DNA of 64,000 bases from Anaerolineaceae bacterium. GTDB lineage: Bacteria > Chloroflexota > Anaerolineae > Anaerolineales > Anaerolineaceae. Shown piece after piece: positions 1 to 64,000 of this stretch; within the stretch, counting starts at the first letter, position 1, and every line of letters begins with the position of its first letter. A program made the translations under genes and the position numbers. The stretch is from positions 372,001 through 436,000 of the forward strand of contig JAENZD010000002.1 in the NCBI GenBank assembly GCA_016841445.1, in the 5' to 3' direction. The notes beneath the pieces are model-generated. The model did no database searches and was not told the origin of the DNA. It saw only the letters and a list, made by a program, of their open reading frames with translations.

Positions 1-633
1 GGTTTAGGTTACGCCCCTGAACGTGTCGAAACTGAAGATGGCATGGATTCGCATTTCCAGGTAAATTATTTGTCTCAATTTATGCTGACTTTGAATCTAT
101 TGGACTTATTGGAAAAATCCGAGAATGGCGGAAGAGTCATTTTCAATGTAACTGAAGGTGGCGAAATATTTTGGGACGATATGCAGATGAAGAAAAAATG
201 GGGTTATGAAAGTGGGATCCATCAAGCAATGGTCGCTAAAAGAATGTTTTGTGATCGTCTGCATAATTATTATAGGAATAATGAAGGTTCGGGGTTGTCC
301 TTTATTGGATTTCAAATCGCGAAAACGGTGTGGTCCAATCAAATAAATATTATTCCACTACCCATGAAAATAATGGCTACGGTGATGAAGATTTTTGGCA
401 CCTTTATCTCAATTGAGGAATGCGGGATGATTATGTCCCCTTTGTTCACTGAAAACCAGGAAGAGAGTCTGAAGAGGTCTGGAAAATTTATCACATGGAA
501 AAAGAATAAGTTCACTGAAATTGCGCAAGATAATAGCGTGTATGATAAAAAAATGCAGGATAAACTGTGGAACATTAGTTTGGATTTGTGCAAAGACAAA
601 AAAACAACTCAAATCGCTGAGAAATTTATTTAA
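1..633 (+). CDS. Short-chain dehydrogenase/reductase-like protein, 5' end outside the window
   Basis: The open frame is already running at base 1 and stops at 631-633, so the N-terminal Rossmann glycine motif is off the edge. The visible part fits the middle of the SDR family: DGMDSHFQVNYLSQFML matches the usual segment in which a substrate-side loop is followed by the VNxLxxFxLT helix, then GGRVIFNVT fits the beta-5 strand. The usual catalytic YxxxK is not recognisable: around the expected lysine the sequence reads HQAMVAKRMF, with alanine four residues before the lysine and histidine further up. It may therefore be a degenerate or non-catalytic SDR. Family assignment is moderately secure; function is unknown. 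Confidence 0.6.
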   Translation, partial: GLGYAPERVETEDGMDSHFQVNYLSQFMLTLNLLDLLEKSENGGRVIFNVTEGGEIFWDDMQMKKKWGYESGIHQAMVAKRMFCDRLHNYYRNNEGSGLSFIGFQIAKTVWSNQINIIPLPMKIMATVMKIFGTFISIEECGMIMSPLFTENQEESLKRSGKFITWKKNKFTEIAQDNSVYDKKMQDKLWNISLDLCKDKKTTQIAEKFI

Positions 634-774
634 ATATGACGTTGAGAAAAAATCGAACCAGGGAAATACCGAACATCTGAAGGAGCCTGCCTTGCATCGC
701 TCACTGTTATGCAAACGGTTTGGGAAAAGAATTCTCTGAAAATTTATAGAGAATAACCCAAAAGGAATAAATCC

Positions 775-825
775 TTTATCTGCTCGGTCGTAGGTTAGAA
801 CTACCCACAGGTCGTACCGGGCCCA
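775..825. repeat. Dispersed repeat copy (i), in a 578-base gene-free gap
   Basis: The core CTCGGTCGTAGGTTAGAACT followed by GTACCGGGCCCA recurs almost unchanged at 2131-2178. The element begins with a CTTTATCTGCTCGGTC lead that also recurs, as CTTTTATCCGCTTGGTC, near 15991-16007. Nothing else in the 634-1211 gap was recognised: it is AT-rich, has no convincing ORF, and no clear -35/-10 pair was found for the following gene. Confidence 0.55.
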
Positions 826-1211
826 GGTTTTTCCCATATTTCCTCCAAGGCATATCCCGATTTTAATGCCGAACGGGATATGTGCTTTTATCCCGGGGAT
901 CACAAGTTCATATTCTAATTGGAATATGAAGAACAACCTATTAAACACCTCCCTTTGTCTAGGATAGCTTGTGGTTCCTAATTAGGCTGATCTCCAGATT
1001 CGATTTTGGATTAAGATGAGAGGGGTTCCTGATAAATGGCTAATAATTCTTTGACTGATATTTGGTGATTGAAAGAAAATTAACCATAGGCCTCAATGTG
1101 AACAAGGCTATTATAGAGGAAAAATAACAAACAAGGATTAGTATTTACGTTCCAAGTAATTATACAGTATTTCCACAAGATGATTGGCTAGTCCAAAAAC
1201 AAGGAGAAAAA

Positions 1212-1928
1212 ATGTCGCAACGTAAACAAGTTAATGAAACCAATGCTAGAGATTCTCGCTTGCATTGGCTCTATAAAGTGGCTGGCATGTCAGCCCTAGT
1301 CACAGCCTTGCTTATCGTGGTCCAAATGATCGTCTTTATCATCTGGCCACCACCCAGCACCGCCATCGATACCTTTAAGTTGTTTCAAGAAAATACGCTT
1401 TTGGGATTCCTAGCGCTTGATATCTTGTATGTTATCGACAATGTTCTCCTTATCCCGATTTTACTAGCTCTTTATTTCTCCCTCCGCAAGACAAATGAAT
1501 CATTCATGCTAATCGGTGTAGCTCTTGGTTTTATTGGGATTGCCTCCTTATTCGCATCCAACCCGGCTGCTAACATGAACTTCCTCAGCGGGCAATACGC
1601 GGCTGCGGCCACGGATGCGCAGCGAACGCTCTTTCTTGCAGCAGGGGAAGCGATGCTGGCTATCTTCTCCGGCACAGCTTACCATATATCATTGATCGTT
1701 GGATCCGTTGCATTGGTGATAATCCCCATCGTCATGCTGCAAAGTAAAATCTTTGACAAAGCAACCGCTTATATGGGAATTCTGGCTAATGTACTCGCAC
1801 TTGGCTTTTATGTGCCCAAGATAGGAATCTACATATTACTCTTTTCCGTCATATTCTTGTTCGTGTGGTATATCTTGATTACCCGAAGGCTGTTCCAGCT
1901 AGGGCGGGACATACCGAATGAAGAGTAG
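1212..1928 (+). CDS. DUF4386-type integral membrane protein
   Basis: A 238-residue hydrophobic protein with about six to seven predicted membrane spans, roughly at residues 27-49, 62-88, 96-115, 140-180 and 185-225. The layout and the early WPPPSTAIDTFKLFQ loop resemble the DUF4386 family of bacterial membrane proteins, whose function is not known. The start ATG has a good Shine-Dalgarno (AAGGAG, spacing about 6). It stands alone, with a repeat-bearing gap on each side, so neighbours give no functional hint. Confidence 0.65.
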   Translation: MSQRKQVNETNARDSRLHWLYKVAGMSALVTALLIVVQMIVFIIWPPPSTAIDTFKLFQENTLLGFLALDILYVIDNVLLIPILLALYFSLRKTNESFMLIGVALGFIGIASLFASNPAANMNFLSGQYAAAATDAQRTLFLAAGEAMLAIFSGTAYHISLIVGSVALVIIPIVMLQSKIFDKATAYMGILANVLALGFYVPKIGIYILLFSVIFLFVWYILITRRLFQLGRDIPNEE

Positions 1929-1969
1929 CAATGAAACTTTCGAGGAGGGTTGAAAGAAAAGCCGCCAAT

Positions 1970-2179
1970 CACCGGCTCCACCTGGCCTCCTTCGGCGTGC
2001 AACAGCGATGGCCAATCGGCAGAAAAAGTGATTTTATGCAGTCTTGTCTTGTTCAAATCGCTGGCAGGTGAGCAAAGCTATTAATTCAACAGATTAATTT
2101 TATAGCCGAGCATGATTAAAACCATCATCCGCTCGGTCGTAGGTTAGAACTGACCCCTGTGGGGGCGTACCGGGCCCAC
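1970..2179. repeat. Dispersed repeat copy (ii), two-module form
   Basis: First module (1970-2098): CACCGGCTCCACCTGGCC, CTTCGGCGTG, ATCGGCAGAAA, AAATCGCTGGCAGGTGAGC and a TTAATTTT stretch appear in the same order at 15842-15972. Second module (about 2127-2178): ATCCGCTCGGTC joined to GTAGGTTAGAACT and GTACCGGGCCCA, shared with 775-825. No ORF was found in it. It fills most of the 1929-2304 gap between two convergent genes; nothing else was seen there. Confidence 0.6.
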
Positions 2180-2304
2180 CTTATAAGTATTTAGGATTTG
2201 GTTCTCATGAGGAATTAGCAAAATCTATATTGAAATTTAAGAATTTGAGGAAAAAGCACATTCGATTCAAAAGTGAGTCTGAGATCTGCGCTGATATAGA
2301 TATA

Positions 2305-3111
2305 TCATTTTTCTTTACAAAATTCGTTCACAAGATTCTTAAAACTTTTATCGTCTCTTATTTTGTCGAAATCATTATCATCAATTAATAATCTACAAAA
2401 TTGTTGAGAATCTATTTCTAACGCTTTCTTTAAGCAAATTAATACTTCTTCAACTTCTCCCTGGAGCGCATTTATACATGCTGCATTATAATAACCGCTT
2501 CCGAAATCAGGGTCCAGTTCGATAGCTCTGCTGTAATCTTTGATCGCTTTTTCATACTGCTGTAGATCTGCGTAGCTATTCCCGCGATTATAGTAGGCTG
2601 CCGTGTCCCCAGGATCAAGTTCAATGGCTTTCGTGTAATCTGCGATCGCGTTTTGATACTGCTGCAGGGCTGCGCAGCTATTACCACGATTATAATAGGC
2701 TGTCGAGAATTCGGGATTCAGCGCAATGGCGCTATTGTAATCTTCAATTGATTTTTCATACTGCTGCAGGGCTGCCCAACTGTTCCCGCGATTATAGTAG
2801 GCAGTCGCGTGGGCAGGATTTAACTCAATGGCTTTATTTAAATCTTCAATCGCGTTTTCGTGCTGCTGTAACTCAGCATAGCTAGTCCCGCGATTATAAT
2901 AGACTGCCGAATCTTCAGGATTCAGTTCAATAGCTTTGTTGTAATCCTGGATAGCGCTTTCATGTTGATCTAAATCTGCATAACAAGCCCCGCGATCATT
3001 ATAGGCAACATATGAATTTGGGTCGAGATCAAGCGCTTTTGTGAAGAGCCGAATTTTCTCTTGAGAGTTCTTTGCGATTAAAGCTTTTTCGAACCATGTT
3101 TGAGCCGTCAA
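2305..3111 (-). CDS. TPR-repeat protein
   Basis: About 270 residues composed almost entirely of 34-residue tetratricopeptide repeats, at least six in tandem, each with the pattern AYYNRGNSxAxLQQYExAIxDYxxAIELxP. TPR superhelices act as protein-binding scaffolds; no partner domain is present. The C-terminal 60 residues leave the repeat pattern and end with DNDFDKIRDDKSFKNL, a cap often seen after TPRs. There is no signal peptide, so it is probably cytosolic. The frame could start at GTG 3126, but a GGAGG lies just inside it, eight bases before TTG 3111, so TTG 3111 is preferred. High DNA identity between repeats suggests recent internal duplication. Confidence 0.85.
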   Translation of the reverse strand: MTAQTWFEKALIAKNSQEKIRLFTKALDLDPNSYVAYNDRGACYADLDQHESAIQDYNKAIELNPEDSAVYYNRGTSYAELQQHENAIEDLNKAIELNPAHATAYYNRGNSWAALQQYEKSIEDYNSAIALNPEFSTAYYNRGNSCAALQQYQNAIADYTKAIELDPGDTAAYYNRGNSYADLQQYEKAIKDYSRAIELDPDFGSGYYNAACINALQGEVEEVLICLKKALEIDSQQFCRLLIDDNDFDKIRDDKSFKNLVNEFCKEK

Positions 3112-3422
3112 AATATTTGCCTCCACTGGTTATTGCTTTGTTCCCCCGCGTTCCCTATTTCTGAAAAATCATGAAATTTACAGGACCTTCCATTTGGCAA
3201 ACCCGGACGTAAGAATAAATACCAGTCACTAAAAAAACTTAATTCCATTATATATCCACTTTAGCATTGAGTTGTTATCCGCTTAAATTCCCAAGTAATA
3301 CAAGACGCGATTTTCCTTTATAATCTCTTATTGGCAAGACACCTGATACCGCATAATTAATCCAAACCATCATGCGTTTTCGTGATGCCAAAGCAATGGA
3401 TAAAAAGTGATAGAGCTTTGCA

Positions 3423-4364
3423 ATGAATACCAACCTGATCATTATTGATGGACATTCATCCGTCGGTAAAACCAGCATATCCAAGCTTGTCGCAAAACAG
3501 GTCAGCCTGGCGCATGATGCCTATTGGCTGCATGAAGAATGCGAAAATCATCCCATACGGCATAACGAGTTCAGCTTTGGGGAATTGGGGACTGCCGCGG
3601 GTATGGAGCGAAACAGAACCGGGATGTTAAAGAAGTGGGGGGCATTTCGGGATTCAATCACCGCATCCGGGAAAGTCTGTGTGACGGAAGGATGCTTTTT
3701 ACATGCCTATGACCGGTATTTTATTCACAGCGCCTGGGATGAAAATGATATTGTTGCGTATTGCTCACAGGTGCTGGATGTGATTGATGCATTGAATCCT
3801 GTCATTGTCTTTCTGCATCGCCCTGACCTGCGGAAAAGCCTGGAAAAAGCATTCATTGCGCGGGGGCAATGGTGGCGGGATCTGATGCTGAGAAGAGACG
3901 ATGCGCATGTTTATGTCAACGAAAACAGCATGTTTGACGCGATTGAATTTGAGCAAACAAAAATGATGGCGATATTTGACCAATTGCCGTGTTCAAAGAT
4001 CAAAATGGATACCACCGATGAGCAATGGGCGCAGTATGTTCAGGAAATCATCGCCTTTATTGGTTTAAAGTATAAAAAAGAAGAGCCTTACGCGTGTAAT
4101 TTGCAACAATACATCGGCACGTATCAGTGCCAGGGTGGAGGAGGGGATGCTGAGTGGGTGATTGATTATGACGAGACAAAACAATGCTTATATACCACTT
4201 TATTTTGGCCTTACATGCCCATGAGATGTATGGGAGATAATGTGTTTGAGTTAATCTCTTTTCCTGTAGAATTACATTTCCAAAAAGATTTGGATCGTTT
4301 ACAGTTTCGTGTCCACGGAAATTATGATTGGGACTTAAACGATCAGCTGTTTGTCAAGGTCTAA
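3423..4364 (+). CDS. P-loop small-molecule kinase-like protein with an extra C-terminal domain
   Basis: A 313-residue protein opening with a beta strand and a Walker A loop, IIIDGHSSVGKTS (residues 6-18). This is the layout of nucleotide/antibiotic kinases such as the chloramphenicol phosphotransferase or thymidylate-kinase groups. Arginine-rich segments near RPDLRKSLEKAFIARG and LMLRRDD could form the lid. Residues about 220-313 form a separate, beta-rich, aromatic-rich tail without a recognised family. The substrate cannot be told from sequence. The start lacks a strong Shine-Dalgarno; ATG 3445 is a possible alternative only in another frame, so 3423 is kept. It stands alone. Confidence 0.6.
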   Translation: MNTNLIIIDGHSSVGKTSISKLVAKQVSLAHDAYWLHEECENHPIRHNEFSFGELGTAAGMERNRTGMLKKWGAFRDSITASGKVCVTEGCFLHAYDRYFIHSAWDENDIVAYCSQVLDVIDALNPVIVFLHRPDLRKSLEKAFIARGQWWRDLMLRRDDAHVYVNENSMFDAIEFEQTKMMAIFDQLPCSKIKMDTTDEQWAQYVQEIIAFIGLKYKKEEPYACNLQQYIGTYQCQGGGGDAEWVIDYDETKQCLYTTLFWPYMPMRCMGDNVFELISFPVELHFQKDLDRLQFRVHGNYDWDLNDQLFVKV

Positions 4365-4640
4365 AAAGCAAAAACAAAGCGCGCAGTCGACGTGTGGGAG
4401 TCAGCAGTAATTTCAGTTAATATATTCCTGCTGAGATGTAATTTTATTCACTGTATCGCAGATCCGAACTGGTCGAATGGTGTACAGGTCAGATTTCTAA
4501 AACAATTTTTCAAACAAAGTAAACAAGTTGTGTCAGGGTAATTATGCCTTTAAAATGATCTTTACATCCCTGCGCTGCTTCGCTCAGCATTCCTGGTAAT
4601 AATCTTTCTCTCAATCGTCTAAATTTTCTCTTTACATCTC

Positions 4641-4687
4641 TTGACAGGAAATTTTATTTCAATTATAGTTCAATGGTTGTTGAACTA
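4641..4687 (+). promoter_or_regulatory. sigma70 promoter with overlapping ArsR operator
   Basis: TTGACA at 4641-4646 and TATAGT at 4664-4669 are separated by exactly 17 bases. A perfect 8-base inverted repeat, TAGTTCAA-N6-TTGAACTA (4666-4687), overlaps the -10 box and the expected start site, which is where an ArsR/SmtB repressor would block polymerase. The gene it precedes is itself an ArsR-family regulator, so autorepression is the natural reading. The rest of the 4365-4711 gap shows no gene. Confidence 0.85.
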
Positions 4688-4711
4688 ATTTATTGACCAC
4701 AGTACCTAATC

Positions 4712-5080
4712 ATGAAAGAATCTGATCAAATTCAAAAACCAAGGGAAGGAACGCTTTCCCAATTAGCCGCGCTCCTGAAGATTCTTGCCGAGCCGAACCG
4801 CCTGCTGCTGCTTGAGAGGATCATGGCAGGTGTCCAGTGCAACTGCGACCTTGGGAACGCCTTGTCGCTGGCACCCAACCTGGTTTCCCATCACCTGTCC
4901 GTCCTGTGCGATTCGGGGCTGGTGGATGCCAGGCGCAGCGAAGATGACGGCCGCTGGATATTTTATTCCATCAACGAAAGCAAACTGAAAGCCTTGAACG
5001 AATTATTGGCAGGTTTTTTTGATGTCTCGCGGATTCAAAGCGGTTCAACCTGCTGCGGCAAAAAGCTCACGGGTGAATAA
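4712..5080 (+). CDS. arsR: ArsR/SmtB-family metalloid-responsive repressor
   Basis: A 122-residue winged-helix protein. The ArsR core is clear: LLKILAEPNRLLLLERI, then NLVSHHLSVLCDSGLVDARR as the recognition helix and wing, and GRWIFYSI as the beta hairpin. In the helix before the recognition helix it carries Cys43 and Cys45 (VQCNCDL), the place of the CVC arsenite site in classical ArsR, and it ends with another Cys pair (STCCGKK) that could supply a third ligand. The expected response is release from the operator by arsenite. It is followed after 34 bases by arsM, which supports arsenic as the inducer. Confidence 0.9.
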   Translation: MKESDQIQKPREGTLSQLAALLKILAEPNRLLLLERIMAGVQCNCDLGNALSLAPNLVSHHLSVLCDSGLVDARRSEDDGRWIFYSINESKLKALNELLAGFFDVSRIQSGSTCCGKKLTGE

Positions 5081-5114
5081 CGATTCCACCACAAAATAAA
5101 AAAAGGAAATAAAC

Positions 5115-5870
5115 ATGGATGAAATTAAGATCAAAGAGGTAGTCCGAAAGCGATATGCGGAAACGGTCAAAACAGGCGGATGCTGCTGTTCACCTGCCGC
5201 GCCGGGTGCTGTATCGGATTGCTGCGGCAGCGGCCCGGTGGGTGCTATTTCCCCGGCAGATGAGGTCATTGCCAGCGCAGACCTTGGGTTAAGCTGCGGC
5301 CTGCCGGTGAATGACGCCGGGATCAAAGAGGGGGATAAGGTCCTCGATCTTGGCAGCGGTGCCGGTGTGGATGTTTTTCGTGCGGCAAAGGTTGTTGGCA
5401 GGGATGGGCTGGTGACCGGTGTGGACATGACCCCGGAAATGATCGCAAAGGCGCGTGAGAATGCCCGGAAGGGCGGCTATCAAAACACAGCATTCAAATT
5501 AGGTGAGATTGAAGCACTGCCTGTGCCCGATGCCAGCCAGGACGTGGTCATCTCTAACTGCGTGATCAACCTGGTGCCCAATAAAAAACGCGCCTTCCAG
5601 GAGATCTACCGTGTGCTGAAACCCGGCGGCCATTTCTGCATTTCGGATATTGTCACCCAAGGGCAGGTCCCCGAATCATACCGGAAAGATCTGGATGCCT
5701 GGGCAGCCTGTTTATCGGGTGCCGTTGAGAAAGAGGCCTACCTGGGGTTGCTCGCTGAAGCAGGCTTTCAGGAGGTCGAGATCTTGCGCGCCAGCCCTTA
5801 TGGACCCGAACCTGAGGATGGGTTTGGTTTTGAGAGCATTACAGTGATTGGATATAAATATCTCCCCTGA
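5115..5870 (+). CDS. arsM: Arsenite S-adenosylmethionine methyltransferase
   Basis: A 251-residue class I methyltransferase. The SAM motif I is VLDLGSGAGVD (about residues 77-87). ArsM hallmarks are present: the LSCGLPV segment (Cys61), SNCVINLVPNK (Cys149) and AWAACLSGA (Cys199). The 50-residue spacing of the last two matches that of the As(III)-binding cysteines in characterised ArsM enzymes. A Cys-rich N-terminus (GGCCCSP and DCCGSG) is also typical. It methylates trivalent arsenic to volatile or less retained methylarsenicals. Shine-Dalgarno AAGGA precedes the ATG. It shares a transcript with arsR. Confidence 0.93.
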   Translation: MDEIKIKEVVRKRYAETVKTGGCCCSPAAPGAVSDCCGSGPVGAISPADEVIASADLGLSCGLPVNDAGIKEGDKVLDLGSGAGVDVFRAAKVVGRDGLVTGVDMTPEMIAKARENARKGGYQNTAFKLGEIEALPVPDASQDVVISNCVINLVPNKKRAFQEIYRVLKPGGHFCISDIVTQGQVPESYRKDLDAWAACLSGAVEKEAYLGLLAEAGFQEVEILRASPYGPEPEDGFGFESITVIGYKYLP

Positions 5871-6039
5871 TCAAGCGGTTCCAGGATCACTGAGCCTTCC
5901 AACATAAAAATACAGGCTCAGGTTGATTTTAAAAAGAAGTATTTATATAATAAATAAGTGTTTAATTTAATGGATTGAACCATGATGGCAGCCAGGCGGA
6001 TTGACCCCGTTTCATTTCGCGTTGAAAGGACCCGGAACC

Positions 6040-6573
6040 ATGAAGACAAAGGTGATTTCTTATTCATTTACAGGCAATAATGATGCGCTCGCAGCAGGGT
6101 TTGCCCGGGAAGTGGGGGCTGAACACATCCGGATCACTGAACCCAAAAAACGAACCGCTGGAAAGATCCTCAAAGAAAATATTTTCAAAAAAGACCCCAA
6201 AATCAACCTTTCAGGGGATGAAATTTCAGAAGATGATTTTATTGTCTTTTTCAGCCCCTTCTGGTTTGGTAAGGTTGCGTCTCCATTAAGATCTTATCTC
6301 AAACAGCTAAGTGGTAAGGCTTTCAAATACGGGTTCATTTCTTTATGTGTTGGTTTCGAACACCCGGACGGCTTAGACCAATTCAAGACTGAGCTGGGCG
6401 CCATGCTCAGGCGCGAACCTGAATTTGTGATCATCAAAAAAGTTGCTGACCTGCTGCCTTCTGATCCCCCACCAACACAAACGATGCTTAATGACTTCCG
6501 GGTCAGCCCGGAGGATTTGGAAAGCCTTCTCCCTTCGTTGATCGAAGGCGCCGGGGGCAAGTTCCCCCGATAG
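6040..6573 (+). CDS. Flavodoxin-like protein
   Basis: About 178 residues. The start KVISYSFTGNNDALA is a flavodoxin phosphate-binding loop (S/T-x-T-G-N), and FFSPFWFGKVASPLRSYL fits the second FMN-contacting loop. It probably binds FMN and works as a small electron carrier or oxidoreductase; a menaquinone-dependent protoporphyrinogen oxidase-like role cannot be excluded. ATG 6040 is preferred to the in-frame TTG 6001, because flavodoxin homologues begin right at this beta strand. The 170-base gap to arsM makes shared transcription uncertain. A second flavodoxin-like gene lies at 9539. Confidence 0.75.
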   Translation: MKTKVISYSFTGNNDALAAGFAREVGAEHIRITEPKKRTAGKILKENIFKKDPKINLSGDEISEDDFIVFFSPFWFGKVASPLRSYLKQLSGKAFKYGFISLCVGFEHPDGLDQFKTELGAMLRREPEFVIIKKVADLLPSDPPPTQTMLNDFRVSPEDLESLLPSLIEGAGGKFPR

Positions 6574-6623
6574 TGCAATTATTATCCCCATTATCACTAA
6601 AATTTGGAACAGAAAGGAATAGC

Positions 6624-7478
6624 ATGGCTGAAGACGGAAAATTTTTTAAGAAGAATGCGGTTTTATTTTATTTTGCATTATCCCTGATCATTACCTGGGG
6701 CGGCATATTCCTGGCGGTCGGATGGGATGGGGTGCTCGGGAATACTGAAATTCCGGATGCACAGATGCCGATTTTATATGCGGTCACACTGCTCGGCCCG
6801 AGCATTGCGGGGATGGTTTCGATTGCCGTGTTCGATGGCAAAGCAGGGCTCCGCTCGCTGTTTGCCCGCTTGGGCAAAGGGCGGATCAGCTTCCGCTGGT
6901 ACCTGGTGGCATTGCTGACGGCACCCATCGTTATCATGTCCTTACTGCTGATTTTCTCCCAATTTTCAGACGCTTTCCTCCCCGCGATATTCACGGAAAC
7001 CAACAAGGCAACCCTGCTCCTGACCGGGATTTTCATGGGGCTCGTGGTAGGCTTTTTCGAAGAACTGGGCTGGTCAGGGTTCGCGCTGCCCAGGCTGCGG
7101 CGGAAGTTCAGTGTTTTTGAGTCGGGGCTGCTCCTGGGTTTGTTCTGGGGGTTGTGGCATATGCCGCTGTTCGTCGCCAGCACAAAAATGTCAGGCTCTG
7201 TACAGCCTGTGCTGTACCTGCTGATCCTGCTGTTCTCCTTCCTCCCGGCCTACCGGGTGTTGATGGTCTGGGTTTATGAACGCACTGAGAGCTTGCTGAT
7301 CATGGTTTTGATGCACGCGCCCCTCTCCGCCAGCCAGCTATTGCTGATTCCCCCTGATATTTCAGGGGTCCAGCTTGTGCTCTATGATCTTGCTTTTGCG
7401 GGCGTCCTGTGGTTGGCGGCGGCGGTGGTGCTGCTTTCTTCGAAGAAGAAGCGTGTTCCAGCTGACAAAGGCGTGTGA
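6624..7478 (+). CDS. CPBP-family intramembrane metalloprotease-like protein (copy 1)
   Basis: A 284-residue polytopic membrane protein with about eight spans. The CPBP/Abi motifs are visible: FFEELGWSGFALPRL (Glu146-Glu147), GLFWGLWHMPLF (His179) and a last conserved His in VLMHAPLS. In Rce1-type enzymes the Glu-Glu and two His residues form the metal centre; bacterial members are often linked to bacteriocin immunity or peptide processing. The arginine normally found shortly after the Glu pair is replaced by GWSGF. ATG 6624 follows AAAGGA; the in-frame GTG 6573 overlaps the previous stop and lacks a ribosome site. A terminator follows. Confidence 0.85.
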   Translation: MAEDGKFFKKNAVLFYFALSLIITWGGIFLAVGWDGVLGNTEIPDAQMPILYAVTLLGPSIAGMVSIAVFDGKAGLRSLFARLGKGRISFRWYLVALLTAPIVIMSLLLIFSQFSDAFLPAIFTETNKATLLLTGIFMGLVVGFFEELGWSGFALPRLRRKFSVFESGLLLGLFWGLWHMPLFVASTKMSGSVQPVLYLLILLFSFLPAYRVLMVWVYERTESLLIMVLMHAPLSASQLLLIPPDISGVQLVLYDLAFAGVLWLAAAVVLLSSKKKRVPADKGV

Positions 7479-7529
7479 CCCGGGAATTTTCAAAGGTTTC
7501 ATAAAACAACCCAATATTTTCGTATTACT

Positions 7530-7576
7530 CACAGGTTTTAAGAATGGGACTATCACTTAAAACCTGTGTCTTTTTT
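7530..7576 (+). terminator. Intrinsic terminator after CPBP copy 1
   Basis: A perfect 13-base stem, CACAGGTTTTAAG / CTTAAAACCTGTG (7530-7542 and 7556-7568), is followed by TCTTTTTT. It ends the flavodoxin-CPBP unit and also rules out the in-frame GTG at 7566 as the start of the next gene. Confidence 0.9.
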
Positions 7577-7622
7577 AAGCACAATGTCATTGAAGCCCTT
7601 CACGGGTAGAATCAGACCAGCC

Positions 7623-8258
7623 ATGACCAAACCAGAGAATGCAGCGCGCCAGGCCTATCAGAAATATTACATCGGCCGGGATTATGAGCAGGTGGATCTG
7701 TTTCGCCTGCTTAAGAACCGGTACGGGATATCGAGTGCCATCTATCCCGGGTGCTACATCCAAATCTCACCATCTTTTATTTTCCCCGATGTGGCCTATA
7801 TTGATTCCGATAAGTATGCGAAAAAATATTTCAAAAGTGACTCGCTGGTCGAGATCGTCAGAGAACGGAAGGAATATCCGGAGGAGCCAAAGGTCGCTTT
7901 TCACGGGATTGATTACAGGGAGATCATTGATGGCTACCAATCCAAGTTTGATCTGCTCATCTCCAAATATGCGGGGTTCATTTCGGAACCCTGCAAGCCT
8001 TATTTGAGAGCCGGCGGCTATCTGCTGGTCAATAACAGCCATGGGGATGCCGGGATGGCATCCATCGACCCCGATTATCAGTTCATTGCGGTCGTGCACC
8101 GCACAAAGGGGAAATACCGGATTTCAACCGCTTCGCTTGAGGCGTACTTTGTACCGAAGAAGGACATCACGGTGACGAGAGAATTGCTGTTAGACAGACA
8201 AAAGGGGGTTGGGTACACTAAAACCGCAGCGCTGTACCTGTTCCAAAAAGTTTTATAA
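7623..8258 (+). CDS. Conserved protein with SAM-methyltransferase-like fold
   Basis: About 211 residues, not assigned to a named family. The pattern AIYPGCYIQISPSFIFPDVAYID, followed by a KYAKKYF helix, VAFHGIDYREI and FDLLISKYAGFIS...LRAGGYLLVNNS, follows the order of strands in class I methyltransferases. A canonical GxGxG is absent (PGCYIQIS is in its place), so binding of SAM is uncertain. Possible starts are ATG 7584 and ATG 7623, neither with a Shine-Dalgarno. 7623 is chosen because a TAGAAT box (7607-7612) lies just upstream, which would give a very short or absent leader. Confidence 0.55.
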   Translation: MTKPENAARQAYQKYYIGRDYEQVDLFRLLKNRYGISSAIYPGCYIQISPSFIFPDVAYIDSDKYAKKYFKSDSLVEIVRERKEYPEEPKVAFHGIDYREIIDGYQSKFDLLISKYAGFISEPCKPYLRAGGYLLVNNSHGDAGMASIDPDYQFIAVVHRTKGKYRISTASLEAYFVPKKDITVTRELLLDRQKGVGYTKTAALYLFQKVL

Positions 8259-8436
8259 ATTTAAGGGGGCCTTTCCGACAGCGTTATAAGGCGTGGTAAT
8301 CATATCTTTGATTTTTACTGAGCCGCTAACTCGGGTCTTTCCCAAAACATTTGAAGCTTCTGTCTTTCGAATCGTATCCCGGATGTATGGTAAACTCAGG
8401 TTTCACTCATTTAGACATTTTTCACAGGAGAATATT

Positions 8437-9291
8437 TTGGATGATCAGAAGCAAGACAAAAAACCGTTCCTTTTTCTAATCTTTACATTCCTTTTGACAT
8501 GGGGGCTTTGGCTGCCATCGATACTGACAGGGCTGGGTATGGATCTTGGGATCAATGCGGAAGCCTACACCGGCGTCACTGTCCCAATCGGCGCGTTCAT
8601 GCCGCTGCTCGTTGCCCTGGCTTTAGTGATCAAACAAAAAGGGTGGAAAGGGGGGTGGGACTTCTTTCGGCAGGCATTTGACCTGAAAGTAAAACCCATT
8701 TTCCTGGCTGCTGCGTTTGCCATTCCGCTGATCATCCACATCCTGGCGCATTACCTGGCACCGCTGCTGGGCTTCCCTGTTGCCAAGACGCTCTTTCCGG
8801 CGGGTTTAGGGTTACCCTCTATCATCATCGCGATCCCTTATTTCTTCCTGATGCTGATCATTGGCGGCGGGCAGGAAGAATTTGGATGGCGCGGCTATGC
8901 GCAGGCGCCATTGCAGAAACGCATGGGCGTGATCCCTGCCAGCTTATTCATTGGCCTGGTCTGGGGGATCTGGCATCTACCGCTGTGGGTCATGCCGGGC
9001 GATGGCCATTCAACCTACCCCTATATTGCCTTTGTGATCATGACAACCAGCATTTCGGTTGTTTATGGTTGGCTGTATAATGCGAGCAACCGGAAATTAG
9101 CCACCGTGATCATATTTCACGCCATGAGTAATACTGCAGCCCCCTTGCTGCCCTTCTTAATTCAGCAGGAAGGAATGCCAGAAAATGCTTACTGGGTCTA
9201 TGCAGCGATTAATGTCCTAGCCGCTGTGATTGTGGGTTTTGTGGTCTTAAGGGCAGAGAAAAAACGATTGCTTGAAGCGCCTGCTTTATAA
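8437..9291 (+). CDS. CPBP-family intramembrane metalloprotease (copy 2)
   Basis: A 284-residue membrane protein with about eight spans. It carries the complete CPBP signature: GGGQEEFGWRGYAQAPL (Glu147-Glu148, Arg152), FIGLVWGIWHLPLWVM (His180) and VIIFHAMSNTAAP for the last His. The frame is open further upstream, but a strong CAGGAG sits seven bases before TTG 8437 and the hydrophobic segment begins ten residues later, so TTG 8437 is chosen. It likely cleaves or binds a membrane-proximal peptide. It differs clearly in sequence from copies 1 and 3, so these are not recent duplicates of one another. Confidence 0.85.
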   Translation: MDDQKQDKKPFLFLIFTFLLTWGLWLPSILTGLGMDLGINAEAYTGVTVPIGAFMPLLVALALVIKQKGWKGGWDFFRQAFDLKVKPIFLAAAFAIPLIIHILAHYLAPLLGFPVAKTLFPAGLGLPSIIIAIPYFFLMLIIGGGQEEFGWRGYAQAPLQKRMGVIPASLFIGLVWGIWHLPLWVMPGDGHSTYPYIAFVIMTTSISVVYGWLYNASNRKLATVIIFHAMSNTAAPLLPFLIQQEGMPENAYWVYAAINVLAAVIVGFVVLRAEKKRLLEAPAL

Positions 9292-9364
9292 AACACTCGG
9301 TAATTTTTTCGCCCGAAGTTCAGCGCATCTTGAGCCGTTACCTGAAAACAGGTGATGAACGAAC

Positions 9365-9400
9365 CGCCCGGTTGAATTTTGATTGATATCCAACCGGGCG
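9365..9400. terminator. Strong hairpin, possible terminator of CPBP copy 2
   Basis: Perfect 10-base inverted repeat CGCCCGGTTG / CAACCGGGCG with a 16-base loop, about 75 bases after the CPBP stop. The bases after it (TAATTTCATT) are only weakly T-rich, so termination is plausible but not certain. Confidence 0.5.
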
Positions 9401-9538
9401 TAATTTCATTCTGACTGTGAGGTGGATTGAGACTTTTCAGGCTTATACAAAAGACTTTAGCGGAATACCCAACAGATATAATTGATTTGGTAAGCAATAT
9501 AAGAGCAGAAAAGATTGCAATAATAGAACGGAGCAGAT

Positions 9539-9970
9539 ATGAACAAGCTTGGCGTCATATATTACACACGGTCAGATAACAGCAAGCGGGTCGCCGAAAA
9601 GATTGCCACAAAACTTTCCTGTGAATTGATCCAAATTACGGATGAAATTAATTGGAAGGGGCTGATTGGTTATCTAAAAGCCGGCTTTTATTCGATGACC
9701 AAAAGGCATGTGGATATCCAATTAAGCGGTGATCTCGATGGCTTTGATGAATTCGTGGTGGTAGGTCCTTTATGGGCCGGGGGATTGGCGCCATCCTTGA
9801 TCGCGATGCTCGACCGTCTGCCGAGGGAAAAAGTGCGCCTGGTTGTGAACTCCATTGGCAGCCATGTTGAAGACCGCTCGGGGTATCTGTCCGTTCATGA
9901 TATTACGAGGAATACCGGTAATGAGGATGCGGTGATCGAAGGGCTGGTGCAAAGCCTGCTGGGTGCCTGA
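9539..9970 (+). CDS. Flavodoxin-like protein (second copy)
   Basis: A 143-residue protein, near the size of a true flavodoxin. GVIYYTRSDNSKRVAEKIA is the N-terminal strand and FMN-phosphate loop, and VVVGPLWAGGLAPSL is the second FMN loop, with Trp in the usual aromatic position. It likely binds FMN and shuttles electrons. GGAG precedes the ATG at good spacing. It is a separate transcription unit by context and only distantly similar to the protein at 6040. Confidence 0.8.
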   Translation: MNKLGVIYYTRSDNSKRVAEKIATKLSCELIQITDEINWKGLIGYLKAGFYSMTKRHVDIQLSGDLDGFDEFVVVGPLWAGGLAPSLIAMLDRLPREKVRLVVNSIGSHVEDRSGYLSVHDITRNTGNEDAVIEGLVQSLLGA

Positions 9971-10143
9971 GAAATACGGTGCGCCGGTGGGGCAACCTTC
10001 CGCAAGGAAGCAGGTTCGAACTGACCTCAGGGATATCAACGGCGCTCAGAATTGCAGACTTAGGAGAAATTTAGTACATTTAAAGCAGCTCATCACAAGA
10101 TAACAATAGTAATTTTTATATGGCATGAGATGGGAGGCAGCCA

Positions 10144-11133
10144 GTGAAAGCAATCATGTACACAAGGTATGGATCGCCAGAGGTGCTTGAACTCAGGGAT
10201 GTGCCGCAGCCTATCCCACTTGAGGATGAAGTCTTAGTAGAAGTCCACGCGGCATCCGTCAACGCCTACGATTGGCACTTCCTGACCGCAGATGTATTCC
10301 TGATCCGTTTGATGGGAGGGGGATTATTTAAACCGTCCAAACACACCCTGGGCGCAGACATCGCCGGGAAGGTTATCGCTGTGGGCAAAAACATCACGCA
10401 ATTAAAACCGGGGGATGAGGTGTTTGGGACAGCGAGGAGCGGCAGAGGTGCTTTTGCAGAATATGCTTGTGCGTATGAAAAATCGCTGCAGTTAAAGCCA
10501 CCCAACGTTTCTTTTGAAGAAGCCTGCACGGCATCTTTGGCGGCATTGACGGCTCTTCAGGGGCTGCGCGATCACGGGGGAATCCAGCCTGGACATAAGG
10601 TCCTGATATATGGCGCGTCCGGGGGCGTCGGTACATTTGCTATCCAGATTGCCAAATCATTTGATGCAGAAGTGACCGCGGTATGCAGTACAAGAAATGC
10701 GGATATCGCCGAATCCATTGGCGCAGACCATGTGATCGATTACAAGCAGGAAGATTTCTCGAAGAATGGCGAAAGCTATGACCTGATCCTGATCGCAAAT
10801 GGCGACCTTTCGATTTCAAAAATAAAGAGTGCATTAAAACCAAACGGTATTTGTGTGATGTCTGGCGGAGGAAGCAGCACCATCCCAAAGTTACTGGTTG
10901 GCATGTTCCAGGCTTGGTGGATTTCGAAAACCGGGAATATCAAAATGAATTCATTCATGACAAAGATGAGCCAGGTAGATCTGGGGATTATGAGAGAACT
11001 GCTTGCTTCAGGCAAAGTCAAACCGGTGATTGAAAAACGGTATGTACTGAAAGACACGGCCGACGCGCTTCGCTATCTTGGGGAAGGCCATGCCCAGGGG
11101 AAAGTTGTGATTGTAATAAATCGCTCAAGTTAA
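10144..11133 (+). CDS. Zinc-independent MDR oxidoreductase (quinone reductase type)
   Basis: A 329-residue medium-chain dehydrogenase/reductase. The N-terminal GroES-like part reads MKAIMYTRYGSPEVLEL, with SVNAYDWHF and GADIAGKVIAVG. The Rossmann motif is VLIYGASGGVGTFAIQIA (about residues 153-170), followed by ADHVIDYKQEDF. The zinc ligands of alcohol dehydrogenases are lacking, so NADPH-dependent reduction of quinones or enones is the likely chemistry. The start is GTG with GGGAGG in front. It stands alone. Confidence 0.88.
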   Translation: MKAIMYTRYGSPEVLELRDVPQPIPLEDEVLVEVHAASVNAYDWHFLTADVFLIRLMGGGLFKPSKHTLGADIAGKVIAVGKNITQLKPGDEVFGTARSGRGAFAEYACAYEKSLQLKPPNVSFEEACTASLAALTALQGLRDHGGIQPGHKVLIYGASGGVGTFAIQIAKSFDAEVTAVCSTRNADIAESIGADHVIDYKQEDFSKNGESYDLILIANGDLSISKIKSALKPNGICVMSGGGSSTIPKLLVGMFQAWWISKTGNIKMNSFMTKMSQVDLGIMRELLASGKVKPVIEKRYVLKDTADALRYLGEGHAQGKVVIVINRSS

Positions 11134-11270
11134 TCTTTAAATTCGTAAGCCTTTCACTTGAGGGTGTTAGGGTTTTCTACGATGGATAAAGGGAGAAAGT
11201 ATTGATAGTGGGGATTGTTTTAGTTCCGTTGGAATGGCGCATGCCTTGCGGAACATAAATGCCAGGTCCT

Positions 11271-11343
11271 CGCCTTTTCTTGAAGCATGAAATTCTCAAT
11301 ATATAGAGTAAAGATTTCTTCCTTCAAGTTTCGCAAATCTATG
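11271..11343. repeat. Dispersed repeat copy (iii), A/T-rich second module
   Basis: CGCCTTTTCTTGAAGCATG followed by AAATTCTC, GAGTAAAGATTTCTTCC, CAAGTTTCGCAAATCTATG corresponds block by block to 16013-16083 and, less closely, to 14963-15035. It lies just upstream of a duplicated CPBP promoter region. The 11134-11270 stretch before it shows nothing recognisable. Confidence 0.6.
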
Positions 11344-11381
11344 TTTTTAGTAGCTTGAGTTTTTATGAAAGGAGACTTATG

Positions 11382-11597
11382 GAATCGATGAGACATTGAA
11401 ATTGGCTTTATAATCTAATATCAGGTGAATCTGATTAACAAATTAGCTATCCTCACTAATAGATTTTTGTCAGTATTGTCACTGGTTTACAGGCTGCTAT
11501 TCAGTAAAGCACATTCAATCAATGGAGGAGAACAGTGAATAAGTTAAGAAATTTTGCTTTAAGTCGGCCTTTTCTTTTTGGTTTGATCCTTGTATTT
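11382..11597 (+). repeat. 216-base duplication: promoter region and 5' end of CPBP copy 3
   Basis: This block aligns without gaps to 16121-16336, with about 16 mismatches in 216 bases by hand count. It holds the presumed promoter region (GGCTTTATAATCTAATATC), the ribosome site GGAGGAGAACA and the first 21 codons of the CPBP gene found complete at 16274. The similarity stops sharply at 11597. Confidence 0.9.
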
Positions 11598-11624
11598 CTG
11601 AAACCTTTTAACGTGCAAAATTAA
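11535..11624 (+). pseudogene. Truncated CPBP protease gene (5' remnant)
   Basis: From GTG 11535 the frame encodes the same N-terminus as the gene at 16274 (MNKLRNFALSRPFLFGL), then leaves homology after about 21 codons and stops at TAA 11622-11624. All catalytic motifs are missing. The ribosome site and upstream region are intact, so a 29-residue peptide could still be made. 11625-11919 contains no recognised gene; an open frame for about 65 codons at 11745 has no supporting features. Confidence 0.8.
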
Positions 11625-11919
11625 TAAGATATGGATTAATACGGTCTTTATCCGCTTTGCCCGAAACAATGAAGGTGAAAATTCTTCCCAAAATTCGATG
11701 TTGCCTTTGTGGAATTTTCCAGCTGAAACAAAGCATAATGCCTGATGTCACGCCTGATAGTAGCTTATGCCCCAAAGCAAAATTGGAAAAGTTTGTTAGC
11801 GATTGAATCCATGTTTTTCTGTCATCCTACTCCAGATTTGCAAACACCAGAGAAGGAATCAGGGATTTTGAAATATTCAGACCGATCATTTTCATGTGGT
11901 CAGAGGATTAAAGCAAAGG

Positions 11920-12102
11920 TTATTTTGTTTTTTCCACAATGAGCAGAAATTTAACTTTGGATGTAGCGCCCATGCCTTGGAAAGCCGGTTTTGAATATGG
12001 AATTATCGCAAGAGCTTCTCCCTCCAATTGATTTAAGAACCGCTCTAACTTCTCTTGAGCCGTATCAATTTCTACTTCTAGGTGATGAACTCGGTATTTC
12101 AT
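11920..12102 (-). CDS. Small conserved-looking cytosolic protein
   Basis: A 60-residue protein beginning MKYRVHHLEVEIDTAQEKL and ending in VKFLLIVEKTK. It has a predicted beta-alpha-beta-beta pattern and no membrane segment. A clear AGGA Shine-Dalgarno lies about six bases before the ATG. The amphipathic start and the GATSKVKFLLIVEK end have the look of a small ferredoxin-fold (DUF4177-like) protein, but no family is assigned. It stands alone on the minus strand. Confidence 0.6.
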   Translation of the reverse strand: MKYRVHHLEVEIDTAQEKLERFLNQLEGEALAIIPYSKPAFQGMGATSKVKFLLIVEKTK

Positions 12103-12270
12103 TTTTTTCCTATTTTGTTAAACTATGGAGTATCTGCGTGGAATGAATTATCCTTCGATCAGATCTTTTTTCCATCATTGCCTGGGTTTTGCTGATCAAA
12201 TGTATCTGCATCACTAAAAATAATTTGTTTTAGGTTTGCTGTGTGATTTACCAATATTTTGCTGCTAGAA

Positions 12271-13119
12271 TTATCGGTTTCTGTCAGATTTGACGCCCCG
12301 CAAAAAGAATATCATGGGAATAAAGCAAATAAATCCCATTACAAAGACGATTGCTATATCAAGCAGAGGAAAAGGTTCTGAGGAGATGAAGGGTTGGACA
12401 ATTAAGACAAAAATCAAACCAATGAACGACATACTTGCCTGAAAAAGCATCCCAAGACCGGTTATATACCCAAAAGCTTTCCGCTTCCATAGTAATATTC
12501 CACAGGCAATCCAGACGGGAGAAATTAAAAAGTCTGAAGTGTTTAGGGCAATGGCAGTGTCTGAAATAGAGGTTTGATTTATTAGAAAACTGATTAATTC
12601 CGCCGCACTTCGCATAAAAAACAGCAGCCCCAATCCTGCCAGGATAATCCCGGTCATGCGTTCCGGGACAGCATTGGTTAATTTTTCCTTTAACTTGTTC
12701 CCATCAATATTTGGAACAAGGCTAATGAGGTTATAGGCACTTAACCCCGCCAGGGTAAGTTGTAATAGATAGCCCAAATTGAAAGGAACGGCTAACACAT
12801 AAATAAGGTAATTGTAGAATACAAATAACAGAACCCCCGGCCACAAGAGCAACCCAGTCAATACGCCTCGCTTGGTAAGGGATATTGAAACAAGCAATGT
12901 TGGCAGACCAATAATCAGCATCGCTGCATCACTGGGGAGAAATGAAATTAACAGCTCGTTTGATGGATAGATGGTTGATTTAAAGATAAAGGAGATGACA
13001 GTGGTCCCCGCGATAAAAGCTGCGATAAGATAAGAGAGTGTATAGTTCAACTTGAGATCATGCTTCAATGGCAGACTTGGATGTGAATATGGTTCACTTT
13101 CAATTTGTTTTTTTCTCAT
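12271..13119 (-). CDS. Integral membrane protein, unassigned
   Basis: A 282-residue protein with about eight hydrophobic spans, a charged N-terminus (about 25 residues) and a basic C-terminal tail (RGVKSDRNR). No catalytic motif was recognised. AAGGA lies about eight bases before the ATG. It follows the winged-helix regulator gene by 75 bases on the same strand, so it may belong to the same transcript as 13195-14617 and be part of a membrane response unit. Function unknown. Confidence 0.6.
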   Translation of the reverse strand: MRKKQIESEPYSHPSLPLKHDLKLNYTLSYLIAAFIAGTTVISFIFKSTIYPSNELLISFLPSDAAMLIIGLPTLLVSISLTKRGVLTGLLLWPGVLLFVFYNYLIYVLAVPFNLGYLLQLTLAGLSAYNLISLVPNIDGNKLKEKLTNAVPERMTGIILAGLGLLFFMRSAAELISFLINQTSISDTAIALNTSDFLISPVWIACGILLWKRKAFGYITGLGMLFQASMSFIGLIFVLIVQPFISSEPFPLLDIAIVFVMGFICFIPMIFFLRGVKSDRNR

Positions 13120-13194
13120 GTGTGTGATCCTTTATAGGATTATTTTTGACTGCATCTTGTCACCTGGTATCTGGAGATTTCCAGCGCCCCTCTT

Positions 13195-13788
13195 TCAGAG
13201 TACTTCAATGACTTCTAGCCGAATTAATTCATCTACGATATCCTGGATTTCTGTGGAATAATCTGGTTCTACACCGGCTTTCTCCATGATATCAGCAATT
13301 GTCATCGGTCTTGCCTTGGGAAAAGGCAAGTGGAATAGAAATTTTCCCTGGGGAGTGGTTAGGCTGATTTTGTGTTCTTTCCGTTCCCGCCCTGCTCCTT
13401 CCCAGATCGTGATGCCGCTGAAACTATCACCAGAACGGGCTACAGAAAAGTTCGCGCCAGTGTCATTTTTCTCACGCACCAGGCGGGTTAAACCTTCCCC
13501 TGGATTATCCTTTTCGAATTCAGTCAGATCCAGTTCGAGATAAATTTTTGGTTTGATCAGTGTGAAGCGAAAGTAAGGTCTCTTCTTTTCAAAAACTTCA
13601 GTCTTCTTAACGATCTCAAGGTCTGTTAGAGCTTCCAGGAAATCCTGGGCTGTCTGGATATGTAAATTGAGCCTGGAGGCAGCTTCGGAGGCTGAAATAT
13701 CCTGATAGTTCACCAATAGCTTAAAAAAGTCCTCAGCGTACTCTTTTGAAAGGGAAGCTCCCAATTTTGCGGCAGTTTGATAATCCAT
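13195..13788 (-). CDS. Winged-helix transcriptional regulator-like protein
   Basis: About 197 residues. Residues roughly 15-75 form a helix-turn-helix: YAEDFFKLLVNYQDISASEAASRLNLHIQTAQDFLEALTDL, then a wing (EIVKKTEVFEKKRPYFRFTL). The rest contains a beta-rich middle domain and a C-terminal second helical segment ending IQDIVDELIRLEVIEVL. ATG 13788 follows GAGG and is preferred over ATG 13800. The stop of the membrane-protein gene upstream is at 13802, so the two are translated in tandem. It is a candidate autoregulator of the palindromic promoter at 14641. Confidence 0.65.
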   Translation of the reverse strand: MDYQTAAKLGASLSKEYAEDFFKLLVNYQDISASEAASRLNLHIQTAQDFLEALTDLEIVKKTEVFEKKRPYFRFTLIKPKIYLELDLTEFEKDNPGEGLTRLVREKNDTGANFSVARSGDSFSGITIWEGAGRERKEHKISLTTPQGKFLFHLPFPKARPMTIADIMEKAGVEPDYSTEIQDIVDELIRLEVIEVL

Positions 13789-13801
13789 CGAGCACCTCAT
13801 A

Positions 13802-14617
13802 TTACATGAAAGGGTTTAAACGCAGGGCATTCATTTTGTCAATGATTTGAGATTCCCGTCCGTTTTTGGATAATTCCAGAAATTCACTGATCAGATCTCC
13901 TAAGGATTGGCAGAGTTGATCGAAGTCCAAATCCATTTTGAAGAGCAAATAATCTTTTTCAGTTATATTTACAGATATATTGCCGTCAAAATCTATTGCG
14001 ACCCAGGTATCCTCCAGATAATCCTTTTTTAAACCAAGCAAATATCGGGTTTCCTTTCCAGGTAAAGCCAACACAAAAATGACCCGGTTGTCTTCTCGAA
14101 ATGAAAAGGCAAGTAAATTTTTGGTCATAAAATCAACAAACCTGATCATTTCGGTTTTACTGATGGGTACCTGTCCGGTTGGGCGGGGACGGGCAGAGAA
14201 GCTATCCCCAGTATCCTCTATGGGAAGTGCAGCGAGTTCAAAGATCTCCTGTCCTCTCCAGCGGAGTTTCCTGTTGAAGGTCAGGTAAGCGACCACCAAA
14301 ATGGAGATATACATGCCAACCAGGAAGATGGGGATTAGACCTATCTGGCTTTTATCTATAATTGCAGGAGGAACGCTGACACAAACCAGAAACGCGAAAA
14401 TCAAAAATAAGGTCACTGCCAGAAACCCGGCATTCCCTGTCCTCCAGAAGGTGATGAAAGGCATCACTGATAAGAAAAAGTAAATCAATCCAAGCATATA
14501 AAAGGCGGGGCCAAATCCAGCCAGCGAGGCTACCGTAAAAAATAAAGCGAGCACTCCAATCGGGATCAAGATGGTTTTCAGCATGCTGGAATCTTTGGTT
14601 TTTCTTTCAAAAAACAT
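13802..14617 (-). CDS. Membrane protein with cytosolic C-terminal domain
   Basis: A 271-residue protein with four hydrophobic spans in the first 125 residues, then a soluble domain (about 130-271) without recognised motif, rich in aromatic and acidic residues. It is the first gene of a minus-strand unit with the regulator at 13195 and probably the membrane protein at 12271. ATG 14617 is preceded by AGAGAGG. The pairing of a membrane protein with a winged-helix protein under one palindromic promoter suggests a sensor-regulator unit, but this is inference. Confidence 0.6.
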   Translation of the reverse strand: MFFERKTKDSSMLKTILIPIGVLALFFTVASLAGFGPAFYMLGLIYFFLSVMPFITFWRTGNAGFLAVTLFLIFAFLVCVSVPPAIIDKSQIGLIPIFLVGMYISILVVAYLTFNRKLRWRGQEIFELAALPIEDTGDSFSARPRPTGQVPISKTEMIRFVDFMTKNLLAFSFREDNRVIFVLALPGKETRYLLGLKKDYLEDTWVAIDFDGNISVNITEKDYLLFKMDLDFDQLCQSLGDLISEFLELSKNGRESQIIDKMNALRLNPFM

Positions 14618-14640
14618 GGGTTACCTCTCTTTATCAATAT

Positions 14641-14693
14641 GTATACTTCAATTTGAATAAAGTATAGCATATAAATACTATATATCAATAGTA
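14641..14693 (-). promoter_or_regulatory. sigma70 promoter embedded in an array of AT-rich palindromes
   Basis: On the minus strand TTGATA (14688-14683) and TATACT (14666-14661) are 16 bases apart. Half-sites of the form GTATACTT / AAGTATAG (14641-14648 and 14660-14667), AGTAT / ATACT (14662-14666 and 14675-14679) and TACTA / TAGTA (14676-14680 and 14689-14693) interleave with the two boxes. This is what an operator for the regulator encoded downstream would look like. Confidence 0.7.
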
Positions 14694-14948
14694 CTTGAGT
14701 AGTGTTTTATGAGCTGGTTTCAGGGAAATCCCTAATGTGTGATTGGCTATCACGTTTTAGAGGGAAAAAAAGAATCCGTAACCGATTTATTAATTGGAAC
14801 CCAAATTCCACATCAACATAATATTATCTACATTACTTGACGAAACCCATGCGTTTTCAGGCTGAAAAGGTTGTATTTTAGTGCTTTTTGATTGATAAAC
14901 GTAGAATGTGGGTAGCGAATAATAGCCCTATGGGATTTGAACGTTTTT

Positions 14949-15042
14949 CCGCTCGGTCAAAAACCCTTTTCTTGCAGTATAAAATCGTTAAAATGCAAGA
15001 GTAAAGATTTCTTCAGCAAGGTTTCGAAAACTAAGTTTTCAG
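14949..15042. repeat. Dispersed repeat copy (iv)
   Basis: CCGCTCGGTCAAAAACCC is followed by TTTTCTTGCAGTATAAAATCG and GAGTAAAGATTTCTTC, then a GGTTTCGAAAACTAAG segment; the same order appears at 11271-11343 and 15998-16083. It occupies part of a 602-base gap (14618-15219); the remainder holds the divergent promoter described at 14641 and no other recognised element. Confidence 0.5.
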
Positions 15043-15219
15043 AGGCCTAACCATATTTCTAATTACGAGAAGTATTGAATCGGAGAGATGATATAATTAT
15101 TTGTTTACTCTAACGTTAAATGATGCCATATAAGATTCTAATTTTTCTTGTTTCCAAATAATTTACAGTTATCTACTAGGTAGGCAGAATTATCATCATT
15201 CGGTACTAGGAGCGGGTAA

Positions 15220-15816
15220 ATGGAAGAACATAATCCAGAGATTTCAGAAGATCGCCTTTTTTTCTTTGAGCAGGAAGAAGTGATTATTGAAGAGATCCAT
15301 GAATCTGACTTTATCTTGGATATTGGAGGCGGTGGCGAAGGCATTATTGGAAAACTCAAAGGGAGACAAGTAATCGCCATTGATTCCAATAAGCGTGAAC
15401 TAGAGGATGCCGAACCAGGTCCATTAAAGATTGTTATGGATGCAGCTGATTTGCAGTTCCTGGATGCGAGCTTTAACACAGTAACGTCATTCTATACCCT
15501 GATGTACATCAAGGACATAGAAACACACCGAAAGGTGTTCTTCGAGGTATATCGAGTATTGAAAGAGGGTGGGCGATTCTTGATCTGGGATGTGATATTG
15601 CCCCATCGAGAAACGGGGGACAAGGATGTGGCGGTGTTAATGCTTGCAGTCAAGCTTGGTGAAGGGGAGGTGGTCGAAACGGGATATGGGGCGCTGTGGC
15701 CAGAAGAGGGGATAACGCCATCGTACTACGTTAAATTAGCAAAGAATGCGGGGTTCGAGGTGATTTCAAAAGAGGAAGATGGCCGGAAGCTGTTCCTGGA
15801 GTTGAGAAAGCAATAG
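15220..15816 (+). CDS. Class I SAM-dependent methyltransferase
   Basis: A 198-residue protein. Motif I is FILDIGGGGEGIIGKL (about residues 31-46), the acidic SAM ribose contact is VIAIDSNKRE, and later motifs include MDAADLQF and EVYRVLKEGGRFLIWDV, as in the ubiE/menaquinone methyltransferase-like group. There is no hint of the substrate. GGAG lies upstream of the ATG. It is a single-gene unit flanked by two repeat copies, a position that suggests an accessory gene. Confidence 0.8.
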   Translation: MEEHNPEISEDRLFFFEQEEVIIEEIHESDFILDIGGGGEGIIGKLKGRQVIAIDSNKRELEDAEPGPLKIVMDAADLQFLDASFNTVTSFYTLMYIKDIETHRKVFFEVYRVLKEGGRFLIWDVILPHRETGDKDVAVLMLAVKLGEGEVVETGYGALWPEEGITPSYYVKLAKNAGFEVISKEEDGRKLFLELRKQ

Positions 15817-15841
15817 GAAGTGGCAAGGGGGTTCTCCCAAA

Positions 15842-16083
15842 CACAGGCTCCAGGTGACCACCTTCGGTGTGGTACAATTGCGGCCATTCGGCAGAAAGAG
15901 GGTTTTTATACAGTTTGTCATGGTCAAATCGCCGGCAGGTGAGCCAAGCTGTTCATTCGCAAATTAATTTTTTGCTGAGGTGGAATAAGCCTTTTATCCG
16001 CTTGGTCACACACCCTTTTCTGGCAGCATGAAATTCTCTCTATACACAGAGATTTCTTCCTCCAAGTTTCTCAAGTCTATGGT
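15842..16083. repeat. Dispersed repeat copy (v), longest version
   Basis: Contains both modules: 15842-15972 matches 1970-2098 (CAGGCTCCAGGTGACC, CTTCGGTGTG, TTCGGCAGAAAG, CAAATCGCCGGCAGGTGAGC) and 15998-16083 matches 14949-15042 and 11271-11343. It runs directly into the promoter region of the CPBP gene at 16274, the same arrangement as at 11271-11597. It fills the 15817-16120 gap. Confidence 0.6.
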
Positions 16084-16120
16084 TTCAGAAGACAAAAATT
16101 TTTCTGAAACCAGGCTAATT

Positions 16121-16336
16121 GAATCGATGAAACATTGAAATTGGCTTTATAATCTAATATCAGGTGAATCTGATTATCCAATTAGCTACCCTCACTAACA
16201 GATTATTTACAGTATTGTTACTGGTTTACAGGCTGCTATTCAGAAAAGCACATTCAATCAATGGAGGAGAACAGTGAATAAGTTAAGGAATTTTGCTCTA
16301 AGTCGACCTTTTCTTTTTGGTTTGGCCCTTATATTT
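16121..16336 (+). repeat. Parent copy of the 216-base CPBP promoter/5'-end duplication
   Basis: Gap-free partner of 11382-11597. It includes the AT-rich upstream region, GGAGGAGAACA and the first codons of the CPBP gene at 16274. Because the gene continues intact here, this is taken as the parent copy. Confidence 0.9.
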
Positions 16337-17074
16337 ACTCATACTATCCTCGGGGCATTGACTTTTCCAGTTCATTTCTTGTTTCCAGAAAATGAAGTGG
16401 GACAAATATATGGGGATGCATTATCCAAGTTCATCATATTCCTGTTTTTCTTGTTCATTCTGTGGCGCTTTCGTTGGATAAAAGCATCAAGGATCAACAG
16501 GTTAGGTAATATCCTTACCTGGCTCATTGTTCTAATTATAGTTAGCTACAAAATCATTGCTGAATTGTATGCGTTTACGGGTGATATTGCATTTGTTTTT
16601 CCAAACTCGCCACTTGCTGTTGCTAATCTTGTTTACCCTTTACAAACTAGTTTGCTCGAAGAAACCATGTTTCGCGGTTTATTGCTTGTGGCAATGATCT
16701 CAGCGTGGGGTGATACAAAAAAAGGACAAATCAAGGCGATTATTCTTTCATCGGTGATGTTCGGTATTATCCACTTGTTCAATATTGTTTCTAGGCCAAT
16801 AGGTGTCGTCTTATTCCAAGCGATCGTAGTCTCACTACCAGGGATCTTGTATGCTGCGATTGTTTTGGCACGAAAAAGTCTATGGCCTGCGATTGTGCTT
16901 CACTGGTTAACGAACGCGGCTGTCAACATTAAGCTCATTGGCAATGAGGCATACCAAGAAACACTTTCTATGTGGATCATCTTTGCAATTGCACTAATTC
17001 CTTTGATGGCTTATAGCGCTTTCTTAATCAGGAAACTGCCAGAATCTTATCACTACGAAGAAGAACCAGGCTAA
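16274..17074 (+). CDS. CPBP-family intramembrane metalloprotease (copy 3)
   Basis: A 266-residue membrane protein with about seven spans and all three CPBP signatures: TSLLEETMFRGLLL (Glu129, Glu130, Arg134), VMFGIIHLFN (His167) and IVLHWLTNAAVN. In Rce1-type enzymes these residues hold the catalytic metal. It starts at GTG behind a strong GGAGG. A truncated duplicate of its first codons and upstream region lies 4.7 kb away. A role in bacteriocin immunity or membrane-peptide processing is possible; no peptide partner was recognised nearby. Confidence 0.88.
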   Translation: MNKLRNFALSRPFLFGLALIFTHTILGALTFPVHFLFPENEVGQIYGDALSKFIIFLFFLFILWRFRWIKASRINRLGNILTWLIVLIIVSYKIIAELYAFTGDIAFVFPNSPLAVANLVYPLQTSLLEETMFRGLLLVAMISAWGDTKKGQIKAIILSSVMFGIIHLFNIVSRPIGVVLFQAIVVSLPGILYAAIVLARKSLWPAIVLHWLTNAAVNIKLIGNEAYQETLSMWIIFAIALIPLMAYSAFLIRKLPESYHYEEEPG

Positions 17075-17572
17075 CAACGCGTGCAGCAGACGGCTGAGAT
17101 TCGGAGCGATTTAAAGGCATTATCCTGAAATCGAGCTATGACCACTCCCATGTAGTTTTTTCTCCAGACGCCGCTAACGTATCCCCATCATTCAATAGAT
17201 TAATCTTAGAGCTGATTTAGATTAAAACCTTTTTACGTCCAGCCTTAGGTTACGGTAACTAAAAAGAGACAAGGAGGGAACAATTATGTCGTCCAGCACT
17301 GAGCCGTCATCGCTAAGCAAATTCAATGGGCGAAGAATCGCATTAGTGCTTTGATCAGCAGCAGTGGCGAGAGGGGGGCCGCATTATTCATGGAAAAATC
17401 CTGGACAGAATCTGCTTAAACCGCTTTTCAATTAAAATCGAGATTAATTTGATAATGCTGAAGTTCATCAAATTAACAACTCCCTCGGAAACCCGGTCAG
17501 GTAGCAGGTTTTGAATTCCTCGTATAATGGTTAAAAATTAATCTCATTTCTTTGCCTGTCATGGAGGTTGAG
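17075..17572. other. 498-base intergenic stretch without a recognised gene
   Basis: It begins with CTAACAACGCGTGCAGCAG directly at the CPBP stop; a loosely similar string (AAACAAAGCGCGCAGTCGAC) follows the kinase gene at about 4372. A TATAAT (17523-17528) lies about 45 bases before the next start, with no good -35 partner. An ATG at 17286 opens only a short frame. Confidence 0.4.
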
Positions 17573-18559
17573 ATGAACGAAGAAATAACCAGCTTGATAC
17601 CCTGGTTAATGGACAGTGAGCCCTGGATTGAATATCGCACGCGTATTGACTTGCTGGGTCAACCAGAGGATCACCCCGAAGTCGAGAAGGCATATCACGC
17701 GCTATTGTCTTTTCCTCCGATCAGCAGCCTGATCAGCGAATTGTCTGAATGGCCTGGCCCGATACTGAAATCACACAAGAAGGCTGGACACTTCTTACAT
17801 AAACTGGGATTCCTGGCAGATATCGGGCTGCGAAGCGATCATCCGGGTGTTGAGGAGATCGTCCGTCGTATCAGCGAACACCGTTCTCCTGAAGGCGTTT
17901 TCCAGGTATTGGTCAACATCAACCCCCGGTATGGGGGGAGCGGCGAAGATGAATTTGTCTGGATGTTGTGTGATGCCCCTTTAGTCACCTATGCATTGGT
18001 GAAGTTCGGCGTTGGCGAAAAGCAAGAGATACAAGAATCGCTTGAATTTTTGATCGAATTACAAAGAGAAAACGGGTGGCCGTGTGCAGTATCCTCTCAG
18101 CTGGGGAAATTCAGAGGACCAGGCAGTAAAGCAGATCCATGCCCTTATGCAAACCTGGTCATGCTGCAATTATTGGCACAATTCCCGTCGAAGCACAACG
18201 ATCCTGAAGTCAGGCGGGGCGTTGAAACAATGCTTTCCCTGTGGGATCAACGGCATGAAAAACGCCCATATCTTTTTGCGATGGGAACTGACTTTGCCAA
18301 ACTCAAAGCCCCCTTGATTTGGTACGATATCCTGCATGTTGCGGATGTGCTGACCCAGTTTCCCTGGGTGCTGCGAGACCAGCGGTTACAGCAGATGATT
18401 GGGGTGTTGAGGGGTAAGGCAGGACAAGACGGGAAATACACACCCGAATCGGTTTGGATGGATTGGAAGGGGTGGGAATTCGGGCAGAAAAAAGTGCCCT
18501 CAAAATGGATCACATTAATGGTCCAACGAATTCTCAAGCGCTCAGAAGCGGCGATTTAG
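17573..18559 (+). CDS. Alpha-helical (terpenoid-cyclase-like) protein of unknown function
   Basis: A 328-residue soluble protein, mainly alpha-helical, with loosely repeated helical pairs. LLSFPPISSLISELSEWPGP, SEHRSPEGVFQVLV, LEFLIELQRENGWPCA and DGKYTPESVWMDWKGWEF resemble the inner helices and QW-like turns of the alpha/alpha-toroid fold of prenyltransferases and squalene cyclases. The DxDD cyclase motif is absent, so cyclase activity is not claimed. ATG 17573 follows GGAGG by five bases; ATG 17561 upstream is poorer. It stands alone. Confidence 0.6.
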   Translation: MNEEITSLIPWLMDSEPWIEYRTRIDLLGQPEDHPEVEKAYHALLSFPPISSLISELSEWPGPILKSHKKAGHFLHKLGFLADIGLRSDHPGVEEIVRRISEHRSPEGVFQVLVNINPRYGGSGEDEFVWMLCDAPLVTYALVKFGVGEKQEIQESLEFLIELQRENGWPCAVSSQLGKFRGPGSKADPCPYANLVMLQLLAQFPSKHNDPEVRRGVETMLSLWDQRHEKRPYLFAMGTDFAKLKAPLIWYDILHVADVLTQFPWVLRDQRLQQMIGVLRGKAGQDGKYTPESVWMDWKGWEFGQKKVPSKWITLMVQRILKRSEAAI

Positions 18560-18784
18560 GCGGGTTTGATCCTTGATCGCTATTATCGCGATGCGCACCC
18601 CGAATACATCAAATACCTGACGGAAAGATATTTCTGAAGCCAGGGAGAATCCAATCGATTCTCACTCTGCAACCTAACTTCACCCCAGTTGAACTTCCCA
18701 TTGGTGCTCATTTCCTTTTAAATTACTGCGCTGATCTCCTTTAGCGCAACCCCGGTTCTATTTTCAATTAAATGTTTAATTCGT

Positions 18785-18814
18785 TTGACATCGATATCTG
18801 ATATTTGGTATAGT
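18785..18814 (+). promoter_or_regulatory. sigma70 promoter of the secreted protein gene
   Basis: TTGACA (18785-18790) and TATAGT (18809-18814) are separated by 18 bases, about 65 bases before the ATG at 18881. The rest of the 18560-18880 gap holds no other recognised element. Confidence 0.75.
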
Positions 18815-18880
18815 CCATTATATATAGGATATAAATTATCCTAATAATCAAATTAATAAATACTGATTTGGAGGTTATAT

Positions 18881-19342
18881 ATGTTCAAAACAAAGCGAAT
18901 GCTTGGACTAATGGCAGCTGTGTTCCTGCTGGCGCTAAATGTGTCAGCTGTTTTTGCTGCGGCGCCTGAGCCGGTCCATATTGTCGTGGAAGAATTCCCC
19001 GGCTCCGCCATCCCTGAACCGTTTACGGCTTCGGGTGCGGCTGTGGACAGCGGATTGTTCTGTGCATCCGGCCTGGTTGAAGACCTGGAGATCACATACA
19101 ATGATCCGGGCGGACCATACCAGATGATTTGGGCGCTGAAGCGGTTCACCTGCGGCGACGGCACGATTGATTTGCGGATGGTGGTTCAACTGGATTTGGT
19201 CACCCTGGATACGACCGCGCACTGGCGGATCCTTGGCGGCACAGGCGCGTATGAAGGCTTGAAAGGCCACGGCTCACTGGTCGGCATTTCGAACAATCCC
19301 GATCCCGGTATCCTGGATATCTATGATGGCGTACTGCACTAG
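18881..19342 (+). CDS. Small secreted beta-barrel-like protein
   Basis: A 153-residue precursor with a Sec signal peptide (MFKTKRMLGLMAAVFLLAL, cleavage probably after the VSAVFA segment). The mature part is beta-rich; the segment AHWRILGGTGAYEGLKGHG carries the W-x(5)-GTGAYxxLxGxG pattern typical of allene-oxide-cyclase/dirigent-like barrels found in many secreted bacterial proteins. Two cysteines (FCASG and FTCGDG) could form a disulfide. It is a self-contained unit: strong promoter, GGAGG ribosome site and perfect terminator. The ligand or role is unknown. Confidence 0.75.
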   Translation: MFKTKRMLGLMAAVFLLALNVSAVFAAAPEPVHIVVEEFPGSAIPEPFTASGAAVDSGLFCASGLVEDLEITYNDPGGPYQMIWALKRFTCGDGTIDLRMVVQLDLVTLDTTAHWRILGGTGAYEGLKGHGSLVGISNNPDPGILDIYDGVLH

Positions 19343-19373
19343 CCATTCAATTTGATTTGAAATCAGAATAATA

Positions 19374-19406
19374 AATAGCAGAGGTTACTCGCCTCTGCTA
19401 TTTTTT
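19374..19406 (+). terminator. Intrinsic terminator
   Basis: Perfect 11-base stem AATAGCAGAGG / CCTCTGCTATT with a 7-base loop and TTTT directly after it, 32 bases past the stop of the secreted protein gene. Confidence 0.95.
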
Positions 19407-19572
19407 GATTAAGCCTGTATTCCCTGGCTGTTTGGATATATCGCAGGGGCCCTCCGCCGGGGCATCCCACCGTGTTAACACCGGCATGCCGTTTGCAGGT
19501 AACCGGAAAAGGTTTTACGGAAACGATTTGACAGCGGGTAATCCGGTTTTGACTGGGTGATGTGTTGGATGA

Positions 19573-20082
19573 TTAATTCTGCCTTGCTGCAACCCGCGGA
19601 TCCACCAACAGCAGTCCATTGATGCTTGGGTCGCCGGGCATGTACTTGATATCCACCTCGCTGCCGACCTCGATCTTATTGCGGATCACCAGTTCGGAAT
19701 TCACATTGTCCTTGCGCCCGGTAAACAAGTTCCCCTTGTCATCGCGGAATTCAAATTCCACGATCGAATAGATTGGTGCCTGGTTCACCAGTAAGCGAAA
19801 ATTCTTATCCACAAAGGTCACCCGGGCTTTGGCACCAACACCGTATTTGACCAGGTCTTCAACAGCATCCTTCTTTTTCCTGCTCCTAACCAGGCCAAAA
19901 ATCACCAGGAAAGTACCGATAGGCAGTGTCACAACGCCAGGGCCGATCCATAAGACTAGCATATACCACGGCAAGCTGACGTCCGGCGGGGTATTCACAC
20001 CAAAGATATACATCCCGCCCATCACGATCAGCCAGCCCAGGCCAAACAGGATAAAAAATCCACCCACAAGAATATCCATCAC
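19573..20082 (-). CDS. DUF3592-like membrane-anchored protein
   Basis: A 169-residue protein with two hydrophobic spans (about residues 5-28 and 40-66) and a basic stop-transfer (RSRKKK). The soluble domain has the pattern VGAKARVTFVDKN...YSIVEFEFRDDKGNLFTGR...VGSEVDIKYMPGDPSING, matching the DUF3592 beta domain: an ARV start, a DxxG turn and a final VxYxPxxP. Function is unknown. It may be the first and only gene of its transcript. Confidence 0.7.
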   Translation of the reverse strand: MMDILVGGFFILFGLGWLIVMGGMYIFGVNTPPDVSLPWYMLVLWIGPGVVTLPIGTFLVIFGLVRSRKKKDAVEDLVKYGVGAKARVTFVDKNFRLLVNQAPIYSIVEFEFRDDKGNLFTGRKDNVNSELVIRNKIEVGSEVDIKYMPGDPSINGLLLVDPRVAARQN

Positions 20083-20127
20083 GACCTCCGTAAACTAAAA
20101 TATCCTGGATTGAAACGGGGCGACACT

Positions 20128-20280
20128 ATGATCTTATCGCTTGATTTGGCGATGGGGATTTCAAAGAAGTTAATTGGAGCTTTTACAATTTTAGCACTTA
20201 TTTCAATTTACAAAGACTTTCTTGTGGCATGTCTTGAAAGGCGAAAGCTTCAGGCATCTCATCTCGAGAATGAGATTTAA
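20128..20280 (+). CDS. Possible small membrane peptide
   Basis: A 50-codon open frame in the 20083-20348 gap, with one hydrophobic segment (KKLIGAFTILALISIY) and a charged tail. ATG 20128 and ATG 20152 are both possible; neither has a Shine-Dalgarno. It may be chance. Confidence 0.25.
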   Translation: MILSLDLAMGISKKLIGAFTILALISIYKDFLVACLERRKLQASHLENEI

Positions 20281-20348
20281 CTCAGCATAACAGTCTGATA
20301 AAATTATGACATCGTTTAATAGACCACAGGATATAAGGAGCAGGAGAT

Positions 20349-21365
20349 ATGCAAAAAACAATTAAGGACCGCACCGCACTCTGGGCTGGGGTTGCCTTCA
20401 GCCTGGTTTTCACGCTCATCATCTGGTGGACGGCGGATTTCCTGGATACCAGCAGCTTCACCCCCGACCAGGGCGCAAGCTGGTACTTCTGGAAGCGGCC
20501 TGATCCGACCTTCTGGTCGCGCTTCACGGCCTGGGGTCTGTACCTGGCGCACCAAATCTCCTTTTGGGTTGTTTTCTACCTCGCCCAGAAAAACAAAACC
20601 AAGTTCTCGGGCGGCTTGAACAAATATGCCCTTGCCGCGCTGGGGATCAACGCCTTTTTCATCGTGGCGCACCTCGTCCAGACACAGATCTGGTACGACG
20701 GGATCGCGCAGGACGTCTCGATCTGGAGCTCGCAGGTCTCGGTGATCATCATGCTTGTGCTGATCCTGCTGATGGAGATCCCACGGCGGGGCCTGTTCTG
20801 GGGCAAGAAAATCCCCTTCTCAAAATCCATTACTTCGTTTGTTCGCCGCTACCACGGTTACTACATCGCCTGGGCGGTGATTTACACCTTCTGGTATCAC
20901 CCGATGGAGAATACCAGCGGTCACCTGATCGGTTTTTTCTACATGTTCCTGCTGATCCTGCAGGGCAGCCTGCTGTATACCAAGGTGCATAACAGCCGCG
21001 CCTGGACGGTCTTCCTGGAATCTTTTGTGACCCTGCACGGCACCCTCGTGGCGATCTACCAGGGCAACGGGCTGTGGCCGATGTTCTTCTTTGGCTTTTT
21101 AGGCGTCTTCGTGCTAACGCAGCAGCATGGGCTGAAAGTTCCCAAATGGGTGCACTGGCTGATCCTGGGCGGGTATACCGCAGGTGTGGTCGTAGTCTAC
21201 AGCCAGCGCGGCGTCGGGAAGCTGTATGAGCTGATCTCTATCCCGCTGATCGAGTATGCCGGCGTCTTTGTGGCCGCCCTTTTGGTCTGGCTGATATTGT
21301 GGCTGATCGGGCAGAAAACGCCGCTGTTCAAAGCAAAGAAAACCGGGAAAGAAGAGCTTGAATAG
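20349..21365 (+). CDS. Polytopic membrane protein, unassigned
   Basis: A 338-residue protein with about nine hydrophobic spans. Polar residues inside the membrane part stand out: AHQISFWVV, AHLVQTQIWYD, FWYHPMENTSGHLIGFFYM and FVTLHGTLVAIYQGNG. Such His/Glu/Gln clusters suggest a cofactor or substrate site, but no known family was recognised. A good AAGGAG ribosome site precedes the ATG. It is followed after 51 bases by a DinB-type gene on the same strand, possibly one transcript. The C-terminus is basic and cytosolic (KAKKTGKEELE). Confidence 0.6.
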   Translation: MQKTIKDRTALWAGVAFSLVFTLIIWWTADFLDTSSFTPDQGASWYFWKRPDPTFWSRFTAWGLYLAHQISFWVVFYLAQKNKTKFSGGLNKYALAALGINAFFIVAHLVQTQIWYDGIAQDVSIWSSQVSVIIMLVLILLMEIPRRGLFWGKKIPFSKSITSFVRRYHGYYIAWAVIYTFWYHPMENTSGHLIGFFYMFLLILQGSLLYTKVHNSRAWTVFLESFVTLHGTLVAIYQGNGLWPMFFFGFLGVFVLTQQHGLKVPKWVHWLILGGYTAGVVVVYSQRGVGKLYELISIPLIEYAGVFVAALLVWLILWLIGQKTPLFKAKKTGKEELE

Positions 21366-21416
21366 CATTTGTTGGTTTTATGTGTCTTTAAGTAATCAAT
21401 GAAATGAGGAGGATTC

Positions 21417-21896
21417 ATGTCTGTAAAAAGCGTGATCAAATCCCAATACCGTGCATCCCTGGCGATGCTAAGGCAGGCCATTGAAAAATGCCCCGAGTCG
21501 ATGTGGTTGTACACTAGCTACAAGAATCCTTTCTGGCGGGTGGCATACCATACCATCATCTATACCCATTTCTACCTGCATCCAAAGGAAGCTGATTTTG
21601 TCCCGTGGAAGAAGCATATCGATGAATTCCAGGGGTTCAACCCCCTGCCTGAAGGCCAGCAGCCCTACACGAAAGCGGAAGTGCTGGAATACCTGGAGCT
21701 TTGCCTGGACCAGGTGGATGAAAAGGTGGATGCGCTGGATTTGGAAGGGGAATCGGGCTTTTACTGGCTGCCGTTAAACAAGCTTGAGCTGCAGTTCTAT
21801 AACATCCGCCACGTCATGCAGCACACCGGGGAGCTTTGTGAGCGCTTAGGCGCGCATGGCGAGATTGAGGTGGGTTGGGTGGGCATGGGGAAATAG
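21417..21896 (+). CDS. DinB-like four-helix metal-binding protein
   Basis: A 159-residue helical protein. Conserved His residues lie in WRVAYHTIIYTHFYL (helix 2) and YNIRHVMQHTGELCERLG (helix 4), the pattern of the DinB/YfiT superfamily in which three His residues hold a divalent metal. Related proteins act as thiol-dependent transferases, such as bacillithiol S-transferases, but no activity can be assigned here. It has a GAGGAGG ribosome site. The gene may be cotranscribed with the membrane protein upstream. Confidence 0.75.
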   Translation: MSVKSVIKSQYRASLAMLRQAIEKCPESMWLYTSYKNPFWRVAYHTIIYTHFYLHPKEADFVPWKKHIDEFQGFNPLPEGQQPYTKAEVLEYLELCLDQVDEKVDALDLEGESGFYWLPLNKLELQFYNIRHVMQHTGELCERLGAHGEIEVGWVGMGK

Positions 21897-21971
21897 GCAG
21901 CCCTGTAAACCCGGATGAAAAAGGGTTGGATGGTGTGAAAGCAACCTAACCTCTATGTTAAAGCTGGTCTC

Positions 21972-21993
21972 TCGCTGGTGAGGTCACCAGCGA
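21972..21993. repeat. Perfect inverted repeat between genes
   Basis: TCGCTGGTGA-GG-TCACCAGCGA, a 10-base stem with a 2-base centre. It lies about 75 bases after the DinB stop and is followed by AAAACC rather than T residues, so on the + strand it is not a classical terminator; read on the minus strand it has a short T run. Confidence 0.6.
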
Positions 21994-22065
21994 AAACCAT
22001 GGGACACCAGCAAAAGCGTAGGGAGCAGAGGAATACCCTGTCCTTTAGGTGTGAAGGTGTGTTGT

Positions 22066-22075
22066 CTGTTATAAT
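22066..22075 (+). promoter_or_regulatory. Extended -10 promoter of the polysaccharide cluster
   Basis: CTGTTATAAT gives an extended -10 (TG-N-TATAAT) about 72 bases before the flippase start. The -35 region is weak. It is the only good promoter seen before the long + strand cluster. Confidence 0.55.
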
Positions 22076-22147
22076 CACCCTCAGTAAGGGAAAGTAAAAA
22101 AAACGTGAATTGCGATAAGAACATCTTATTGATTGTATAAATACACA

Positions 22148-23413
22148 ATGAAAAATCCCGAATTGAGCGGTGGTCAAATTAAGAAATGGGCTGGCAGAGG
22201 TTTGGTAAGCATCTCAGACCAGGTCATCTATTCCGGGGCGAATTTTCTTTTATTAATTTTCCTGGCAAGATGGCTTGACCCGGCTGATTTCGGGGCTTTT
22301 TCGGTGACCTATGCGCTTATGTCCTTTTTTTACCAGCTCCACAACGGCTTGATCTGCGAACCCATGAACGTGCTGGGGCCTGCGAATTATCCTGAATTTA
22401 AAACAGATTATGTCCGTGTCCAAACGAAGCTCCATTTTTTATTGACTGCAGCCATTGGATTAACGCTCATCACGGTCATCCTCATTTTTCACAACCTGAT
22501 TCAACCGGCCACATTGAATATCCTATTTGTTTTCCTGGGTGCGGCCACGCCTTTCTTGCTGCTGCCCTGGCTGATCAGGCGGTCGTTTTATTTCCTGAAG
22601 AAACCCTTGTTGGCGGCGCTGACCAGCCTTCAATACGCGATTTTCCTCCTGGTGATCCTGTTCATTGCCCGGCAGGTCTTCGAGCTTGGATCGACCAGTG
22701 TGTATATCATCATGGTCGGGGCAGCAGCCCTTTCATCAGCCATGTTTTTCATTTTTACCCAGCGCCATAAAGGGAGAGAAAAACACAACCTGTGGGAGGT
22801 GCTGACACACAACTGGCAGTATGGCAAATGGATCATGCTCAACGGCTTGCTGGTATCGCTGGCCATTCAAATCCAGCTCTTTATCACTGGCTCGTTCCTG
22901 GGGTTGGAAGAAGCCGCTGCCTTCAAAGTCCTGCAGAACTTCAACCAGCCGATGGTTGTTATCATTTCCGGGCTTTCGTTTTTGTTTTTACCGTCCTTTG
23001 CATCCCAAATACAATCCAACCAGGTTGAAACGATCCGTAAAAGGGGACGATGGATCACGCTGGTGACGGCTGCACTGGCAGCAGGGTATTTTGGAATGTT
23101 ATGGTTCCTAAGAGGTCCGCTGGAATTACTGCTTTACGACGGAAAGTACCAGGCATACATTGACCTGATTCCCTTATTGGGCATTGTTCCGATGATTTCG
23201 GCTTTATCCCTCGGACCGTCTATTTTGATCCGGGTTTATCAAAAGCCCCAGGCATTGCTGATTGTTGGGATTGTTTGGTCAATCACGAACATCCTGACCT
23301 CTTTCCTGTTCATTCATTCCTGGGGAATCCTTGGGGCTGTTTGGAGTGTGATCATCGGGCAAACGGTAGCAACTGTGATGTTATTCTGGTTAGCCCGAAG
23401 GAGGATCGCGTAA
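22148..23413 (+). CDS. Polysaccharide flippase (MATE/MOP superfamily, Wzx-like)
   Basis: A 421-residue membrane protein with about 12 spans. The N-terminus RGLVSISDQVIYSGANFLL and LARWLDPADFGAFSVTYAL match the start of Wzx/RfbX-type flippases, which carry lipid-linked oligosaccharides across the membrane. ATG 22148 is used; an in-frame TTG 22133 is not supported. No clear ribosome site is present. Its stop overlaps the next start (TAATG), so the two are translationally coupled. It opens a cluster of glycosyltransferases. Confidence 0.85.
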   Translation: MKNPELSGGQIKKWAGRGLVSISDQVIYSGANFLLLIFLARWLDPADFGAFSVTYALMSFFYQLHNGLICEPMNVLGPANYPEFKTDYVRVQTKLHFLLTAAIGLTLITVILIFHNLIQPATLNILFVFLGAATPFLLLPWLIRRSFYFLKKPLLAALTSLQYAIFLLVILFIARQVFELGSTSVYIIMVGAAALSSAMFFIFTQRHKGREKHNLWEVLTHNWQYGKWIMLNGLLVSLAIQIQLFITGSFLGLEEAAAFKVLQNFNQPMVVIISGLSFLFLPSFASQIQSNQVETIRKRGRWITLVTAALAAGYFGMLWFLRGPLELLLYDGKYQAYIDLIPLLGIVPMISALSLGPSILIRVYQKPQALLIVGIVWSITNILTSFLFIHSWGILGAVWSVIIGQTVATVMLFWLARRRIA

Positions 23414-24132
23414 TGAAATCGACTTCCGAAAAGGTTCTTGAAAAATACAATACCATTTTACAACGCCCAACAGTACAGGATGCCAATGCACGGAAGGTAA
23501 TGTTTAAATCTTTTGAACGTACCCTGGGGAAATGGCTGCCTGATAACAAGGATGCTGCGATCCTCGATATTGGGTGTGGCGAAGGCTCACTCCTCATGTT
23601 CTTGAAAGAGAAGGGTTATCAAAACCTTTCAGGATTTGATCTTTCAGAAGAAAATGTCAGCATTGCGCACCAGCTGTCACTGGATTTTGTAATCCGATTC
23701 AATGCATTGGACATCGTCGATTATATGCCAGGAAAATCGTTTGATTTTATTTTTGTGATGGATTTGATAGAGCATGTTCCAAAAGAATTTGCTGTGGATT
23801 TTCTATCAAACGTATTAACCCGATTAAAGAGTGGTGGGACAATGGTCATCCAAACGCCCAATATGGGGTCGATTTATGGGAACTATCATCGTTACAATGA
23901 TCTAACCCATGAATTCGGATTGACAGAACAATCAGCAATAGACTTGCTTTCAGCATCTGATCTCAGCATGGATGAAATAACAATCTATCCCGCCTGGAAC
24001 GCTACCACGCTGTTAGGTTATGGCAGAGAAATTTATTTAAGGATACTTCATTGGCTGTTTGCGTTGGGCGAAGGTGCAACTCGGCCAAAAATTCCTACCA
24101 AGAATCTTCTGATCAGGGTTCAAAAGAAATGA
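23413..24132 (+). CDS. SAM-dependent methyltransferase in the glycan cluster
   Basis: A 239-residue class I methyltransferase. Motif I is ILDIGCGEGSLLMFLKEKG, then GFDLSEENVSIA, FDFIFVMDLIEHVPKEF and LKSGGTMVIQTPN, as in the Methyltransf_23/UbiG-like group often found among polysaccharide genes. NYHRYNDLTHEFGLTEQS is the typical lid segment. It may methylate a sugar or lipid-linked intermediate. The ATG overlaps the flippase stop, and its own TGA overlaps the next ATG (ATGA). Confidence 0.85.
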   Translation: MKSTSEKVLEKYNTILQRPTVQDANARKVMFKSFERTLGKWLPDNKDAAILDIGCGEGSLLMFLKEKGYQNLSGFDLSEENVSIAHQLSLDFVIRFNALDIVDYMPGKSFDFIFVMDLIEHVPKEFAVDFLSNVLTRLKSGGTMVIQTPNMGSIYGNYHRYNDLTHEFGLTEQSAIDLLSASDLSMDEITIYPAWNATTLLGYGREIYLRILHWLFALGEGATRPKIPTKNLLIRVQKK

Positions 24133-25229
24133 AGATCCTGATGGTTGCCCTGGGAATTTATCACGCGAAGGGGGGGATTGAGAAATTTAACCAGCGGGTA
24201 CTCCGGGTGCTCTCCCACCTTGTTGATTCCGGTAGTGTGGAAAAGGTTACCGTGATCTCATTATGGGACCATCAAAACGAATTAGAGCAGCATTTTCCTA
24301 ACATTAACATGCTGGGCTTTAGCAGAAGCAAACTCAGAACATTTATGACTTTTATTCGTGAGATCCTCAGCCAGCACTATGATCGGATTTTGTTGGATCA
24401 CGTATTGTTGTACCCGTTATTACTTATCAGTGCGCTAATTTCAAGGAAATCCAAAACAATAATATGTGTATATGGTTATGAAGTGTGGGACAAACCTTCA
24501 ATGATAAAAAAATGGGTTGTTACCCATCTAGCTGACAAAATTATTAGCATCAGCGACTTTACTACTCGTAAAATGCTTGAGACTTATGGAATAATTAATG
24601 AAAAATTTTCAACACTTCCCCCTGCAATCAATTTAAAAAGATTGTTTACAAGACAAACAGCTGATGATTCTCATTGCATTTTTCGACTTTTATCGGTCTC
24701 CAGGCTGAGCACTGCCGCACGATACAAAAATATTGATAAAGTAATCTTGGCTCTACCGGATGTTATAAAGTCCTTTCCGATGGCCAGGTACACTATCGTC
24801 GGCGATGGCGACTTAAAGACGGAACTTGAAGAATTGAGCAAAAGCCTTGGTTTGGAGGCTGTTGTCACTTTTACAGGGGGAGTCAGCGAGCAGGTTCTGT
24901 GCGAGAATTATCAGGCTTCAGACCTGTTTATTTTACCTTCGGATGAGGAAGGGTTCGGGATTGTCTATCTTGAAGCATGGCACTATCATCTGCCTGTGAT
25001 TGCCAGCAAGTATGGTGCTGCACCCGAAGTTGTACGGGATGGACTGGATGGCTACTGCGTGAAACCAACCCCAGCCGAGATTACCATAGCGATAACTGAT
25101 TTGTTATCCAACCGGGACCGTGCAAGGGAAATGGGGGAATCGGGATATCTGCGAATGAAAACACATTTTACTCATGAGCAATTTGAGACTCGTCTATCAC
25201 AAATTCTTCTTGATCAGGTGAGATCATGA
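24129..25229 (+). CDS. Glycosyltransferase family 4 protein
   Basis: A 366-residue GT-B fold enzyme. The N-terminal MKILMVALGIYHAKGGIEKFNQR is the acceptor-domain start; the donor domain has LLSVSRLSTAARYKNIDKVI, YTIVGDGDLKTEL and the GT4 E-x7-E motif in LPSDEEGFGIVYLEAW. It transfers a nucleotide-sugar-derived residue to a lipid-linked acceptor; the sugar is not predictable. It is coupled to both neighbours by ATGA overlaps. Confidence 0.9.
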   Translation: MKILMVALGIYHAKGGIEKFNQRVLRVLSHLVDSGSVEKVTVISLWDHQNELEQHFPNINMLGFSRSKLRTFMTFIREILSQHYDRILLDHVLLYPLLLISALISRKSKTIICVYGYEVWDKPSMIKKWVVTHLADKIISISDFTTRKMLETYGIINEKFSTLPPAINLKRLFTRQTADDSHCIFRLLSVSRLSTAARYKNIDKVILALPDVIKSFPMARYTIVGDGDLKTELEELSKSLGLEAVVTFTGGVSEQVLCENYQASDLFILPSDEEGFGIVYLEAWHYHLPVIASKYGAAPEVVRDGLDGYCVKPTPAEITIAITDLLSNRDRAREMGESGYLRMKTHFTHEQFETRLSQILLDQVRS

Positions 25230-26398
25230 AAATCCTGGTGGCGCATAATTTTTATCAGATCACTGGCGGGGAGGATGTTTGCTTTAAAGCGGAATCAGAT
25301 CTGCTGGAATGTCATGGGCAAACTGTGATCCGGTATACGCGGAACAATGCAGAAATCAGAAATTACAATCTTTGGCAAAAAATCAACCTGGGAATGAACA
25401 CGATCTGGTCAAAACGGTCTTTTCGAGATGTTGAGGTACTCCTGCAAAATGAAAAACCAGACATTGTTCATTTTCAAAATACCTTCCCGTTAATTTCTCC
25501 ATCTGTCTTTTATGCATGCAAAAGTCGGAACATCCCAGTCGTTTTAACCTTGCATAATTACCGGATGATGTGTCTCAATGGTTTGTTTCTGCGGGATAGT
25601 CAAATCTGTGAAGACTGTCGAAGTAAAGCTTTTGCATGGCCAGGGATAGTGCATGCTTGCTACCGAGGTTCCCATCTGGAAAGTTCAGCAGTTGCGATGA
25701 TGAATGCCTACCACCGGATGCGAAAAACCTGGGTTGACTGCGTTGATACTTGTATCTGCCTTTCTGAATTCTCGAAAAGGAAGTATGTCCAGGCAGGTCT
25801 CCCTGAAGAGAAAATCCGGGTGGTGCCAAATTTTTTACCCGACCCAGGAGAAGATAAAAATGCCGGAGACTATGCCGTCTTTGTTGGGCGGTTGTCCCCT
25901 GAAAAGGGTGTTCAACATCTCCTCGAAGCTGCTGCCGACAATACGGCTGTCCCTCTCAAAATCATTGGATCGGGTCCACTGGATGCAGAGGTCAAACGCG
26001 ACTCTGAAGAGCTTGAGAATGTCAGTGCACCTGGATGGCTTGAACACCATGAAATGCTTTCTATGTTGCAAAAAGCCAGATTCTTGATAAATCCCACATT
26101 ATGCTATGAGACTTTCAGCCGGACAGTTATGGAAGCCTATGCCTGCGGGGTGCCGGTTATTGCCTCTCGCATTGGTGCTGTCGAGGAGCTGGTTCAGGAT
26201 GGTGTCACCGGACTGCTGGTGACCCCAGGTGATGTGGAAGACCTTGCTGAAAAAATGAGATGGCTATGGACTCGACCAGAGGAAGCACGCCGGATGGGGA
26301 AGAATGCTCGCAAGTATTATTTGGAGCACCTGACACCGGATGCCCATTATGAGACTTTGATGCAGATCTATACTTCTGTCCTGGAGGGCAAGAAATGA
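25226..26398 (+). CDS. Glycosyltransferase family 4 protein (second)
   Basis: A 390-residue GT-B enzyme. It starts KILVAHNFYQITGGEDVCF, contains a Cys cluster (CEDCRSKAF...HACYR) seen in a group of GT4 enzymes with the SQICEDC motif, and in the donor domain shows FVGRLSPEKGVQHLLEA, LKIIGSGPLDAEV and CYETFSRTVMEAYACGVP as the E-x7-E region. It likely adds a further sugar to the repeat unit. Its ATG overlaps the preceding TGA, and its own stop overlaps the next start. Confidence 0.9.
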   Translation: MKILVAHNFYQITGGEDVCFKAESDLLECHGQTVIRYTRNNAEIRNYNLWQKINLGMNTIWSKRSFRDVEVLLQNEKPDIVHFQNTFPLISPSVFYACKSRNIPVVLTLHNYRMMCLNGLFLRDSQICEDCRSKAFAWPGIVHACYRGSHLESSAVAMMNAYHRMRKTWVDCVDTCICLSEFSKRKYVQAGLPEEKIRVVPNFLPDPGEDKNAGDYAVFVGRLSPEKGVQHLLEAAADNTAVPLKIIGSGPLDAEVKRDSEELENVSAPGWLEHHEMLSMLQKARFLINPTLCYETFSRTVMEAYACGVPVIASRIGAVEELVQDGVTGLLVTPGDVEDLAEKMRWLWTRPEEARRMGKNARKYYLEHLTPDAHYETLMQIYTSVLEGKK

Positions 26399-27162
26399 AA
26401 GTACCTATCCTGGGGACGAATGTATCCTGCACAGATTATCAAAGTTCGACTGCCCGGATCATCCGGTGGGCTGAGATGGGAGAAAGCCGGGTCGTTTGCG
26501 CAGCCAACGTCCATGTGATCATGGAAGCCCACGATCACTCCGAATTCCAACAAATGCTGAACAGCGCGGATATGGTCACGTCCGATGGGATGCCGCTAGT
26601 CTGGACGATGCGCTTGAAGGGAATTAATGGTCAGGAACGGGTTTACGGACCAGACCTGATGTTGGCAGTGCTGGCGGCAGCGAGCGAGCAAGCAATTTCC
26701 GTTGGTTTTCTGGGTTCAACGGAAGAGGTACTTCGAAAACTCGCCGAAAACATGACCGCCCGGTTTCCAGGTTTACAAATCGGCGTGAAGATTTCCCCAC
26801 CTTTCCGAACGCTGACATCGGAGGAGGACGATCAAATTACGCAGCAGATCAACGCGTCAGGTGTTAGGATCCTGTTTGTCGGGTTGGGCTGCCCGAAGCA
26901 GGAAAGATGGATGGCAGAGCACAAGGAAAGGGTCAACGCGGTGTTGATTGGGGTCGGCGCAGCGTATGACTTTCATGCCGGGATGGTTCGGCAGGCACCG
27001 CACTGGATGCAGCAATTGGGATTGGAATGGCTCTTCCGCCTTATCCAGGAGCCCAGGCGCTTATGGCGGCGCTACCTTTGGAACAACCCGCGTTTTGTGG
27101 TTTTGATCCTCGGTGAGCTCATCCGTGAAAGACTTATTCTAAAGTGTCATAAGAGGGGATAA
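26395..27162 (+). CDS. WecG/TagA/CpsF-type glycosyltransferase (GT26)
   Basis: A 255-residue protein with the GT26 layout: VCAANVHVIMEAHD, MVTSDGMPLVWTMRLKG, RVYGPDLMLAVL, VGFLGSTEEVL, and the C-terminal VGLGCPKQERWMAEHKE and GVGAAYDFHAGMVRQAPHWMQQLGLEWLFRLIQEP. Members transfer ManNAcA or ManNAc onto polyprenyl-linked GlcNAc, or act on similar second-sugar steps. It is the last of four coupled genes; ATG overlaps the preceding TGA. Confidence 0.93.
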   Translation: MKVPILGTNVSCTDYQSSTARIIRWAEMGESRVVCAANVHVIMEAHDHSEFQQMLNSADMVTSDGMPLVWTMRLKGINGQERVYGPDLMLAVLAAASEQAISVGFLGSTEEVLRKLAENMTARFPGLQIGVKISPPFRTLTSEEDDQITQQINASGVRILFVGLGCPKQERWMAEHKERVNAVLIGVGAAYDFHAGMVRQAPHWMQQLGLEWLFRLIQEPRRLWRRYLWNNPRFVVLILGELIRERLILKCHKRG

Positions 27163-27164
27163 AA

Positions 27165-27194
27165 GTGATTTCAAGACGATTTTCAGCGAAATAA
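27165..27194 (+). pseudogene. Possible 5' remnant of a sugar-transferase gene
   Basis: AGAGGGGATAA followed by a frame VISRRFSAK-stop mirrors AGAGGGGATAA and the frame MLRRFSTN at the start of the sugar transferase at 28939. About 31 of 41 bases agree by eye. The likeness suggests that the transferase start once lay directly after the GT26 gene, and that 27.2-28.9 kb was inserted or duplicated. Confidence 0.35.
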
Positions 27195-27357
27195 TTCACC
27201 TAACCGGTTTATCAAAACATTAAGATTCCTCTTAACCAACACAAGTGGTTTTACTGCTATACTAATAATTAAAGTGGTAAGTATCTTGAGATATAAATCA
27301 ATAGATACAAATCTGCCAACCAAGGATGAATTTATTATTCGAAAAGGGAGTAAACAG

Positions 27358-27816
27358 ATGAAAAAATCGAGTATTATTTTATTTGTTGTCATACTTTCAG
27401 CTGTGACTGTCACACCAGCTTTCGCCCTGGATACCCGTGCAAATATCCGGGCTGATTTTTATGTATACGAAGGCAGAAATTACCCGGATGCGGCAGGTTA
27501 TGCGATCTTCAACTATGTAAAGGGTCAGGATTCCTGGAACATCACCGGTGAAGTCTCCGGTATGCGCCCGGATACTTATACGCTGTCTGTTGGTGTTGAA
27601 GGCACCTGTGCAGGCAATGTAGAACTCCTTGATTTCACGGTTGGCGAGGATGGATCTGCCACCTTCCATTTATCAGGCACAGCTTTACCCGAAGATATTG
27701 ATATTGCAAGGATTTACAAAGCAGGCAATACTTGTAATACCGAGTTGACTGCACCCTTGGCAGATAGCAGCTTGACTTTTCGCGGCAGCGGTCGGAGTAA
27801 TGGCAATGAGAAATAA
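27358..27816 (+). CDS. Small secreted protein in the glycan cluster
   Basis: A 152-residue precursor with a Sec signal peptide (MKKSSIILFVVILSAVTVT, cleavage likely after PAFA). The mature protein is beta-rich with two cysteines (GTCAGN and NTCNTE). No family was recognised. A further in-frame start at 27274 is ignored because GGGAG sits right before ATG 27358 and the signal peptide begins there. A TGCTATACT extended -10 (27255-27263) lies about 95 bases upstream and a terminator follows, so it is an independent unit inside the cluster. Confidence 0.65.
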   Translation: MKKSSIILFVVILSAVTVTPAFALDTRANIRADFYVYEGRNYPDAAGYAIFNYVKGQDSWNITGEVSGMRPDTYTLSVGVEGTCAGNVELLDFTVGEDGSATFHLSGTALPEDIDIARIYKAGNTCNTELTAPLADSSLTFRGSGRSNGNEK

Positions 27817-27855
27817 CATGATTTGCGTCCCATAGGTAAGATTCTGTTGGAATTG

Positions 27856-27888
27856 ACCCCACAATCTATTAAGAATTGTGGGGTTTTT
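27856..27888 (+). terminator. Intrinsic terminator
   Basis: ACCCCACAAT / ATTGTGGGGT, perfect 10-base stem with a 9-base loop and TTTT, after the secreted protein gene. It also shows that the following gene begins at 27913, not at the earlier in-frame 27823. Confidence 0.93.
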
Positions 27889-27912
27889 CATTTACAAGTA
27901 GAAGGCGTTTAT

Positions 27913-28728
27913 ATGACGAAATTTGGCCGGGTTGATCTTGAGGAAATCACGATCAACCGCATCTATGCAGCAGTAAAAACACGTTTTTTGGACATCCCGC
28001 ATTCACTTTATTGGCAATATAGCCGGACTGCAAAAACCAATCGGTTGAGAATCAGGTCCTATAAAAATATCCATCGAGGCAAAAGATGCTTCATCATTGC
28101 CAATGGTCCAAGCCTGGCAAAGACAAACCTGGATTTATTAACCGATGAAGTTACTTTTGGCATGAACCGGATCTATTTAAATTTTCCAGAATCAGCTTTC
28201 CGGCCTAATTATTATGTTGCCGTTAATGGATTGGTTCTTGACCAGTTTTCTGAAGATATTTCTAATCTGCCTATGCCAAAATTTCTCAACTGGAATCAAC
28301 GAAAGCATTTTGAAAAATACCGTGGAGAGATCATTTATCTAAAGCCAAGAAATGTCTTAAGTGATTTTTTTCAAACTGATTTGACAAAGCCGATGGTATT
28401 TGGGGCTACAGTGACATTTGTTGCCTTACAATTAGCTTACACCATGGGTTTTAAGAAAGTTGTTCTGGTCGGTCTTGATCATGATTATGCAGAGACCGGG
28501 ACACCCAATAAGACGGAGATAAGGATGTATGAAGAGGATAAAAGTCATTTTCACCCGAACTATTTTCCTAAAGGCATTAAATGGCAGCTTCCTGATTTAA
28601 TTCGATCTGAGATTGAATTTGAGATAGCAAGAAAATTGTTTTATGATGACAATAGGGAAATTGTTGATGCTACAATTGGCGGAAAATGTACCGTCTTTGA
28701 AAAAGTCAATTATGAATCGCTTTTTTAA
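27913..28728 (+). CDS. DUF115-family (MptE/Maf-like Rossmann) protein
   Basis: About 271 residues. NIHRGKRCFIIANGPSLAKTNLDLL carries the GxGPSL motif and TFGMNRIYLNF the GxN that define the DUF115/6-hydroxymethylpterin-pyrophosphokinase-like fold. VLVGLDHDYAETG, near the end, matches the family's second motif (VGxDxxY). Relatives near polysaccharide or flagellin genes are thought to handle nonulosonate or other sugar transfer. The role here, next to glycan genes, is inferred. AAGG lies before the ATG. Confidence 0.75.
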   Translation: MTKFGRVDLEEITINRIYAAVKTRFLDIPHSLYWQYSRTAKTNRLRIRSYKNIHRGKRCFIIANGPSLAKTNLDLLTDEVTFGMNRIYLNFPESAFRPNYYVAVNGLVLDQFSEDISNLPMPKFLNWNQRKHFEKYRGEIIYLKPRNVLSDFFQTDLTKPMVFGATVTFVALQLAYTMGFKKVVLVGLDHDYAETGTPNKTEIRMYEEDKSHFHPNYFPKGIKWQLPDLIRSEIEFEIARKLFYDDNREIVDATIGGKCTVFEKVNYESLF

Positions 28729-28771
28729 TTTTCTTCTCTAAATTGGATTCATAAAGACTTATAATATCACT

Positions 28772-28933
28772 ATGATGATTAGGAAGTCAGAAGTTATTAG
28801 GGCAATCGCAGCCTTTGATTTTCAGGCCAGGTTTGTTCACCGGATTCTATGCTGGATACAGGTATTGGGTTTTAAAGGGTCTTTCCGCCTGGCCTGTGAC
28901 ATGCTGAACCCAACTGGAAGAGAGAGGGGATAA
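28772..28933 (+). CDS. Possible 53-residue protein, leaderless
   Basis: ATG 28772 opens 53 codons to TAA 28931-28933, ending five bases before the sugar-transferase ATG. A TATAAT (28760-28765) lies six bases before the ATG, so transcription would start about at the start codon; there is no Shine-Dalgarno. The peptide is basic with a moderately hydrophobic centre (RILCWIQVLGFKG). Product not recognised. Confidence 0.3.
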   Translation: MMIRKSEVIRAIAAFDFQARFVHRILCWIQVLGFKGSFRLACDMLNPTGRERG

Positions 28934-28938
28934 GCACG

Positions 28939-30360
28939 ATGTTAAGACGGTTTTCAACAAACTTTGTGATTTTTTCCATCCTGGTGGATGGTGCGGCAGT
29001 GTTTGCCGCGCTGAAGCTGATGTCCCGCTTTCGGATCCTGATGAACCAACTGCCGTTCATTGCCACGATCCCCGGGGCCGTGCAGTATCCGCTGTGGCTG
29101 GATATTGTATTCCCTTTGGTTTGGGTCGCCATATTGGCTGCTTTTTCGATCTATGATGCGAAAAGGAATTTCAAAGCTGTTGATGAACTGACGGCGCTTA
29201 GCAATGCAGCCTTTGTTGCCGCCATCAGCCAGGCTGGGATCCTTTTCCTCACATTCCGGGAGTTTTCAAGAGCGCTTTTCCTGCTGGTGGTGTTATGTGC
29301 TTATGTACTGTGCATCCTCTGGCGGCTGGTATTCCGGCTGATCTTCCGGATGCGCAAAGAAACCCTCAACCAACGCCAGAGAGTCCTCGTTGTGGGTTTC
29401 AGCCCCGAGATCGTAATTATTGAAAAGAAACTTTTGGCCAGCCTTTCTACAAACCTTGAGCAGGTTGAACTCCTGGATATGAATTCACAGGATGGTTTCC
29501 ATGAGGAAAGGCCGGAAGGTGCCAAAAAAGTAGGTGAGTTGGTGCGGGATGAGGTCAGGCGGGTTAACGCGACCGATGTTATTATTGCTTTTCCGCGCCG
29601 GGAATCAGGGTGGATCGGGGCAATCGCTTCCTGCCTGGAGGATTTGCCCCTGGGCGTTTGGGTGGCGATGGACTATGTCGACCTGTCTTTGGGCAGAACT
29701 TATGTTGAAAACATGGCTGGCATACCATTGGTCGGCTTACGTGCACCGGCACTTGATGATTACTCACGGGTCATAAAACGCGGCCTGGATATTATCCTAT
29801 CCCTTTTTGCACTCTTATTGTTTTCACCCCTGTTATTATTAGCTGGGCTGCTGGTTCTGGTTGACAGCGGCAAACCAGTATTTTTCAGGCAAAAACGCGT
29901 GGGCGAGAACGGTCGCATTTTCTCCATGCTCAAATTCCGCACGATGGTTAAGGAGGCGGAGACCTTGCGCGGGCAGGTTGAGCGAGTGGACGAAAACGGG
30001 AACCTGATCCACAAAACCCGGAATGACCCGCGGGTCACAACGGTGGGGCGTTTTCTCAGGCGTTTCAGCTTGGATGAGCTCCCACAGTTGATCAACGTCA
30101 TCAAAGGGGAAATGAGCCTGGTTGGGCCAAGGCCGGAACTCCCCTACCTGGTTGAAAATTATGAACACTGGCAGCGCAAGCGACTGGCGGTGCCGCCCGG
30201 CATCACCGGCTGGTGGCAGGTTAAGGGGCGCAGCGACCGGATGATGCACCTGCACACAGAAGATGACATCTATTACGTGGAAAACTATTCAATCTGGTTG
30301 GATTTCCGGATCTTGATCCGGACCATATGGGTGGTTATTTTTGGTAAGGGAGCCTATTAA
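28939..30360 (+). CDS. Polyprenyl-phosphate sugar-1-phosphate transferase
   Basis: A 473-residue enzyme of the WbaP/exopolysaccharide polyprenyl glycosylphosphotransferase family. About four N-terminal spans and a CoA-binding-like central domain (RVLVVGFSPEIVIIEKKLL) precede the C-terminal catalytic part: YSRVIKRGLDIILSLFALLL, PVFFRQKRVGENGRIFSMLKFRTMV, RRFSLDELPQLINVIKGEMSLVGPRP and GITGWWQVKGRS. It loads the first sugar-phosphate onto undecaprenyl phosphate and so starts each repeat unit. Its TAA overlaps the next ATG. Confidence 0.95.
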   Translation: MLRRFSTNFVIFSILVDGAAVFAALKLMSRFRILMNQLPFIATIPGAVQYPLWLDIVFPLVWVAILAAFSIYDAKRNFKAVDELTALSNAAFVAAISQAGILFLTFREFSRALFLLVVLCAYVLCILWRLVFRLIFRMRKETLNQRQRVLVVGFSPEIVIIEKKLLASLSTNLEQVELLDMNSQDGFHEERPEGAKKVGELVRDEVRRVNATDVIIAFPRRESGWIGAIASCLEDLPLGVWVAMDYVDLSLGRTYVENMAGIPLVGLRAPALDDYSRVIKRGLDIILSLFALLLFSPLLLLAGLLVLVDSGKPVFFRQKRVGENGRIFSMLKFRTMVKEAETLRGQVERVDENGNLIHKTRNDPRVTTVGRFLRRFSLDELPQLINVIKGEMSLVGPRPELPYLVENYEHWQRKRLAVPPGITGWWQVKGRSDRMMHLHTEDDIYYVENYSIWLDFRILIRTIWVVIFGKGAY

Positions 30361-31664
30361 TGTATTCAGTGAATAAAACAGCTTTAGTTCGAAAAAGTGT
30401 ATTAATCGGTTTGTTCTTGCTGATGACGCTTTACCATGCGATTTCTATTTTCAGCATCCATGGCGTCAACTGCAGTTCTGATTGGCTCACCCCGAACCTT
30501 CCCTGCGACTGGTTCTTTGCAATCCTGGAGATGTCAGTATGGGGATATATTTTATTCTTGTTCATTTTGGAATTGGTTTGGGCGCATGATTTCAAAACTC
30601 TTCTAAAGGCAGGCAAGTCGGTTTGGCCTGTTTTCTTATTTGTCACTCTGGCAGGCCTGTCCTCGCTCTGGTCGATTGAATATCGAATTACCTTATACCA
30701 GGCAGCCGTCCTTTTGATGACCACCTTGTTAGCGGTCTACACCGGTGCGGTATTGGGTACCAAACGGCTGCTGGATATGCTGGTATGGTTCTTTGCTGCT
30801 CTGTGCATCATGAATTTTGGCAGCCTGCTGCTCTTCCCGCAGCGCAGCCTGATGCCGGAATACTTTTATCACCGTGCCTGGAATGGCATTTTCTGGCATC
30901 GCAACTATTTAGGGTGTTTCATGGCACTGGGAATACCCGTTTTCTTGCTGAAACTCCTAGACTGGAAAAATATTGGTTTAGGTTATAAGCTTGTTTGTCC
31001 CTCAATGATGGTTGCTGGCGTATTTCTGCTGGTGAAAACCGATTCAGCGACGGGGATCTTAACAGCCGCTGTTTTAGCCGGCGTTTGCCTGGTGATGGCT
31101 GCCTGGCTGCGCTGGGGAAAGCATCTAAAACGGGTTCATTATTACCTATTGTTGGGTGTTTTTCTTGCTGCTCTGGCACTCATTTTATTCAAACTGGATT
31201 ACATCTTTGGGCTGTTGGGCAGGAACACCAGTTTAACCGGTCGAATACCGATGTGGCAGTATCTTTTTGAGAATATTGTCATGAAACGACCTGTTCTGGG
31301 ATATGGTTGCGGCGTGGTCTGGAGCTTGCAAGGTTTCCGTGAGGGTTTGAGAGATATCCTGGGCTGGGCGTACCCGGTCATGATTGGCGATAATGGATTT
31401 GTGGATATTACGCTCCACCTGGGGTTCCTGGGTATGGCGATCCTGGTCGGGTTGATCGTGTTGGGGTTCGTTCGCGCGGTGAGGCATTTTCTGAAGGTGC
31501 GCACCTTGGCGTCGGCTTTACCGGTTGTGCTGCTGGTGTTCACGCTGGTTGCCAATATCGCGCTGAGCCTGATCCTGGAATCGGAGTCATTTGTTTGGGC
31601 GATGACCGTCGCCAGCCAGGCTGCGATTGGGGTGGCAAAGAATCAAGATCCAGATTATTTATAG
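30360..31664 (+). CDS. O-antigen ligase/polymerase-type membrane protein
   Basis: A 434-residue protein with about ten spans and one large loop, LTGRIPMWQYLFENIVMKRPVLGYGCGVVW, which carries the Wzy_C pattern (TGRxxxW...RPxxGYG). Members polymerise or ligate lipid-linked glycans; in a cell without a classical LPS it would be a polymerase or a surface-polymer ligase. It is coupled to the sugar-1-P transferase by a TAATG overlap. Confidence 0.85.
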   Translation: MYSVNKTALVRKSVLIGLFLLMTLYHAISIFSIHGVNCSSDWLTPNLPCDWFFAILEMSVWGYILFLFILELVWAHDFKTLLKAGKSVWPVFLFVTLAGLSSLWSIEYRITLYQAAVLLMTTLLAVYTGAVLGTKRLLDMLVWFFAALCIMNFGSLLLFPQRSLMPEYFYHRAWNGIFWHRNYLGCFMALGIPVFLLKLLDWKNIGLGYKLVCPSMMVAGVFLLVKTDSATGILTAAVLAGVCLVMAAWLRWGKHLKRVHYYLLLGVFLAALALILFKLDYIFGLLGRNTSLTGRIPMWQYLFENIVMKRPVLGYGCGVVWSLQGFREGLRDILGWAYPVMIGDNGFVDITLHLGFLGMAILVGLIVLGFVRAVRHFLKVRTLASALPVVLLVFTLVANIALSLILESESFVWAMTVASQAAIGVAKNQDPDYL

Positions 31665-31891
31665 AGAATCACAACAAGTATTGGAGATGAGCTTGGTCCG
31701 GTCGCCAGTTCCTTATGCCATCTTTCTGCAGGGCAAGCCTTCTCCTGATTCTGACTGGTCAAATATTGTAAGTTGAACTATTATAAAGATTGGCATATAT
31801 TTTGGGGTCAAATCATCAATCCTCACATCCTCTTGACCACTTATGAAGTATAAGAAATATTTAATTTGATTTTTCTTTAAATGGGTGAAAC

Positions 31892-33679
31892 GTGATAAAG
31901 AAATTCAGAAAAACTGGGAAAAAAATAATTAACCAATTATTTGATCCAAATTCCATCATACCAAATCTTATTTTACCGGTATTATATTTAGCCCTTTGTT
32001 GTTTTTCTTTTGGTTTAATTTTATTGGAACTTGAATTAGTGGGCAAATCATTTTATTTTGCCATCAAAATGTCCTTCTACCTGATGATCTTTATTGGATG
32101 TCTATCCATATTTTATGTGATAAGACAATTCATCACTAAGAAACAAGGTCATAAGGGAATTTCACCCAGGATCAATCATCGGAATTTAAGGAAGGTTGAT
32201 CTTATTTTTCTTTTATTGCCTTTAACGCCTGTTACGCAGTACATTATCAACAATCTAAATATTTTGACTGTTTTTGAAATAGTAAAGATTTACGCCTTCT
32301 TCTTAATCCTTTCATCAGTCTTTGCCTTTGGTTTACCCCTTTTATTCAGCCGGATAAGTTCTAAGCACACATTATTTGCTCTAGGCATAGCTTTTTCTTT
32401 TACGATAACAAATATCGCAGTATTAAGTCATAATTTGCCGTGGTTTATCCATGTAAGAGTATTTTTACCTGCATCAATCCTTGTAGGAATATTTATTATA
32501 TTGAAATTTCTCCATACTGATAAATATAAAAAAATACTTTATGCAATTATTTTGATCAATTTTCTTTTCACCGGCATTTCTCAATTCATATCCCTTAAAG
32601 CCGAAGCCCAAAAAACTGAAACCGGCCAAATCAACGAGAGAGAAAAAGTAATTGCCTATTTATCCGATAAGGATCCGGTTACCTTACCCAACATTTATTT
32701 ATTGATATATGAGTCTTACGTCCCCAAAGAAACAATGATCAGTTATGGTATTGATAATTCCGCCCAGGAAGAATATCTGGTGGATCAAGGTTTCGTCATA
32801 TATCCCGGTATTTACTCGATTGGTTCCCCTACTATCGAATCCATCAGCAGAGTTTTGAACATCTCAACCCAGTTTTTTGGCAATCCAAGAAGAGCAGTCT
32901 CTGGCGATGGGGTCGTCCATGAGATATTTAAGAAATATGGATATCAAACCTATGGGATTTTTACTTATGATTGGTTCTTTCGAAATATAAATTCAAGCTA
33001 TGATAATTCATTTCCAGCGGGATATCAGAAAAAAACTGGTTCCGATAATATCATAATCAGATCAATCCTGAAAGGTGATTTTAGTCCCGAGATTATCTTT
33101 GAAAATCATCCAAAAGAAGAATATTTAAAAGCCAAGCGATCCGTTCTGGGAGATACTTCTAAAGGGAAAGTTTTCTTTTACTCACATTCCGATTTGCCAG
33201 ATCATGCGCGGGCGATGGAGCCAGGTTGCAGTTCTGATGCGATTCGAACCTATCAAGAAAATCTTCCGAATGCTAATAATGAAATGAAACTGGATATTGA
33301 ACTGATACTCAAGACGAACCCAGATGCAATCATTATCATTGCCGGTGACCATGGACCTTATCTAACAAAAAATTGTTTTGGTGACCTAACCGGATATCCC
33401 ATTTCAGAAATTACAAGACTAGATATTCAGGACCGGTTTGCAACATTTCTTGCTATCAGGTGGCCAACCGAGGACTACGAGCAGTATGATGACATTAGCA
33501 TTTTGCAAGATTTATTTCCAGCGATATTAGCCTATATGTATGAGGATGAGTCAATCCTGGATTTTAAAATTAATTCAGACATCATAAACACATCAAAAAT
33601 AAATGAGGTTACAGTGAAGGATGGAATCATCTATGGAGGTGCAAATGACGGTGAGCCTTTGTTTCTAATAAATGAATAA
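31892..33679 (+). CDS. Sulfatase/LTA-synthase-like membrane enzyme
   Basis: A 595-residue protein. Five or six hydrophobic spans fill the first 230 residues; the rest is an extracytoplasmic alkaline-phosphatase-superfamily domain: LPNIYLLIYESYVPKETM (first metal site), a Thr/Ser nucleophile region in YSIGSPTIESISRVL, FFYSHSDLPDHARAME and AIIIIAGDHGPYLTKNCFG (Asp-His metal pair). Such enzymes add phosphoglycerol or phosphoethanolamine to surface glycans. The start is GTG 31892 with a weak ribosome site. Low GC compared with its neighbours hints at separate origin. The 227-base gap in front holds no recognised element. Confidence 0.75.
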   Translation: MIKKFRKTGKKIINQLFDPNSIIPNLILPVLYLALCCFSFGLILLELELVGKSFYFAIKMSFYLMIFIGCLSIFYVIRQFITKKQGHKGISPRINHRNLRKVDLIFLLLPLTPVTQYIINNLNILTVFEIVKIYAFFLILSSVFAFGLPLLFSRISSKHTLFALGIAFSFTITNIAVLSHNLPWFIHVRVFLPASILVGIFIILKFLHTDKYKKILYAIILINFLFTGISQFISLKAEAQKTETGQINEREKVIAYLSDKDPVTLPNIYLLIYESYVPKETMISYGIDNSAQEEYLVDQGFVIYPGIYSIGSPTIESISRVLNISTQFFGNPRRAVSGDGVVHEIFKKYGYQTYGIFTYDWFFRNINSSYDNSFPAGYQKKTGSDNIIIRSILKGDFSPEIIFENHPKEEYLKAKRSVLGDTSKGKVFFYSHSDLPDHARAMEPGCSSDAIRTYQENLPNANNEMKLDIELILKTNPDAIIIIAGDHGPYLTKNCFGDLTGYPISEITRLDIQDRFATFLAIRWPTEDYEQYDDISILQDLFPAILAYMYEDESILDFKINSDIINTSKINEVTVKDGIIYGGANDGEPLFLINE

Positions 33680-33780
33680 TTCAAGGGAAATATTTTATAA
33701 AAATGTTTATTGAATAATTACATGTTCTTAGATTTTTCTCTGGTATGATTACCCAAAATAACAAAACACAAGGAGGTTCA

Positions 33781-34653
33781 ATGGAACTTTCTCCCGAAAT
33801 CCGGCAGGAATTGCTCACAGCCCAAAAGAACGAGATCACGGAATACCACGTTTATCACAACATCGCCAAAATCCTCAAGGACCCGGAAAATCGCAGGATC
33901 GTGGAAGAGATCGGTGATGATGAAAAGCGTCACTACGAGATCTGGAAGGGCTATACGGGCAAAGCTGTCAAGCCGAACCGCTTTAATATCTGGCTGTACA
34001 CGACCATCAGCCGGCTGTTTGGATTCACGTTTGGCTTCAAGCTGATGGAGTTGGGCGAGGAGAAAGCCCAGGTGAATTACGAAAAGATCGCAGATGAGAT
34101 CCCTGAAGCCCGGGAGGTGATCCAGGATGAAAACACCCACGAGAACAAACTACTGGACATGCTGGATGAGGAAACCCTGCTGTATGCTGGCTCTGTCGTG
34201 CTGGGACTGAACGACGCCCTGGTGGAACTGACAGGTGCCCTGGCCGGGCTGACCCTGGCTTTCCGGGATGTAAAAGCCATCGCCCTTTCAGGCTTGATCA
34301 CCGGCATTGCCGCATCGCTGTCAATGGCCGCCTCTGAATACCTCTCCACTAGTTCGGAGAAAACCGAAAAGAATCCCATCCGGGCTGCAATCTACACAGG
34401 CATTGCATACATCCTGACGGTGGCAGTTTTGATCCTGCCTTATTTGCTCCTGGATAATAAATTCATCGCCCTGGGAATCGCGCTTGTATCATCTGTTGTG
34501 ATCATTGCGCTGTTTAATTTTTATATCTCGGTGGCAAAGACGGAGCCTTTCGGAAAGCGATTTCTTGAGATGGCCGGTATCAGCCTGGGTGTGGCAGCCC
34601 TGAGCTTTTTGATCGGTTCGCTGCTGAATAACTGGCTGGGCGTTGATATGTAG
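33781..34653 (+). CDS. Ferritin-like domain fused to VIT1/CCC1 membrane transporter
   Basis: A 290-residue protein. Residues 1-140 are a rubrerythrin/ferritin-like helical bundle with Glu and His in the right places: KNEITEYHVYHNIA, GDDEKRHYEIWKGY, LGEEKAQVNYE and QDENTHENKLL. Residues 145-290 are the five-span VIT/CCC1 domain (GLNDALVELTGALAG, AASLSMAASEYLSTSSE). Such fusions (MbfA-like) bind iron or manganese in the cytosol and export it. AAGGAGG lies before ATG 33781; an extended -10 TGGTATGAT lies at 33741-33749. It stands alone. Confidence 0.88.
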   Translation: MELSPEIRQELLTAQKNEITEYHVYHNIAKILKDPENRRIVEEIGDDEKRHYEIWKGYTGKAVKPNRFNIWLYTTISRLFGFTFGFKLMELGEEKAQVNYEKIADEIPEAREVIQDENTHENKLLDMLDEETLLYAGSVVLGLNDALVELTGALAGLTLAFRDVKAIALSGLITGIAASLSMAASEYLSTSSEKTEKNPIRAAIYTGIAYILTVAVLILPYLLLDNKFIALGIALVSSVVIIALFNFYISVAKTEPFGKRFLEMAGISLGVAALSFLIGSLLNNWLGVDM

Positions 34654-34962
34654 GAAAGGTGAATAGTCAATGGGGGGCAAGCAGGTATTCGGTAACAGGA
34701 TGTAGTTAGCAGGTATAAGGTAGACGGTAACAGAAATCGAGCTTGTTGCTCGTAGCTTATCGCCGGTCATTTATCTTCAATTTTTTCCATATGTTTTTCA
34801 GCTTTCAGATTAATTTTGTCAGGTTGGAAACCTGACCTACGAGCTATTGTCCGGTTGGAAATCTGCCACCTATCCTTTCTCTGTCTTCCGTCTTCTGTCA
34901 TCTGTCTGAAACCAACCGCACAAATGTTCCATTTTTAGAGCCTGCATGGTAGAATCTTTTGC
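34654..34962. repeat. Intergenic stretch with degenerate short repeats and a hairpin
   Basis: About 309 bases without a gene. CAGGTATTCGGTAACAGG and CAGGTATAAGGTAGACGG form loose tandem units; CAGGTTGGAAACCTG (about 34818-34832) is a hairpin whose GGTTGGAAA core recurs 30 bases on; TCTGTCTTCCGTCTTCTG is a pyrimidine-rich repeat near 34880. Similar decaying tandem phrases occur around 50030-50310. Confidence 0.5.
34948..34955 (+). promoter_or_regulatory. Leaderless-type promoter of rarA
   Basis: TGGTAGAAT ends seven bases before the ATG at 34963, so RNA would begin at or within a base of the start codon. There is no Shine-Dalgarno. Confidence 0.55.
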
Positions 34963-36333
34963 ATGGACTTGTTTGACCACAACATGCAGGAAGATTTGCG
35001 ACAATCCGCTCCCCTGGCAGACCGGATGCGCCCTAAAACCCTGGACGAAATTATTGGGCAGGACCACATCATCGGTGAAGGAAGGCTGCTGCGGCGTGCT
35101 ATCCAGGCAGACCGGCTGTTTTCATCAATTATCCTTTACGGCCCGCCCGGTACTGGTAAGACCACCCTGGCACGAGTCATCTCGAACCTGACCAAGGCAC
35201 ATTTTGAGAGTCTTTCCGCTGTATTGGCTGGGGTTGGCGATCTTCGAAAGGTCATTGCAGGCGCTGTCGAACGCCGCCGGTTGTACCGGCGCAGGACGAT
35301 CCTGTTCATCGATGAAGTCCACCGCTGGAACAAGTCCCAGCAGGATGCCTTACTGCCCCATGTGGAAACCGGTTTGCTGACCCTGATCGGGGCAACAACA
35401 CAAAATCCCTATTTTGATGTGATCAAAGCCCTCGTCTCGCGCTCACGTATTTTTGAAATGCATTCCTTAACAAAGGAGGATATTCAAAAAATTCTTCTGA
35501 ATGCATTATCGGACCTGGAAAACGGCTACGGCAAGCGGGACGTGAAACTTGCGGAAGATGCATTAGCTCACCTTACGCACATGGCAGGCGGTGATGCCCG
35601 CAACGCATTGAATGCCCTTGAACTGGCTGTGGAAACGACACCACCGGACAGCAACGGGACGATCCAGATCAACCTCGACACAGCGCAGGAGTCCATCCAG
35701 AAGCGCGCCCTGATGTACGATAAAAATGATGATGCCCACTATGACACCATCTCCGCCTTCATTAAATCTGTACGGGGTTCTGATCCGGATGCTGCACTTT
35801 ACTGGCTGGCGAAAATGCTGTATGCAGGAGAAGACCCACGTTTCATCCTCCGCAGGTTGATCATCCTGGCCGGAGAGGATATTGGCCTGGCTGACCCGAT
35901 GGGGCTGGTTGTGGCAAACGCTGCCGCCCAGGCTTTTGAATACATTGGGCTACCAGAGGGAGTCTTTCCCATCACCGAAGCGACCCTGTACCTGGCTACG
36001 GCTCCCAAATCGAACTCTGCCCTGGCTTATTTTAAGGCAATTGAGGAAATCGAGGCTAATGGCGTTGGACCTGTTCCAATCCATTTGATGGATTCCAGCC
36101 GGGATGCCAAAGGGTTGGGACATGGGCAGGGATATGATTACCCTCACAGCCACGACGGTCACTGGACCCCCCAGCATTATCTCCCTGGATCACAGTTGGG
36201 CAAAGTGTTTTTTGAGCCATCTGATCAGGGTTATGAAGCCCAGGTTAAAGAGCGAGTCGAACGCTGGCGAGCGGCGCAAGCCAAAGCACTGGCCGACCTC
36301 AATAAAGAGGCAGGAGAAGCACAACATGGTTGA
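34963..36333 (+). CDS. rarA: RarA/MgsA-type AAA+ ATPase
   Basis: A 456-residue replication-associated recombination protein. It starts DLFDHNMQED and continues APLADRMRPKTLDEIIGQDH, with Walker A GPPGTGKTT (about residues 61-69), Walker B RTILFIDEVHRWNKSQQDALL, sensor 1 GATTQNP, and the RarA C-terminal part (YDKNDDAHYDTISAFIKSVRGSDPDAALYW and EDIGLADP). It acts at stalled replication forks. The ATG appears to be at the RNA start (leaderless). The stop overlaps the next gene. Confidence 0.95.
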   Translation: MDLFDHNMQEDLRQSAPLADRMRPKTLDEIIGQDHIIGEGRLLRRAIQADRLFSSIILYGPPGTGKTTLARVISNLTKAHFESLSAVLAGVGDLRKVIAGAVERRRLYRRRTILFIDEVHRWNKSQQDALLPHVETGLLTLIGATTQNPYFDVIKALVSRSRIFEMHSLTKEDIQKILLNALSDLENGYGKRDVKLAEDALAHLTHMAGGDARNALNALELAVETTPPDSNGTIQINLDTAQESIQKRALMYDKNDDAHYDTISAFIKSVRGSDPDAALYWLAKMLYAGEDPRFILRRLIILAGEDIGLADPMGLVVANAAAQAFEYIGLPEGVFPITEATLYLATAPKSNSALAYFKAIEEIEANGVGPVPIHLMDSSRDAKGLGHGQGYDYPHSHDGHWTPQHYLPGSQLGKVFFEPSDQGYEAQVKERVERWRAAQAKALADLNKEAGEAQHG

Positions 36334-36934
36334 TATTCTATTAATTCGCCACGGCGAAAATGATATGCTGCGCAATAAATTGGCTGGGCGGCTGGCTAAT
36401 GTGCATCTGAATGAAAACGGTCAAGCCCAGGCTCGCAGATTGGCAGAAGAATTCTCGACAATGCCCGTCAAAGCGGTATTTTCCAGCCCTCTCGAACGGG
36501 CGCAGGAAACAGCACAGCCCATTGCCCAAAGCCATCATTTAGAAGTGGAAATTTTACCGGCACTGATCGAAATTGATTTTGGCAAGTGGGCTGGGAAGAA
36601 CATCAAACAGCTTAAACGCGGGCGATTTTGGAATACTGTCCAGGAAAAACCGAGCGAATTCCAATTCCCGGATGGCGAACGATTTGTAGATGCACAGGAG
36701 CGAGTTGTGAATGGGCTGATTTCATTAAGTGAACGGTTTGCCGAAAAGGACCTGGTGGTTTGTGTATCGCACAGCGATGTGATCCGCCTGGCTGTGGCAT
36801 ATTTCCTGGGGATGTCCCTGGATCATTTCCAGCGATTGCGGATCAGACCGGCATCCGTCACAGCACTCACTTTAAACGGGGGCAAGGGTTATTTCGGACC
36901 CATCAACCAATCTTTCAGCGAACTCAAAATATAA
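36326..36934 (+). CDS. Histidine phosphatase / phosphoglycerate-mutase-like protein
   Basis: A 202-residue protein with the catalytic LLIRHGEND at the start (His9 of RHG), FSSPLERAQETAQPIA with the conserved Arg, Glu in EIDFGKWAG, and the second His in VCVSHSDVIRLAVAYFLG. It fits the cofactor-dependent PGM-like phosphatases; the substrate is not predictable. The ATG at 36326 overlaps the rarA stop, and the frame's earlier start within rarA is ignored. Confidence 0.88.
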   Translation: MVDILLIRHGENDMLRNKLAGRLANVHLNENGQAQARRLAEEFSTMPVKAVFSSPLERAQETAQPIAQSHHLEVEILPALIEIDFGKWAGKNIKQLKRGRFWNTVQEKPSEFQFPDGERFVDAQERVVNGLISLSERFAEKDLVVCVSHSDVIRLAVAYFLGMSLDHFQRLRIRPASVTALTLNGGKGYFGPINQSFSELKI

Positions 36935-36986
36935 AATAAGTTTTGATAATTTGGGGAGAAAAGCGGGTGTTTTTAGTGCGCTAAGC

Positions 36987-36992
36987 TATAAT
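36987..36992 (+). promoter_or_regulatory. -10 box before the polyphosphate kinase gene
   Basis: TATAAT 32 bases before the start at 37024; no convincing -35 partner. It lies in the only gap between the rarA pair and the ppk2 pair. Confidence 0.45.
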
Positions 36993-37023
36993 AAGATCAA
37001 TTCACCAATGAAAGGGATGCGTC

Positions 37024-37851
37024 ATGGAACGATACCGGATTTTACCTGATATGACAGTTGATTTGGATCATTTCGAAACCCGTTACGAAGGCGAAATGGA
37101 CAAAAAGGACGGCAAGAAGTTACTCAAGGAACATAATAAAACCCTGCGTGATCTTCAGGAAGTTATGTTTGCAGAGCATAAACAGAAGCTGATGGTCGTC
37201 CTGCAGGGGATTGATACAGCTGGCAAAGATGGCACGATTGAACATGTTTTCGGTGATGTTAATCCACAGGGCACCAAGGTTGCGAATTTCAAGGTGCCAA
37301 CGCCCCGTGAGCTCGATCATGATTACCTTTGGCGGGTTCATCCCCATACTCCCGGAAGCGGTGAAATTGTGATCTTCAACCGCTCACACTATGAGGATGT
37401 GTTGGTGGTGCGTGTTCATGAGCTCGTTCCAAAACCCGTTTGGGAAAAACGATATGATCATATCAATGCCTTTGAAAAATTGCTGGCTGATGAGGGGACG
37501 ACGATCTTAAAATTCTTCCTGTATATCAGCAAAAACGAGCAGGCAGAGCGCTTCTTGGCACGGATTGAAGAGCCACACAAACGCTGGAAGTTCAACCCGG
37601 GAGATTTGGAAGAACGCAGTCACTGGGGAAAATATCAACACGCCTATGAAGCTATGCTCAGCAAAACCAGCACGCCCTGGGCCCCCTGGTACATTGTCCC
37701 CAGCGACCGGAAATGGTACCGCAACCTGGTCGTTGCATCAGTCATTGTTGAAAAACTGCAGAGCCTGGATATGCAGCCTCCTGAAGAACTGCCCGACATT
37801 GATTCCTACCGCAAGCAGCTAATTGAGATGATTGGTAAGGCTGCGGAATGA
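37024..37851 (+). CDS. PPK2-family polyphosphate:nucleotide phosphotransferase
   Basis: A 275-residue protein with the PPK2 Walker A LMVVLQGIDTAGKDGTIEHVF, the base/lid region PTPRELDHDYLWRVHPHTPGSGEIVIFNRSHYEDVLVVRVHEL, and a WAPWYIVPSDRKWYRNLVV end, all typical of the PPK2-related subgroup 1. It moves phosphate between polyphosphate and nucleoside mono- or diphosphates. AAGGG precedes ATG. The TGA overlaps the start of the PfkB gene (ATGA). Confidence 0.92.
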   Translation: MERYRILPDMTVDLDHFETRYEGEMDKKDGKKLLKEHNKTLRDLQEVMFAEHKQKLMVVLQGIDTAGKDGTIEHVFGDVNPQGTKVANFKVPTPRELDHDYLWRVHPHTPGSGEIVIFNRSHYEDVLVVRVHELVPKPVWEKRYDHINAFEKLLADEGTTILKFFLYISKNEQAERFLARIEEPHKRWKFNPGDLEERSHWGKYQHAYEAMLSKTSTPWAPWYIVPSDRKWYRNLVVASVIVEKLQSLDMQPPEELPDIDSYRKQLIEMIGKAAE

Positions 37852-38873
37852 TCCCGGACTTGTCTGATGATTTTCCCCGATTTGTGATCGCTGGCTGCCT
37901 TAACCGGGATACCATCCTGCCCATCGCCGGACCAGCCCGGGTGGATGTTTTAGGTGGGAACCTGGCGTATGCAGCAGTGGGTTTGTCTGTTTGGGGGGAG
38001 ACCGCAGGCCTATTAACCAAAGTGAATCGCGAATTTCCTTTTGATTGGCTTGAACCTTTCAAGCAATTGGAATTCGATCTGTCTGGTGTTGTCAAATCAC
38101 CTGAACCGGTTGATATGCGGCGTTTTTTAGCCCATAAAGACGCCACAACAACCCATACCCAGAATCCGGTTCAGCACTTTGCAGACCGGGGCTTGCCGTA
38201 TCCGTTGGACTTGCTGGGCTATAATGGCGAAAAACCAAACCGCAGCAGCCGTTCAGAACCCTCAGACCAAACGATTAAGATATCCGACATCCCCCGGCAC
38301 TTCCTCGAGGCCAGTGCTGTGCATATTTGCCCGATTGATTTTATTTCTCATTCGATCTTACCTTCCATTTTCCACCAGGGTCAGGCAACCACGATCACTC
38401 TCTCACCCGTTCCTGGCGTCATGACGCCATCATTTTGGGAGGAGATTCCAAATTTGCTATCAGGACTTACAGCATTTATTGTTGGGGAGATGGATCTGCG
38501 CCGGCTGTTCCAGGGCCGCCAGACTGACTTGTGGGAGATGATGGGGGTCCTGGGGGATTTCGGCCCGGAATTTATCCTGGTTCAGACCGAAAACTGGGGA
38601 TACTACCTGTACGACCGGATTGAAGCAAAGCGATGGATTGTTCCCAATTACCCGGTCGCAATTACTGACCCCACTGGCGCTGAGGATGCATTCGCCGGGG
38701 GATTCCTGACGGGTTACCGCCAGAAATATGATCCATTGGAAGCTGCATTGCATGGCAGCGTTTCCGCTTCTCTTGTGATGGAAGGCAGCGGCGTAACCTA
38801 TGCTATGCATGCTATGCCTGGCCTGACGGATGTTCGCTTGGAGGCATTAAGAGAACGGGTTAATCAGGTTTAA
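37848..38873 (+). CDS. PfkB-family carbohydrate kinase-like protein
   Basis: A 341-residue ribokinase-fold protein. LGGNLAYAAVGLSVWG is the substrate-side glycine motif and ITDPTGAEDAFAGGFLTGY the ATP-side anion hole. The usual GAGD reads GAED: the catalytic Asp is kept but the helix-start glycine is Glu, which would change the anion hole. About 60 extra residues (HAD...PNRSSRSEPS) sit between strand pairs. The substrate is unknown. Its ATG overlaps the PPK2 stop, so the two are coupled. Confidence 0.75.
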   Translation: MIPDLSDDFPRFVIAGCLNRDTILPIAGPARVDVLGGNLAYAAVGLSVWGETAGLLTKVNREFPFDWLEPFKQLEFDLSGVVKSPEPVDMRRFLAHKDATTTHTQNPVQHFADRGLPYPLDLLGYNGEKPNRSSRSEPSDQTIKISDIPRHFLEASAVHICPIDFISHSILPSIFHQGQATTITLSPVPGVMTPSFWEEIPNLLSGLTAFIVGEMDLRRLFQGRQTDLWEMMGVLGDFGPEFILVQTENWGYYLYDRIEAKRWIVPNYPVAITDPTGAEDAFAGGFLTGYRQKYDPLEAALHGSVSASLVMEGSGVTYAMHAMPGLTDVRLEALRERVNQV

Positions 38874-39056
38874 ATCCCACTAAAAACGCCAGTCAGTTAA
38901 TATTGAGAGAACCGGAAAATTTTTGGATCCTGTCCTGTCAGATCAAACGGGGGATATGTTGTGCTTTTTTATGTGATATCTTTAAAATGAATCATCAGAC
39001 GGACTCACTTATTGATAAAAACCGGTTGAGCCAGCGTTTGTCAGTCGGGGTTGAAT

Positions 39057-40514
39057 TTATACTTTCAGGTTCTCATCCAGGATTTTCCGGATAACGATTG
39101 GGTCTGCACGGCCCCCGCTTTCCTGCATCACCCGTCCGAAGAACCAATGATATAAGCCGGTTTTACCATTTTGAAATGCACTTACCTGTTCGGGGTGGTC
39201 AGTTAGTACGCGTTTTACCAGTTTTTCAAGGTCGTCTTGATCAGTGACCTGCTGCAGGTGCTCATCTCGAATGATCTCGCTGGCTTCTTTTCCTGTTTGC
39301 AGCATCTCGTTGAACACGATTTTCGCGGTGGCGGCATTGATAACATTCCCCTGTAAGTGGTCCAGCAAACCAGCCAGGGACCTGGGTGAAACCGGGATCT
39401 CTTCAATTGACTGACCGCTGAGGTTCATCCACCCAAAAAGTTCTCCGAGTATCCAGTTTGCCCCAAGGGTGGGATCGGGCTGTGCCATCGACGTGAGGGT
39501 CAACTCAAAGAAATCAGCCACTGCTTTTTCATCGGTTAACAGGTCTGCCTGGTAAGCATCTAAACCAAAATCCGTCACATAGCGCCTGAAGCGGCGGTCG
39601 GGTCTTTCAGGGAGGTTCTCACGGGCTTCTGACATCATCCCGGGAGTGATCACCAGGGGAGGGAGGTCGGGTTCCGGAAAATAGCGGTAGTCGTGGGCTT
39701 CTTCTTTGCTGCGTTGGGAAAGGGTGACCTGGTTTGCTTCATCCCAGCCCAGGGTTTCCTGTTGGACGACGCCCCCGGCGTCCAACAATATACTCTGGCG
39801 TTCCAATTCATAAGCAATCGCACCGGTCATAATGCGGAAACTATTGAGGTTCTTGATCTCTACCCGGGTGCCCAGATCAGGGCAGCCTACAGGGCGAAGG
39901 GAGACATTTGCTTCAAAGCGGATCACACCTTTTTCAAGATCTCCGGAGTTCACCCCAAGATACTGCAGCAAGGTGCGTAAACTCCGGGTATAGGCGCGCA
40001 CCTGGTTGATGGTGTGCATGTCGGGTTCTGAAACGATTTCCAGCAAGGGGATACCCGCGCGGTTCAAGTCAACCAGGGAATGGGATTCGCCGTTGGGTGC
40101 CTGGATATGGGTTAATTTCGCAGTATCTTCCTCAAGATGCACGCGACGGATGCGTACATTGATCCAGCCTTCATCCGTCCGGACAGGCAAGTGACCTGTA
40201 ATGGCCAGTGGGTATTCATACTGGGAGATTTGATAGCCTTTGGGCAGGTCAGGATAAAAATAATTCTTCCTGGCAAACTGGCTGGTACCCATCACTTCAC
40301 ATTCGAGGGAGAGTGCCACTCGCAGGCCAGCCATCACGGCCTGCTGGTTCACCACCGGAAGGGAGCCCGGCATCCCGGCGCAAACCGGGCAGACCGCAGT
40401 GTTCGGCTCAGCCTGGGTCAGGTCAACGATCGGACAGGCACAAAACATTTTTGATTTTGTTTGAAGTTCTGCATGAACTTCAAGGCCGATATCAGCTGTA
40501 TAACCGGTTTTCAT
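39057..40514 (-). CDS. gatB: Aspartyl/glutamyl-tRNA amidotransferase subunit B
   Basis: A 485-residue GatB. TADIGLEVHAELQTKSKMFC opens it; zinc-type cysteines lie in CACPIVDL and AVCPVCAGMPG; SLVDLNRAGIPLLEIVSEPDM and RFEANVSLRP are family hallmarks; the YqeY-like tail domain covers the last 140 residues. Together with GatA and GatC it turns Glu-tRNA(Gln) or Asp-tRNA(Asn) into the amide form. It is separated from gatC-gatA by three genes of the same strand, perhaps one long transcript. GAAGG precedes the start. Confidence 0.97.
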   Translation of the reverse strand: MKTGYTADIGLEVHAELQTKSKMFCACPIVDLTQAEPNTAVCPVCAGMPGSLPVVNQQAVMAGLRVALSLECEVMGTSQFARKNYFYPDLPKGYQISQYEYPLAITGHLPVRTDEGWINVRIRRVHLEEDTAKLTHIQAPNGESHSLVDLNRAGIPLLEIVSEPDMHTINQVRAYTRSLRTLLQYLGVNSGDLEKGVIRFEANVSLRPVGCPDLGTRVEIKNLNSFRIMTGAIAYELERQSILLDAGGVVQQETLGWDEANQVTLSQRSKEEAHDYRYFPEPDLPPLVITPGMMSEARENLPERPDRRFRRYVTDFGLDAYQADLLTDEKAVADFFELTLTSMAQPDPTLGANWILGELFGWMNLSGQSIEEIPVSPRSLAGLLDHLQGNVINAATAKIVFNEMLQTGKEASEIIRDEHLQQVTDQDDLEKLVKRVLTDHPEQVSAFQNGKTGLYHWFFGRVMQESGGRADPIVIRKILDENLKV

Positions 40515-40590
40515 TCGAACCTTCAGTGTATGGATAAATAGACACGATAAATTTGATTTGCGGCGCTTTTTGAGCGTCTTTTCCCTATGA

Positions 40591-41751
40591 TCATAATTGC
40601 TTCAGGAAATGACCAATTTTCTCCAACGCCTGTTCAATCTTTTCATGGCTGGTGGCATAGGAACAGCGCACAAAACCAAGCCCAGCATCGCCAAATGAGG
40701 AACCCGGCACAACTGCCACCCGTTCTTCCATTAACAGCCTTTCAGCGAATTCAGCGTCAGATAACCCGGTGTTGTGGATGCTGGGGAAGACATAGAAAGC
40801 GCCATGTGGTTCAAATGTGGGTAAGCCGAGGTCGTTCAACCCCTGGTGGATCAACTTGCGGCGGCGGTCATACTCTGACAGCATATCCTGCACGTAGGGT
40901 TCACCAACTTTTAGCGCTTCCAATGCAGCGTATTGTGAAATGGTCGGTGCTGACATGACAGAATACTGGTGGATTCGCACCAGCCCGTTGATCAGGCTTG
41001 CTGGTCCGGCAGCAAAACCAATCCGCCAGCCCGTCATGGCATAGTCTTTTGAGAAGCCACCCAGTAAGATGGTGCGGTCCTGCATCCCTGGCAGTGCAGG
41101 GAAGCAAACATGCTCATGCCCATAAACTAAGCGGTCATAGATCTCGTCGGAGATCACCACGATATCATGTTTCTCGGCAATTTTCCCGATCGCCTCGAGC
41201 TTTTCACGGCTGACCACAGCCCCAGTTGGATTATTGGGGTAGCCCAAGAGAATCGCCTTGGTTTTTGGTGTGATCGCTTTTTCGATAACATCCGGATTGG
41301 GCTCGAAATCGTCTTCCATTGTGGTGTAGATCTCGACTGGTTTACCGCCAGCCAGGATGACCTCCGCCTGGTAGGAAACAAAACAGGGGGTGGGAATGAT
41401 CACTTCATCGCCAGGGTCAAGCAGCGCTGTAAACGTCAGGTATAAGGCTTCGGATACACCAACCGTGGCGATAATTTCATCGACCGGGTTGTACTGGATA
41501 CCATAAAGCTTTTCTAAATGCTCAGAAATCGCCTGCCGCAAGGGTAAAATGCCGTGATTGGAGGTGTAATGGGTTTCTCCTGATTGCAGGGAGCGGATAC
41601 CGGCATCGATAACCGGTTGGGGGGTGGTGAAATCGGGTTCCCCAATCCCCAGGGAGATCACATCCTCCATGGTTGCGGCAATATCAAAGAATTTCCGGAT
41701 TCCTGAAGGGCGCAGGCCGGATACTTTTTGAGACAAGTAATTCTTGGGCAT
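40591..41751 (-). CDS. Class I PLP-dependent aminotransferase
   Basis: A 386-residue fold-type I enzyme of the aspartate/aromatic aminotransferase group. VISLGIGEPDFTTP, YTSNHGILPLRQAIS, LGYPNNPTGAVVS, VISDEIYDRLVYG, the PLP lysine in LLGGFSKDYAMTGWRIGFAAG, and GFVRCSYATSHEKIEQAL at the end are all in place. The amino donor is probably aspartate or an aromatic amino acid. AAGGAG precedes ATG. It follows a small gene by 16 bases within the gatC-gatB group. Confidence 0.92.
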   Translation of the reverse strand: MPKNYLSQKVSGLRPSGIRKFFDIAATMEDVISLGIGEPDFTTPQPVIDAGIRSLQSGETHYTSNHGILPLRQAISEHLEKLYGIQYNPVDEIIATVGVSEALYLTFTALLDPGDEVIIPTPCFVSYQAEVILAGGKPVEIYTTMEDDFEPNPDVIEKAITPKTKAILLGYPNNPTGAVVSREKLEAIGKIAEKHDIVVISDEIYDRLVYGHEHVCFPALPGMQDRTILLGGFSKDYAMTGWRIGFAAGPASLINGLVRIHQYSVMSAPTISQYAALEALKVGEPYVQDMLSEYDRRRKLIHQGLNDLGLPTFEPHGAFYVFPSIHNTGLSDAEFAERLLMEERVAVVPGSSFGDAGLGFVRCSYATSHEKIEQALEKIGHFLKQL

Positions 41752-41767
41752 TTATTCTCCTTGATGT

Positions 41768-42019
41768 CTAATTTTGGTGAGATTCTTCACTAATCATAAC
41801 CGAACTTTCAGGTCGTATCTGCCATACTTCTTCCGAGATTTCGTAGAACAGGGTGAATATTGACTCGCCCGGTCTGCAGCGGACCACGAAACCAATACCT
41901 TCAGGTGTTCGATATTGGTTCAGGATTTCTTCTACGATGTAATGCTGGCCATCCCAATCGAAGGCTCGGGGTTTTTCCGGATAGGATGACCCAGCATAAC
42001 ATTCTACTTTACATGTCAT
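41768..42019 (-). CDS. Small conserved-type protein, unknown function
   Basis: An 83-residue protein with the segment CYAGSSYPEKPRAFDWDGQ followed by YIVEEILNQYRTPEGIGFVV and FTLFYEISEEVWQI. It is mostly beta-structured, with a Trp/Tyr-rich surface, and no known motif. Its ATG overlaps the stop of the nucleotidyltransferase (ATGA), so it is translated with it. Coupling implies it is real. Confidence 0.6.
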   Translation of the reverse strand: MTCKVECYAGSSYPEKPRAFDWDGQHYIVEEILNQYRTPEGIGFVVRCRPGESIFTLFYEISEEVWQIRPESSVMISEESHQN

Positions 42020-43029
42020 TTAACCGCCCAAGAATTATCTCCTAAATTGAGCTTCCCTGTTTGACCGGAGACGGTCACATTATGACCTATGATGGAAGTC
42101 TCCAGCATGCTGTTCGTGATATGGGTGCCTTCCCCAATGATCGAATTCTTAATAATGCTGCTCTGAATGACCGCACCATCACCCAAAGACACATGCGGGC
42201 CTAACAGGGACTGACTCACCCTGGCATTTGGGTGAATGTTCACGGGCGGGATAATGATCGTATTAACGTAATCGTTGATCATATCCATATTATCTCGGCC
42301 GTGTTCCAGCAGGAATTGGTTGGTTTCCAGGAGCGCTTCAGGCGTGCCAGCGTCGAGCCAGACATCGACCTTCTCAGTTCTCATTTTCTTGCCGCGATCC
42401 AGCAGGATGTTAATGGCATCAGCCATGTAATATTCATTCCCGAGCGAGATCTTACGCTCAATCTGTTCCTCGATGGCTGAGATCAAATCTTCGCCCTCTT
42501 TGAAGTAATAGCATCCTACGACTGCCAGGTTATTGCTCATGTCTTTTGGCTTTTCCGTCAGTTTGGTGACCTCACCTGATGCATTCACTTCTGCCACACC
42601 GAAGCGGCGCGGGTCTGGCACAGGCTTGACCCATGCAACAGCGTCTTTCTCTTCCATGTCAAGGAAAGAGAAATCATTTTCAATCAGGGTATCTGAAAAT
42701 GCCATCAACATTGGCCCATGGATGTACTCCCGCGCCTGCCAGAAGGCATCGGATTGGCCTTTCATCTCCGGCTGAACAGCGTAGTCGACATGCCAATCGG
42801 GGTAGTTCTTGGCGATATGCTCCCGGATTTGATCACCCATCATTGGGCCCAGGATGAACACGAATTCTGCCCTGCCGAAGTGGGGGACAGAACGGAACAT
42901 GTCCAAGACGTAATCCAGAACGGTTTTCCCGGCCAGCGATACCAGGGGTTTGGGCTTGCTCCAGGTGAGGGGACGCAAGCGGGTACCAAAACCTGCCATG
43001 GGGATCACGATTTTTAAGGGTTTATCCAC
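42016..43029 (-). CDS. Sugar nucleotidyltransferase with left-handed beta-helix tail
   Basis: A 337-residue protein. The signature VIPMAGFGTRLRPLTWSKPKPLVSLAGKTVLDYVLD is the glucose-1-phosphate thymidylyl/uridylyl-transferase start; DVWLDAGTPEALLETN and a hexapeptide-repeat tail (VSQSLLGPHVSLGDGAVIQSSIIKNSIIGEGTHI) follow. It makes an NDP-sugar from NTP and sugar-1-phosphate, possibly for the glycan cluster. GTG start with AAAGGAG. It lies 29 bases after gatA. Confidence 0.92.
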   Translation of the reverse strand: MDKPLKIVIPMAGFGTRLRPLTWSKPKPLVSLAGKTVLDYVLDMFRSVPHFGRAEFVFILGPMMGDQIREHIAKNYPDWHVDYAVQPEMKGQSDAFWQAREYIHGPMLMAFSDTLIENDFSFLDMEEKDAVAWVKPVPDPRRFGVAEVNASGEVTKLTEKPKDMSNNLAVVGCYYFKEGEDLISAIEEQIERKISLGNEYYMADAINILLDRGKKMRTEKVDVWLDAGTPEALLETNQFLLEHGRDNMDMINDYVNTIIIPPVNIHPNARVSQSLLGPHVSLGDGAVIQSSIIKNSIIGEGTHITNSMLETSIIGHNVTVSGQTGKLNLGDNSWAVK

Positions 43030-43058
43030 AGAAGTATCTCCTTTGCTGGTGATATCTA

Positions 43059-44549
43059 TTATTTTAGTTGATTGTCCATCGTCGGTAATGAGGGCTTTTT
43101 ATTATGCCATTCTGTTGCCAGTTGATAGGCATGACCCACCCGAAACAGCAGGTCTTCCTTAAAGGGGGGTGCCATCAACTGCATGCCAATTGGCAATCCA
43201 TTTTTATCATACCCTACCGGGAAAGCCAGCCCGGGGATGCCTGCTAGGTTTGCCGGCAGCGTGAAGATATCCTCCAGGTACATGGCCAGGGGATCATCGC
43301 TATGCTGCCCAAACTTAAATGCCGTGGTCGGGGCAACCGGTGCAGCAATCACGTCCACATCTTCGAATGCCCGGATAAAATCCTCTTTGATGAGGGTGCG
43401 TACTTTTTGGGCTTTACCATAAAAAGCCTCGTAATACCCGGCAGAGAGGGCATATGTGCCCAGCATGATTCGGCGCTTCACTTCCGATCCGAACAACTGC
43501 CCGCGGGTTTGCTTGAACATCTCCTGCAGTCCCTCTTCTGTCCCCAGGCGGGGGCCGAACCGCACACCGTCATAGCGCGCCAGGTTGGCTGAAGCTTCTG
43601 CGGGTGCAATGATGTAGTAGACCGGCAGGGCATATTCAGTGTAGGGCAGGCTGATCGGTACGGGCACAGCACCCTGAGATTCCAACTGTGTTACCGCCGC
43701 TTTAACAAAACTTTCGACTTCAGGTTGAATCCCTTGTAAAAAGTATTCATCCGGAACGCCGATTCGTAATCCATGAAGATCAGGAGAGTCCGGTAGTTGA
43801 TAAGTCGGGACGGGGGTGTTAACGCTGGTAGCATCCAATGGATCAAACCCTGCCATATGTTGGAAGAGCAGCGCTGTATCCGCCGCGTTCCGGGCAATGA
43901 CCCCTGCCGTGTCCAATGAAGAGCCATAAGCGATCAAGCCGTACCGGGAGACACGTCCATAGGTTGGTTTAATGCCGGTTGTCCCGCAGAACGCGCAAGG
44001 CTGGCGAACGCTCCCGCCGGTGTCAGTCCCCAGGGCAGCCGGTGCCATACCACCTGCAACCGCTGCCGCGCTGCCTCCGCTGGAACCTCCCGGGACATGC
44101 TCAAAATTCCAGGGGTTACGGGTTGGACCATAAGCTGAGTTTTCTGTGGAAGAGCCCATCGCAAATTCATCGGTATTGGTCTTGCCCAGCGGTACGACCC
44201 CCGCATCCAGCAATCGACTCACACTGCTTGCTGTATAAGGCGGGATGAAATTTTCCAGGATTTTTGAACCGCAGGTGCAGCGAACATTTGCCAGGCATAA
44301 AACATCTTTGACTGCAATTGGCAGCCCTAATAATGGGGGAAGCTCCCTGTCTTCTGCGGCAAGCATTTGATCGGCAATACCAGCTTTCTCAAATGCCAGC
44401 TCTGGTGTAAGCGTGATGAAGGCATGAATCTTGGGATCGAGTTCTTCAATCCGCTGTATATAAGCAGCGGTCAGCTCCTGGCTGGAAAAATCCCTGCTGC
44501 GAAGACCTGTAAGGGCTTCACTGATCGTTAGCTGTGTTAGATCTGGCAT
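43059..44549 (-). CDS. gatA: Aspartyl/glutamyl-tRNA amidotransferase subunit A
   Basis: A 496-residue amidase-signature protein. The Ser-cisSer-Lys triad is visible: LPIAVKDVLCL (Lys), then EHVPGGSSGGSAAAVAGG and ALGTDTGGSVRQPCAFCG. It frees ammonia from glutamine for the GatCAB complex. ATG 44549 is used, since it lies just past the gatC stop (44551) and MPDLTQLTISEAL is the natural N-terminus; a longer frame reaching 44606 overlaps gatC. Confidence 0.97.
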   Translation of the reverse strand: MPDLTQLTISEALTGLRSRDFSSQELTAAYIQRIEELDPKIHAFITLTPELAFEKAGIADQMLAAEDRELPPLLGLPIAVKDVLCLANVRCTCGSKILENFIPPYTASSVSRLLDAGVVPLGKTNTDEFAMGSSTENSAYGPTRNPWNFEHVPGGSSGGSAAAVAGGMAPAALGTDTGGSVRQPCAFCGTTGIKPTYGRVSRYGLIAYGSSLDTAGVIARNAADTALLFQHMAGFDPLDATSVNTPVPTYQLPDSPDLHGLRIGVPDEYFLQGIQPEVESFVKAAVTQLESQGAVPVPISLPYTEYALPVYYIIAPAEASANLARYDGVRFGPRLGTEEGLQEMFKQTRGQLFGSEVKRRIMLGTYALSAGYYEAFYGKAQKVRTLIKEDFIRAFEDVDVIAAPVAPTTAFKFGQHSDDPLAMYLEDIFTLPANLAGIPGLAFPVGYDKNGLPIGMQLMAPPFKEDLLFRVGHAYQLATEWHNKKPSLPTMDNQLK

Positions 44550-44550
44550 T

Positions 44551-44841
44551 CTATTCACCAAAAACCGGCGGGACTTTGAATTGGTTTTCCTTTGTTGCAG
44601 GCGCATTCTCTAAAACCTGGTCTCGGGATAACCCGGGTTGGGATTCATCCTCACGCAGGCGCAGGTAGATATCCAGCACGCTTGCTGTAGGTGGGATGTG
44701 ACTGGTATCCAGGCTGTCGAGCCTTGATGCATAATCCAGGATATCAGATAGCTGCTCCGCGAATTTTCGCTTTTCGTCTTCCGTCAGATTCAGGCGTGCC
44801 AGCTCAGCGATATGTTCTACTTCTTCATAAGAAAGCCTCAT
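44551..44841 (-). CDS. gatC: Aspartyl/glutamyl-tRNA amidotransferase subunit C
   Basis: A 96-residue GatC: EEVEHIAELARLNLTEDEK, LSDILDYASRLDSLDTS, and the C-terminal LRLREDESQPGLSRDQVLENAPATKENQFKVPPVFGE. It wraps around GatA and holds it to GatB. It heads the gatC-gatA group. No Shine-Dalgarno is present; the TATAAT just upstream suggests a leaderless RNA. Confidence 0.96.
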   Translation of the reverse strand: MRLSYEEVEHIAELARLNLTEDEKRKFAEQLSDILDYASRLDSLDTSHIPPTASVLDIYLRLREDESQPGLSRDQVLENAPATKENQFKVPPVFGE

Positions 44842-44849
44842 AATGGCTA

Positions 44850-44855
44850 ATTATA
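44850..44855 (-). promoter_or_regulatory. -10 box of gatC, leaderless arrangement
   Basis: On the minus strand TATAAT ends at 44850 and the gatC ATG begins at 44841, eight bases later. The -35 region is weak. Confidence 0.55.
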
Positions 44856-44962
44856 ATATGGAAGAGGGTTGCAGGTCATGGATTGATTCGAGGTAACCGA
44901 TGTGACAATACAACAAGCAATATCTGTCCCGATGGAAATTAATATCCGAAGCGTGCAGTTAG

Positions 44963-45036
44963 GGGTGGAGCCCCGTCTCCACCCTAGCAGAAGGCTGACC
45001 TGATTCCTACGGAGTATAGATGCGCAGGTCAGCCTT
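44963..45036. repeat. Two strong hairpins between the gatC and rsgA operons
   Basis: GGGTGGAG / CTCCACCC (44963-44970 and 44977-44984) and a perfect 12-base stem AAGGCTGACCTG / CAGGTCAGCCTT (44991-45002 and 45025-45036). No T-run follows on the minus strand. They may be REP-like elements or rho-independent remnants ending the rsgA unit. Confidence 0.6.
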
Positions 45037-45058
45037 TACGACAAATCAAATTGGGTTC

Positions 45059-45556
45059 TTAAATTGTCATCAATATCTCCATTTCTTCTTTTCTTTCGAT
45101 GAAATCCGAACCAAATAACCTGGAATGAACCAACCATCGATCGCCGGTTTGGAGAATGTGAATATTCTCACGCTCACACCGCATGATGAAACCCCGCATT
45201 TCCCCAAGTCCTTTCTCGAACATTTCCAGAACCTTTTTGGGGTCATCATCTGCAGCAATGCGATTGATCGAAATCCGTTCACATCCGCTGCATAGATGCA
45301 CCAGCATCAGCTCGCCTCCGGATTGTTTCGCATATTTATCCCGGCTTTTCTTCAGGGTCAGTCCAACTGGCGCCATCAGGGCTTTGCAGGCACTCAACCG
45401 GTCACCAGCCTCAAACAGATCCAGGTGGCGTGAATGCAGGCAGTAAGGGCAGTGGTTTCGGTTAACGACACCTGAAAGACCTTGCCGGGCACTCACGACA
45501 GCACCACAGTGCTTGCAGGTGAAATCTGCGTTGATATTTTCAAAATAGGTCCGCAT
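45059..45556 (-). CDS. RNHCP-domain zinc-ribbon protein
   Basis: About 165 residues. ADFTCKHCGAVVSARQGLSGVVNRNHCPYCLHSRHLD is a zinc-ribbon-like four-Cys core with the RNHCP signature, and LVHLCSGCERISINRIAADD adds a second CxxC. The RNHCP family is of unknown function, perhaps nucleic acid or ribosome linked. ATG 45556 is preferred over GTG 45568, which overlaps the rsgA stop; an AGG lies in front. Coupling with rsgA suggests a role in ribosome biology. Confidence 0.8.
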   Translation of the reverse strand: MRTYFENINADFTCKHCGAVVSARQGLSGVVNRNHCPYCLHSRHLDLFEAGDRLSACKALMAPVGLTLKKSRDKYAKQSGGELMLVHLCSGCERISINRIAADDDPKKVLEMFEKGLGEMRGFIMRCERENIHILQTGDRWLVHSRLFGSDFIERKEEMEILMTI

Positions 45557-45564
45557 CTTCCGCC

Positions 45565-46563
45565 TCACAGATCCGCTTTCAATCGAAGGTAGCTCTTATA
45601 GCGGTAAGGGTTGATTTTGCCATCCATCACGCCCTGCCGGACGGCGCACCCGGGTTCGTCTTCGTGCTGGCAGCTCATGCCGAACTTACAATGACCAATG
45701 AACGGCTTTATCTCCGGATAGAAATAAGCGAGATCCTCCGGTTCAAGGTCATATAGACCAAATTCACGGACACCTGGCGTATCTATGATCCCACCGCCAA
45801 TGGCCAGCGGGAATAACTCCAGGTGCGTGGTAGTATGGCGGCCTTTCCCGGTCGTTTGATTAACAGCCTTCACCCGCAGCCCTAAACCGGGTTCCAGGGT
45901 GTTGAGGAGCGTGGTCTTACCCACACCCGATTTACCTACCAGGACAGACTGTTTACCCTTCAGAGCTGCCTTAAGATCATCCAAACCATCTTTTTCTTTT
46001 GCGCTGGTCAGGATCACCTCGTAACCAATCTGCCTGTACCGCTCGACAGCTATCATCAGCTCAGAATAGGCATCATTTTTGTTGAGCAGATCCACTTTCG
46101 TGATCACAACCAGCGATGGAATGTCGTAGGATTCTGCAGAAACAATGTAGCGGTCCAGCAAATGCCATTTGGGTTCAGGATTGGCAGCGGCAAAAACAGG
46201 TACAACCTGGTCGATATTAGCCGCAATGACCTGCTCGAAGGCATGTGCACCGGGCATTGGTTTAGCCGAAGCTCGAGCCAGGTAATTCCGCCGAGGCAGT
46301 ATGTCCTGGATCATCCCAGTGCCGTCAGGCGCAGGGATAAAGGACACAATATCACCCACAGCAACAGGATCCATATGGACCTTATTGACCTTCACCACAC
46401 TTTGGCGGCTATAGCCGGGTGAATGTGATGTCTCAAATGCTTTCCACAGGTTAGCGGAGAGCACACAGGTGGTATTTTTATCCTCATAATTCACTTCGTA
46501 GTGACCTAAATTTTTCTTTACAACGATACCTTCCAATTGGGTATCGGGATTTTGAGTTTGCAT
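45565..46563 (-). CDS. rsgA: Ribosome small-subunit-dependent GTPase A
   Basis: A 332-residue circularly permuted GTPase. An N-terminal OB-fold precedes G4 (VITKVDLLN), then G1 (LVGKSGVGKTTLLN) and G3 (IIDTPGVREFGLYD), and the C-terminal zinc motif CKFGMSCQHEDEPGCAVRQGV. It checks late 30S subunit maturation. About 14 residues in front of the OB fold are extra. It is the first gene of a two-gene unit behind two small-ORF/terminator cassettes. Confidence 0.95.
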   Translation of the reverse strand: MQTQNPDTQLEGIVVKKNLGHYEVNYEDKNTTCVLSANLWKAFETSHSPGYSRQSVVKVNKVHMDPVAVGDIVSFIPAPDGTGMIQDILPRRNYLARASAKPMPGAHAFEQVIAANIDQVVPVFAAANPEPKWHLLDRYIVSAESYDIPSLVVITKVDLLNKNDAYSELMIAVERYRQIGYEVILTSAKEKDGLDDLKAALKGKQSVLVGKSGVGKTTLLNTLEPGLGLRVKAVNQTTGKGRHTTTHLELFPLAIGGGIIDTPGVREFGLYDLEPEDLAYFYPEIKPFIGHCKFGMSCQHEDEPGCAVRQGVMDGKINPYRYKSYLRLKADL

Positions 46564-46722
46564 TGTAAAACTTCCTTATGTTTACATTTATGACTTCTTT
46601 TTGTGATCATGCGTCCTGACCCTATGGTCAGACAAAAGCAATTCGTTAAAGCAATATTGGCTCTCATCAATTTCTCTTTCTTCAGGATGATTTCTCATCC
46701 ATGTCTTTGTATTGAATTAAAT

Positions 46723-46751
46723 AAAAAACGGCCACGAACAATCCGTGACCG
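46723..46751 (-). terminator. Intrinsic terminator, second cassette
   Basis: On the minus strand CGGTCACG / CGTGGCCG (8 base pairs with one G-U) around a 7-base loop, then TTTTTTATT. The same ATTTAATTC tail follows as in the terminator at 46863. The bases before it on the minus strand (46852-46755) contain frames that end in NKYNEMETN-stop without a good start. Confidence 0.75.
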
Positions 46752-46862
46752 GTTAGGGTTATGCTCAGTTGGTTTCCATCTCGTTGTACTTGTTCACAGC
46801 GCGGGATTAAATACGCGCCATGGATACAGCCAGTGATACCAATGATGATTTAGAATTAAATC

Positions 46863-46895
46863 AAAAAGGCCACGGGTATGAACACACCCGCGGCC
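46863..46895 (-). terminator. Intrinsic terminator, first cassette
   Basis: On the minus strand GGCCGCGGGT / ACCCGTGGCC (10 base pairs, one wobble), 8-base loop, then TTTTTGA. It lies 25 bases after the 20-residue leader frame at 46921-46983. Confidence 0.85.
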
Positions 46896-46920
46896 GTTAG
46901 ATCAAAAAGGGAACCTTAAC

Positions 46921-46983
46921 TCATCGAGCTCCAGAGGCGCGTTCATACAGAACTTCATTCACAAGTACAACAACTTTAGCCAA
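46921..46983 (-). CDS. Short leader-type ORF before a terminator
   Basis: TTG 46983 opens a 20-residue frame beginning MAKVVVLVNEVL and ending ERASGAR, stop TGA at 46921-46923. AAGGAGG sits eight bases before the start, the strongest ribosome site in this part of the window. An intrinsic terminator follows. The short length, good translation start and terminator fit a leader peptide or small protein; the Val-rich start could respond to branched-chain amino acids, but no biosynthetic gene follows. Not recognised as any known peptide. Confidence 0.5.
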   Translation of the reverse strand: MAKVVVLVNEVLYERASGAR

Positions 46984-47110
46984 AAAACGTGCCTCCTTTT
47001 TCCTTTGAATTCCAGTGATTTTACACCCTGAATTTTATATTAAAACAATCTGGTGTCAAGTGGACGGCTGACTATTTCCCACCTGACCAGGCGGACAGGT
47101 CGGCAAGGAT

Positions 47111-47884
47111 TTATCCGTTTGATGCTTCAATTTCTTCACGGAGGTGATCGCGCAGGGTATGGGTCAGCTGGCTGAATTTGGGCATATAGCGCATTTCAGC
47201 GATTCGAGGTCGCTGCAGGTCCACCGGCAGGTCCAGCACGATCATTCCCGGGCGAGGTGAGAGGACAAGTACACGGTCTGAAAGGTAGATCGCTTCTGAG
47301 ATTGAATGGGTCACCATCAAAACGGTTTTCCGGCGCGCCTGCCAGATGTGCAGCAGTTCGTCCCCCATCCGCTCCCGGGTGAGGGCATCCAGCGATCCAA
47401 AAGGCTCATCCAGTAAAAGGATATCCGGATCGTGCATTAATGACCGGGCAATCGAAACTCGCTGCGCCATCCCACCGGACAAATCACGAGGGTAAGCCTG
47501 TTCGAAACCATCCAGCCCGACCAGGTGGATCAGTTCCTGCGCTCGCCGCCTGACAGAATCCCTGGGAATTCCCTGCAGTTCCAGGGGCAAACAGATGTTA
47601 TCCAGCACCCTGCGCCAGGGCATGAGGTTAGCTTTTTGGAAGACCAAACCAACCTTGGGTTGAATTGTATTGAATTGATAGGCACCGTGCGTGGGAGGCA
47701 CCAACCCGGCAAGGACGCGCAGGAGGGTGCTTTTGCCGCTGCCTGAGGGCCCAATCAGGGAAACAAACGCGTTGGGCGGCAGTGTAAAGGATAGATCATC
47801 CAGGGCATGCACCACGCCGCTGGCATCGTTGAAGATGACCCCAAGGTTTTCGACCTGAAGGGCATTTTCAGGGGATGAGATCAT
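47111..47884 (-). CDS. ribZ: ABC transporter ATPase of the riboflavin-type uptake system
   Basis: A 257-residue ATPase of the NitT/TauT group. Walker A is SLIGPSGSGKSTLLR, the Q-loop lies in VGLVFQKANLMPWRRVLDN, the signature is LSGGMAQRVSIARSL and Walker B is ILLLDEPFGSLD. It is last in the permease-binding-protein-ATPase operon controlled by an FMN riboswitch, so it should power flavin uptake. Its start overlaps the end of the binding-protein gene by 17 bases, with GGAAGG in front. The symbol rests on operon order and riboswitch, not on the ATPase itself. Confidence 0.8.
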   Translation of the reverse strand: MISSPENALQVENLGVIFNDASGVVHALDDLSFTLPPNAFVSLIGPSGSGKSTLLRVLAGLVPPTHGAYQFNTIQPKVGLVFQKANLMPWRRVLDNICLPLELQGIPRDSVRRRAQELIHLVGLDGFEQAYPRDLSGGMAQRVSIARSLMHDPDILLLDEPFGSLDALTRERMGDELLHIWQARRKTVLMVTHSISEAIYLSDRVLVLSPRPGMIVLDLPVDLQRPRIAEMRYMPKFSQLTHTLRDHLREEIEASNG

Positions 47885-48926
47885 TGGTGAAAGATCCTTC
47901 CAAATCCATCAGTCCGGTTAACAAGCCCATATCCATTAACACCTCATTCATGTTCTCCCACCCAGAAGGTCTGCTGAAGCCGAGGTGATCCGTCTGCCAG
48001 AGCTTGATTGATTCGGTGAGGACTGTAAATTGCAGGTCGCGGTCGGCATTCTCCAGATTTTCCACGTATTTCTTGCTGATCTCGTAGGCTTCGTCAGGAT
48101 CATCAATGGTATCCGCAATCCCTTTCAAAAATGCTTCAATGAAAGCGCTGACGGCTTCAGGGTCGTTATTAAGCATTTCTTCGTTGGTCACCAAACCATT
48201 GGAAACCAGCTGAAGGTAATCGGCTACCCGGATGATGTTGACCTCATATCCTTGCTGTTTTAGCACCACGGGTTCGTTTGCCAGGTAGATCACAACCGCG
48301 TCAACTTGATCTGCTACCAGCGCTTCCACCTGGTTGAAACCAATCGATAGGAGTGAGACATCTTCTTCTGTCAGGCCGCCAGAATTCAAAAGTGCTTTAA
48401 AACCGATATAACTTGCGCCAAACAACCCCGGGATACCAATATCCAGGCCCTCAAGATCTTCAGGATTTTTGATCCCTGCTGCTGCGATGGATGCCACCCC
48501 CACCGGAAATTCCTGGTACCAGGCAGCAACATACGTGACGGGTAGCCCCTGTGCGCGTGCCAACAGCACCTGCTCACCGCTGGCCACACAAAAGCTCTGG
48601 TCTCCCGCGCCTACCAGGGCAACCGCATCCGCTTCATTGCCATACTCAAGGGTCACGTCAAATCCAGCCTCCTGGAAGTAGCCCTTTTCGAGTGCCACAT
48701 AAACAGGCGCGAACTGGATATTGGGAATGTAGCCCATCGTCAACCGTGTTGAAACCAGTTCAATGGGTTCTTGCGTATCATTGATCTGTTCCGTTACTGA
48801 TTCTGTGATTTCAACCGGGGTGTCCTCCCCAGGGTTGAGTAGATCTAAAAATGTACAGCTGCTCATGACCCCAGCAACCAGGAGTAACAAAACAATTCTT
48901 ATGTACCACTGCGTTTTATTCATCAT
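47868..48926 (-). CDS. ribY: Substrate-binding lipoprotein, NMT1/THI5-like, probable riboflavin binder
   Basis: A 352-residue protein with a lipoprotein signal (LLLLVAGVMSSCTF, lipid on Cys). The mature part carries the NMT1/THI5 pattern: LTMGYIPNIQFAPVYVALEKGYFQEAGFDVTLEYGNEADAVALVGAGDQSFCVASGE, then GLDIGIPGLFGASYIGFKALL. This family binds thiamine-pyrimidine precursors or, in RibY, riboflavin; the FMN riboswitch upstream supports the latter. ATG 48926 follows GGAGG by seven bases. It should hold the ligand outside the cell for the permease. Confidence 0.85.
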   Translation of the reverse strand: MMNKTQWYIRIVLLLLVAGVMSSCTFLDLLNPGEDTPVEITESVTEQINDTQEPIELVSTRLTMGYIPNIQFAPVYVALEKGYFQEAGFDVTLEYGNEADAVALVGAGDQSFCVASGEQVLLARAQGLPVTYVAAWYQEFPVGVASIAAAGIKNPEDLEGLDIGIPGLFGASYIGFKALLNSGGLTEEDVSLLSIGFNQVEALVADQVDAVVIYLANEPVVLKQQGYEVNIIRVADYLQLVSNGLVTNEEMLNNDPEAVSAFIEAFLKGIADTIDDPDEAYEISKKYVENLENADRDLQFTVLTESIKLWQTDHLGFSRPSGWENMNEVLMDMGLLTGLMDLEGSFTNDLIP

Positions 48927-48948
48927 TAACTTTCCTCCATAATTTCCA

Positions 48949-49755
48949 TTACCTTGCATCTTGACGCCAGGACTGCCATGCTAAAACCCGGCTTTCCACC
49001 AGGACAACCAAACCGTACAGGGTCACCGCCAGAATAACTAAAGTTATCACAGCCACAAAAACGAGGGATGTATCGTACTGTCCCCTGCCGATATTGATCA
49101 GGAATCCCAACCCCCGGTCCGAACCGACCAGCTCACCCACCACCGCACCAATCACAGAGAGGGTTGCACCAACCCGCAAACCGCCCAGGAAAATGGGCAG
49201 GGCTGCAGGGACCTCCAGCTTAATGAGGGTCTGCAAGCGGCTAGCTTTGAGAGAACACATCAGGTCATGCAGGTCTTTCGGTACTTCGCGTAATCCAACA
49301 ACTGTATTGATCAGGATCGGGAAGAATACCGTCAGGCTGCAGATTAGGATTTTTGAGAATATCCCCGGACCAAACCAGATCACCAGCAGGGGGGCAATTG
49401 CGACCACCGGGATCGATTGGCTGGCGACGAGGTAAGGTGAGATCAACTTCTCGAGGGGTGCAGATTTAGCCACGAGGTAGCCGATCACCGTGGCAGAGAT
49501 TCCGCCGATCAGCAATCCAGCCATAACTTCCAATAATGTGGCCAGTGTGTGGCGTAACAGTTGGCCGCTTGCCGCTGACAGTATGAAGCGCTGCCATACC
49601 ATCGCAGGTCCCGGAAGAATGAAAGCCGGCAGGGATAACATCCTCGCAACCACTGCCCAGATGGCCAATCCCCCAGCGAGGGAGATCACCAGGAAAACCA
49701 ACCTTTTCAGCAGGTTCTTCGATTTGGGTGGATTTGAATTAATCGCTTTGGTCAT
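48949..49755 (-). CDS. ribX: ABC transporter permease, probable riboflavin uptake
   Basis: A 268-residue permease of the BPD-inner-membrane group with about six spans and the EAA loop LMCSLKASRLQTLIKLEVPAALPIFLGGLRVG. It is first in the operon. ATG 49755 stands directly behind the T-run of the riboswitch terminator; the longer in-frame start at 49791 would lie inside the terminator stem and is rejected. FMN-riboswitch control and the two following genes give its likely role in riboflavin import. Confidence 0.85.
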   Translation of the reverse strand: MTKAINSNPPKSKNLLKRLVFLVISLAGGLAIWAVVARMLSLPAFILPGPAMVWQRFILSAASGQLLRHTLATLLEVMAGLLIGGISATVIGYLVAKSAPLEKLISPYLVASQSIPVVAIAPLLVIWFGPGIFSKILICSLTVFFPILINTVVGLREVPKDLHDLMCSLKASRLQTLIKLEVPAALPIFLGGLRVGATLSVIGAVVGELVGSDRGLGFLINIGRGQYDTSLVFVAVITLVILAVTLYGLVVLVESRVLAWQSWRQDAR

Positions 49756-49788
49756 AAAAAAATGCCCCAGAAATAGATTCGGGGCATT
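49756..49788 (-). terminator. Terminator of the FMN riboswitch
   Basis: On the minus strand AATGCCCC / GGGGCATT, perfect 8-base stem with a 13-base loop, followed by seven T in all, ending exactly at the permease ATG. It lies 27 bases after the FMN aptamer, so flavin binding would allow this stem to form and end transcription. Confidence 0.92.
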
Positions 49789-49814
49789 CATGCTTCCATT
49801 GTATGGATGCAATT

Positions 49815-49956
49815 ACCTTCTTTCATTCGGACTGTAACCGCCGGCACCGGCTTCTCACCGGTTCATGCGCAAAGGCTGCGCTCGTGGGCTTCCCATTTTC
49901 TGGGTTTACCACCGGTCGGGAATTGGGTCAGCAGACCCGCACCCTGCCCCGAAGGT
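49815..49956 (-). promoter_or_regulatory. FMN riboswitch (RFN element)
   Basis: Read on the minus strand, the conserved RFN pieces occur in order: ACCTTCGGGGCAGGGTG, AATTCCCGACCGGTGGTAAA, AGCCCACGAGCG, AAGCCGGTGCCGGCGGTTAC and AGTCCGAATGAAAGAAGGT. The outer helix pairs ACCTTC with GAAGGT. The variable arms lie between. It senses FMN and controls the ABC transporter that follows, through the terminator at 49756. Confidence 0.96.
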
Positions 49957-50265
49957 CAATAGTTTTCAGATAAAAGTATATCCGCTGTGATGAGGGCTGT
50001 CAAATATTAGGTGAGTAGTAAATCAGGTATTAGGAATCAGGTTTTCTGATTGTTGGGCGTAGTAAGTTGTTTGGAGCCACTAGTTTAAAGCTGAAAGGTA
50101 TATGATGAAAGGAAAGAGTAAGTTTTTATTAGCGATATCCAGTATGTTTCAGGATTTAGCTGATAAGTGATAGGAAAAAAGGCTCTGGATGTATTTCATT
50201 TATTTTGATGGATAAGAGAAAGAAACACAGGATAATAGAAGATCTAAGTGCCTAGTACCTGGTTT

Positions 50266-50310
50266 CCTGCTATCTGATTGCCTGTTACCTGATTGCCTGC
50301 TTCCTGATTG
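50266..50310. repeat. Three tandem 15-base repeats
   Basis: CCTGCTATCTGATTG, CCTGTTACCTGATTG and CCTGCTTCCTGATTG in direct succession; looser versions (AATCAGGTATTAGGAATC) appear near 50022-50060. They lie in a gene-free stretch (49957-50447) between divergent units. Aside from this and the rplS promoter, nothing was recognised there. Confidence 0.8.
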
Positions 50311-50363
50311 CATTCTTCCCTGAAACACAATATACTCAATCTCGATTAATGCCATTAAATGTC

Positions 50364-50392
50364 TTGCTGACTCATTTTGTGCGTGGTATAAT
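50364..50392 (+). promoter_or_regulatory. Promoter of rplS
   Basis: TTGCTG (50364-50369), 17 bases, TATAAT (50387-50392) with TGG in front (extended -10). A short hairpin CGCGTCC / GGGCGTG (about 50400-50417) follows in the 5' leader and may relate to rplS control. Confidence 0.8.
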
Positions 50393-50447
50393 CTCTCTTC
50401 GCGTCCGGATGGGCGTGGCACTAATTTTTGAAAGGTTAGGAACGAAA

Positions 50448-50798
50448 ATGAATCATACTGAACTCTTACAATCAGTTCAAGCACCTATTAATGAGAGCAT
50501 TCCTGAATTAAGCCCGGGTGACGCTGTTAGCGTCCACCTCAAGATCAAAGAAGGCGATCGGGAACGGATCCAGATTTTTAAAGGCACATTGCTCTATGTT
50601 CGCGGCAGTGGAAATGATGCTTCCTTTACGGTTCGCCGAACCGCCAGCAATGGTATTGGTGTTGAACGAACCTTCTTGATGCGTTCACCACGCATTGAAA
50701 AAGTTGATGTTGAGCGCCATACAAAGGTTCGCCGCAGCCGGCTTTACTTCCTCCGTGAGCTGACCGGCAAGCGAGCACGCCTAAAACAGCGTTTCTAA
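50448..50798 (+). CDS. rplS: Large ribosomal subunit protein bL19
   Basis: A 117-residue bL19, the usual length: SIPELSPGDAVSVHLKIKEGDRERIQIFKGTLLYVRG, FTVRRTASNGIGVERTFLMRSPRIEKVDVERHTKVRRSRLYFLRELTGKRARLKQRF. It sits at the subunit interface. ATG 50448 is chosen on the family N-terminus; the in-frame 50349 lies before the promoter. It appears to be transcribed alone, with its own terminator. Confidence 0.97.
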   Translation: MNHTELLQSVQAPINESIPELSPGDAVSVHLKIKEGDRERIQIFKGTLLYVRGSGNDASFTVRRTASNGIGVERTFLMRSPRIEKVDVERHTKVRRSRLYFLRELTGKRARLKQRF

Positions 50799-50843
50799 AT
50801 CGACAATTTTCCAGCCGTAAAGAGCAGTTTGATCTAACGGCTA

Positions 50844-50911
50844 TACACCTCATCAGGGCTTAACTTCGTGATCGATCTCACGGTAAAGCTGATTCTTGAT
50901 GAGGTGTTTTT
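50844..50911 (+). terminator. Long-stem terminator after rplS
   Basis: ACACCTCATCA (50844-50854) pairs perfectly with TGATGAGGTGT (50897-50907), followed by TTTTCT. The 42-base loop holds a small inner hairpin (CGTGA / TCACG). The right arm contains GAGGTG, just before the next gene's possible start. Confidence 0.85.
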
Positions 50912-50925
50912 CTATGGGAGCACCA

Positions 50926-51657
50926 ATGCAAGGTAAGAAGAAACCATTGATTGGAATTACCAGCGGTATTACTACAAACAGCCAGGGTTCTTTGATTAAC
51001 CAGGTTGGGCAGGCTTATGTCCAGGCAGTCGAATCTGCAGGGGGAATTCCTTGGGTTATCCCTGTATACAAGAATGCGTCGAATAACCTTGATTCCCTCC
51101 TCTCACATTTGGATGGTGTGTTATTCTCGGGTGGTGGTGATATCGAGCTGAAACGCTTCAATGGCAGACCCCATCCAAGGGTTTATGGGATCTCACCTGA
51201 AAGGGATTCTCTTGAATTTAGTTTGATGGGAAAAGTTATTGAAGCCGATTTACCGATGCTGGCCATCTGCCGCGGTATACAGGTGCTGAATGTTGCATTT
51301 GGTGGGGATCTGTATACACACATTCAGGACCAGCTTTCATTTTTACTCAAGCATGACTGGTTTCCCGGTCATCCCCGGGATAAGTTTGCCCACACGGTCA
51401 GCATTAAATGCGGCAGCTTATTGGATAAAATTTTCGAGGCGGATGAGATCAAAGTTAACAGCCTGCACCATCAGGGTGTATCACGCGTTGGTGATGGTCT
51501 GGAAGCAACTGCCTTCGCGCCGGATGGATTGGTCGAGGGCCTGGAAGTACAGGGTGCTCGATTCGCTGTTGGGGTTCAGTGGCACCCGGAGTGTTTACCT
51601 ACAGATCCACAGGCGAAAAAACTATTCAGGTTGTTTATTGCAGCCTGTTCATCGTAA
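50926..51657 (+). CDS. Class I glutamine amidotransferase (peptidase C26 type)
   Basis: A 243-residue protein of the gamma-glutamyl-GABA hydrolase/PuuD group. PLIGITSGI opens it, LDGVLFSGGGDIELKRF follows, the nucleophile is Cys in MLAICRGIQVLNVAFGG, and VNSLHHQGV and VGVQWHPECLP hold the His-Glu pair. It hydrolyses gamma-glutamyl amides; the natural substrate is not given by the context. ATG 50926 (GGGAG in front) is used; ATG 50914 is possible, with its ribosome site in the rplS terminator stem. Confidence 0.88.
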   Translation: MQGKKKPLIGITSGITTNSQGSLINQVGQAYVQAVESAGGIPWVIPVYKNASNNLDSLLSHLDGVLFSGGGDIELKRFNGRPHPRVYGISPERDSLEFSLMGKVIEADLPMLAICRGIQVLNVAFGGDLYTHIQDQLSFLLKHDWFPGHPRDKFAHTVSIKCGSLLDKIFEADEIKVNSLHHQGVSRVGDGLEATAFAPDGLVEGLEVQGARFAVGVQWHPECLPTDPQAKKLFRLFIAACSS

Positions 51658-51722
51658 TAGAACGCGCCTTGATCCCTATTCTTTAATTTATAATCAACAG
51701 CATCATATTTGATAGGTTTTGC

Positions 51723-53585
51723 ATGGAAGCGATGCCAAAAGAGAGAGTTGAAAAGTTACAGGCATTGAGCACCAAACAGCTCTTAATAAAGTATTTGAGT
51801 CCTCAAAAAGGACGAGTGATACTCCTGGCTTTATTCATCTTCATTAATTTAGGACTGCAGCTATTGACCCCCCAAATTATTGGGCAGTTTATTGATTCAG
51901 TCACCCAGAAAGAAACGCTGAGTAAGCTTGTTCGATTGGGCGTTTTGTTTGTGGGGGTTGCATTCTTACAGCAGATTTTTGCGATCATCTCAGCTTATTT
52001 CACCCAAAATGTGGGCTGGAGTGCAACCAATGCCCTGAGAGAAGATCTGACACAGCATGCACTCAACCTGGATATGCGATTCCACAAAACCCATCCGCCG
52101 GGGGAAATGATCAGCAGGATTGACTCAGATATCAACACCTTAAATGATTTCTTTTCTCAATTCCTGCTGCAATTGGTTGGCAATATCTTACTGGTCGCTG
52201 CAATATTGATAATATTATTTTTTGAGGATTGGCGAATCGGTTTGGTTTTAACAGGGTTCAGCGTGATTGCGATGCTGTTTCTGACCCGCTTCCGTAATAT
52301 TGCTGTTCCGCATTGGGAAGCGGAACGAAAAGCAGAAGCGGATTTTTATAGTTTTCTTGAAGAACGGCTGGCCGGCACAGCAGATATCCGTGCGAATGGG
52401 GGCAGGTCATACACGATCCGCCGGTTCTTTGGATTGATCCAATCCATGTTCAAGCGTTCGGTCAAAGCTGCGTTTATGGTCAACATCTTGATCAATTCGA
52501 TGTTCCTGATTTTTGCTGTTGGTAATGCGGTCTCCCTGGGGGTTGGCGGTGCGCTGTATTTTAATGGGATCATCACCATAGGAACAGTTTATATCGTTTT
52601 TCAATACAGCCGTTTATTGGAAAGACCTTTGGATCAAATTTCAAGGCAGCTCTCCAATGTGCAAAAATCGCTTGCCAGCCTCAAGCGGGTGATTAATTTG
52701 CTTTCAACGGAAAGCAAGATTGTTGACCCACACCAACTCAGAGAGAAGTCACTCTCCGATGGGCTAACTGCATTGGGGCAAGAGGTCAGCTTGTGTTTTG
52801 ACCACGTTTCATTCTATTATGATGACCAACCAGAGCAGGCTTTAGTGGAAAATAGCTCTCCAGAACCTGTTGGCCAGGTCCTGACTGATATCAACTTCTC
52901 TCTGGCTCCAGGGGAAATCCTGGGGTTGCTCGGTCGGACGGGCAGCGGGAAAACCACCCTGACCAGGCTTCTTTTTCGCCTGTATGACCCCCAGGCTGGG
53001 ACAATTTATATTTCTCCGCACCCATCCCAAAGCCAGGCGGTGGATATCCGGCAGATTCCTTTATCAACCCTGCGCAGCAAGGTTGGGATCGTCACGCAGA
53101 ATATTGAACTCTTTCACGCCTCGGTGCGCGATAACCTTACATTTTTTGACAGCAGCATCAACGATTCCCGGATCCTGGAGGTTCTCCATGGGCTGGGGTT
53201 ATCACACTGGTTCAACAGCATGAAAAATGGATTGGACTCTGATCTCGAATCAGGCGGCGGGGGACTTTCAGCCGGCGAAGCCCAGCTGTTGGCTTTTGCA
53301 CGCATTTTTCTCAAAGACCCCGGGATTGTTATTTTGGATGAAGCCTCATCCCGGCTGGACCCGGCGACCGAACACCTGATCGAGAAGGCAGTTGACCGAT
53401 TGATTAAGGGAAGGACTGCGCTGATCATCGCACACAGGCTCACGACGGTTCAACGGGCAGATAAGATCATGATCCTTGAGAGCGGCCATATTGAAGAGTT
53501 TGGTGACAGGCAGGCGCTTACCCTCAATCCTGATTCTCGCTTCAATCAACTGCTGAGAACCGGGTTGGATGAGGTGCTGGCATGA
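51723..53585 (+). CDS. ABC exporter half-transporter with canonical ATPase residues
   Basis: A 620-residue protein: six spans (about residues 30-320), then a nucleotide-binding domain with Walker A LLGRTGSGKTTLTR, signature LSAGEAQLLAFARIF, Walker B GIVILDEASSRLD (catalytic Glu present) and H-loop IIAHRLTTVQ. The signature is not the usual LSGGQ. It overlaps the next gene (ATGA), which encodes the partner half. Together they probably make a heterodimeric exporter; the substrate is unknown. ATG 51723 has no strong ribosome site. Confidence 0.92.
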   Translation: MEAMPKERVEKLQALSTKQLLIKYLSPQKGRVILLALFIFINLGLQLLTPQIIGQFIDSVTQKETLSKLVRLGVLFVGVAFLQQIFAIISAYFTQNVGWSATNALREDLTQHALNLDMRFHKTHPPGEMISRIDSDINTLNDFFSQFLLQLVGNILLVAAILIILFFEDWRIGLVLTGFSVIAMLFLTRFRNIAVPHWEAERKAEADFYSFLEERLAGTADIRANGGRSYTIRRFFGLIQSMFKRSVKAAFMVNILINSMFLIFAVGNAVSLGVGGALYFNGIITIGTVYIVFQYSRLLERPLDQISRQLSNVQKSLASLKRVINLLSTESKIVDPHQLREKSLSDGLTALGQEVSLCFDHVSFYYDDQPEQALVENSSPEPVGQVLTDINFSLAPGEILGLLGRTGSGKTTLTRLLFRLYDPQAGTIYISPHPSQSQAVDIRQIPLSTLRSKVGIVTQNIELFHASVRDNLTFFDSSINDSRILEVLHGLGLSHWFNSMKNGLDSDLESGGGGLSAGEAQLLAFARIFLKDPGIVILDEASSRLDPATEHLIEKAVDRLIKGRTALIIAHRLTTVQRADKIMILESGHIEEFGDRQALTLNPDSRFNQLLRTGLDEVLA

Positions 53586-55387
53586 AAGAAATGAAGAATA
53601 CAACGAAAAAAGAACGCCCAAGCACCTGGTGGTATATCTGGCAGTTGACCAAGTATAAACCATGGGTTTACGGTACATTTGGCCTGATGGAAATCCTGAT
53701 CTTTGGCGTTTTCCCACAGTTAAGCGGATTTGTTATTCAGGGGATTTTTAACCGGCTGACAGGAGAGGCAGCTGTCAGTTTGAATTTGACAACCCTGGCA
53801 ATCTTACTGGTTGCTGTTGCCGTTGGGCGGGGGATTGCCTTCTTTACAGATGTCTGGTTGTATTTTAACTTCCAATACACCGTCACAGCCTTATTGCGGG
53901 TGAATATCTTCGATACCATCCTCCGCCGCCCTGGCGCAAAGGCAGTGCCCGAGTCTCCTGGCGATGCCGTCAGTCGTTTCAGAGATGATGCCCAGGAAAT
54001 TGCCTGGTTCATGTCAGAAATGCTGATCGTCCTGGGCTTTGGAGTCTTTGCCGTGGTTGCATTGATCGTTATGCTTCGAATAAACGTCCGAATTACCCTG
54101 ATCGTTTTTATTCCACTGGTGATCGTGATCTTCATCGCGAATTTTGCGAACAATAAGATCACAGAGTATCGCCAGGCAAGCCGAAATGCGACCAGCAAGG
54201 TCACCGATTTTGTCGGTGAGCTCTTCGGGGCTGTCCAGGCCGTGAAAGTTGCTGGCGCTGAGGAGCGGAGCGTTGACCACCTTAAGGCACTCAATGTGAC
54301 TCGCCGGAAGGCGACTTTAAAGGATGTATTGTTCTCACAGGTGTTGAACTCTGCATTTCATAACACGTCCAACCTGTTCACAGGTCTGATACTGCTTTCC
54401 GTGGGTTCTGTGATGCAGGCCGGGGATTTTACTGTTGGAGACCTTGCTTTATTTGTTTACTACCTTTCATGGGTGACAGATTTTTCTGCCATCATTGGCG
54501 ATAAGATAGCCTGGTTCAAACGCCTGGGTGTCTCGATTGACCGGATGATTTATCTTTTACAGGGAACGCCGGCTCGCAAACTGGTTGAATATGCACCGGT
54601 TTATCTGCGCGGTGATCTACCCGAAGTAGCATATCCGAAAAAGACCGAGGGGGATCAGCTGGAAACATTGGAAGTGCATAATCTCACTTATCGCTTCCCG
54701 GATACCGGCCGGGGAATTGAAAACATTGATCTGCACCTGACAAAAGGGACATTTACTGTCATCACGGGGCGTGTGGGCTCCGGAAAATCGACCTTGCTCC
54801 AGGCGTTGTTGGGGCTCTTACCGCTTCAATCCGGCGGTATTTATTGGAATGGCAAGCGGGTTGAGGAACCCGGAGAATTTTTTGTGCCGCCCAGAAGTGC
54901 TTACACCTCACAGGTGCCGCTCCTGTTCAGCGAGAGTTTGAAAGATAATATCCTGATGGGCTATCCAGTGGATGAAGCGGCGATGGAAGCCGCTGTGCAT
55001 GCAGCAGTTCTGGATGATGACATTGCGGAAATGTCCAAGGGATTAGCAACCGTTGTGGGTCCGAAAGGTGTCAAACTTTCGGGCGGACAGCGACAAAGAG
55101 CCGCAGCAGCGCGGATGTTTGTTCGCCAGGCGTCGCTGCTGGTGTTTGATGATATCTCCAGCGCGCTGGATGTGGAGACCGAACAAGCGCTTTGGAAACG
55201 GATCTTCACAACGCAGAAAGATGCGACCTGCCTTGTGGTCAGCCACCGGAAGCCTGCCCTGCAAAGAGCTGACCAGATCATATTGTTGAAGGATGGGCAG
55301 ATTGAAGCCGTTGGCCGGTTATCAGATTTGCTGCAGAATAATAAAGAGATGCAGCGGCTTTGGCATGGGGAAGAAAAGGTATCATAA
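53582..55387 (+). CDS. ABC exporter half-transporter with Asp in place of the catalytic Glu
   Basis: A 601-residue partner of the gene before: six spans, then Walker A VITGRVGSGKSTLLQ, a standard signature KLSGGQRQRAAAARMF, and Walker B LLVFDDISSALD, in which the catalytic Glu is replaced by Asp. H-loop VVSHRKPALQ. So one site (Walker motifs of the first protein with LSGGQ of this one) should be active and the other degenerate, as in known heterodimeric exporters. The genes overlap by four bases. Confidence 0.92.
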   Translation: MKEMKNTTKKERPSTWWYIWQLTKYKPWVYGTFGLMEILIFGVFPQLSGFVIQGIFNRLTGEAAVSLNLTTLAILLVAVAVGRGIAFFTDVWLYFNFQYTVTALLRVNIFDTILRRPGAKAVPESPGDAVSRFRDDAQEIAWFMSEMLIVLGFGVFAVVALIVMLRINVRITLIVFIPLVIVIFIANFANNKITEYRQASRNATSKVTDFVGELFGAVQAVKVAGAEERSVDHLKALNVTRRKATLKDVLFSQVLNSAFHNTSNLFTGLILLSVGSVMQAGDFTVGDLALFVYYLSWVTDFSAIIGDKIAWFKRLGVSIDRMIYLLQGTPARKLVEYAPVYLRGDLPEVAYPKKTEGDQLETLEVHNLTYRFPDTGRGIENIDLHLTKGTFTVITGRVGSGKSTLLQALLGLLPLQSGGIYWNGKRVEEPGEFFVPPRSAYTSQVPLLFSESLKDNILMGYPVDEAAMEAAVHAAVLDDDIAEMSKGLATVVGPKGVKLSGGQRQRAAAARMFVRQASLLVFDDISSALDVETEQALWKRIFTTQKDATCLVVSHRKPALQRADQIILLKDGQIEAVGRLSDLLQNNKEMQRLWHGEEKVS

Positions 55388-55473
55388 AATACTTAAGATT
55401 TTATCGGACCTGATGACTTTGGCCATTCTTGAGTATAATAACGCAGGCAATCAACGATTAAAGAACGGATTTT

Positions 55474-56538
55474 ATGTCTGAAAAAGCAACCTCTGGACGT
55501 GAAGTTAGGCTGACAACCCTTTCAAGCTGTGCGGGTTGAGCGTCCAAACTACGCGCGGAAGCGCTGGCGCAGGTTCTGCAGCCAATCTCAGAAATCTACC
55601 GTGACCTGGAAGCCCCAGACCTGATCATCGGGATGGAAAAGCCCGATGATGCTGCCGTGTGGCGGTTGGGTGATGGCCGTGCTTTGGTCATGACCACTGA
55701 CTTTTTCACACCGGTTGTTGATGATGCATATGACTACGGCGCGATTGCGGCTGCGAATAGCCTTTCAGACGTTTATGCCATGGGCGCCACGCCGTTTATG
55801 GCATTGACAGTCGCCGCGCTGCCCCCTGACCTGGACACCAATATCTCACAGAAGATCATCCGCGGGCTGACTGAGAAAGCACTCGAAGCGAATACGATCA
55901 TTGCAGGGGGCCATACCATCCAGGATAAGGAACCCAAAATTGGCCTGGTTGCCATCGGTTTTGCGGACGAGAATGCCTTACTGCGTAAGGATGGATTGAA
56001 GCCAGGTGACCGGTTGGTCATCACCAAACCCCTTGGTTTCGGCGTGACCACCACTGCTCTAAAACAACAGAAAGCACCTCCTGAGGATATCAGGGAGGTC
56101 GTGGACTGGATGAAACGTCTTAACAAGGGCAGTGCAGAACTGGCCATCCAGTTCCATCTACAAGCCGCTACGGATATAACCGGGTTCAGCTTGTTAGGGC
56201 ATGCCTGGGAGATGGCGGTGGGTGCAAAACTTGGGATGAAAATTTCCTTTAAGGATATCCCGCTGGTTTCATGCGCAAAAAAGCATGCTGAGGCCTGGCG
56301 GTTTCCAGGCGGTGCCTTCGATAATAAGCTCTATTACAGTCAATTTGTCGATTTTGATGAGTCGATCCGCGAAGAATACCAGATGCTGCTTTTTGACCCC
56401 CAGACCAGCGGCGGGCTGCTACTGGGTGTTCCGGAAGCTGATCTGGATCCCTTCTTGGCTGAAGCGAAAAGACGAAACGAACCTGCCTGGGTGATTGGTG
56501 AGGTGATCGAGGATGAAAAGATCCTCATTACCCCATGA
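55474..56538 (+). CDS. selD: Selenide, water dikinase with selenocysteine at the active site
   Basis: A 354-residue SelD with one in-frame TGA (55537-55539, codon 22). N-terminal sequence: REVRLTTLSSCAG-U-ASKLRAEAL, aligned with E. coli GAGCGCK so that U takes the place of catalytic Cys17 and Lys25 that of Lys20. The remainder is typical: PDDAAVWRLGDGRALVMTTDFFTPVVDD, AAANSLSDVYAMGA, IAGGHTIQDKEP, DITGFSLLGHAWEM, FDPQTSGGLLLGV. It makes selenophosphate from selenide and ATP. Standard gene calling would start at ATG 55633 and lose the active site. TATAAT at 55434-55439 is a likely -10. Confidence 0.95.
55540..55570 (+). promoter_or_regulatory. Bacterial SECIS-like hairpin directly after the selD UGA
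   Basis: Right behind the TGA, GCGTC (55540-55544) can pair with GGCGC (55566-55570, one G-U). Above an asymmetric internal loop, GCGC (55553-55556) pairs with GCGC (55561-55564) around a GGAA loop. The loop guanine lies 18 bases after the UGA, in the range known for SelB-binding hairpins. Confidence 0.65.
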
Positions 56539-56558
56539 TATTGAATGCATGACCCAAT

Positions 56559-56587
56559 TTGATTATTTTTCCAGACTTGAGTAGAAT
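56559..56587 (+). promoter_or_regulatory. sigma70 promoter of the CAP-domain gene
   Basis: TTGATT (56559-56564), 17 bases, TAGAAT (56582-56587), 73 bases before the ATG at 56660. A second possible -10, GATAAT (56648-56653), lies six bases before that ATG. Confidence 0.6.
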
Positions 56588-56659
56588 CGTCCCACTATTA
56601 GTTTCCATATATAAATCTTCAGGAATGTCCTGATTTTCGATAACTCAGATAATATTTTA

Positions 56660-57661
56660 ATGAAACCCCTAAACTTACTGCGCAGACTTATTTTTCCAGG
56701 TTTACTCGTTGTTTTTACATTGTTTTTAGCTACCCCAAATTCTGCTACAGCACAAGCTGGGACGGCAGCCCAGGTGCTAGCAGAGATCAATGGGGTGCGT
56801 TCTGCTAACGGGTTAGCTCCCCTGGTTGAGAATATTTACCTGAACATTGCCGCTCAAACCCAGGCAGATTATATTGCGGCAACCGGGATAGGCAGCCATA
56901 TTGGGGAGGGGGGGAGTACCTCCGCTGACCGGGCTTTGGCAGCAGGTTATGGTGAAGGTGCGACAGTTTGGGTGACTGAGAACTGGGCACGAGGCCCGGG
57001 ACTGACAGCATATGAATGTGTTTATAATATGTGGGTACCCTCAACAGACCACCTCAATAACATCCTGACAACCTGGCACAACGAATTTGGCGCGGGAGTC
57101 GCCCTGGATTCGAATGGATTTACCGTTTATGTTGCTGTTTTCGGGCATACCAGCGGCAGCGTTGTTGTGCAGCCCACGATCGACCCCAATGCACCAACCA
57201 CTACTCAGGCACCTTATATTCAGCCGGTGACAACGTCTACCCCCAACCCGGATGGTTCTGTAATCCATGTTGTTCAACCGGGGCAGTCCTTATGGGCTAT
57301 TGTGGATGCCTACGGGATTGCAATGGCGGATCTTTTGGCCTTGAACGGGCTAACTGAGGATGATGCGATCTTTCCGGACCAGGAACTGATCATCGTTGCG
57401 GCATCTATTCAAGAGACGGTGCCGCCAACGGATACGCCTGAAGTCGAAGAACCGACACCGACTCTGACGCCAACCCCAGCACCTACGAAAACACCTGCGG
57501 CAACCCAGGTGACGATGACGCCCGAACCAACGGAAGCAGAACGGAGCAATTTCCTGGTAAATATCTTCAGCGGGGATTCATTATGGATAGGGATTGGATT
57601 GGTGGTTGTGAGCCTTTTTGGGATTGCGCTGCTGCTGTTCACTTCCTCAAGGTTGAAATAA
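56660..57661 (+). CDS. Secreted CAP-domain protein with LysM and C-terminal anchor
   Basis: A 333-residue protein. Signal peptide 1-32 (FPGLLVVFTLFLATPNSATA); CAP/SCP domain about 36-168 (VLAEINGVRSANGLAPLV, GSHIGEGGST, VTENWARG, MWVPSTDHLNNIL, FGAGVAL); LysM about 203-247 (IHVVQPGQSLWAIVDAYGIAMADLLALNGLTEDDAIFPDQELII); a Thr/Pro-rich linker 250-297; a final membrane span about 308-328 with a short basic end. It should be held at the outer face of the membrane and bind peptidoglycan. The CAP role is not known. Confidence 0.9.
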   Translation: MKPLNLLRRLIFPGLLVVFTLFLATPNSATAQAGTAAQVLAEINGVRSANGLAPLVENIYLNIAAQTQADYIAATGIGSHIGEGGSTSADRALAAGYGEGATVWVTENWARGPGLTAYECVYNMWVPSTDHLNNILTTWHNEFGAGVALDSNGFTVYVAVFGHTSGSVVVQPTIDPNAPTTTQAPYIQPVTTSTPNPDGSVIHVVQPGQSLWAIVDAYGIAMADLLALNGLTEDDAIFPDQELIIVAASIQETVPPTDTPEVEEPTPTLTPTPAPTKTPAATQVTMTPEPTEAERSNFLVNIFSGDSLWIGIGLVVVSLFGIALLLFTSSRLK

Positions 57662-57707
57662 AAAAAACCGAAAACCGGAGATGGGGTGACAGAATCACCA
57701 AACACTC

Positions 57708-57733
57708 AAGAGGCAGAACCTATGCCTCTTTTC
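57708..57733 (+). terminator. Terminator of the CAP gene, overlapping the convergent gene's end
   Basis: AAGAGGCA / TGCCTCTT, perfect 8-base stem, 7-base loop, then TTCCC. It covers the stop of the minus-strand gene at 57720 and might serve both directions. Confidence 0.65.
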
Positions 57734-58811
57734 CCTCAATATACCCCTGCAATGTCTTGCCAGGATAGTAATGCTCAAATGCTGATTGGACATTGCCTTT
57801 TGTGACTGCCATGTTGGCATAGAACACCACACCAGGAATTTTTGCGCCATTGAGCAGGTTGACCATCTGGCTCAGGCACCATTTTGCTGGTGTAATGGAG
57901 GAATAGGCTGCAGTCCCTACAATGTCACCATCATAAATACCTCTAAGGACAGGTTTGTCCTGGTCTATTGAAGTAAGGAGGATATCGCGTCTATCCTTTT
58001 CAACTTTTGATTGCAGCATGCCGAGTGTTGCTGCAGAATACAAACCCCAAGCCCCAAGCATATCAGGATGATCTTTGATCGCACCATTAAAGACCTCAAA
58101 ATGTTCTTCTGTAGATACCCCGGTTAGCGCAACGATCTCTATATCAGGGTATTTCTTGAACACATCAATGAAACCTTTTGCCCTTGTTACTGCGTTGGGG
58201 TGCATAAATGGCAGGGTCTGATAAATAATAACGCCTTTCATTTTCTTGCCTTCTGCTAATATTGCTTCTTCAAGCAGTTCGGCTGCGATTTTTCCTTGCT
58301 CGACAGTATCCGAAATGACAACAGCATCAACATTTCCAGCAAGCGGTGCGTTGAGCGTGACCACCGGTATGTTAGCTTCCTCAAGTGCATCCAGGGCTGT
58401 TTTGACACCTGTAAAATCACACGGTCCGAGGATCACCCCATCGACACCTTGGTGGATCCACTGAACAACCGCCTGATCTTGAGCTTCCTGGTCGTAGTTT
58501 GCGTTATGGACAAGGAGTTCGACACCCGCTTCTTCCGCTGCGTTTTTCATGCTCTCCAGCATCATGGTGCCAACTTCATCCAGTGTGCAGTAGAGTGAAA
58601 AACCAAGCGTGTATTTATGGTTTGCCCTGGGTATTTCTGTCGTCATGTCGTCAGGGACTTTCACAGCCCCGACTGATCTGATGGTCACATCGCATTCAAC
58701 GCCGGTTTTTTTATACCAGCTATTCAAGTCAAATTTCTTATCCTGATCCCCTACATAAATAAAATCTGCCTGATTTGCATTCATAACAGGTTTGTCATCT
58801 GAGTTTTTCAT
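57720..58811 (-). CDS. Periplasmic-binding-fold (sugar-type) protein without signal peptide
   Basis: About 363 residues. Residues 90-350 match the type 1 periplasmic binding fold of ribose/LacI type: YTLGFSLYCTLDEVGTMMLESMKNAAEEAGVELLVHNANYDQ, QWIHQGVDGVILGPCD, IPVVTLNAPLAGN and VISDTVEQGKIAAELL. There is no signal peptide, lipobox or helix-turn-helix; instead about 70 unusual residues lead it (NQADFIYVGDQDKKFDLNSWY). It could be a cytosolic sensor, perhaps of an orphan system; no ABC permease is near. ATG 58811 follows GAGGAG. Confidence 0.8.
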   Translation of the reverse strand: MKNSDDKPVMNANQADFIYVGDQDKKFDLNSWYKKTGVECDVTIRSVGAVKVPDDMTTEIPRANHKYTLGFSLYCTLDEVGTMMLESMKNAAEEAGVELLVHNANYDQEAQDQAVVQWIHQGVDGVILGPCDFTGVKTALDALEEANIPVVTLNAPLAGNVDAVVISDTVEQGKIAAELLEEAILAEGKKMKGVIIYQTLPFMHPNAVTRAKGFIDVFKKYPDIEIVALTGVSTEEHFEVFNGAIKDHPDMLGAWGLYSAATLGMLQSKVEKDRRDILLTSIDQDKPVLRGIYDGDIVGTAAYSSITPAKWCLSQMVNLLNGAKIPGVVFYANMAVTKGNVQSAFEHYYPGKTLQGYIEGKEA

Positions 58812-58898
58812 GTCTTGCTCCTCGTTTATCCAATTCAATAACATGATTTTTGGTCACCATGGTTGCGTTAACAACACAGGTGACAGGGCGGCGGTGTT

Positions 58899-61475
58899 TT
58901 AAATCACCTGCAGTACTGACCCCTCGAGCGTCTTTTCAACCTCGATCCGTGTAGGAAAGGCTTCTTTGAGCTCCTCAAGGTGAGTGATCACCAGGATCTT
59001 CTCGAAGTCACCTCTGACCAGGTTGATCGCTTCCACCAACCGCTGGCGTCCCTGGGCATCCTGACTGCCAAATCCCTCATCGATCACCAGGGTTTGCAAC
59101 CGGGCACCGGCGCGCCTGGCTAAAATTTCTGAGAGCGCCAAACGGATAGCAAAATTGACCCGGAAAGCTTCGCCGCCGGAGTACATCTCATAATCCCTTA
59201 CCCCTACACTGTCGCTGATCACCAGGTCAAGGGTTTCTTTCTGATCTTCCCGGCTGGCGTCTTTATACTCACGCTGGGTTTCGAAACGTAAAGACATCCT
59301 CCCGTTCGTCAGGCGGGAGAGCAGGTTGTTGGCGGTCTCTTCAATCTCCGGGAGGGCTTGCTCGATCAATAAAGCTGGAATGCCGTCTTTGCCAAAGGCA
59401 CGTTCAAGCTGCTTGAGATCGGCAATATGAAGCGTCAGGTTTTCCCGTTCTTCAAGCAGTTCCGCTTTACGTTTTTCTTGATCCCTCAGCGCATTTACTT
59501 GCTGTTCGGCACCGCCCACTTCCCTACGGAGGATGTTCTCTTTCTCCTGGATGTCATAGAAATCATTTTCTTCTTTTTTCAGGTCAGGGAATTCAACTTC
59601 TGTAGCGGCCATTTTTGCCGCAGCGTCTTCAAAAGCGTTTGACTGCTTCTTGATGAGTCCTGATTTTTCGGATTCCTGGTTAATTAGATCATCGATCTCG
59701 CGTTCAACTGGTACCAGTGAAGCCCGGGCTTGTTTTATCTCCAACAAATCCTGTTCAGCCTTGCGGCCTTCTTTTTCAGCTTGGCGCAGTTTCTCGTGAG
59801 CTTTCAGGTCATACCCAAGGGATTCCATGTCCAGCTTAATCGCATCCAACTGCTGGCGCGCTTCAAGAGCGAACAACGCTTTTGCCAGGACCTCGGAGAC
59901 CTCTTCTAACCGGGGTGCACCTTCTGACTCCCATGATTTTCTGTTCTCTTCAAGAGAAGCCAATTTATTGCTGATCTGGTCGACTTTTTGGTTGGCCTCT
60001 CGCAGTTCCCGATCAGCGCTTTTGAGATTAGCCAGTTCTGCGCCGAGCTTCTGAAGTTCGGTTTCAAAGTTCTGCAGCAGATCGCTGTTGACCCTGTATT
60101 TTTCGCGCATTGACTCAAGCTCATCGTTCAATTGGTCAAGTAACCCCGCTCTGTGTTCCTGGGTTAATGGTTGGCCGCAAACCGGGCATTCCGCTTCTTC
60201 AGTGCCTTTGAGCTGGTCAATTCGATTGGTGAGCTTCTTGCCCTCATCAGCCAAGCGAGGATTTTCCGCTTTGGCGTTTGCGAACATCTCCTGGCGCTGA
60301 CGGATTTCTTCGTCTAATGCTTCACGTCGTTCAATTTTTCTTTGGGCATTTTTGATGGCTGCCTGGGCATCCGAAATTTGTGCTTGAAGCCCCTCTACCT
60401 CAGCAAGAGCCTGGGTGATTTCAGATTTTTGTGCTTCCAGCGTTTTCTTTTCCTGCTGCAATCGTGCTTCTTCTGCATGGATGGTTTGCAAAGGCCCCTG
60501 GCGCAGTGCTTCATGTTGGCGGTAGGCTTCTGCCAATTCCTCCATATTGCTGAGCTCTTCGCGAGCCTGCTGCCAATCCTGGTAAGCTTTTTCAACCGCA
60601 TCGGCCTCTGCCAGGGTTTCTAAATAACCGGATTTTTCTTTTTGGCGTTCTTCAAGGGTCTCAAGGATGCGGTTTTGATCCTGCCGAGTGCTTTCCAGCT
60701 GTGAACGGAGGGTTTCCACCAATTTTCGCTGTTCTTCAAGGGACGCATGCAAGCGCTGTACGGACTCAAGGATCTTTGCCTGTGATTTTCGCTGTTCCTC
60801 CAGGCCTTCTAAACGTTCTTTCAATGCGGCCAGGTGTTTTTTGCGTTCCGGGCCCTCATCCAGCTCAGCCTGGATCTCTGCCAGGCGGCCATCCAATGCT
60901 TTGACATCTTTTTCGACCTCTCGCCGGCGCATGCCCGCGGTTTCACGGTAGCTTTCCCATACTTCAAGCCCCAGGATGTTGCTCAGGATGCGCTTGCGTT
61001 CAGCAGGACGAGCTGTTGCAAATTGATCAGCCTTGCCCTGCAGGAAAAACGAGGCATTGGTGAAGGTTTCAAAATCCATCCGCAGAGTGTTTTCGATCTT
61101 ACTATCCGTTTCCCGCAGGGTTCTTTCCGTGAGGGGCTTCCAGCGGCCTTCTTCCCCGGGGATATTGGCGCGAATAAAGAATTCTACAGAGGACGTTTTG
61201 CCGCGCGGGTTGGTGCGCATGACGCGGTAGCGGTTGCCTTCGTAATCAAAGTCGAGCGTTACTTCTGCGGCTTCAACCTGCGGATTATTATTGATGACTG
61301 ATTCATCCCGCTTGCGTGCCTGGCCAAATAAAGCCCAGGTTATCGCGTCCAAAACAGAGGATTTGCCAGCCCCGTTCTGCCCGGAGATACAGGCCAGGTC
61401 AAAGCCGGTGAAATCCAGTTCGACTGGCTTGCGGTAGGAGAGAAAGCCTTCGATCTTAAGTTTGACAGGGATCAT
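58899..61475 (-). CDS. Rad50/SbcC-like SMC-family ATPase
   Basis: An 858-residue protein. N-terminal ATPase half: IPVKLKIEGFLSYRKPVELDF with Walker A ISGQNGAGKSSVLDAITWALFGQ. Long coiled coils (about 170-425 and 455-700) surround the zinc hook AECPVCGQPL (about residue 430). The C-terminal half holds the signature YSGGEAFRVNFAIRLALSEIL and Walker B LQTLVIDEGFGSQD. It is shorter than E. coli SbcC, near archaeal Rad50 in size. It is the last gene of an operon with herA and nurA, one base after herA. No Mre11/SbcD gene is in the window. Confidence 0.92.
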   Translation of the reverse strand: MIPVKLKIEGFLSYRKPVELDFTGFDLACISGQNGAGKSSVLDAITWALFGQARKRDESVINNNPQVEAAEVTLDFDYEGNRYRVMRTNPRGKTSSVEFFIRANIPGEEGRWKPLTERTLRETDSKIENTLRMDFETFTNASFFLQGKADQFATARPAERKRILSNILGLEVWESYRETAGMRRREVEKDVKALDGRLAEIQAELDEGPERKKHLAALKERLEGLEEQRKSQAKILESVQRLHASLEEQRKLVETLRSQLESTRQDQNRILETLEERQKEKSGYLETLAEADAVEKAYQDWQQAREELSNMEELAEAYRQHEALRQGPLQTIHAEEARLQQEKKTLEAQKSEITQALAEVEGLQAQISDAQAAIKNAQRKIERREALDEEIRQRQEMFANAKAENPRLADEGKKLTNRIDQLKGTEEAECPVCGQPLTQEHRAGLLDQLNDELESMREKYRVNSDLLQNFETELQKLGAELANLKSADRELREANQKVDQISNKLASLEENRKSWESEGAPRLEEVSEVLAKALFALEARQQLDAIKLDMESLGYDLKAHEKLRQAEKEGRKAEQDLLEIKQARASLVPVEREIDDLINQESEKSGLIKKQSNAFEDAAAKMAATEVEFPDLKKEENDFYDIQEKENILRREVGGAEQQVNALRDQEKRKAELLEERENLTLHIADLKQLERAFGKDGIPALLIEQALPEIEETANNLLSRLTNGRMSLRFETQREYKDASREDQKETLDLVISDSVGVRDYEMYSGGEAFRVNFAIRLALSEILARRAGARLQTLVIDEGFGSQDAQGRQRLVEAINLVRGDFEKILVITHLEELKEAFPTRIEVEKTLEGSVLQVI

Positions 61476-61476
61476 A

Positions 61477-63198
61477 TTAGAATCCTAATTCATCCATGAT
61501 TTGATCATTGCTGCGTTTTGGCTTATCTGCCTGGAGTTCTTCCCAAAAAGCGTCATCATAACGTCGGGAGCGAACCAATATCGGAATGGGAACACCCCAG
61601 CCCAGCATCAGGACTTCTTCCTTGGGCTGAAGGCGTGCCAGCATCCCGCGCAGGGCATCTCGTCCTGCCAGCCCGGTCAGCACTGATTGGATATCATCAG
61701 CGTCACCCAACCAGCCGGTGATGCGCGTTCCCAGCTGCGACATGACTTCATCGTAGATTTGGGAGGGGCGCTGGTCGATGATCAGCAGGGTCACGTAATA
61801 CTTGCGCATCTCGCGTGCGATGGTGCTGAAGGTGGTTTGGGAAGCCATCTCCCGGTTGAGGAGCTTATGGGCTTCTTCCACCACGATCACCAGTGGACGG
61901 GGTTCTTCCGCACCCTGGTGTCCGCTGCGGAAGTTGTTGGTTCGCCGCTCCCAAACGTCGCGGATGCGGCGAGTGAGCAGGTTGGAGACGAACAGGTAGT
62001 CCAGGTCGCTCTCGTGCTTACCGAAGGAGAGCACCACGTGCTGTCCGTTGTCAAGATTATTGATCATTTCCTGCAGGGCATTGCCGGCTGCTTCTTCTAC
62101 GATATATGGGGCATTGAAAAGCCGGCGCAGCTTGGAATGTAAGGCTTCTGCGGCTGCTGGATGCACGCCGGCACCATCTGCCCAGGCAGCCACGCTGTCC
62201 GGTGCGGGTGAGCGTTTGCCTTCATCATCGAAGATATAAGCGTTGACCCGCATGTGTTTGAATTCATGAAACCAATCATTGTGGAAGGTATTCCGCAGGG
62301 CTTCAAGCGTGGTGGGTGTGGTCTCCCGCAAGTTGAGCTCCTGTGAAAGCATGAGCACATCCTCGGGGGTGATATCCGATTCAGCGATCTCGAGGGTGTA
62401 ATCGGGGGTTGCACCACGAATGGTCGCACCCCGCCCCAAACCGACCATGCGCACTTTGGAGGCGAACTTACCTTTCAAGCCGGGTACCCGTAAGCCGGTA
62501 TCAGAGGCGGTGTCATCAGGCCCGTATTCGTTGTGCATGTCAAAGATCAGAACGGAGGTTTTTCCTCGCTGGATCAGCCCAGCCAGGATCACGCGGGTCA
62601 GGAAGGATTTGCCGGTGCCGGTTGCACCGAAGATGCCTGCTGAGCGCTGGACCAGTTTATCGAGATCGACGCACACCGGGTGTCTGCCTTCGATGGTATT
62701 GCCAATCCTGAAGAAGCCTCTCTCCCCTTCCTTCCCGAAGATCTCTGCGATATCACCGGCATTTGCCAAACGTACCTGGGCGTGGTGTTGGGGTACCGTC
62801 TTGACCGGTTCTGGGCGGATTTGCTCTTCAAGCACTTTCTGGAACCAGGCATTATAAGCCGGATCATCCGGTTCAGGACCGCGCTCCATCATCAGCGCGG
62901 TTAAGATCTCAAGGTTGGTATAGAGGGTTTGCCCATGCAGCAGCTTGGAGAGGTGCACTGGCAGGCGGATTTCACTTTGCTCATCGGCGAAGCGCGGGTC
63001 AGTTGACCCTAAAAACAGGTCAGTGACAAGGCCGTAAAACAGCCAGCCCCCGCTCTCTACCACCACAAAAGCACCTTCCTGGACGGTTTGAGCCGGGACG
63101 GACAGCCGGGCTTGCAGGTTGGCTTTGAGCCCGCCGCCCACAATATAGCCGATGGGGCCTGTGTTACTTTGAGGGTTATGATTGGTTTGTTCACTCAT
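61477..63198 (-). CDS. herA: HerA-type DNA translocase (FtsK/HerA ATPase)
   Basis: A 573-residue protein. Residues about 1-120 are a HAS-barrel (IGYIVGGGLKANLQARLSVPAQTVQEGAFVVVE), followed by the RecA-like core: Walker A GIFGATGTGKSFLTRVILAGL (about 191-211), VLIFDMHNEYG, Walker B PLVIVVEEAHKLLN and sensor LLIIDQRPSQI. HerA forms a hexameric pump that works with the nuclease NurA in end resection. Its neighbours are nurA, a HAS-barrel protein and a Rad50-like gene. Confidence 0.92.
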   Translation of the reverse strand: MSEQTNHNPQSNTGPIGYIVGGGLKANLQARLSVPAQTVQEGAFVVVESGGWLFYGLVTDLFLGSTDPRFADEQSEIRLPVHLSKLLHGQTLYTNLEILTALMMERGPEPDDPAYNAWFQKVLEEQIRPEPVKTVPQHHAQVRLANAGDIAEIFGKEGERGFFRIGNTIEGRHPVCVDLDKLVQRSAGIFGATGTGKSFLTRVILAGLIQRGKTSVLIFDMHNEYGPDDTASDTGLRVPGLKGKFASKVRMVGLGRGATIRGATPDYTLEIAESDITPEDVLMLSQELNLRETTPTTLEALRNTFHNDWFHEFKHMRVNAYIFDDEGKRSPAPDSVAAWADGAGVHPAAAEALHSKLRRLFNAPYIVEEAAGNALQEMINNLDNGQHVVLSFGKHESDLDYLFVSNLLTRRIRDVWERRTNNFRSGHQGAEEPRPLVIVVEEAHKLLNREMASQTTFSTIAREMRKYYVTLLIIDQRPSQIYDEVMSQLGTRITGWLGDADDIQSVLTGLAGRDALRGMLARLQPKEEVLMLGWGVPIPILVRSRRYDDAFWEELQADKPKRSNDQIMDELGF

Positions 63199-63226
63199 GA
63201 TTTTCGCCGTCTCTTATAATGTAGGG

Positions 63227-63823
63227 TTATATCTCACTGACTGCGCCGAGAATGTCCATCAGTTGCTGGTAGTCATCCCGCATGAGGATGATCAGCTCCT
63301 GCAGGGCACGTTCAACCCAATCCGAGTTTCCTGCCTCATCCTGTGCTTTTTTAGCCTGGATCAGGTGGGCAGCCAGGAGTTCCTCGACCGGTTTATCCCG
63401 ATCCCTCAGGATTTGCCTGAAGTAGCCAAACCTTCCGCCGCTGGTAAAGCGCACCACTTCCTCAGATGTGCACAGGAAGATCGCGTCCAGGCTGAGGGGC
63501 GGCCGGGGCGGCAGCAGGTGTGTGATCTGCCCGTCCTGTTCATACCCTAACGCCAGCACGCCGATTTCAACCGGCACATTGCGGTTTTGGCGGTTATCCT
63601 GCAGCACTTCCTCCGGCACTTCGGCCGCGGTGATCAGCTGTCGTACCAGCCCGTCATCATCAATGTGGATATCATAGATCAGCCCGTAGACCTGGGTGTT
63701 ATCTGCCAGCGGCACACGCACCAGCGCGCCAAAACTGGGCGCGTCGAGCTGGTTCACCCGGCAGCCGACCACAAAACCTGTGGTTCCGGAGCGTAATAAG
63801 CGTCCCATTGCTATTTCGTTCAT
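63227..63823 (-). CDS. Stand-alone HAS-barrel protein of the HerA-NurA operon
   Basis: A 198-residue protein. Its first 110 residues have the HAS-barrel pattern seen at the start of HerA: MGRLLRSGTTGFVVGCRVNQLDAPSFGALVRVPL and VYGLIYDIHIDDDGLVRQLI. The rest is helical (EELLAAHLIQAKKAQDEAG...LMRDDYQQLMDIL) and lacks an ATPase. It could be an adaptor between NurA and HerA. Its ATG overlaps the nurA stop (ATGA), and herA starts 28 bases after it. AGG lies before the ATG. HAS-barrel identity is moderately sure; function is inferred from place. Confidence 0.7.
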   Translation of the reverse strand: MNEIAMGRLLRSGTTGFVVGCRVNQLDAPSFGALVRVPLADNTQVYGLIYDIHIDDDGLVRQLITAAEVPEEVLQDNRQNRNVPVEIGVLALGYEQDGQITHLLPPRPPLSLDAIFLCTSEEVVRFTSGGRFGYFRQILRDRDKPVEELLAAHLIQAKKAQDEAGNSDWVERALQELIILMRDDYQQLMDILGAVSEI

Positions 63824-64000
63824 CCCTCATACCTCGTTTTCCCGGTGGGTAAGTCTTTATGATACTGCTTATTTGATTTTTCATCGACGGGGATCCCCCG
63901 GCGTTCGAATTCTGTCATGATCATCGCCTCCACATGTTCGTGCTCAGCCAGGCTCACGACAGCAACCTCATGTGCCCTGTGGAGGATATAGGGGTAGGGG
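63820..64000 (-). CDS. nurA: NurA-domain nuclease, C-terminal end only
   Basis: The frame from the window edge gives 59 residues: YPYILHRAHEVAVVSLAEHE, then VEAMIMTEFERRGIPVDEKS and NKQYHKDLPTGKTRYEG-stop. The HEVAVVS strand, the RRGIPVDEKSNKQYHK end and the place beside herA match the C-terminus of NurA 5'-3' nucleases. The catalytic part lies outside the window. The stop overlaps the next ATG. Confidence 0.75.
   Translation of the reverse strand, partial: PYPYILHRAHEVAVVSLAEHEHVEAMIMTEFERRGIPVDEKSNKQYHKDLPTGKTRYEG

Follow-up and report, generated by a model that had tools for sequence, protein, structure and literature searches.

A stand-alone HAS-barrel protein encoded between nurA and herA recurs across Chloroflexota and is a candidate third subunit of the NurA–HerA nuclease

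The window, a 64,000-nucleotide stretch of DNA from an Anaerolineaceae bacterium, carries at its far end a minus-strand run of four genes in the order nurA, a gene for a 198-aa HAS protein, herA and rad50.

63820–64000, minus strand: 3' end of nurA (394 aa); the rest of the gene, ~1.0 kb, lies beyond the window and reaches C6:437004
63227–63823, minus strand: stand-alone predicted HAS-barrel protein, 198 aa (AF2 model, Foldseek, VIA-align, and Pfam on family members)
61477–63198, minus strand: herA, 573 aa (PF01935, AF2 model and Walker motifs)
58899–61475, minus strand: rad50/sbcC, 858 aa (Pfam domains and motifs)

These genes are tightly packed, as the original prediction had described, with a 4-nt overlap between nurA and the HAS gene, a spacing of 28 nt between the HAS gene and herA and of 1 nt between herA and rad50. 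Only 181 bases of nurA lie inside the window and the full ORF was read from the DNA beyond the edge; its product matches PF09376 over residues 85–350 (60.2 bits, cut-off 21), showing that the upstream nuclease is indeed NurA and not a member of another family, and contains the stretches DGS (residue 90), DGPL (177) and GYVD (215), which we take to be catalytic. HerA scored 103.8 bits against PF01935 (DUF87 core; cut-off 23.2) and 21.1 bits against HerA_C (PF05872), just under the cut-off of 22, and has a Walker A motif, GATGTGKS, at 191 and a Walker B motif, VVEEAH, at 439. In Rad50, the AAA_23, Rad50_zn_hook and SbcC_Walker_B domains were all above the Pfam cut-off, and Walker A, a zinc-hook CPVC at 430, the SGGE signature and Walker B are present; it scored 279.4 against TIGR00618 (sbcc), under the cut-off of 478.5, and is the sole convincing SbcC-like protein of the genome. 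When the contig was followed past position 64000, no mre11/sbcD gene was found beside nurA in that DNA, and the SbcD of this genome (110.8 bits, cut-off 77.65) proved to be encoded on the same contig, ~57 kb beyond nurA. Mre11 is thus outside the window, as had been noted, but neither of the alternatives then offered, a place upstream of nurA or absence, describes its position. A periplasmic-binding-protein gene downstream (57720–58844) was considered as a fifth member of the operon and rejected, as it had no relative among the ORFs of 80 loci.

The 198-aa protein and HerA were each modelled with AF2 as single chains. The model of the smaller protein (pLDDT 80.5, pTM 0.76) consists of a barrel at residues ~6–102, a conserved LPPRPPLSLD link (~103–113) and C-terminal helices (120–195), and a motif scan of the protein found no P-loop. 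Its best structural matches were the docking barrels of HerA (best Foldseek E 8.3e-6), with Z values of up to 12.9 against HerA N-terminal barrels and of 9.1 at best against the barrels of F1/V-type ATPases. By sequence, it scored 12.6 bits (E 0.15) against the Pfam HAS-barrel (PF09378), under the cut-off of 25.2, and the same Pfam model was found at E<=0.1 in 8 of 18 family members, the best at 3.9e-10. Alignment by hhalign of residues 4–187 with residues 14–215 of HerA gave a weak match (P 5.5e-4, probability 30%; 23% with a second profile), and a sequence-profile search of solved structures returned only kinases, at E 1.3. On its predicted fold, the protein is therefore a HAS barrel without an ATPase, as originally proposed; the barrel is of the HerA type and is followed by a helical tail. 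Pfam, the AF2 model and structure comparison agree in placing NurA, this protein, HerA and Rad50 in one run. It shares the fold of the HerA N-terminal domain, but has a gene of its own and carries C-terminal helices in place of the ATPase domain. Between residues 51 and 90 the 10-residue mean confidence of the model is 57 to 75, and the segment equivalent to the NurA-contacting helix of HerA (~59–79) falls in this low-confidence part. The presumed NurA-binding segment showed no clear excess of conservation, stretch 55–86 compared with the rest giving 0.78/0.73 (A3), 0.54/0.55 (A1) and 0.39/0.42 (A4).

A barrel of this type is also predicted at the N-terminus of HerA itself. It scored 15.6 bits by Pfam, under the cut-off of 25.2, and is present by predicted fold, the AF2 model of HerA aligning to HerA structures from residue 9–15 to about 545–573, and its strands and helices come in the order seen in the 198-aa protein. 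Because HerA appears to retain its own barrel, with this same order of elements, the stand-alone protein would be an addition to it and not a replacement; the possibility that it substitutes for a barrel missing from HerA was ruled out on the same predicted fold.

We surveyed the occurrence of these genes in 251 Chloroflexota genomes: NurA and HAS were found together in 146, NurA only in 14, HAS only in two and neither in 89. HAS is thus present in 146/160 genomes with NurA compared with 2/91 without, as raw counts with kinship not corrected for. In 79 of 80 loci NurA lies upstream of HAS on the same strand, at a distance of <=739 nt and, in 67, of <=150 nt; the lone exception is a locus cut by a contig end. 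A further 100 loci were fetched around NurA or HAS. All 52 that contain HerA have HAS <=3 kb upstream of herA, HAS lies downstream of NurA within 3 kb in 57 of the 58 that hold both, and all five genes (SbcD, Rad50, NurA, HAS and HerA) are present in 25. Of 25 genomes tested in which NurA has no adjoining HAS, 19 have matches to HAS and HerA together at another site, <300 bases from each other; a further 12 genomes have HAS behind NurA, with HerA at a different location. After splitting of the genes, HAS thus keeps with NurA in some genomes and with HerA in others. These data show that the stand-alone HAS protein travels with NurA and HerA across Chloroflexota and is no oddity; the original prediction had called it unusual, which is true only in that it is undescribed in the literature searched. 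The proposed gene order recurs for nurA–HAS–herA, whereas the rad50 link, genuine beside herA here, is local: of the 80 loci as fetched, some of which are cut by contig ends, 12 contain rad50, and it occurs in only two of 26 class relatives, both belonging to the same genus. Rad50 was therefore rejected as a conserved member of the operon. In other Chloroflexota, Mre11/SbcD lies inside the operon. In Longilinea arvoryzae, a cultured relative, nurA, HAS and herA are near neighbours.

Outside Chloroflexota, the HAS search covered plasmid and phage records. Three haloarchaeal plasmids have, as annotated, the same five-gene order as the Chloroflexota loci, and HAS is labelled ‘hypothetical’ on all four plasmid records that hold it. 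Phage records gave no match with the diverged HAS of one locus (L137) as the query, and in viral contigs 34 pattern matches included no relatives.

Known systems resemble this locus in part. TdpAB and the HerA–DUF4297 and HerA–SIR2 complexes likewise pair a HerA-type motor with an effector and dock through the HAS ring, but here the effector is NurA and a separate HAS protein is added. The HerA–NurA–Mre11–Rad50 operon of Sulfolobus, Pyrococcus and Thermococcus has the same four protein families in close packing; it differs from the present locus, where an extra stand-alone HAS gene lies between nurA and herA and Mre11/SbcD is unlinked. Classical archaeal operons are not known to have the HAS gene. 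The original prediction of an archaeal-style operon in a bacterium holds as regards the four families, but in the sections cited here nurA–herA is already in print for Deinococcus and Thermus, with a HAS barrel on HerA, as are SbcD and SbcC genes downstream of a herA homologue in Oceanithermus, the only genus for which these sections mention a Rad50/SbcC link (PMC9960219, PMC5448004). In Thermus, the nurA stop is described as overlapping the herA start (PMC5448004), leaving therefore no third gene in between, and on that account some NurA–HerA pairs would manage without a HAS protein. The published contacts place NurA on the HAS domains of HerA, the six barrels of the ring forming the docking platform for a NurA dimer in Deinococcus and Thermococcus, according to the sections cited (PMC9960219, PMC12977600). 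The open-access papers searched, a scope outside which two founding papers of 2004 fall, contained no report of a stand-alone HAS partner of NurA–HerA; within that literature the partner is what is new here, NurA–HerA in bacteria being already known.

The HerA-type fold, the retention by HerA of its own barrel, the co-occurrence and co-location with NurA and HerA, the gene order on plasmids and the published docking contacts together suggest that the HAS protein is a component of the nuclease, and we lean modestly towards its being a dedicated third subunit of a NurA–HerA DNA-end-processing nuclease, sitting where nuclease and motor meet, with Rad50 and the unlinked SbcD feeding it ends. The weak hhalign match to the HerA N-terminus points the same way by its P value, but its low probabilities count against this reading, as do the low model confidence and unremarkable conservation of the presumed NurA-binding segment, the lack of a correction for kinship in the co-occurrence counts, and the Thermus gene pair. 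The original prediction had suggested that the protein may be an adaptor. The same fold could serve a decoy or brake, which would block the docking face of NurA, or cap the ring of HAS barrels on HerA, and hold the nuclease away from the motor as long as no DNA end is engaged. A docking-domain fold lacking a motor would suit such a role, as would the 4-nt overlap with nurA, which would favour production jointly with the nuclease; however, where the genes have separated HAS is found beside either herA or nurA, which a subunit explains as simply, and we regard a brake as unlikely.

HerA–DUF4297 and HerA–SIR2 complexes act against phage, and NurA–HAS–HerA might similarly be a defence-type degrader of foreign dsDNA and not a repair machine. 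In keeping with this, PADLOC HerA models match HerA of the window (best E 1.6e-32), the haloarchaeal cassette of DL31 adjoins a helicase that matches Shango SngC at 895 bits, and Thermococcus HerA–NurA is reported to cleave both strands of dsDNA, with an antiviral role suggested by its authors in the section cited (PMC12977600). NCBIfam does not tell the two roles apart for this HerA, which was far under the cut-offs of both the anti-phage (70.2 of 800 and 62 of 850) and the repair models (89.6 of 800 and 60.4 of 970); none of its HerA models reached cut-off. However, HAS is a steady family trait in Chloroflexota, present for example in 6/6 sampled genomes of one family and 13/14 of another, unlike a patchy defence island, and PADLOC, run on the operon proteins with the other neighbours in the window read by eye, gave no match for the HAS protein or NurA of the window or for the metallophosphoesterase of DL31, and a defence function therefore seems improbable. 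That the protein is instead an independent DNA-binding or SSB-like factor, its barrel holding single strands from NurA with no HerA docking, is very improbable: it is a small β-barrel, and a HAS-homologous barrel of BrxHI is described, in the section cited, as a DNA-binding module (PMC12839542), but the structures that match it best are the docking barrels of HerA, and its occurrence follows that of NurA and HerA.

As a third subunit, the HAS protein would be a HerA-type barrel with a helical tail in place of the motor domain, which was either lost or never present. We infer that its binding partner would be NurA, the ring of HAS barrels on HerA, or both, that it would thereby join the platform of barrels on which NurA docks, and that it may stabilize or gate this docking and so couple the dsDNA pump to the nuclease. 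The operon Rad50 and unlinked SbcD would recognize or open broken ends and then hand these over to NurA–HAS–HerA. More speculatively, and here we are doubtful, NurA–HAS–HerA, in Chloroflexota as well as on certain haloarchaeal plasmids, could be an obligate three-part machine in which HAS forms or completes a mixed ring between nuclease and motor; this ring would resolve the 2-to-6 symmetry mismatch and control how the two strands are cut by NurA, with Mre11–Rad50 in a five-gene cassette common to bacteria and archaea.

The role of HerA–NurA at DNA ends is disputed, end resection being doubted by the Thermococcus authors in the section cited (PMC12977600). At ~200 aa the HAS protein is an easy target and, found in 146 of the 160 NurA-bearing Chloroflexota genomes sampled, it is a direct candidate for a part that may be missing, in these lineages, from reconstitutions with two proteins.

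The source genome comprises 3.35 Mb in eight contigs, and the window corresponds to bases 372001-436000 of contig C6. The original prediction of four tightly packed genes is borne out by the layout, as all four lie on the minus strand, the first two overlapping by 4 nt and the later genes being separated by gaps of 28 nt (198-aa gene to herA) and 1 nt (herA to rad50). These genes and their neighbours, the latter partly from the fetched locus L002, are as follows:

Beyond the window edge to 63820, minus strand: nurA, 394 aa
63823-63227, minus strand: the 198-aa gene (stand-alone HAS), second in order of transcription
63198-61477, minus strand: herA, third in order of transcription
61475-58899, minus strand: rad50, fourth in order of transcription
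57720-58844, minus strand: periplasmic-binding-protein-like gene (Peripla_BP_4), 54 nt downstream of rad50
L002 7343-10333, divergent, upstream of nurA: secreted-looking protein of 996 aa with a dockerin-like tail, as read from the sequence
L002 15848-19498, divergent from nurA: second large secreted-looking protein, likewise read from the sequence

Neither a signal peptide nor an HTH was apparent on reading the Peripla_BP_4 protein, and its gene had no relative among the ORFs in the best 80 of 248 loci of the genome scan. Further along, a SelD-like gene (55474-56538, plus strand), listed as an ORF only from 55633, reads from an ATG at 55474 through a TGA at 55537 to give SSCAG-U-ASKL, which we take to be the pattern of selenocysteine-containing selenophosphate synthetases.

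NurA matched PF09376 with 60.2 bits (Pfam cut-off 21) and HerA matched PF01935 with 103.8 bits (cut-off 23.2), with both Walker A and Walker B present, and HerA lay far under the cut-offs of every NCBIfam HerA model. Most of the chain of its AF2 model (pLDDT 74.7, pTM 0.70) aligned to HerA-type structures, with Z scores of 22.1 for TdpAB (8wfd_C), 20.7 for Sulfolobus HerA (4d2i_B; 423 residues, model 14-563) and 19.8 for Deinococcus HerA-NurA (7f6d_A). Rad50 exceeded the Pfam cut-offs for AAA_23, Rad50_zn_hook and SbcC_Walker_B and carries a CPVC hook and an SGGE signature, scoring below the TIGR00618 cut-off (279.4 of 478.5 bits).

The closest named relative of the 198-aa protein has 77% identity, the nearest sequences being from Brevefilum and other Anaerolineaceae (Chloroflexota). 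On sequence alone, the case for a HAS barrel is weak: the Pfam HAS-barrel model gave 12.6 bits, under its cut-off of 25.2, and no match was found in NCBIfam or PADLOC. Of 18 family members, eight matched the Pfam model at E<=0.1 (best 3.9e-10). The AF2 model (33 sequences; pLDDT 80.5, pTM 0.76) has strands at 8-12, 16-24, 34-38, 43-54, 82-96 and 99-101, with helices at 59-65 and 71-79 before strand 82-96 and more between 120 and 195. Nearly all of the best 50 Foldseek rows bore HerA, TdpAB or HerA-complex titles (best E 8.3e-6), and in VIA-align HerA-type barrels had Z from 12.9 down to 8.9 and took all of ranks 1-25, the top F1/V-type ATPase barrel reaching Z 9.1. The same order of elements is found in the modelled N-terminus of HerA from this operon (strands 15-23, 27-32, 44-49 and 52-65, helices 68-72 and 81-91, strand 92-105). 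Profile comparison aligned HAS 4-187 with HerA 14-215 (P 5.5e-4 at 30% probability; P 8.7e-4 at 23% with a second profile), of which the part beyond HAS 137 enters the HerA ATPase domain and is not relied on. Given these fold matches and the shared element order, the 198-aa protein is, by structure prediction, a motor-less HAS barrel of the HerA type, as had been proposed, and HerA keeps a barrel of its own.

Gene order was compared in relatives. The best 80 of 248 loci in the genome scan all bear Chloroflexota names (including Candidatus Aquidulcis), and 79 of them have NurA upstream of HAS in the same orientation, at 739 nt or less and in 67 cases at no more than 150 nt; in the one exception, L086, the DNA begins with the HAS gene. 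Downstream of HAS, 66 of these 80 carry HerA in the same orientation at distances of up to 2.6 kb (150 nt or less in 34); one has it reversed, and it was not seen in 13, some of which are cut by contig ends. A second set of 100 loci, fetched by place and centred on NurA or HAS, contained NurA in 90, HAS in 68 and HerA in 52. All 52 loci with HerA also had HAS, at no more than 3 kb upstream of herA (400 bases or less in 43); a herA standing alone would escape this set, which was built around NurA or HAS. Of the 58 loci having both NurA and HAS, 57 place HAS no more than 3 kb after NurA, and 16 HAS loci had no visible HerA and ten no visible NurA. All five genes, including SbcD and Rad50, share one strand in 25 of the 100 loci, ordered SbcD-Rad50-NurA-HAS-HerA in 18 and NurA-HAS-HerA-SbcD-Rad50 in seven. 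The gap between HAS and herA seems to be a recurrent insertion place in relatives, the seven ORFs scanned being unrelated genes:

L058 8540-9025: PDDEXK_3
L092 10002-10430: PDDEXK_3
L040 8598-10010: Fic
L055 10230-11054: TdeIII restriction enzyme
L071 8636-9085: 23S rRNA intervening-sequence protein
L078 8575-9999: DUF6056
L110 5713-6555: metallophosphoesterase

NurA adjoined neither HAS nor HerA in 32 of the 100 loci (Rad50 there in 22, SbcD in three), some of which, such as that of genome G076, may have their linkage masked by a contig end next to NurA. In 19 of 25 such genomes searched, HAS and HerA matches occurred together elsewhere, on the same strand and <300 bases apart; the remaining six (G092, G100, G132, G156, G164, G177) had no match, a weak one or a fragment for HAS, HerA or both. 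Seven further loci (L172-L177, L183) hold HAS with HerA, NurA being on another contig or far off, and at least three of them (G037, G053, G162) are at contig ends and may reflect broken assemblies. Conversely, HAS follows NurA with HerA elsewhere in 12 genomes (G117, G221, G118, G122, G088, G034, G192, G174, G190, G216, G094 and G193, the last with HerA ~9 kb away). NurA and HAS are ~5 kb apart in G150, and neither partner was found in the HAS stretch of G166, G214 or G011.

Across 251 phylum genomes, HAS was detected in 95 by single-sequence search, in 100 with an 18-row profile and in 148 with a 23-row profile including diverged members, and NurA (PF09376) in 160. NurA and HAS occurred together in 146, NurA only in 14, HAS only in two (G009, G142) and neither in 89; the Fisher p of 6e-50 ignores relatedness and is not readable as a probability. 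Seven of the NurA-only genomes (G003, G006, G013, G173, G197, G245, G250) had a weak NurA match (E 5.7e-12 to 9.8e-4). The 23-row profile holds diverged HAS genes first spotted just after nurA, which biases it toward co-occurrence; it also found HAS at sites not adjoining NurA.

Mre11, it had been suggested, could lie upstream of nurA or be missing; a TIGR00619 search of the genome instead gave an unlinked SbcD, the only one above cut-off (C6:494063-494851; 110.8 bits vs 77.65), on the same strand as nurA and ~57 kb beyond it. One other TIGR00619 match, elsewhere, was weak (24.1 bits), and TIGR00618 matched the operon Rad50 and one other protein (18.5 bits); the operon Rad50 is presumably the partner of the unlinked SbcD. 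Both Rad50 and SbcD occur in 26 of 26 class relatives. As Rad50 adjoins HAS in only two of these 26, both of the same genus, and lies within the fetched DNA of 12 of the best 80 of 248 loci, some cut by contig ends, the placement of rad50 here is a local arrangement.

Outside the phylum, the window HAS had no real match among plasmid records (one at E 0.4). The diverged HAS of L137, searched against 72,556 plasmid records, matched four haloarchaeal plasmids (E 3e-17, 2e-17, 4e-15 and 8e-9) and, at chance level, Embleya (E 0.3). Three of these plasmids, from halophilic archaeon DL31, Natrinema zhouii and Halobaculum marinum, are annotated with a metallophosphoesterase, followed by an SMC ATPase, NurA, the HAS gene (as 'hypothetical protein') and a DUF87 or ATP-binding protein, the first two being, by annotation and place, putative Mre11 and Rad50. 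The Halorussus salilacus record ends with the HAS and ATP-binding genes and has its NurA match just past the start. Upstream of the DL31 cassette (L222 1122-11306) is a helicase that matches Shango SngC at 895 bits, and an annotated DEAD/DEAH helicase takes the equivalent place on the Natrinema plasmid. A defence context is possible for the haloarchaeal cassette. For the UCYN-A1 group, a comparison of cyanobacteria names both a 'HAS barrel domain protein' and a 'NurA domain-containing protein' (PMC12234771).

Bacterial NurA-HerA is already known from Deinococcus-Thermus, and in Oceanithermus the herA homolog is followed downstream by homologs of SbcD and SbcC (PMC9960219, PMC5448004). Titles and abstract openings among the matches listed in the open-access literature, a set without the two founding 2004 papers, mention no stand-alone HAS partner, which would thus be a new addition to the known bacterial system, with priority not settled. 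In Deinococcus, the ring of HerA HAS barrels is described as the dock for the NurA dimer, via acidic HerA residues (PMC9960219), and in Thermococcus docking is ascribed to the first helix of the HAS domain and the loop before it (PMC12977600). The segment of our HAS protein matching this NurA-contacting helix has low model confidence and shows no clear excess of conservation over the remainder of the protein. Given its docking fold, its place between nurA and herA and its staying with either when the two are split, the stand-alone HAS protein is most simply a subunit of the NurA-HerA junction, to which we infer that it binds.
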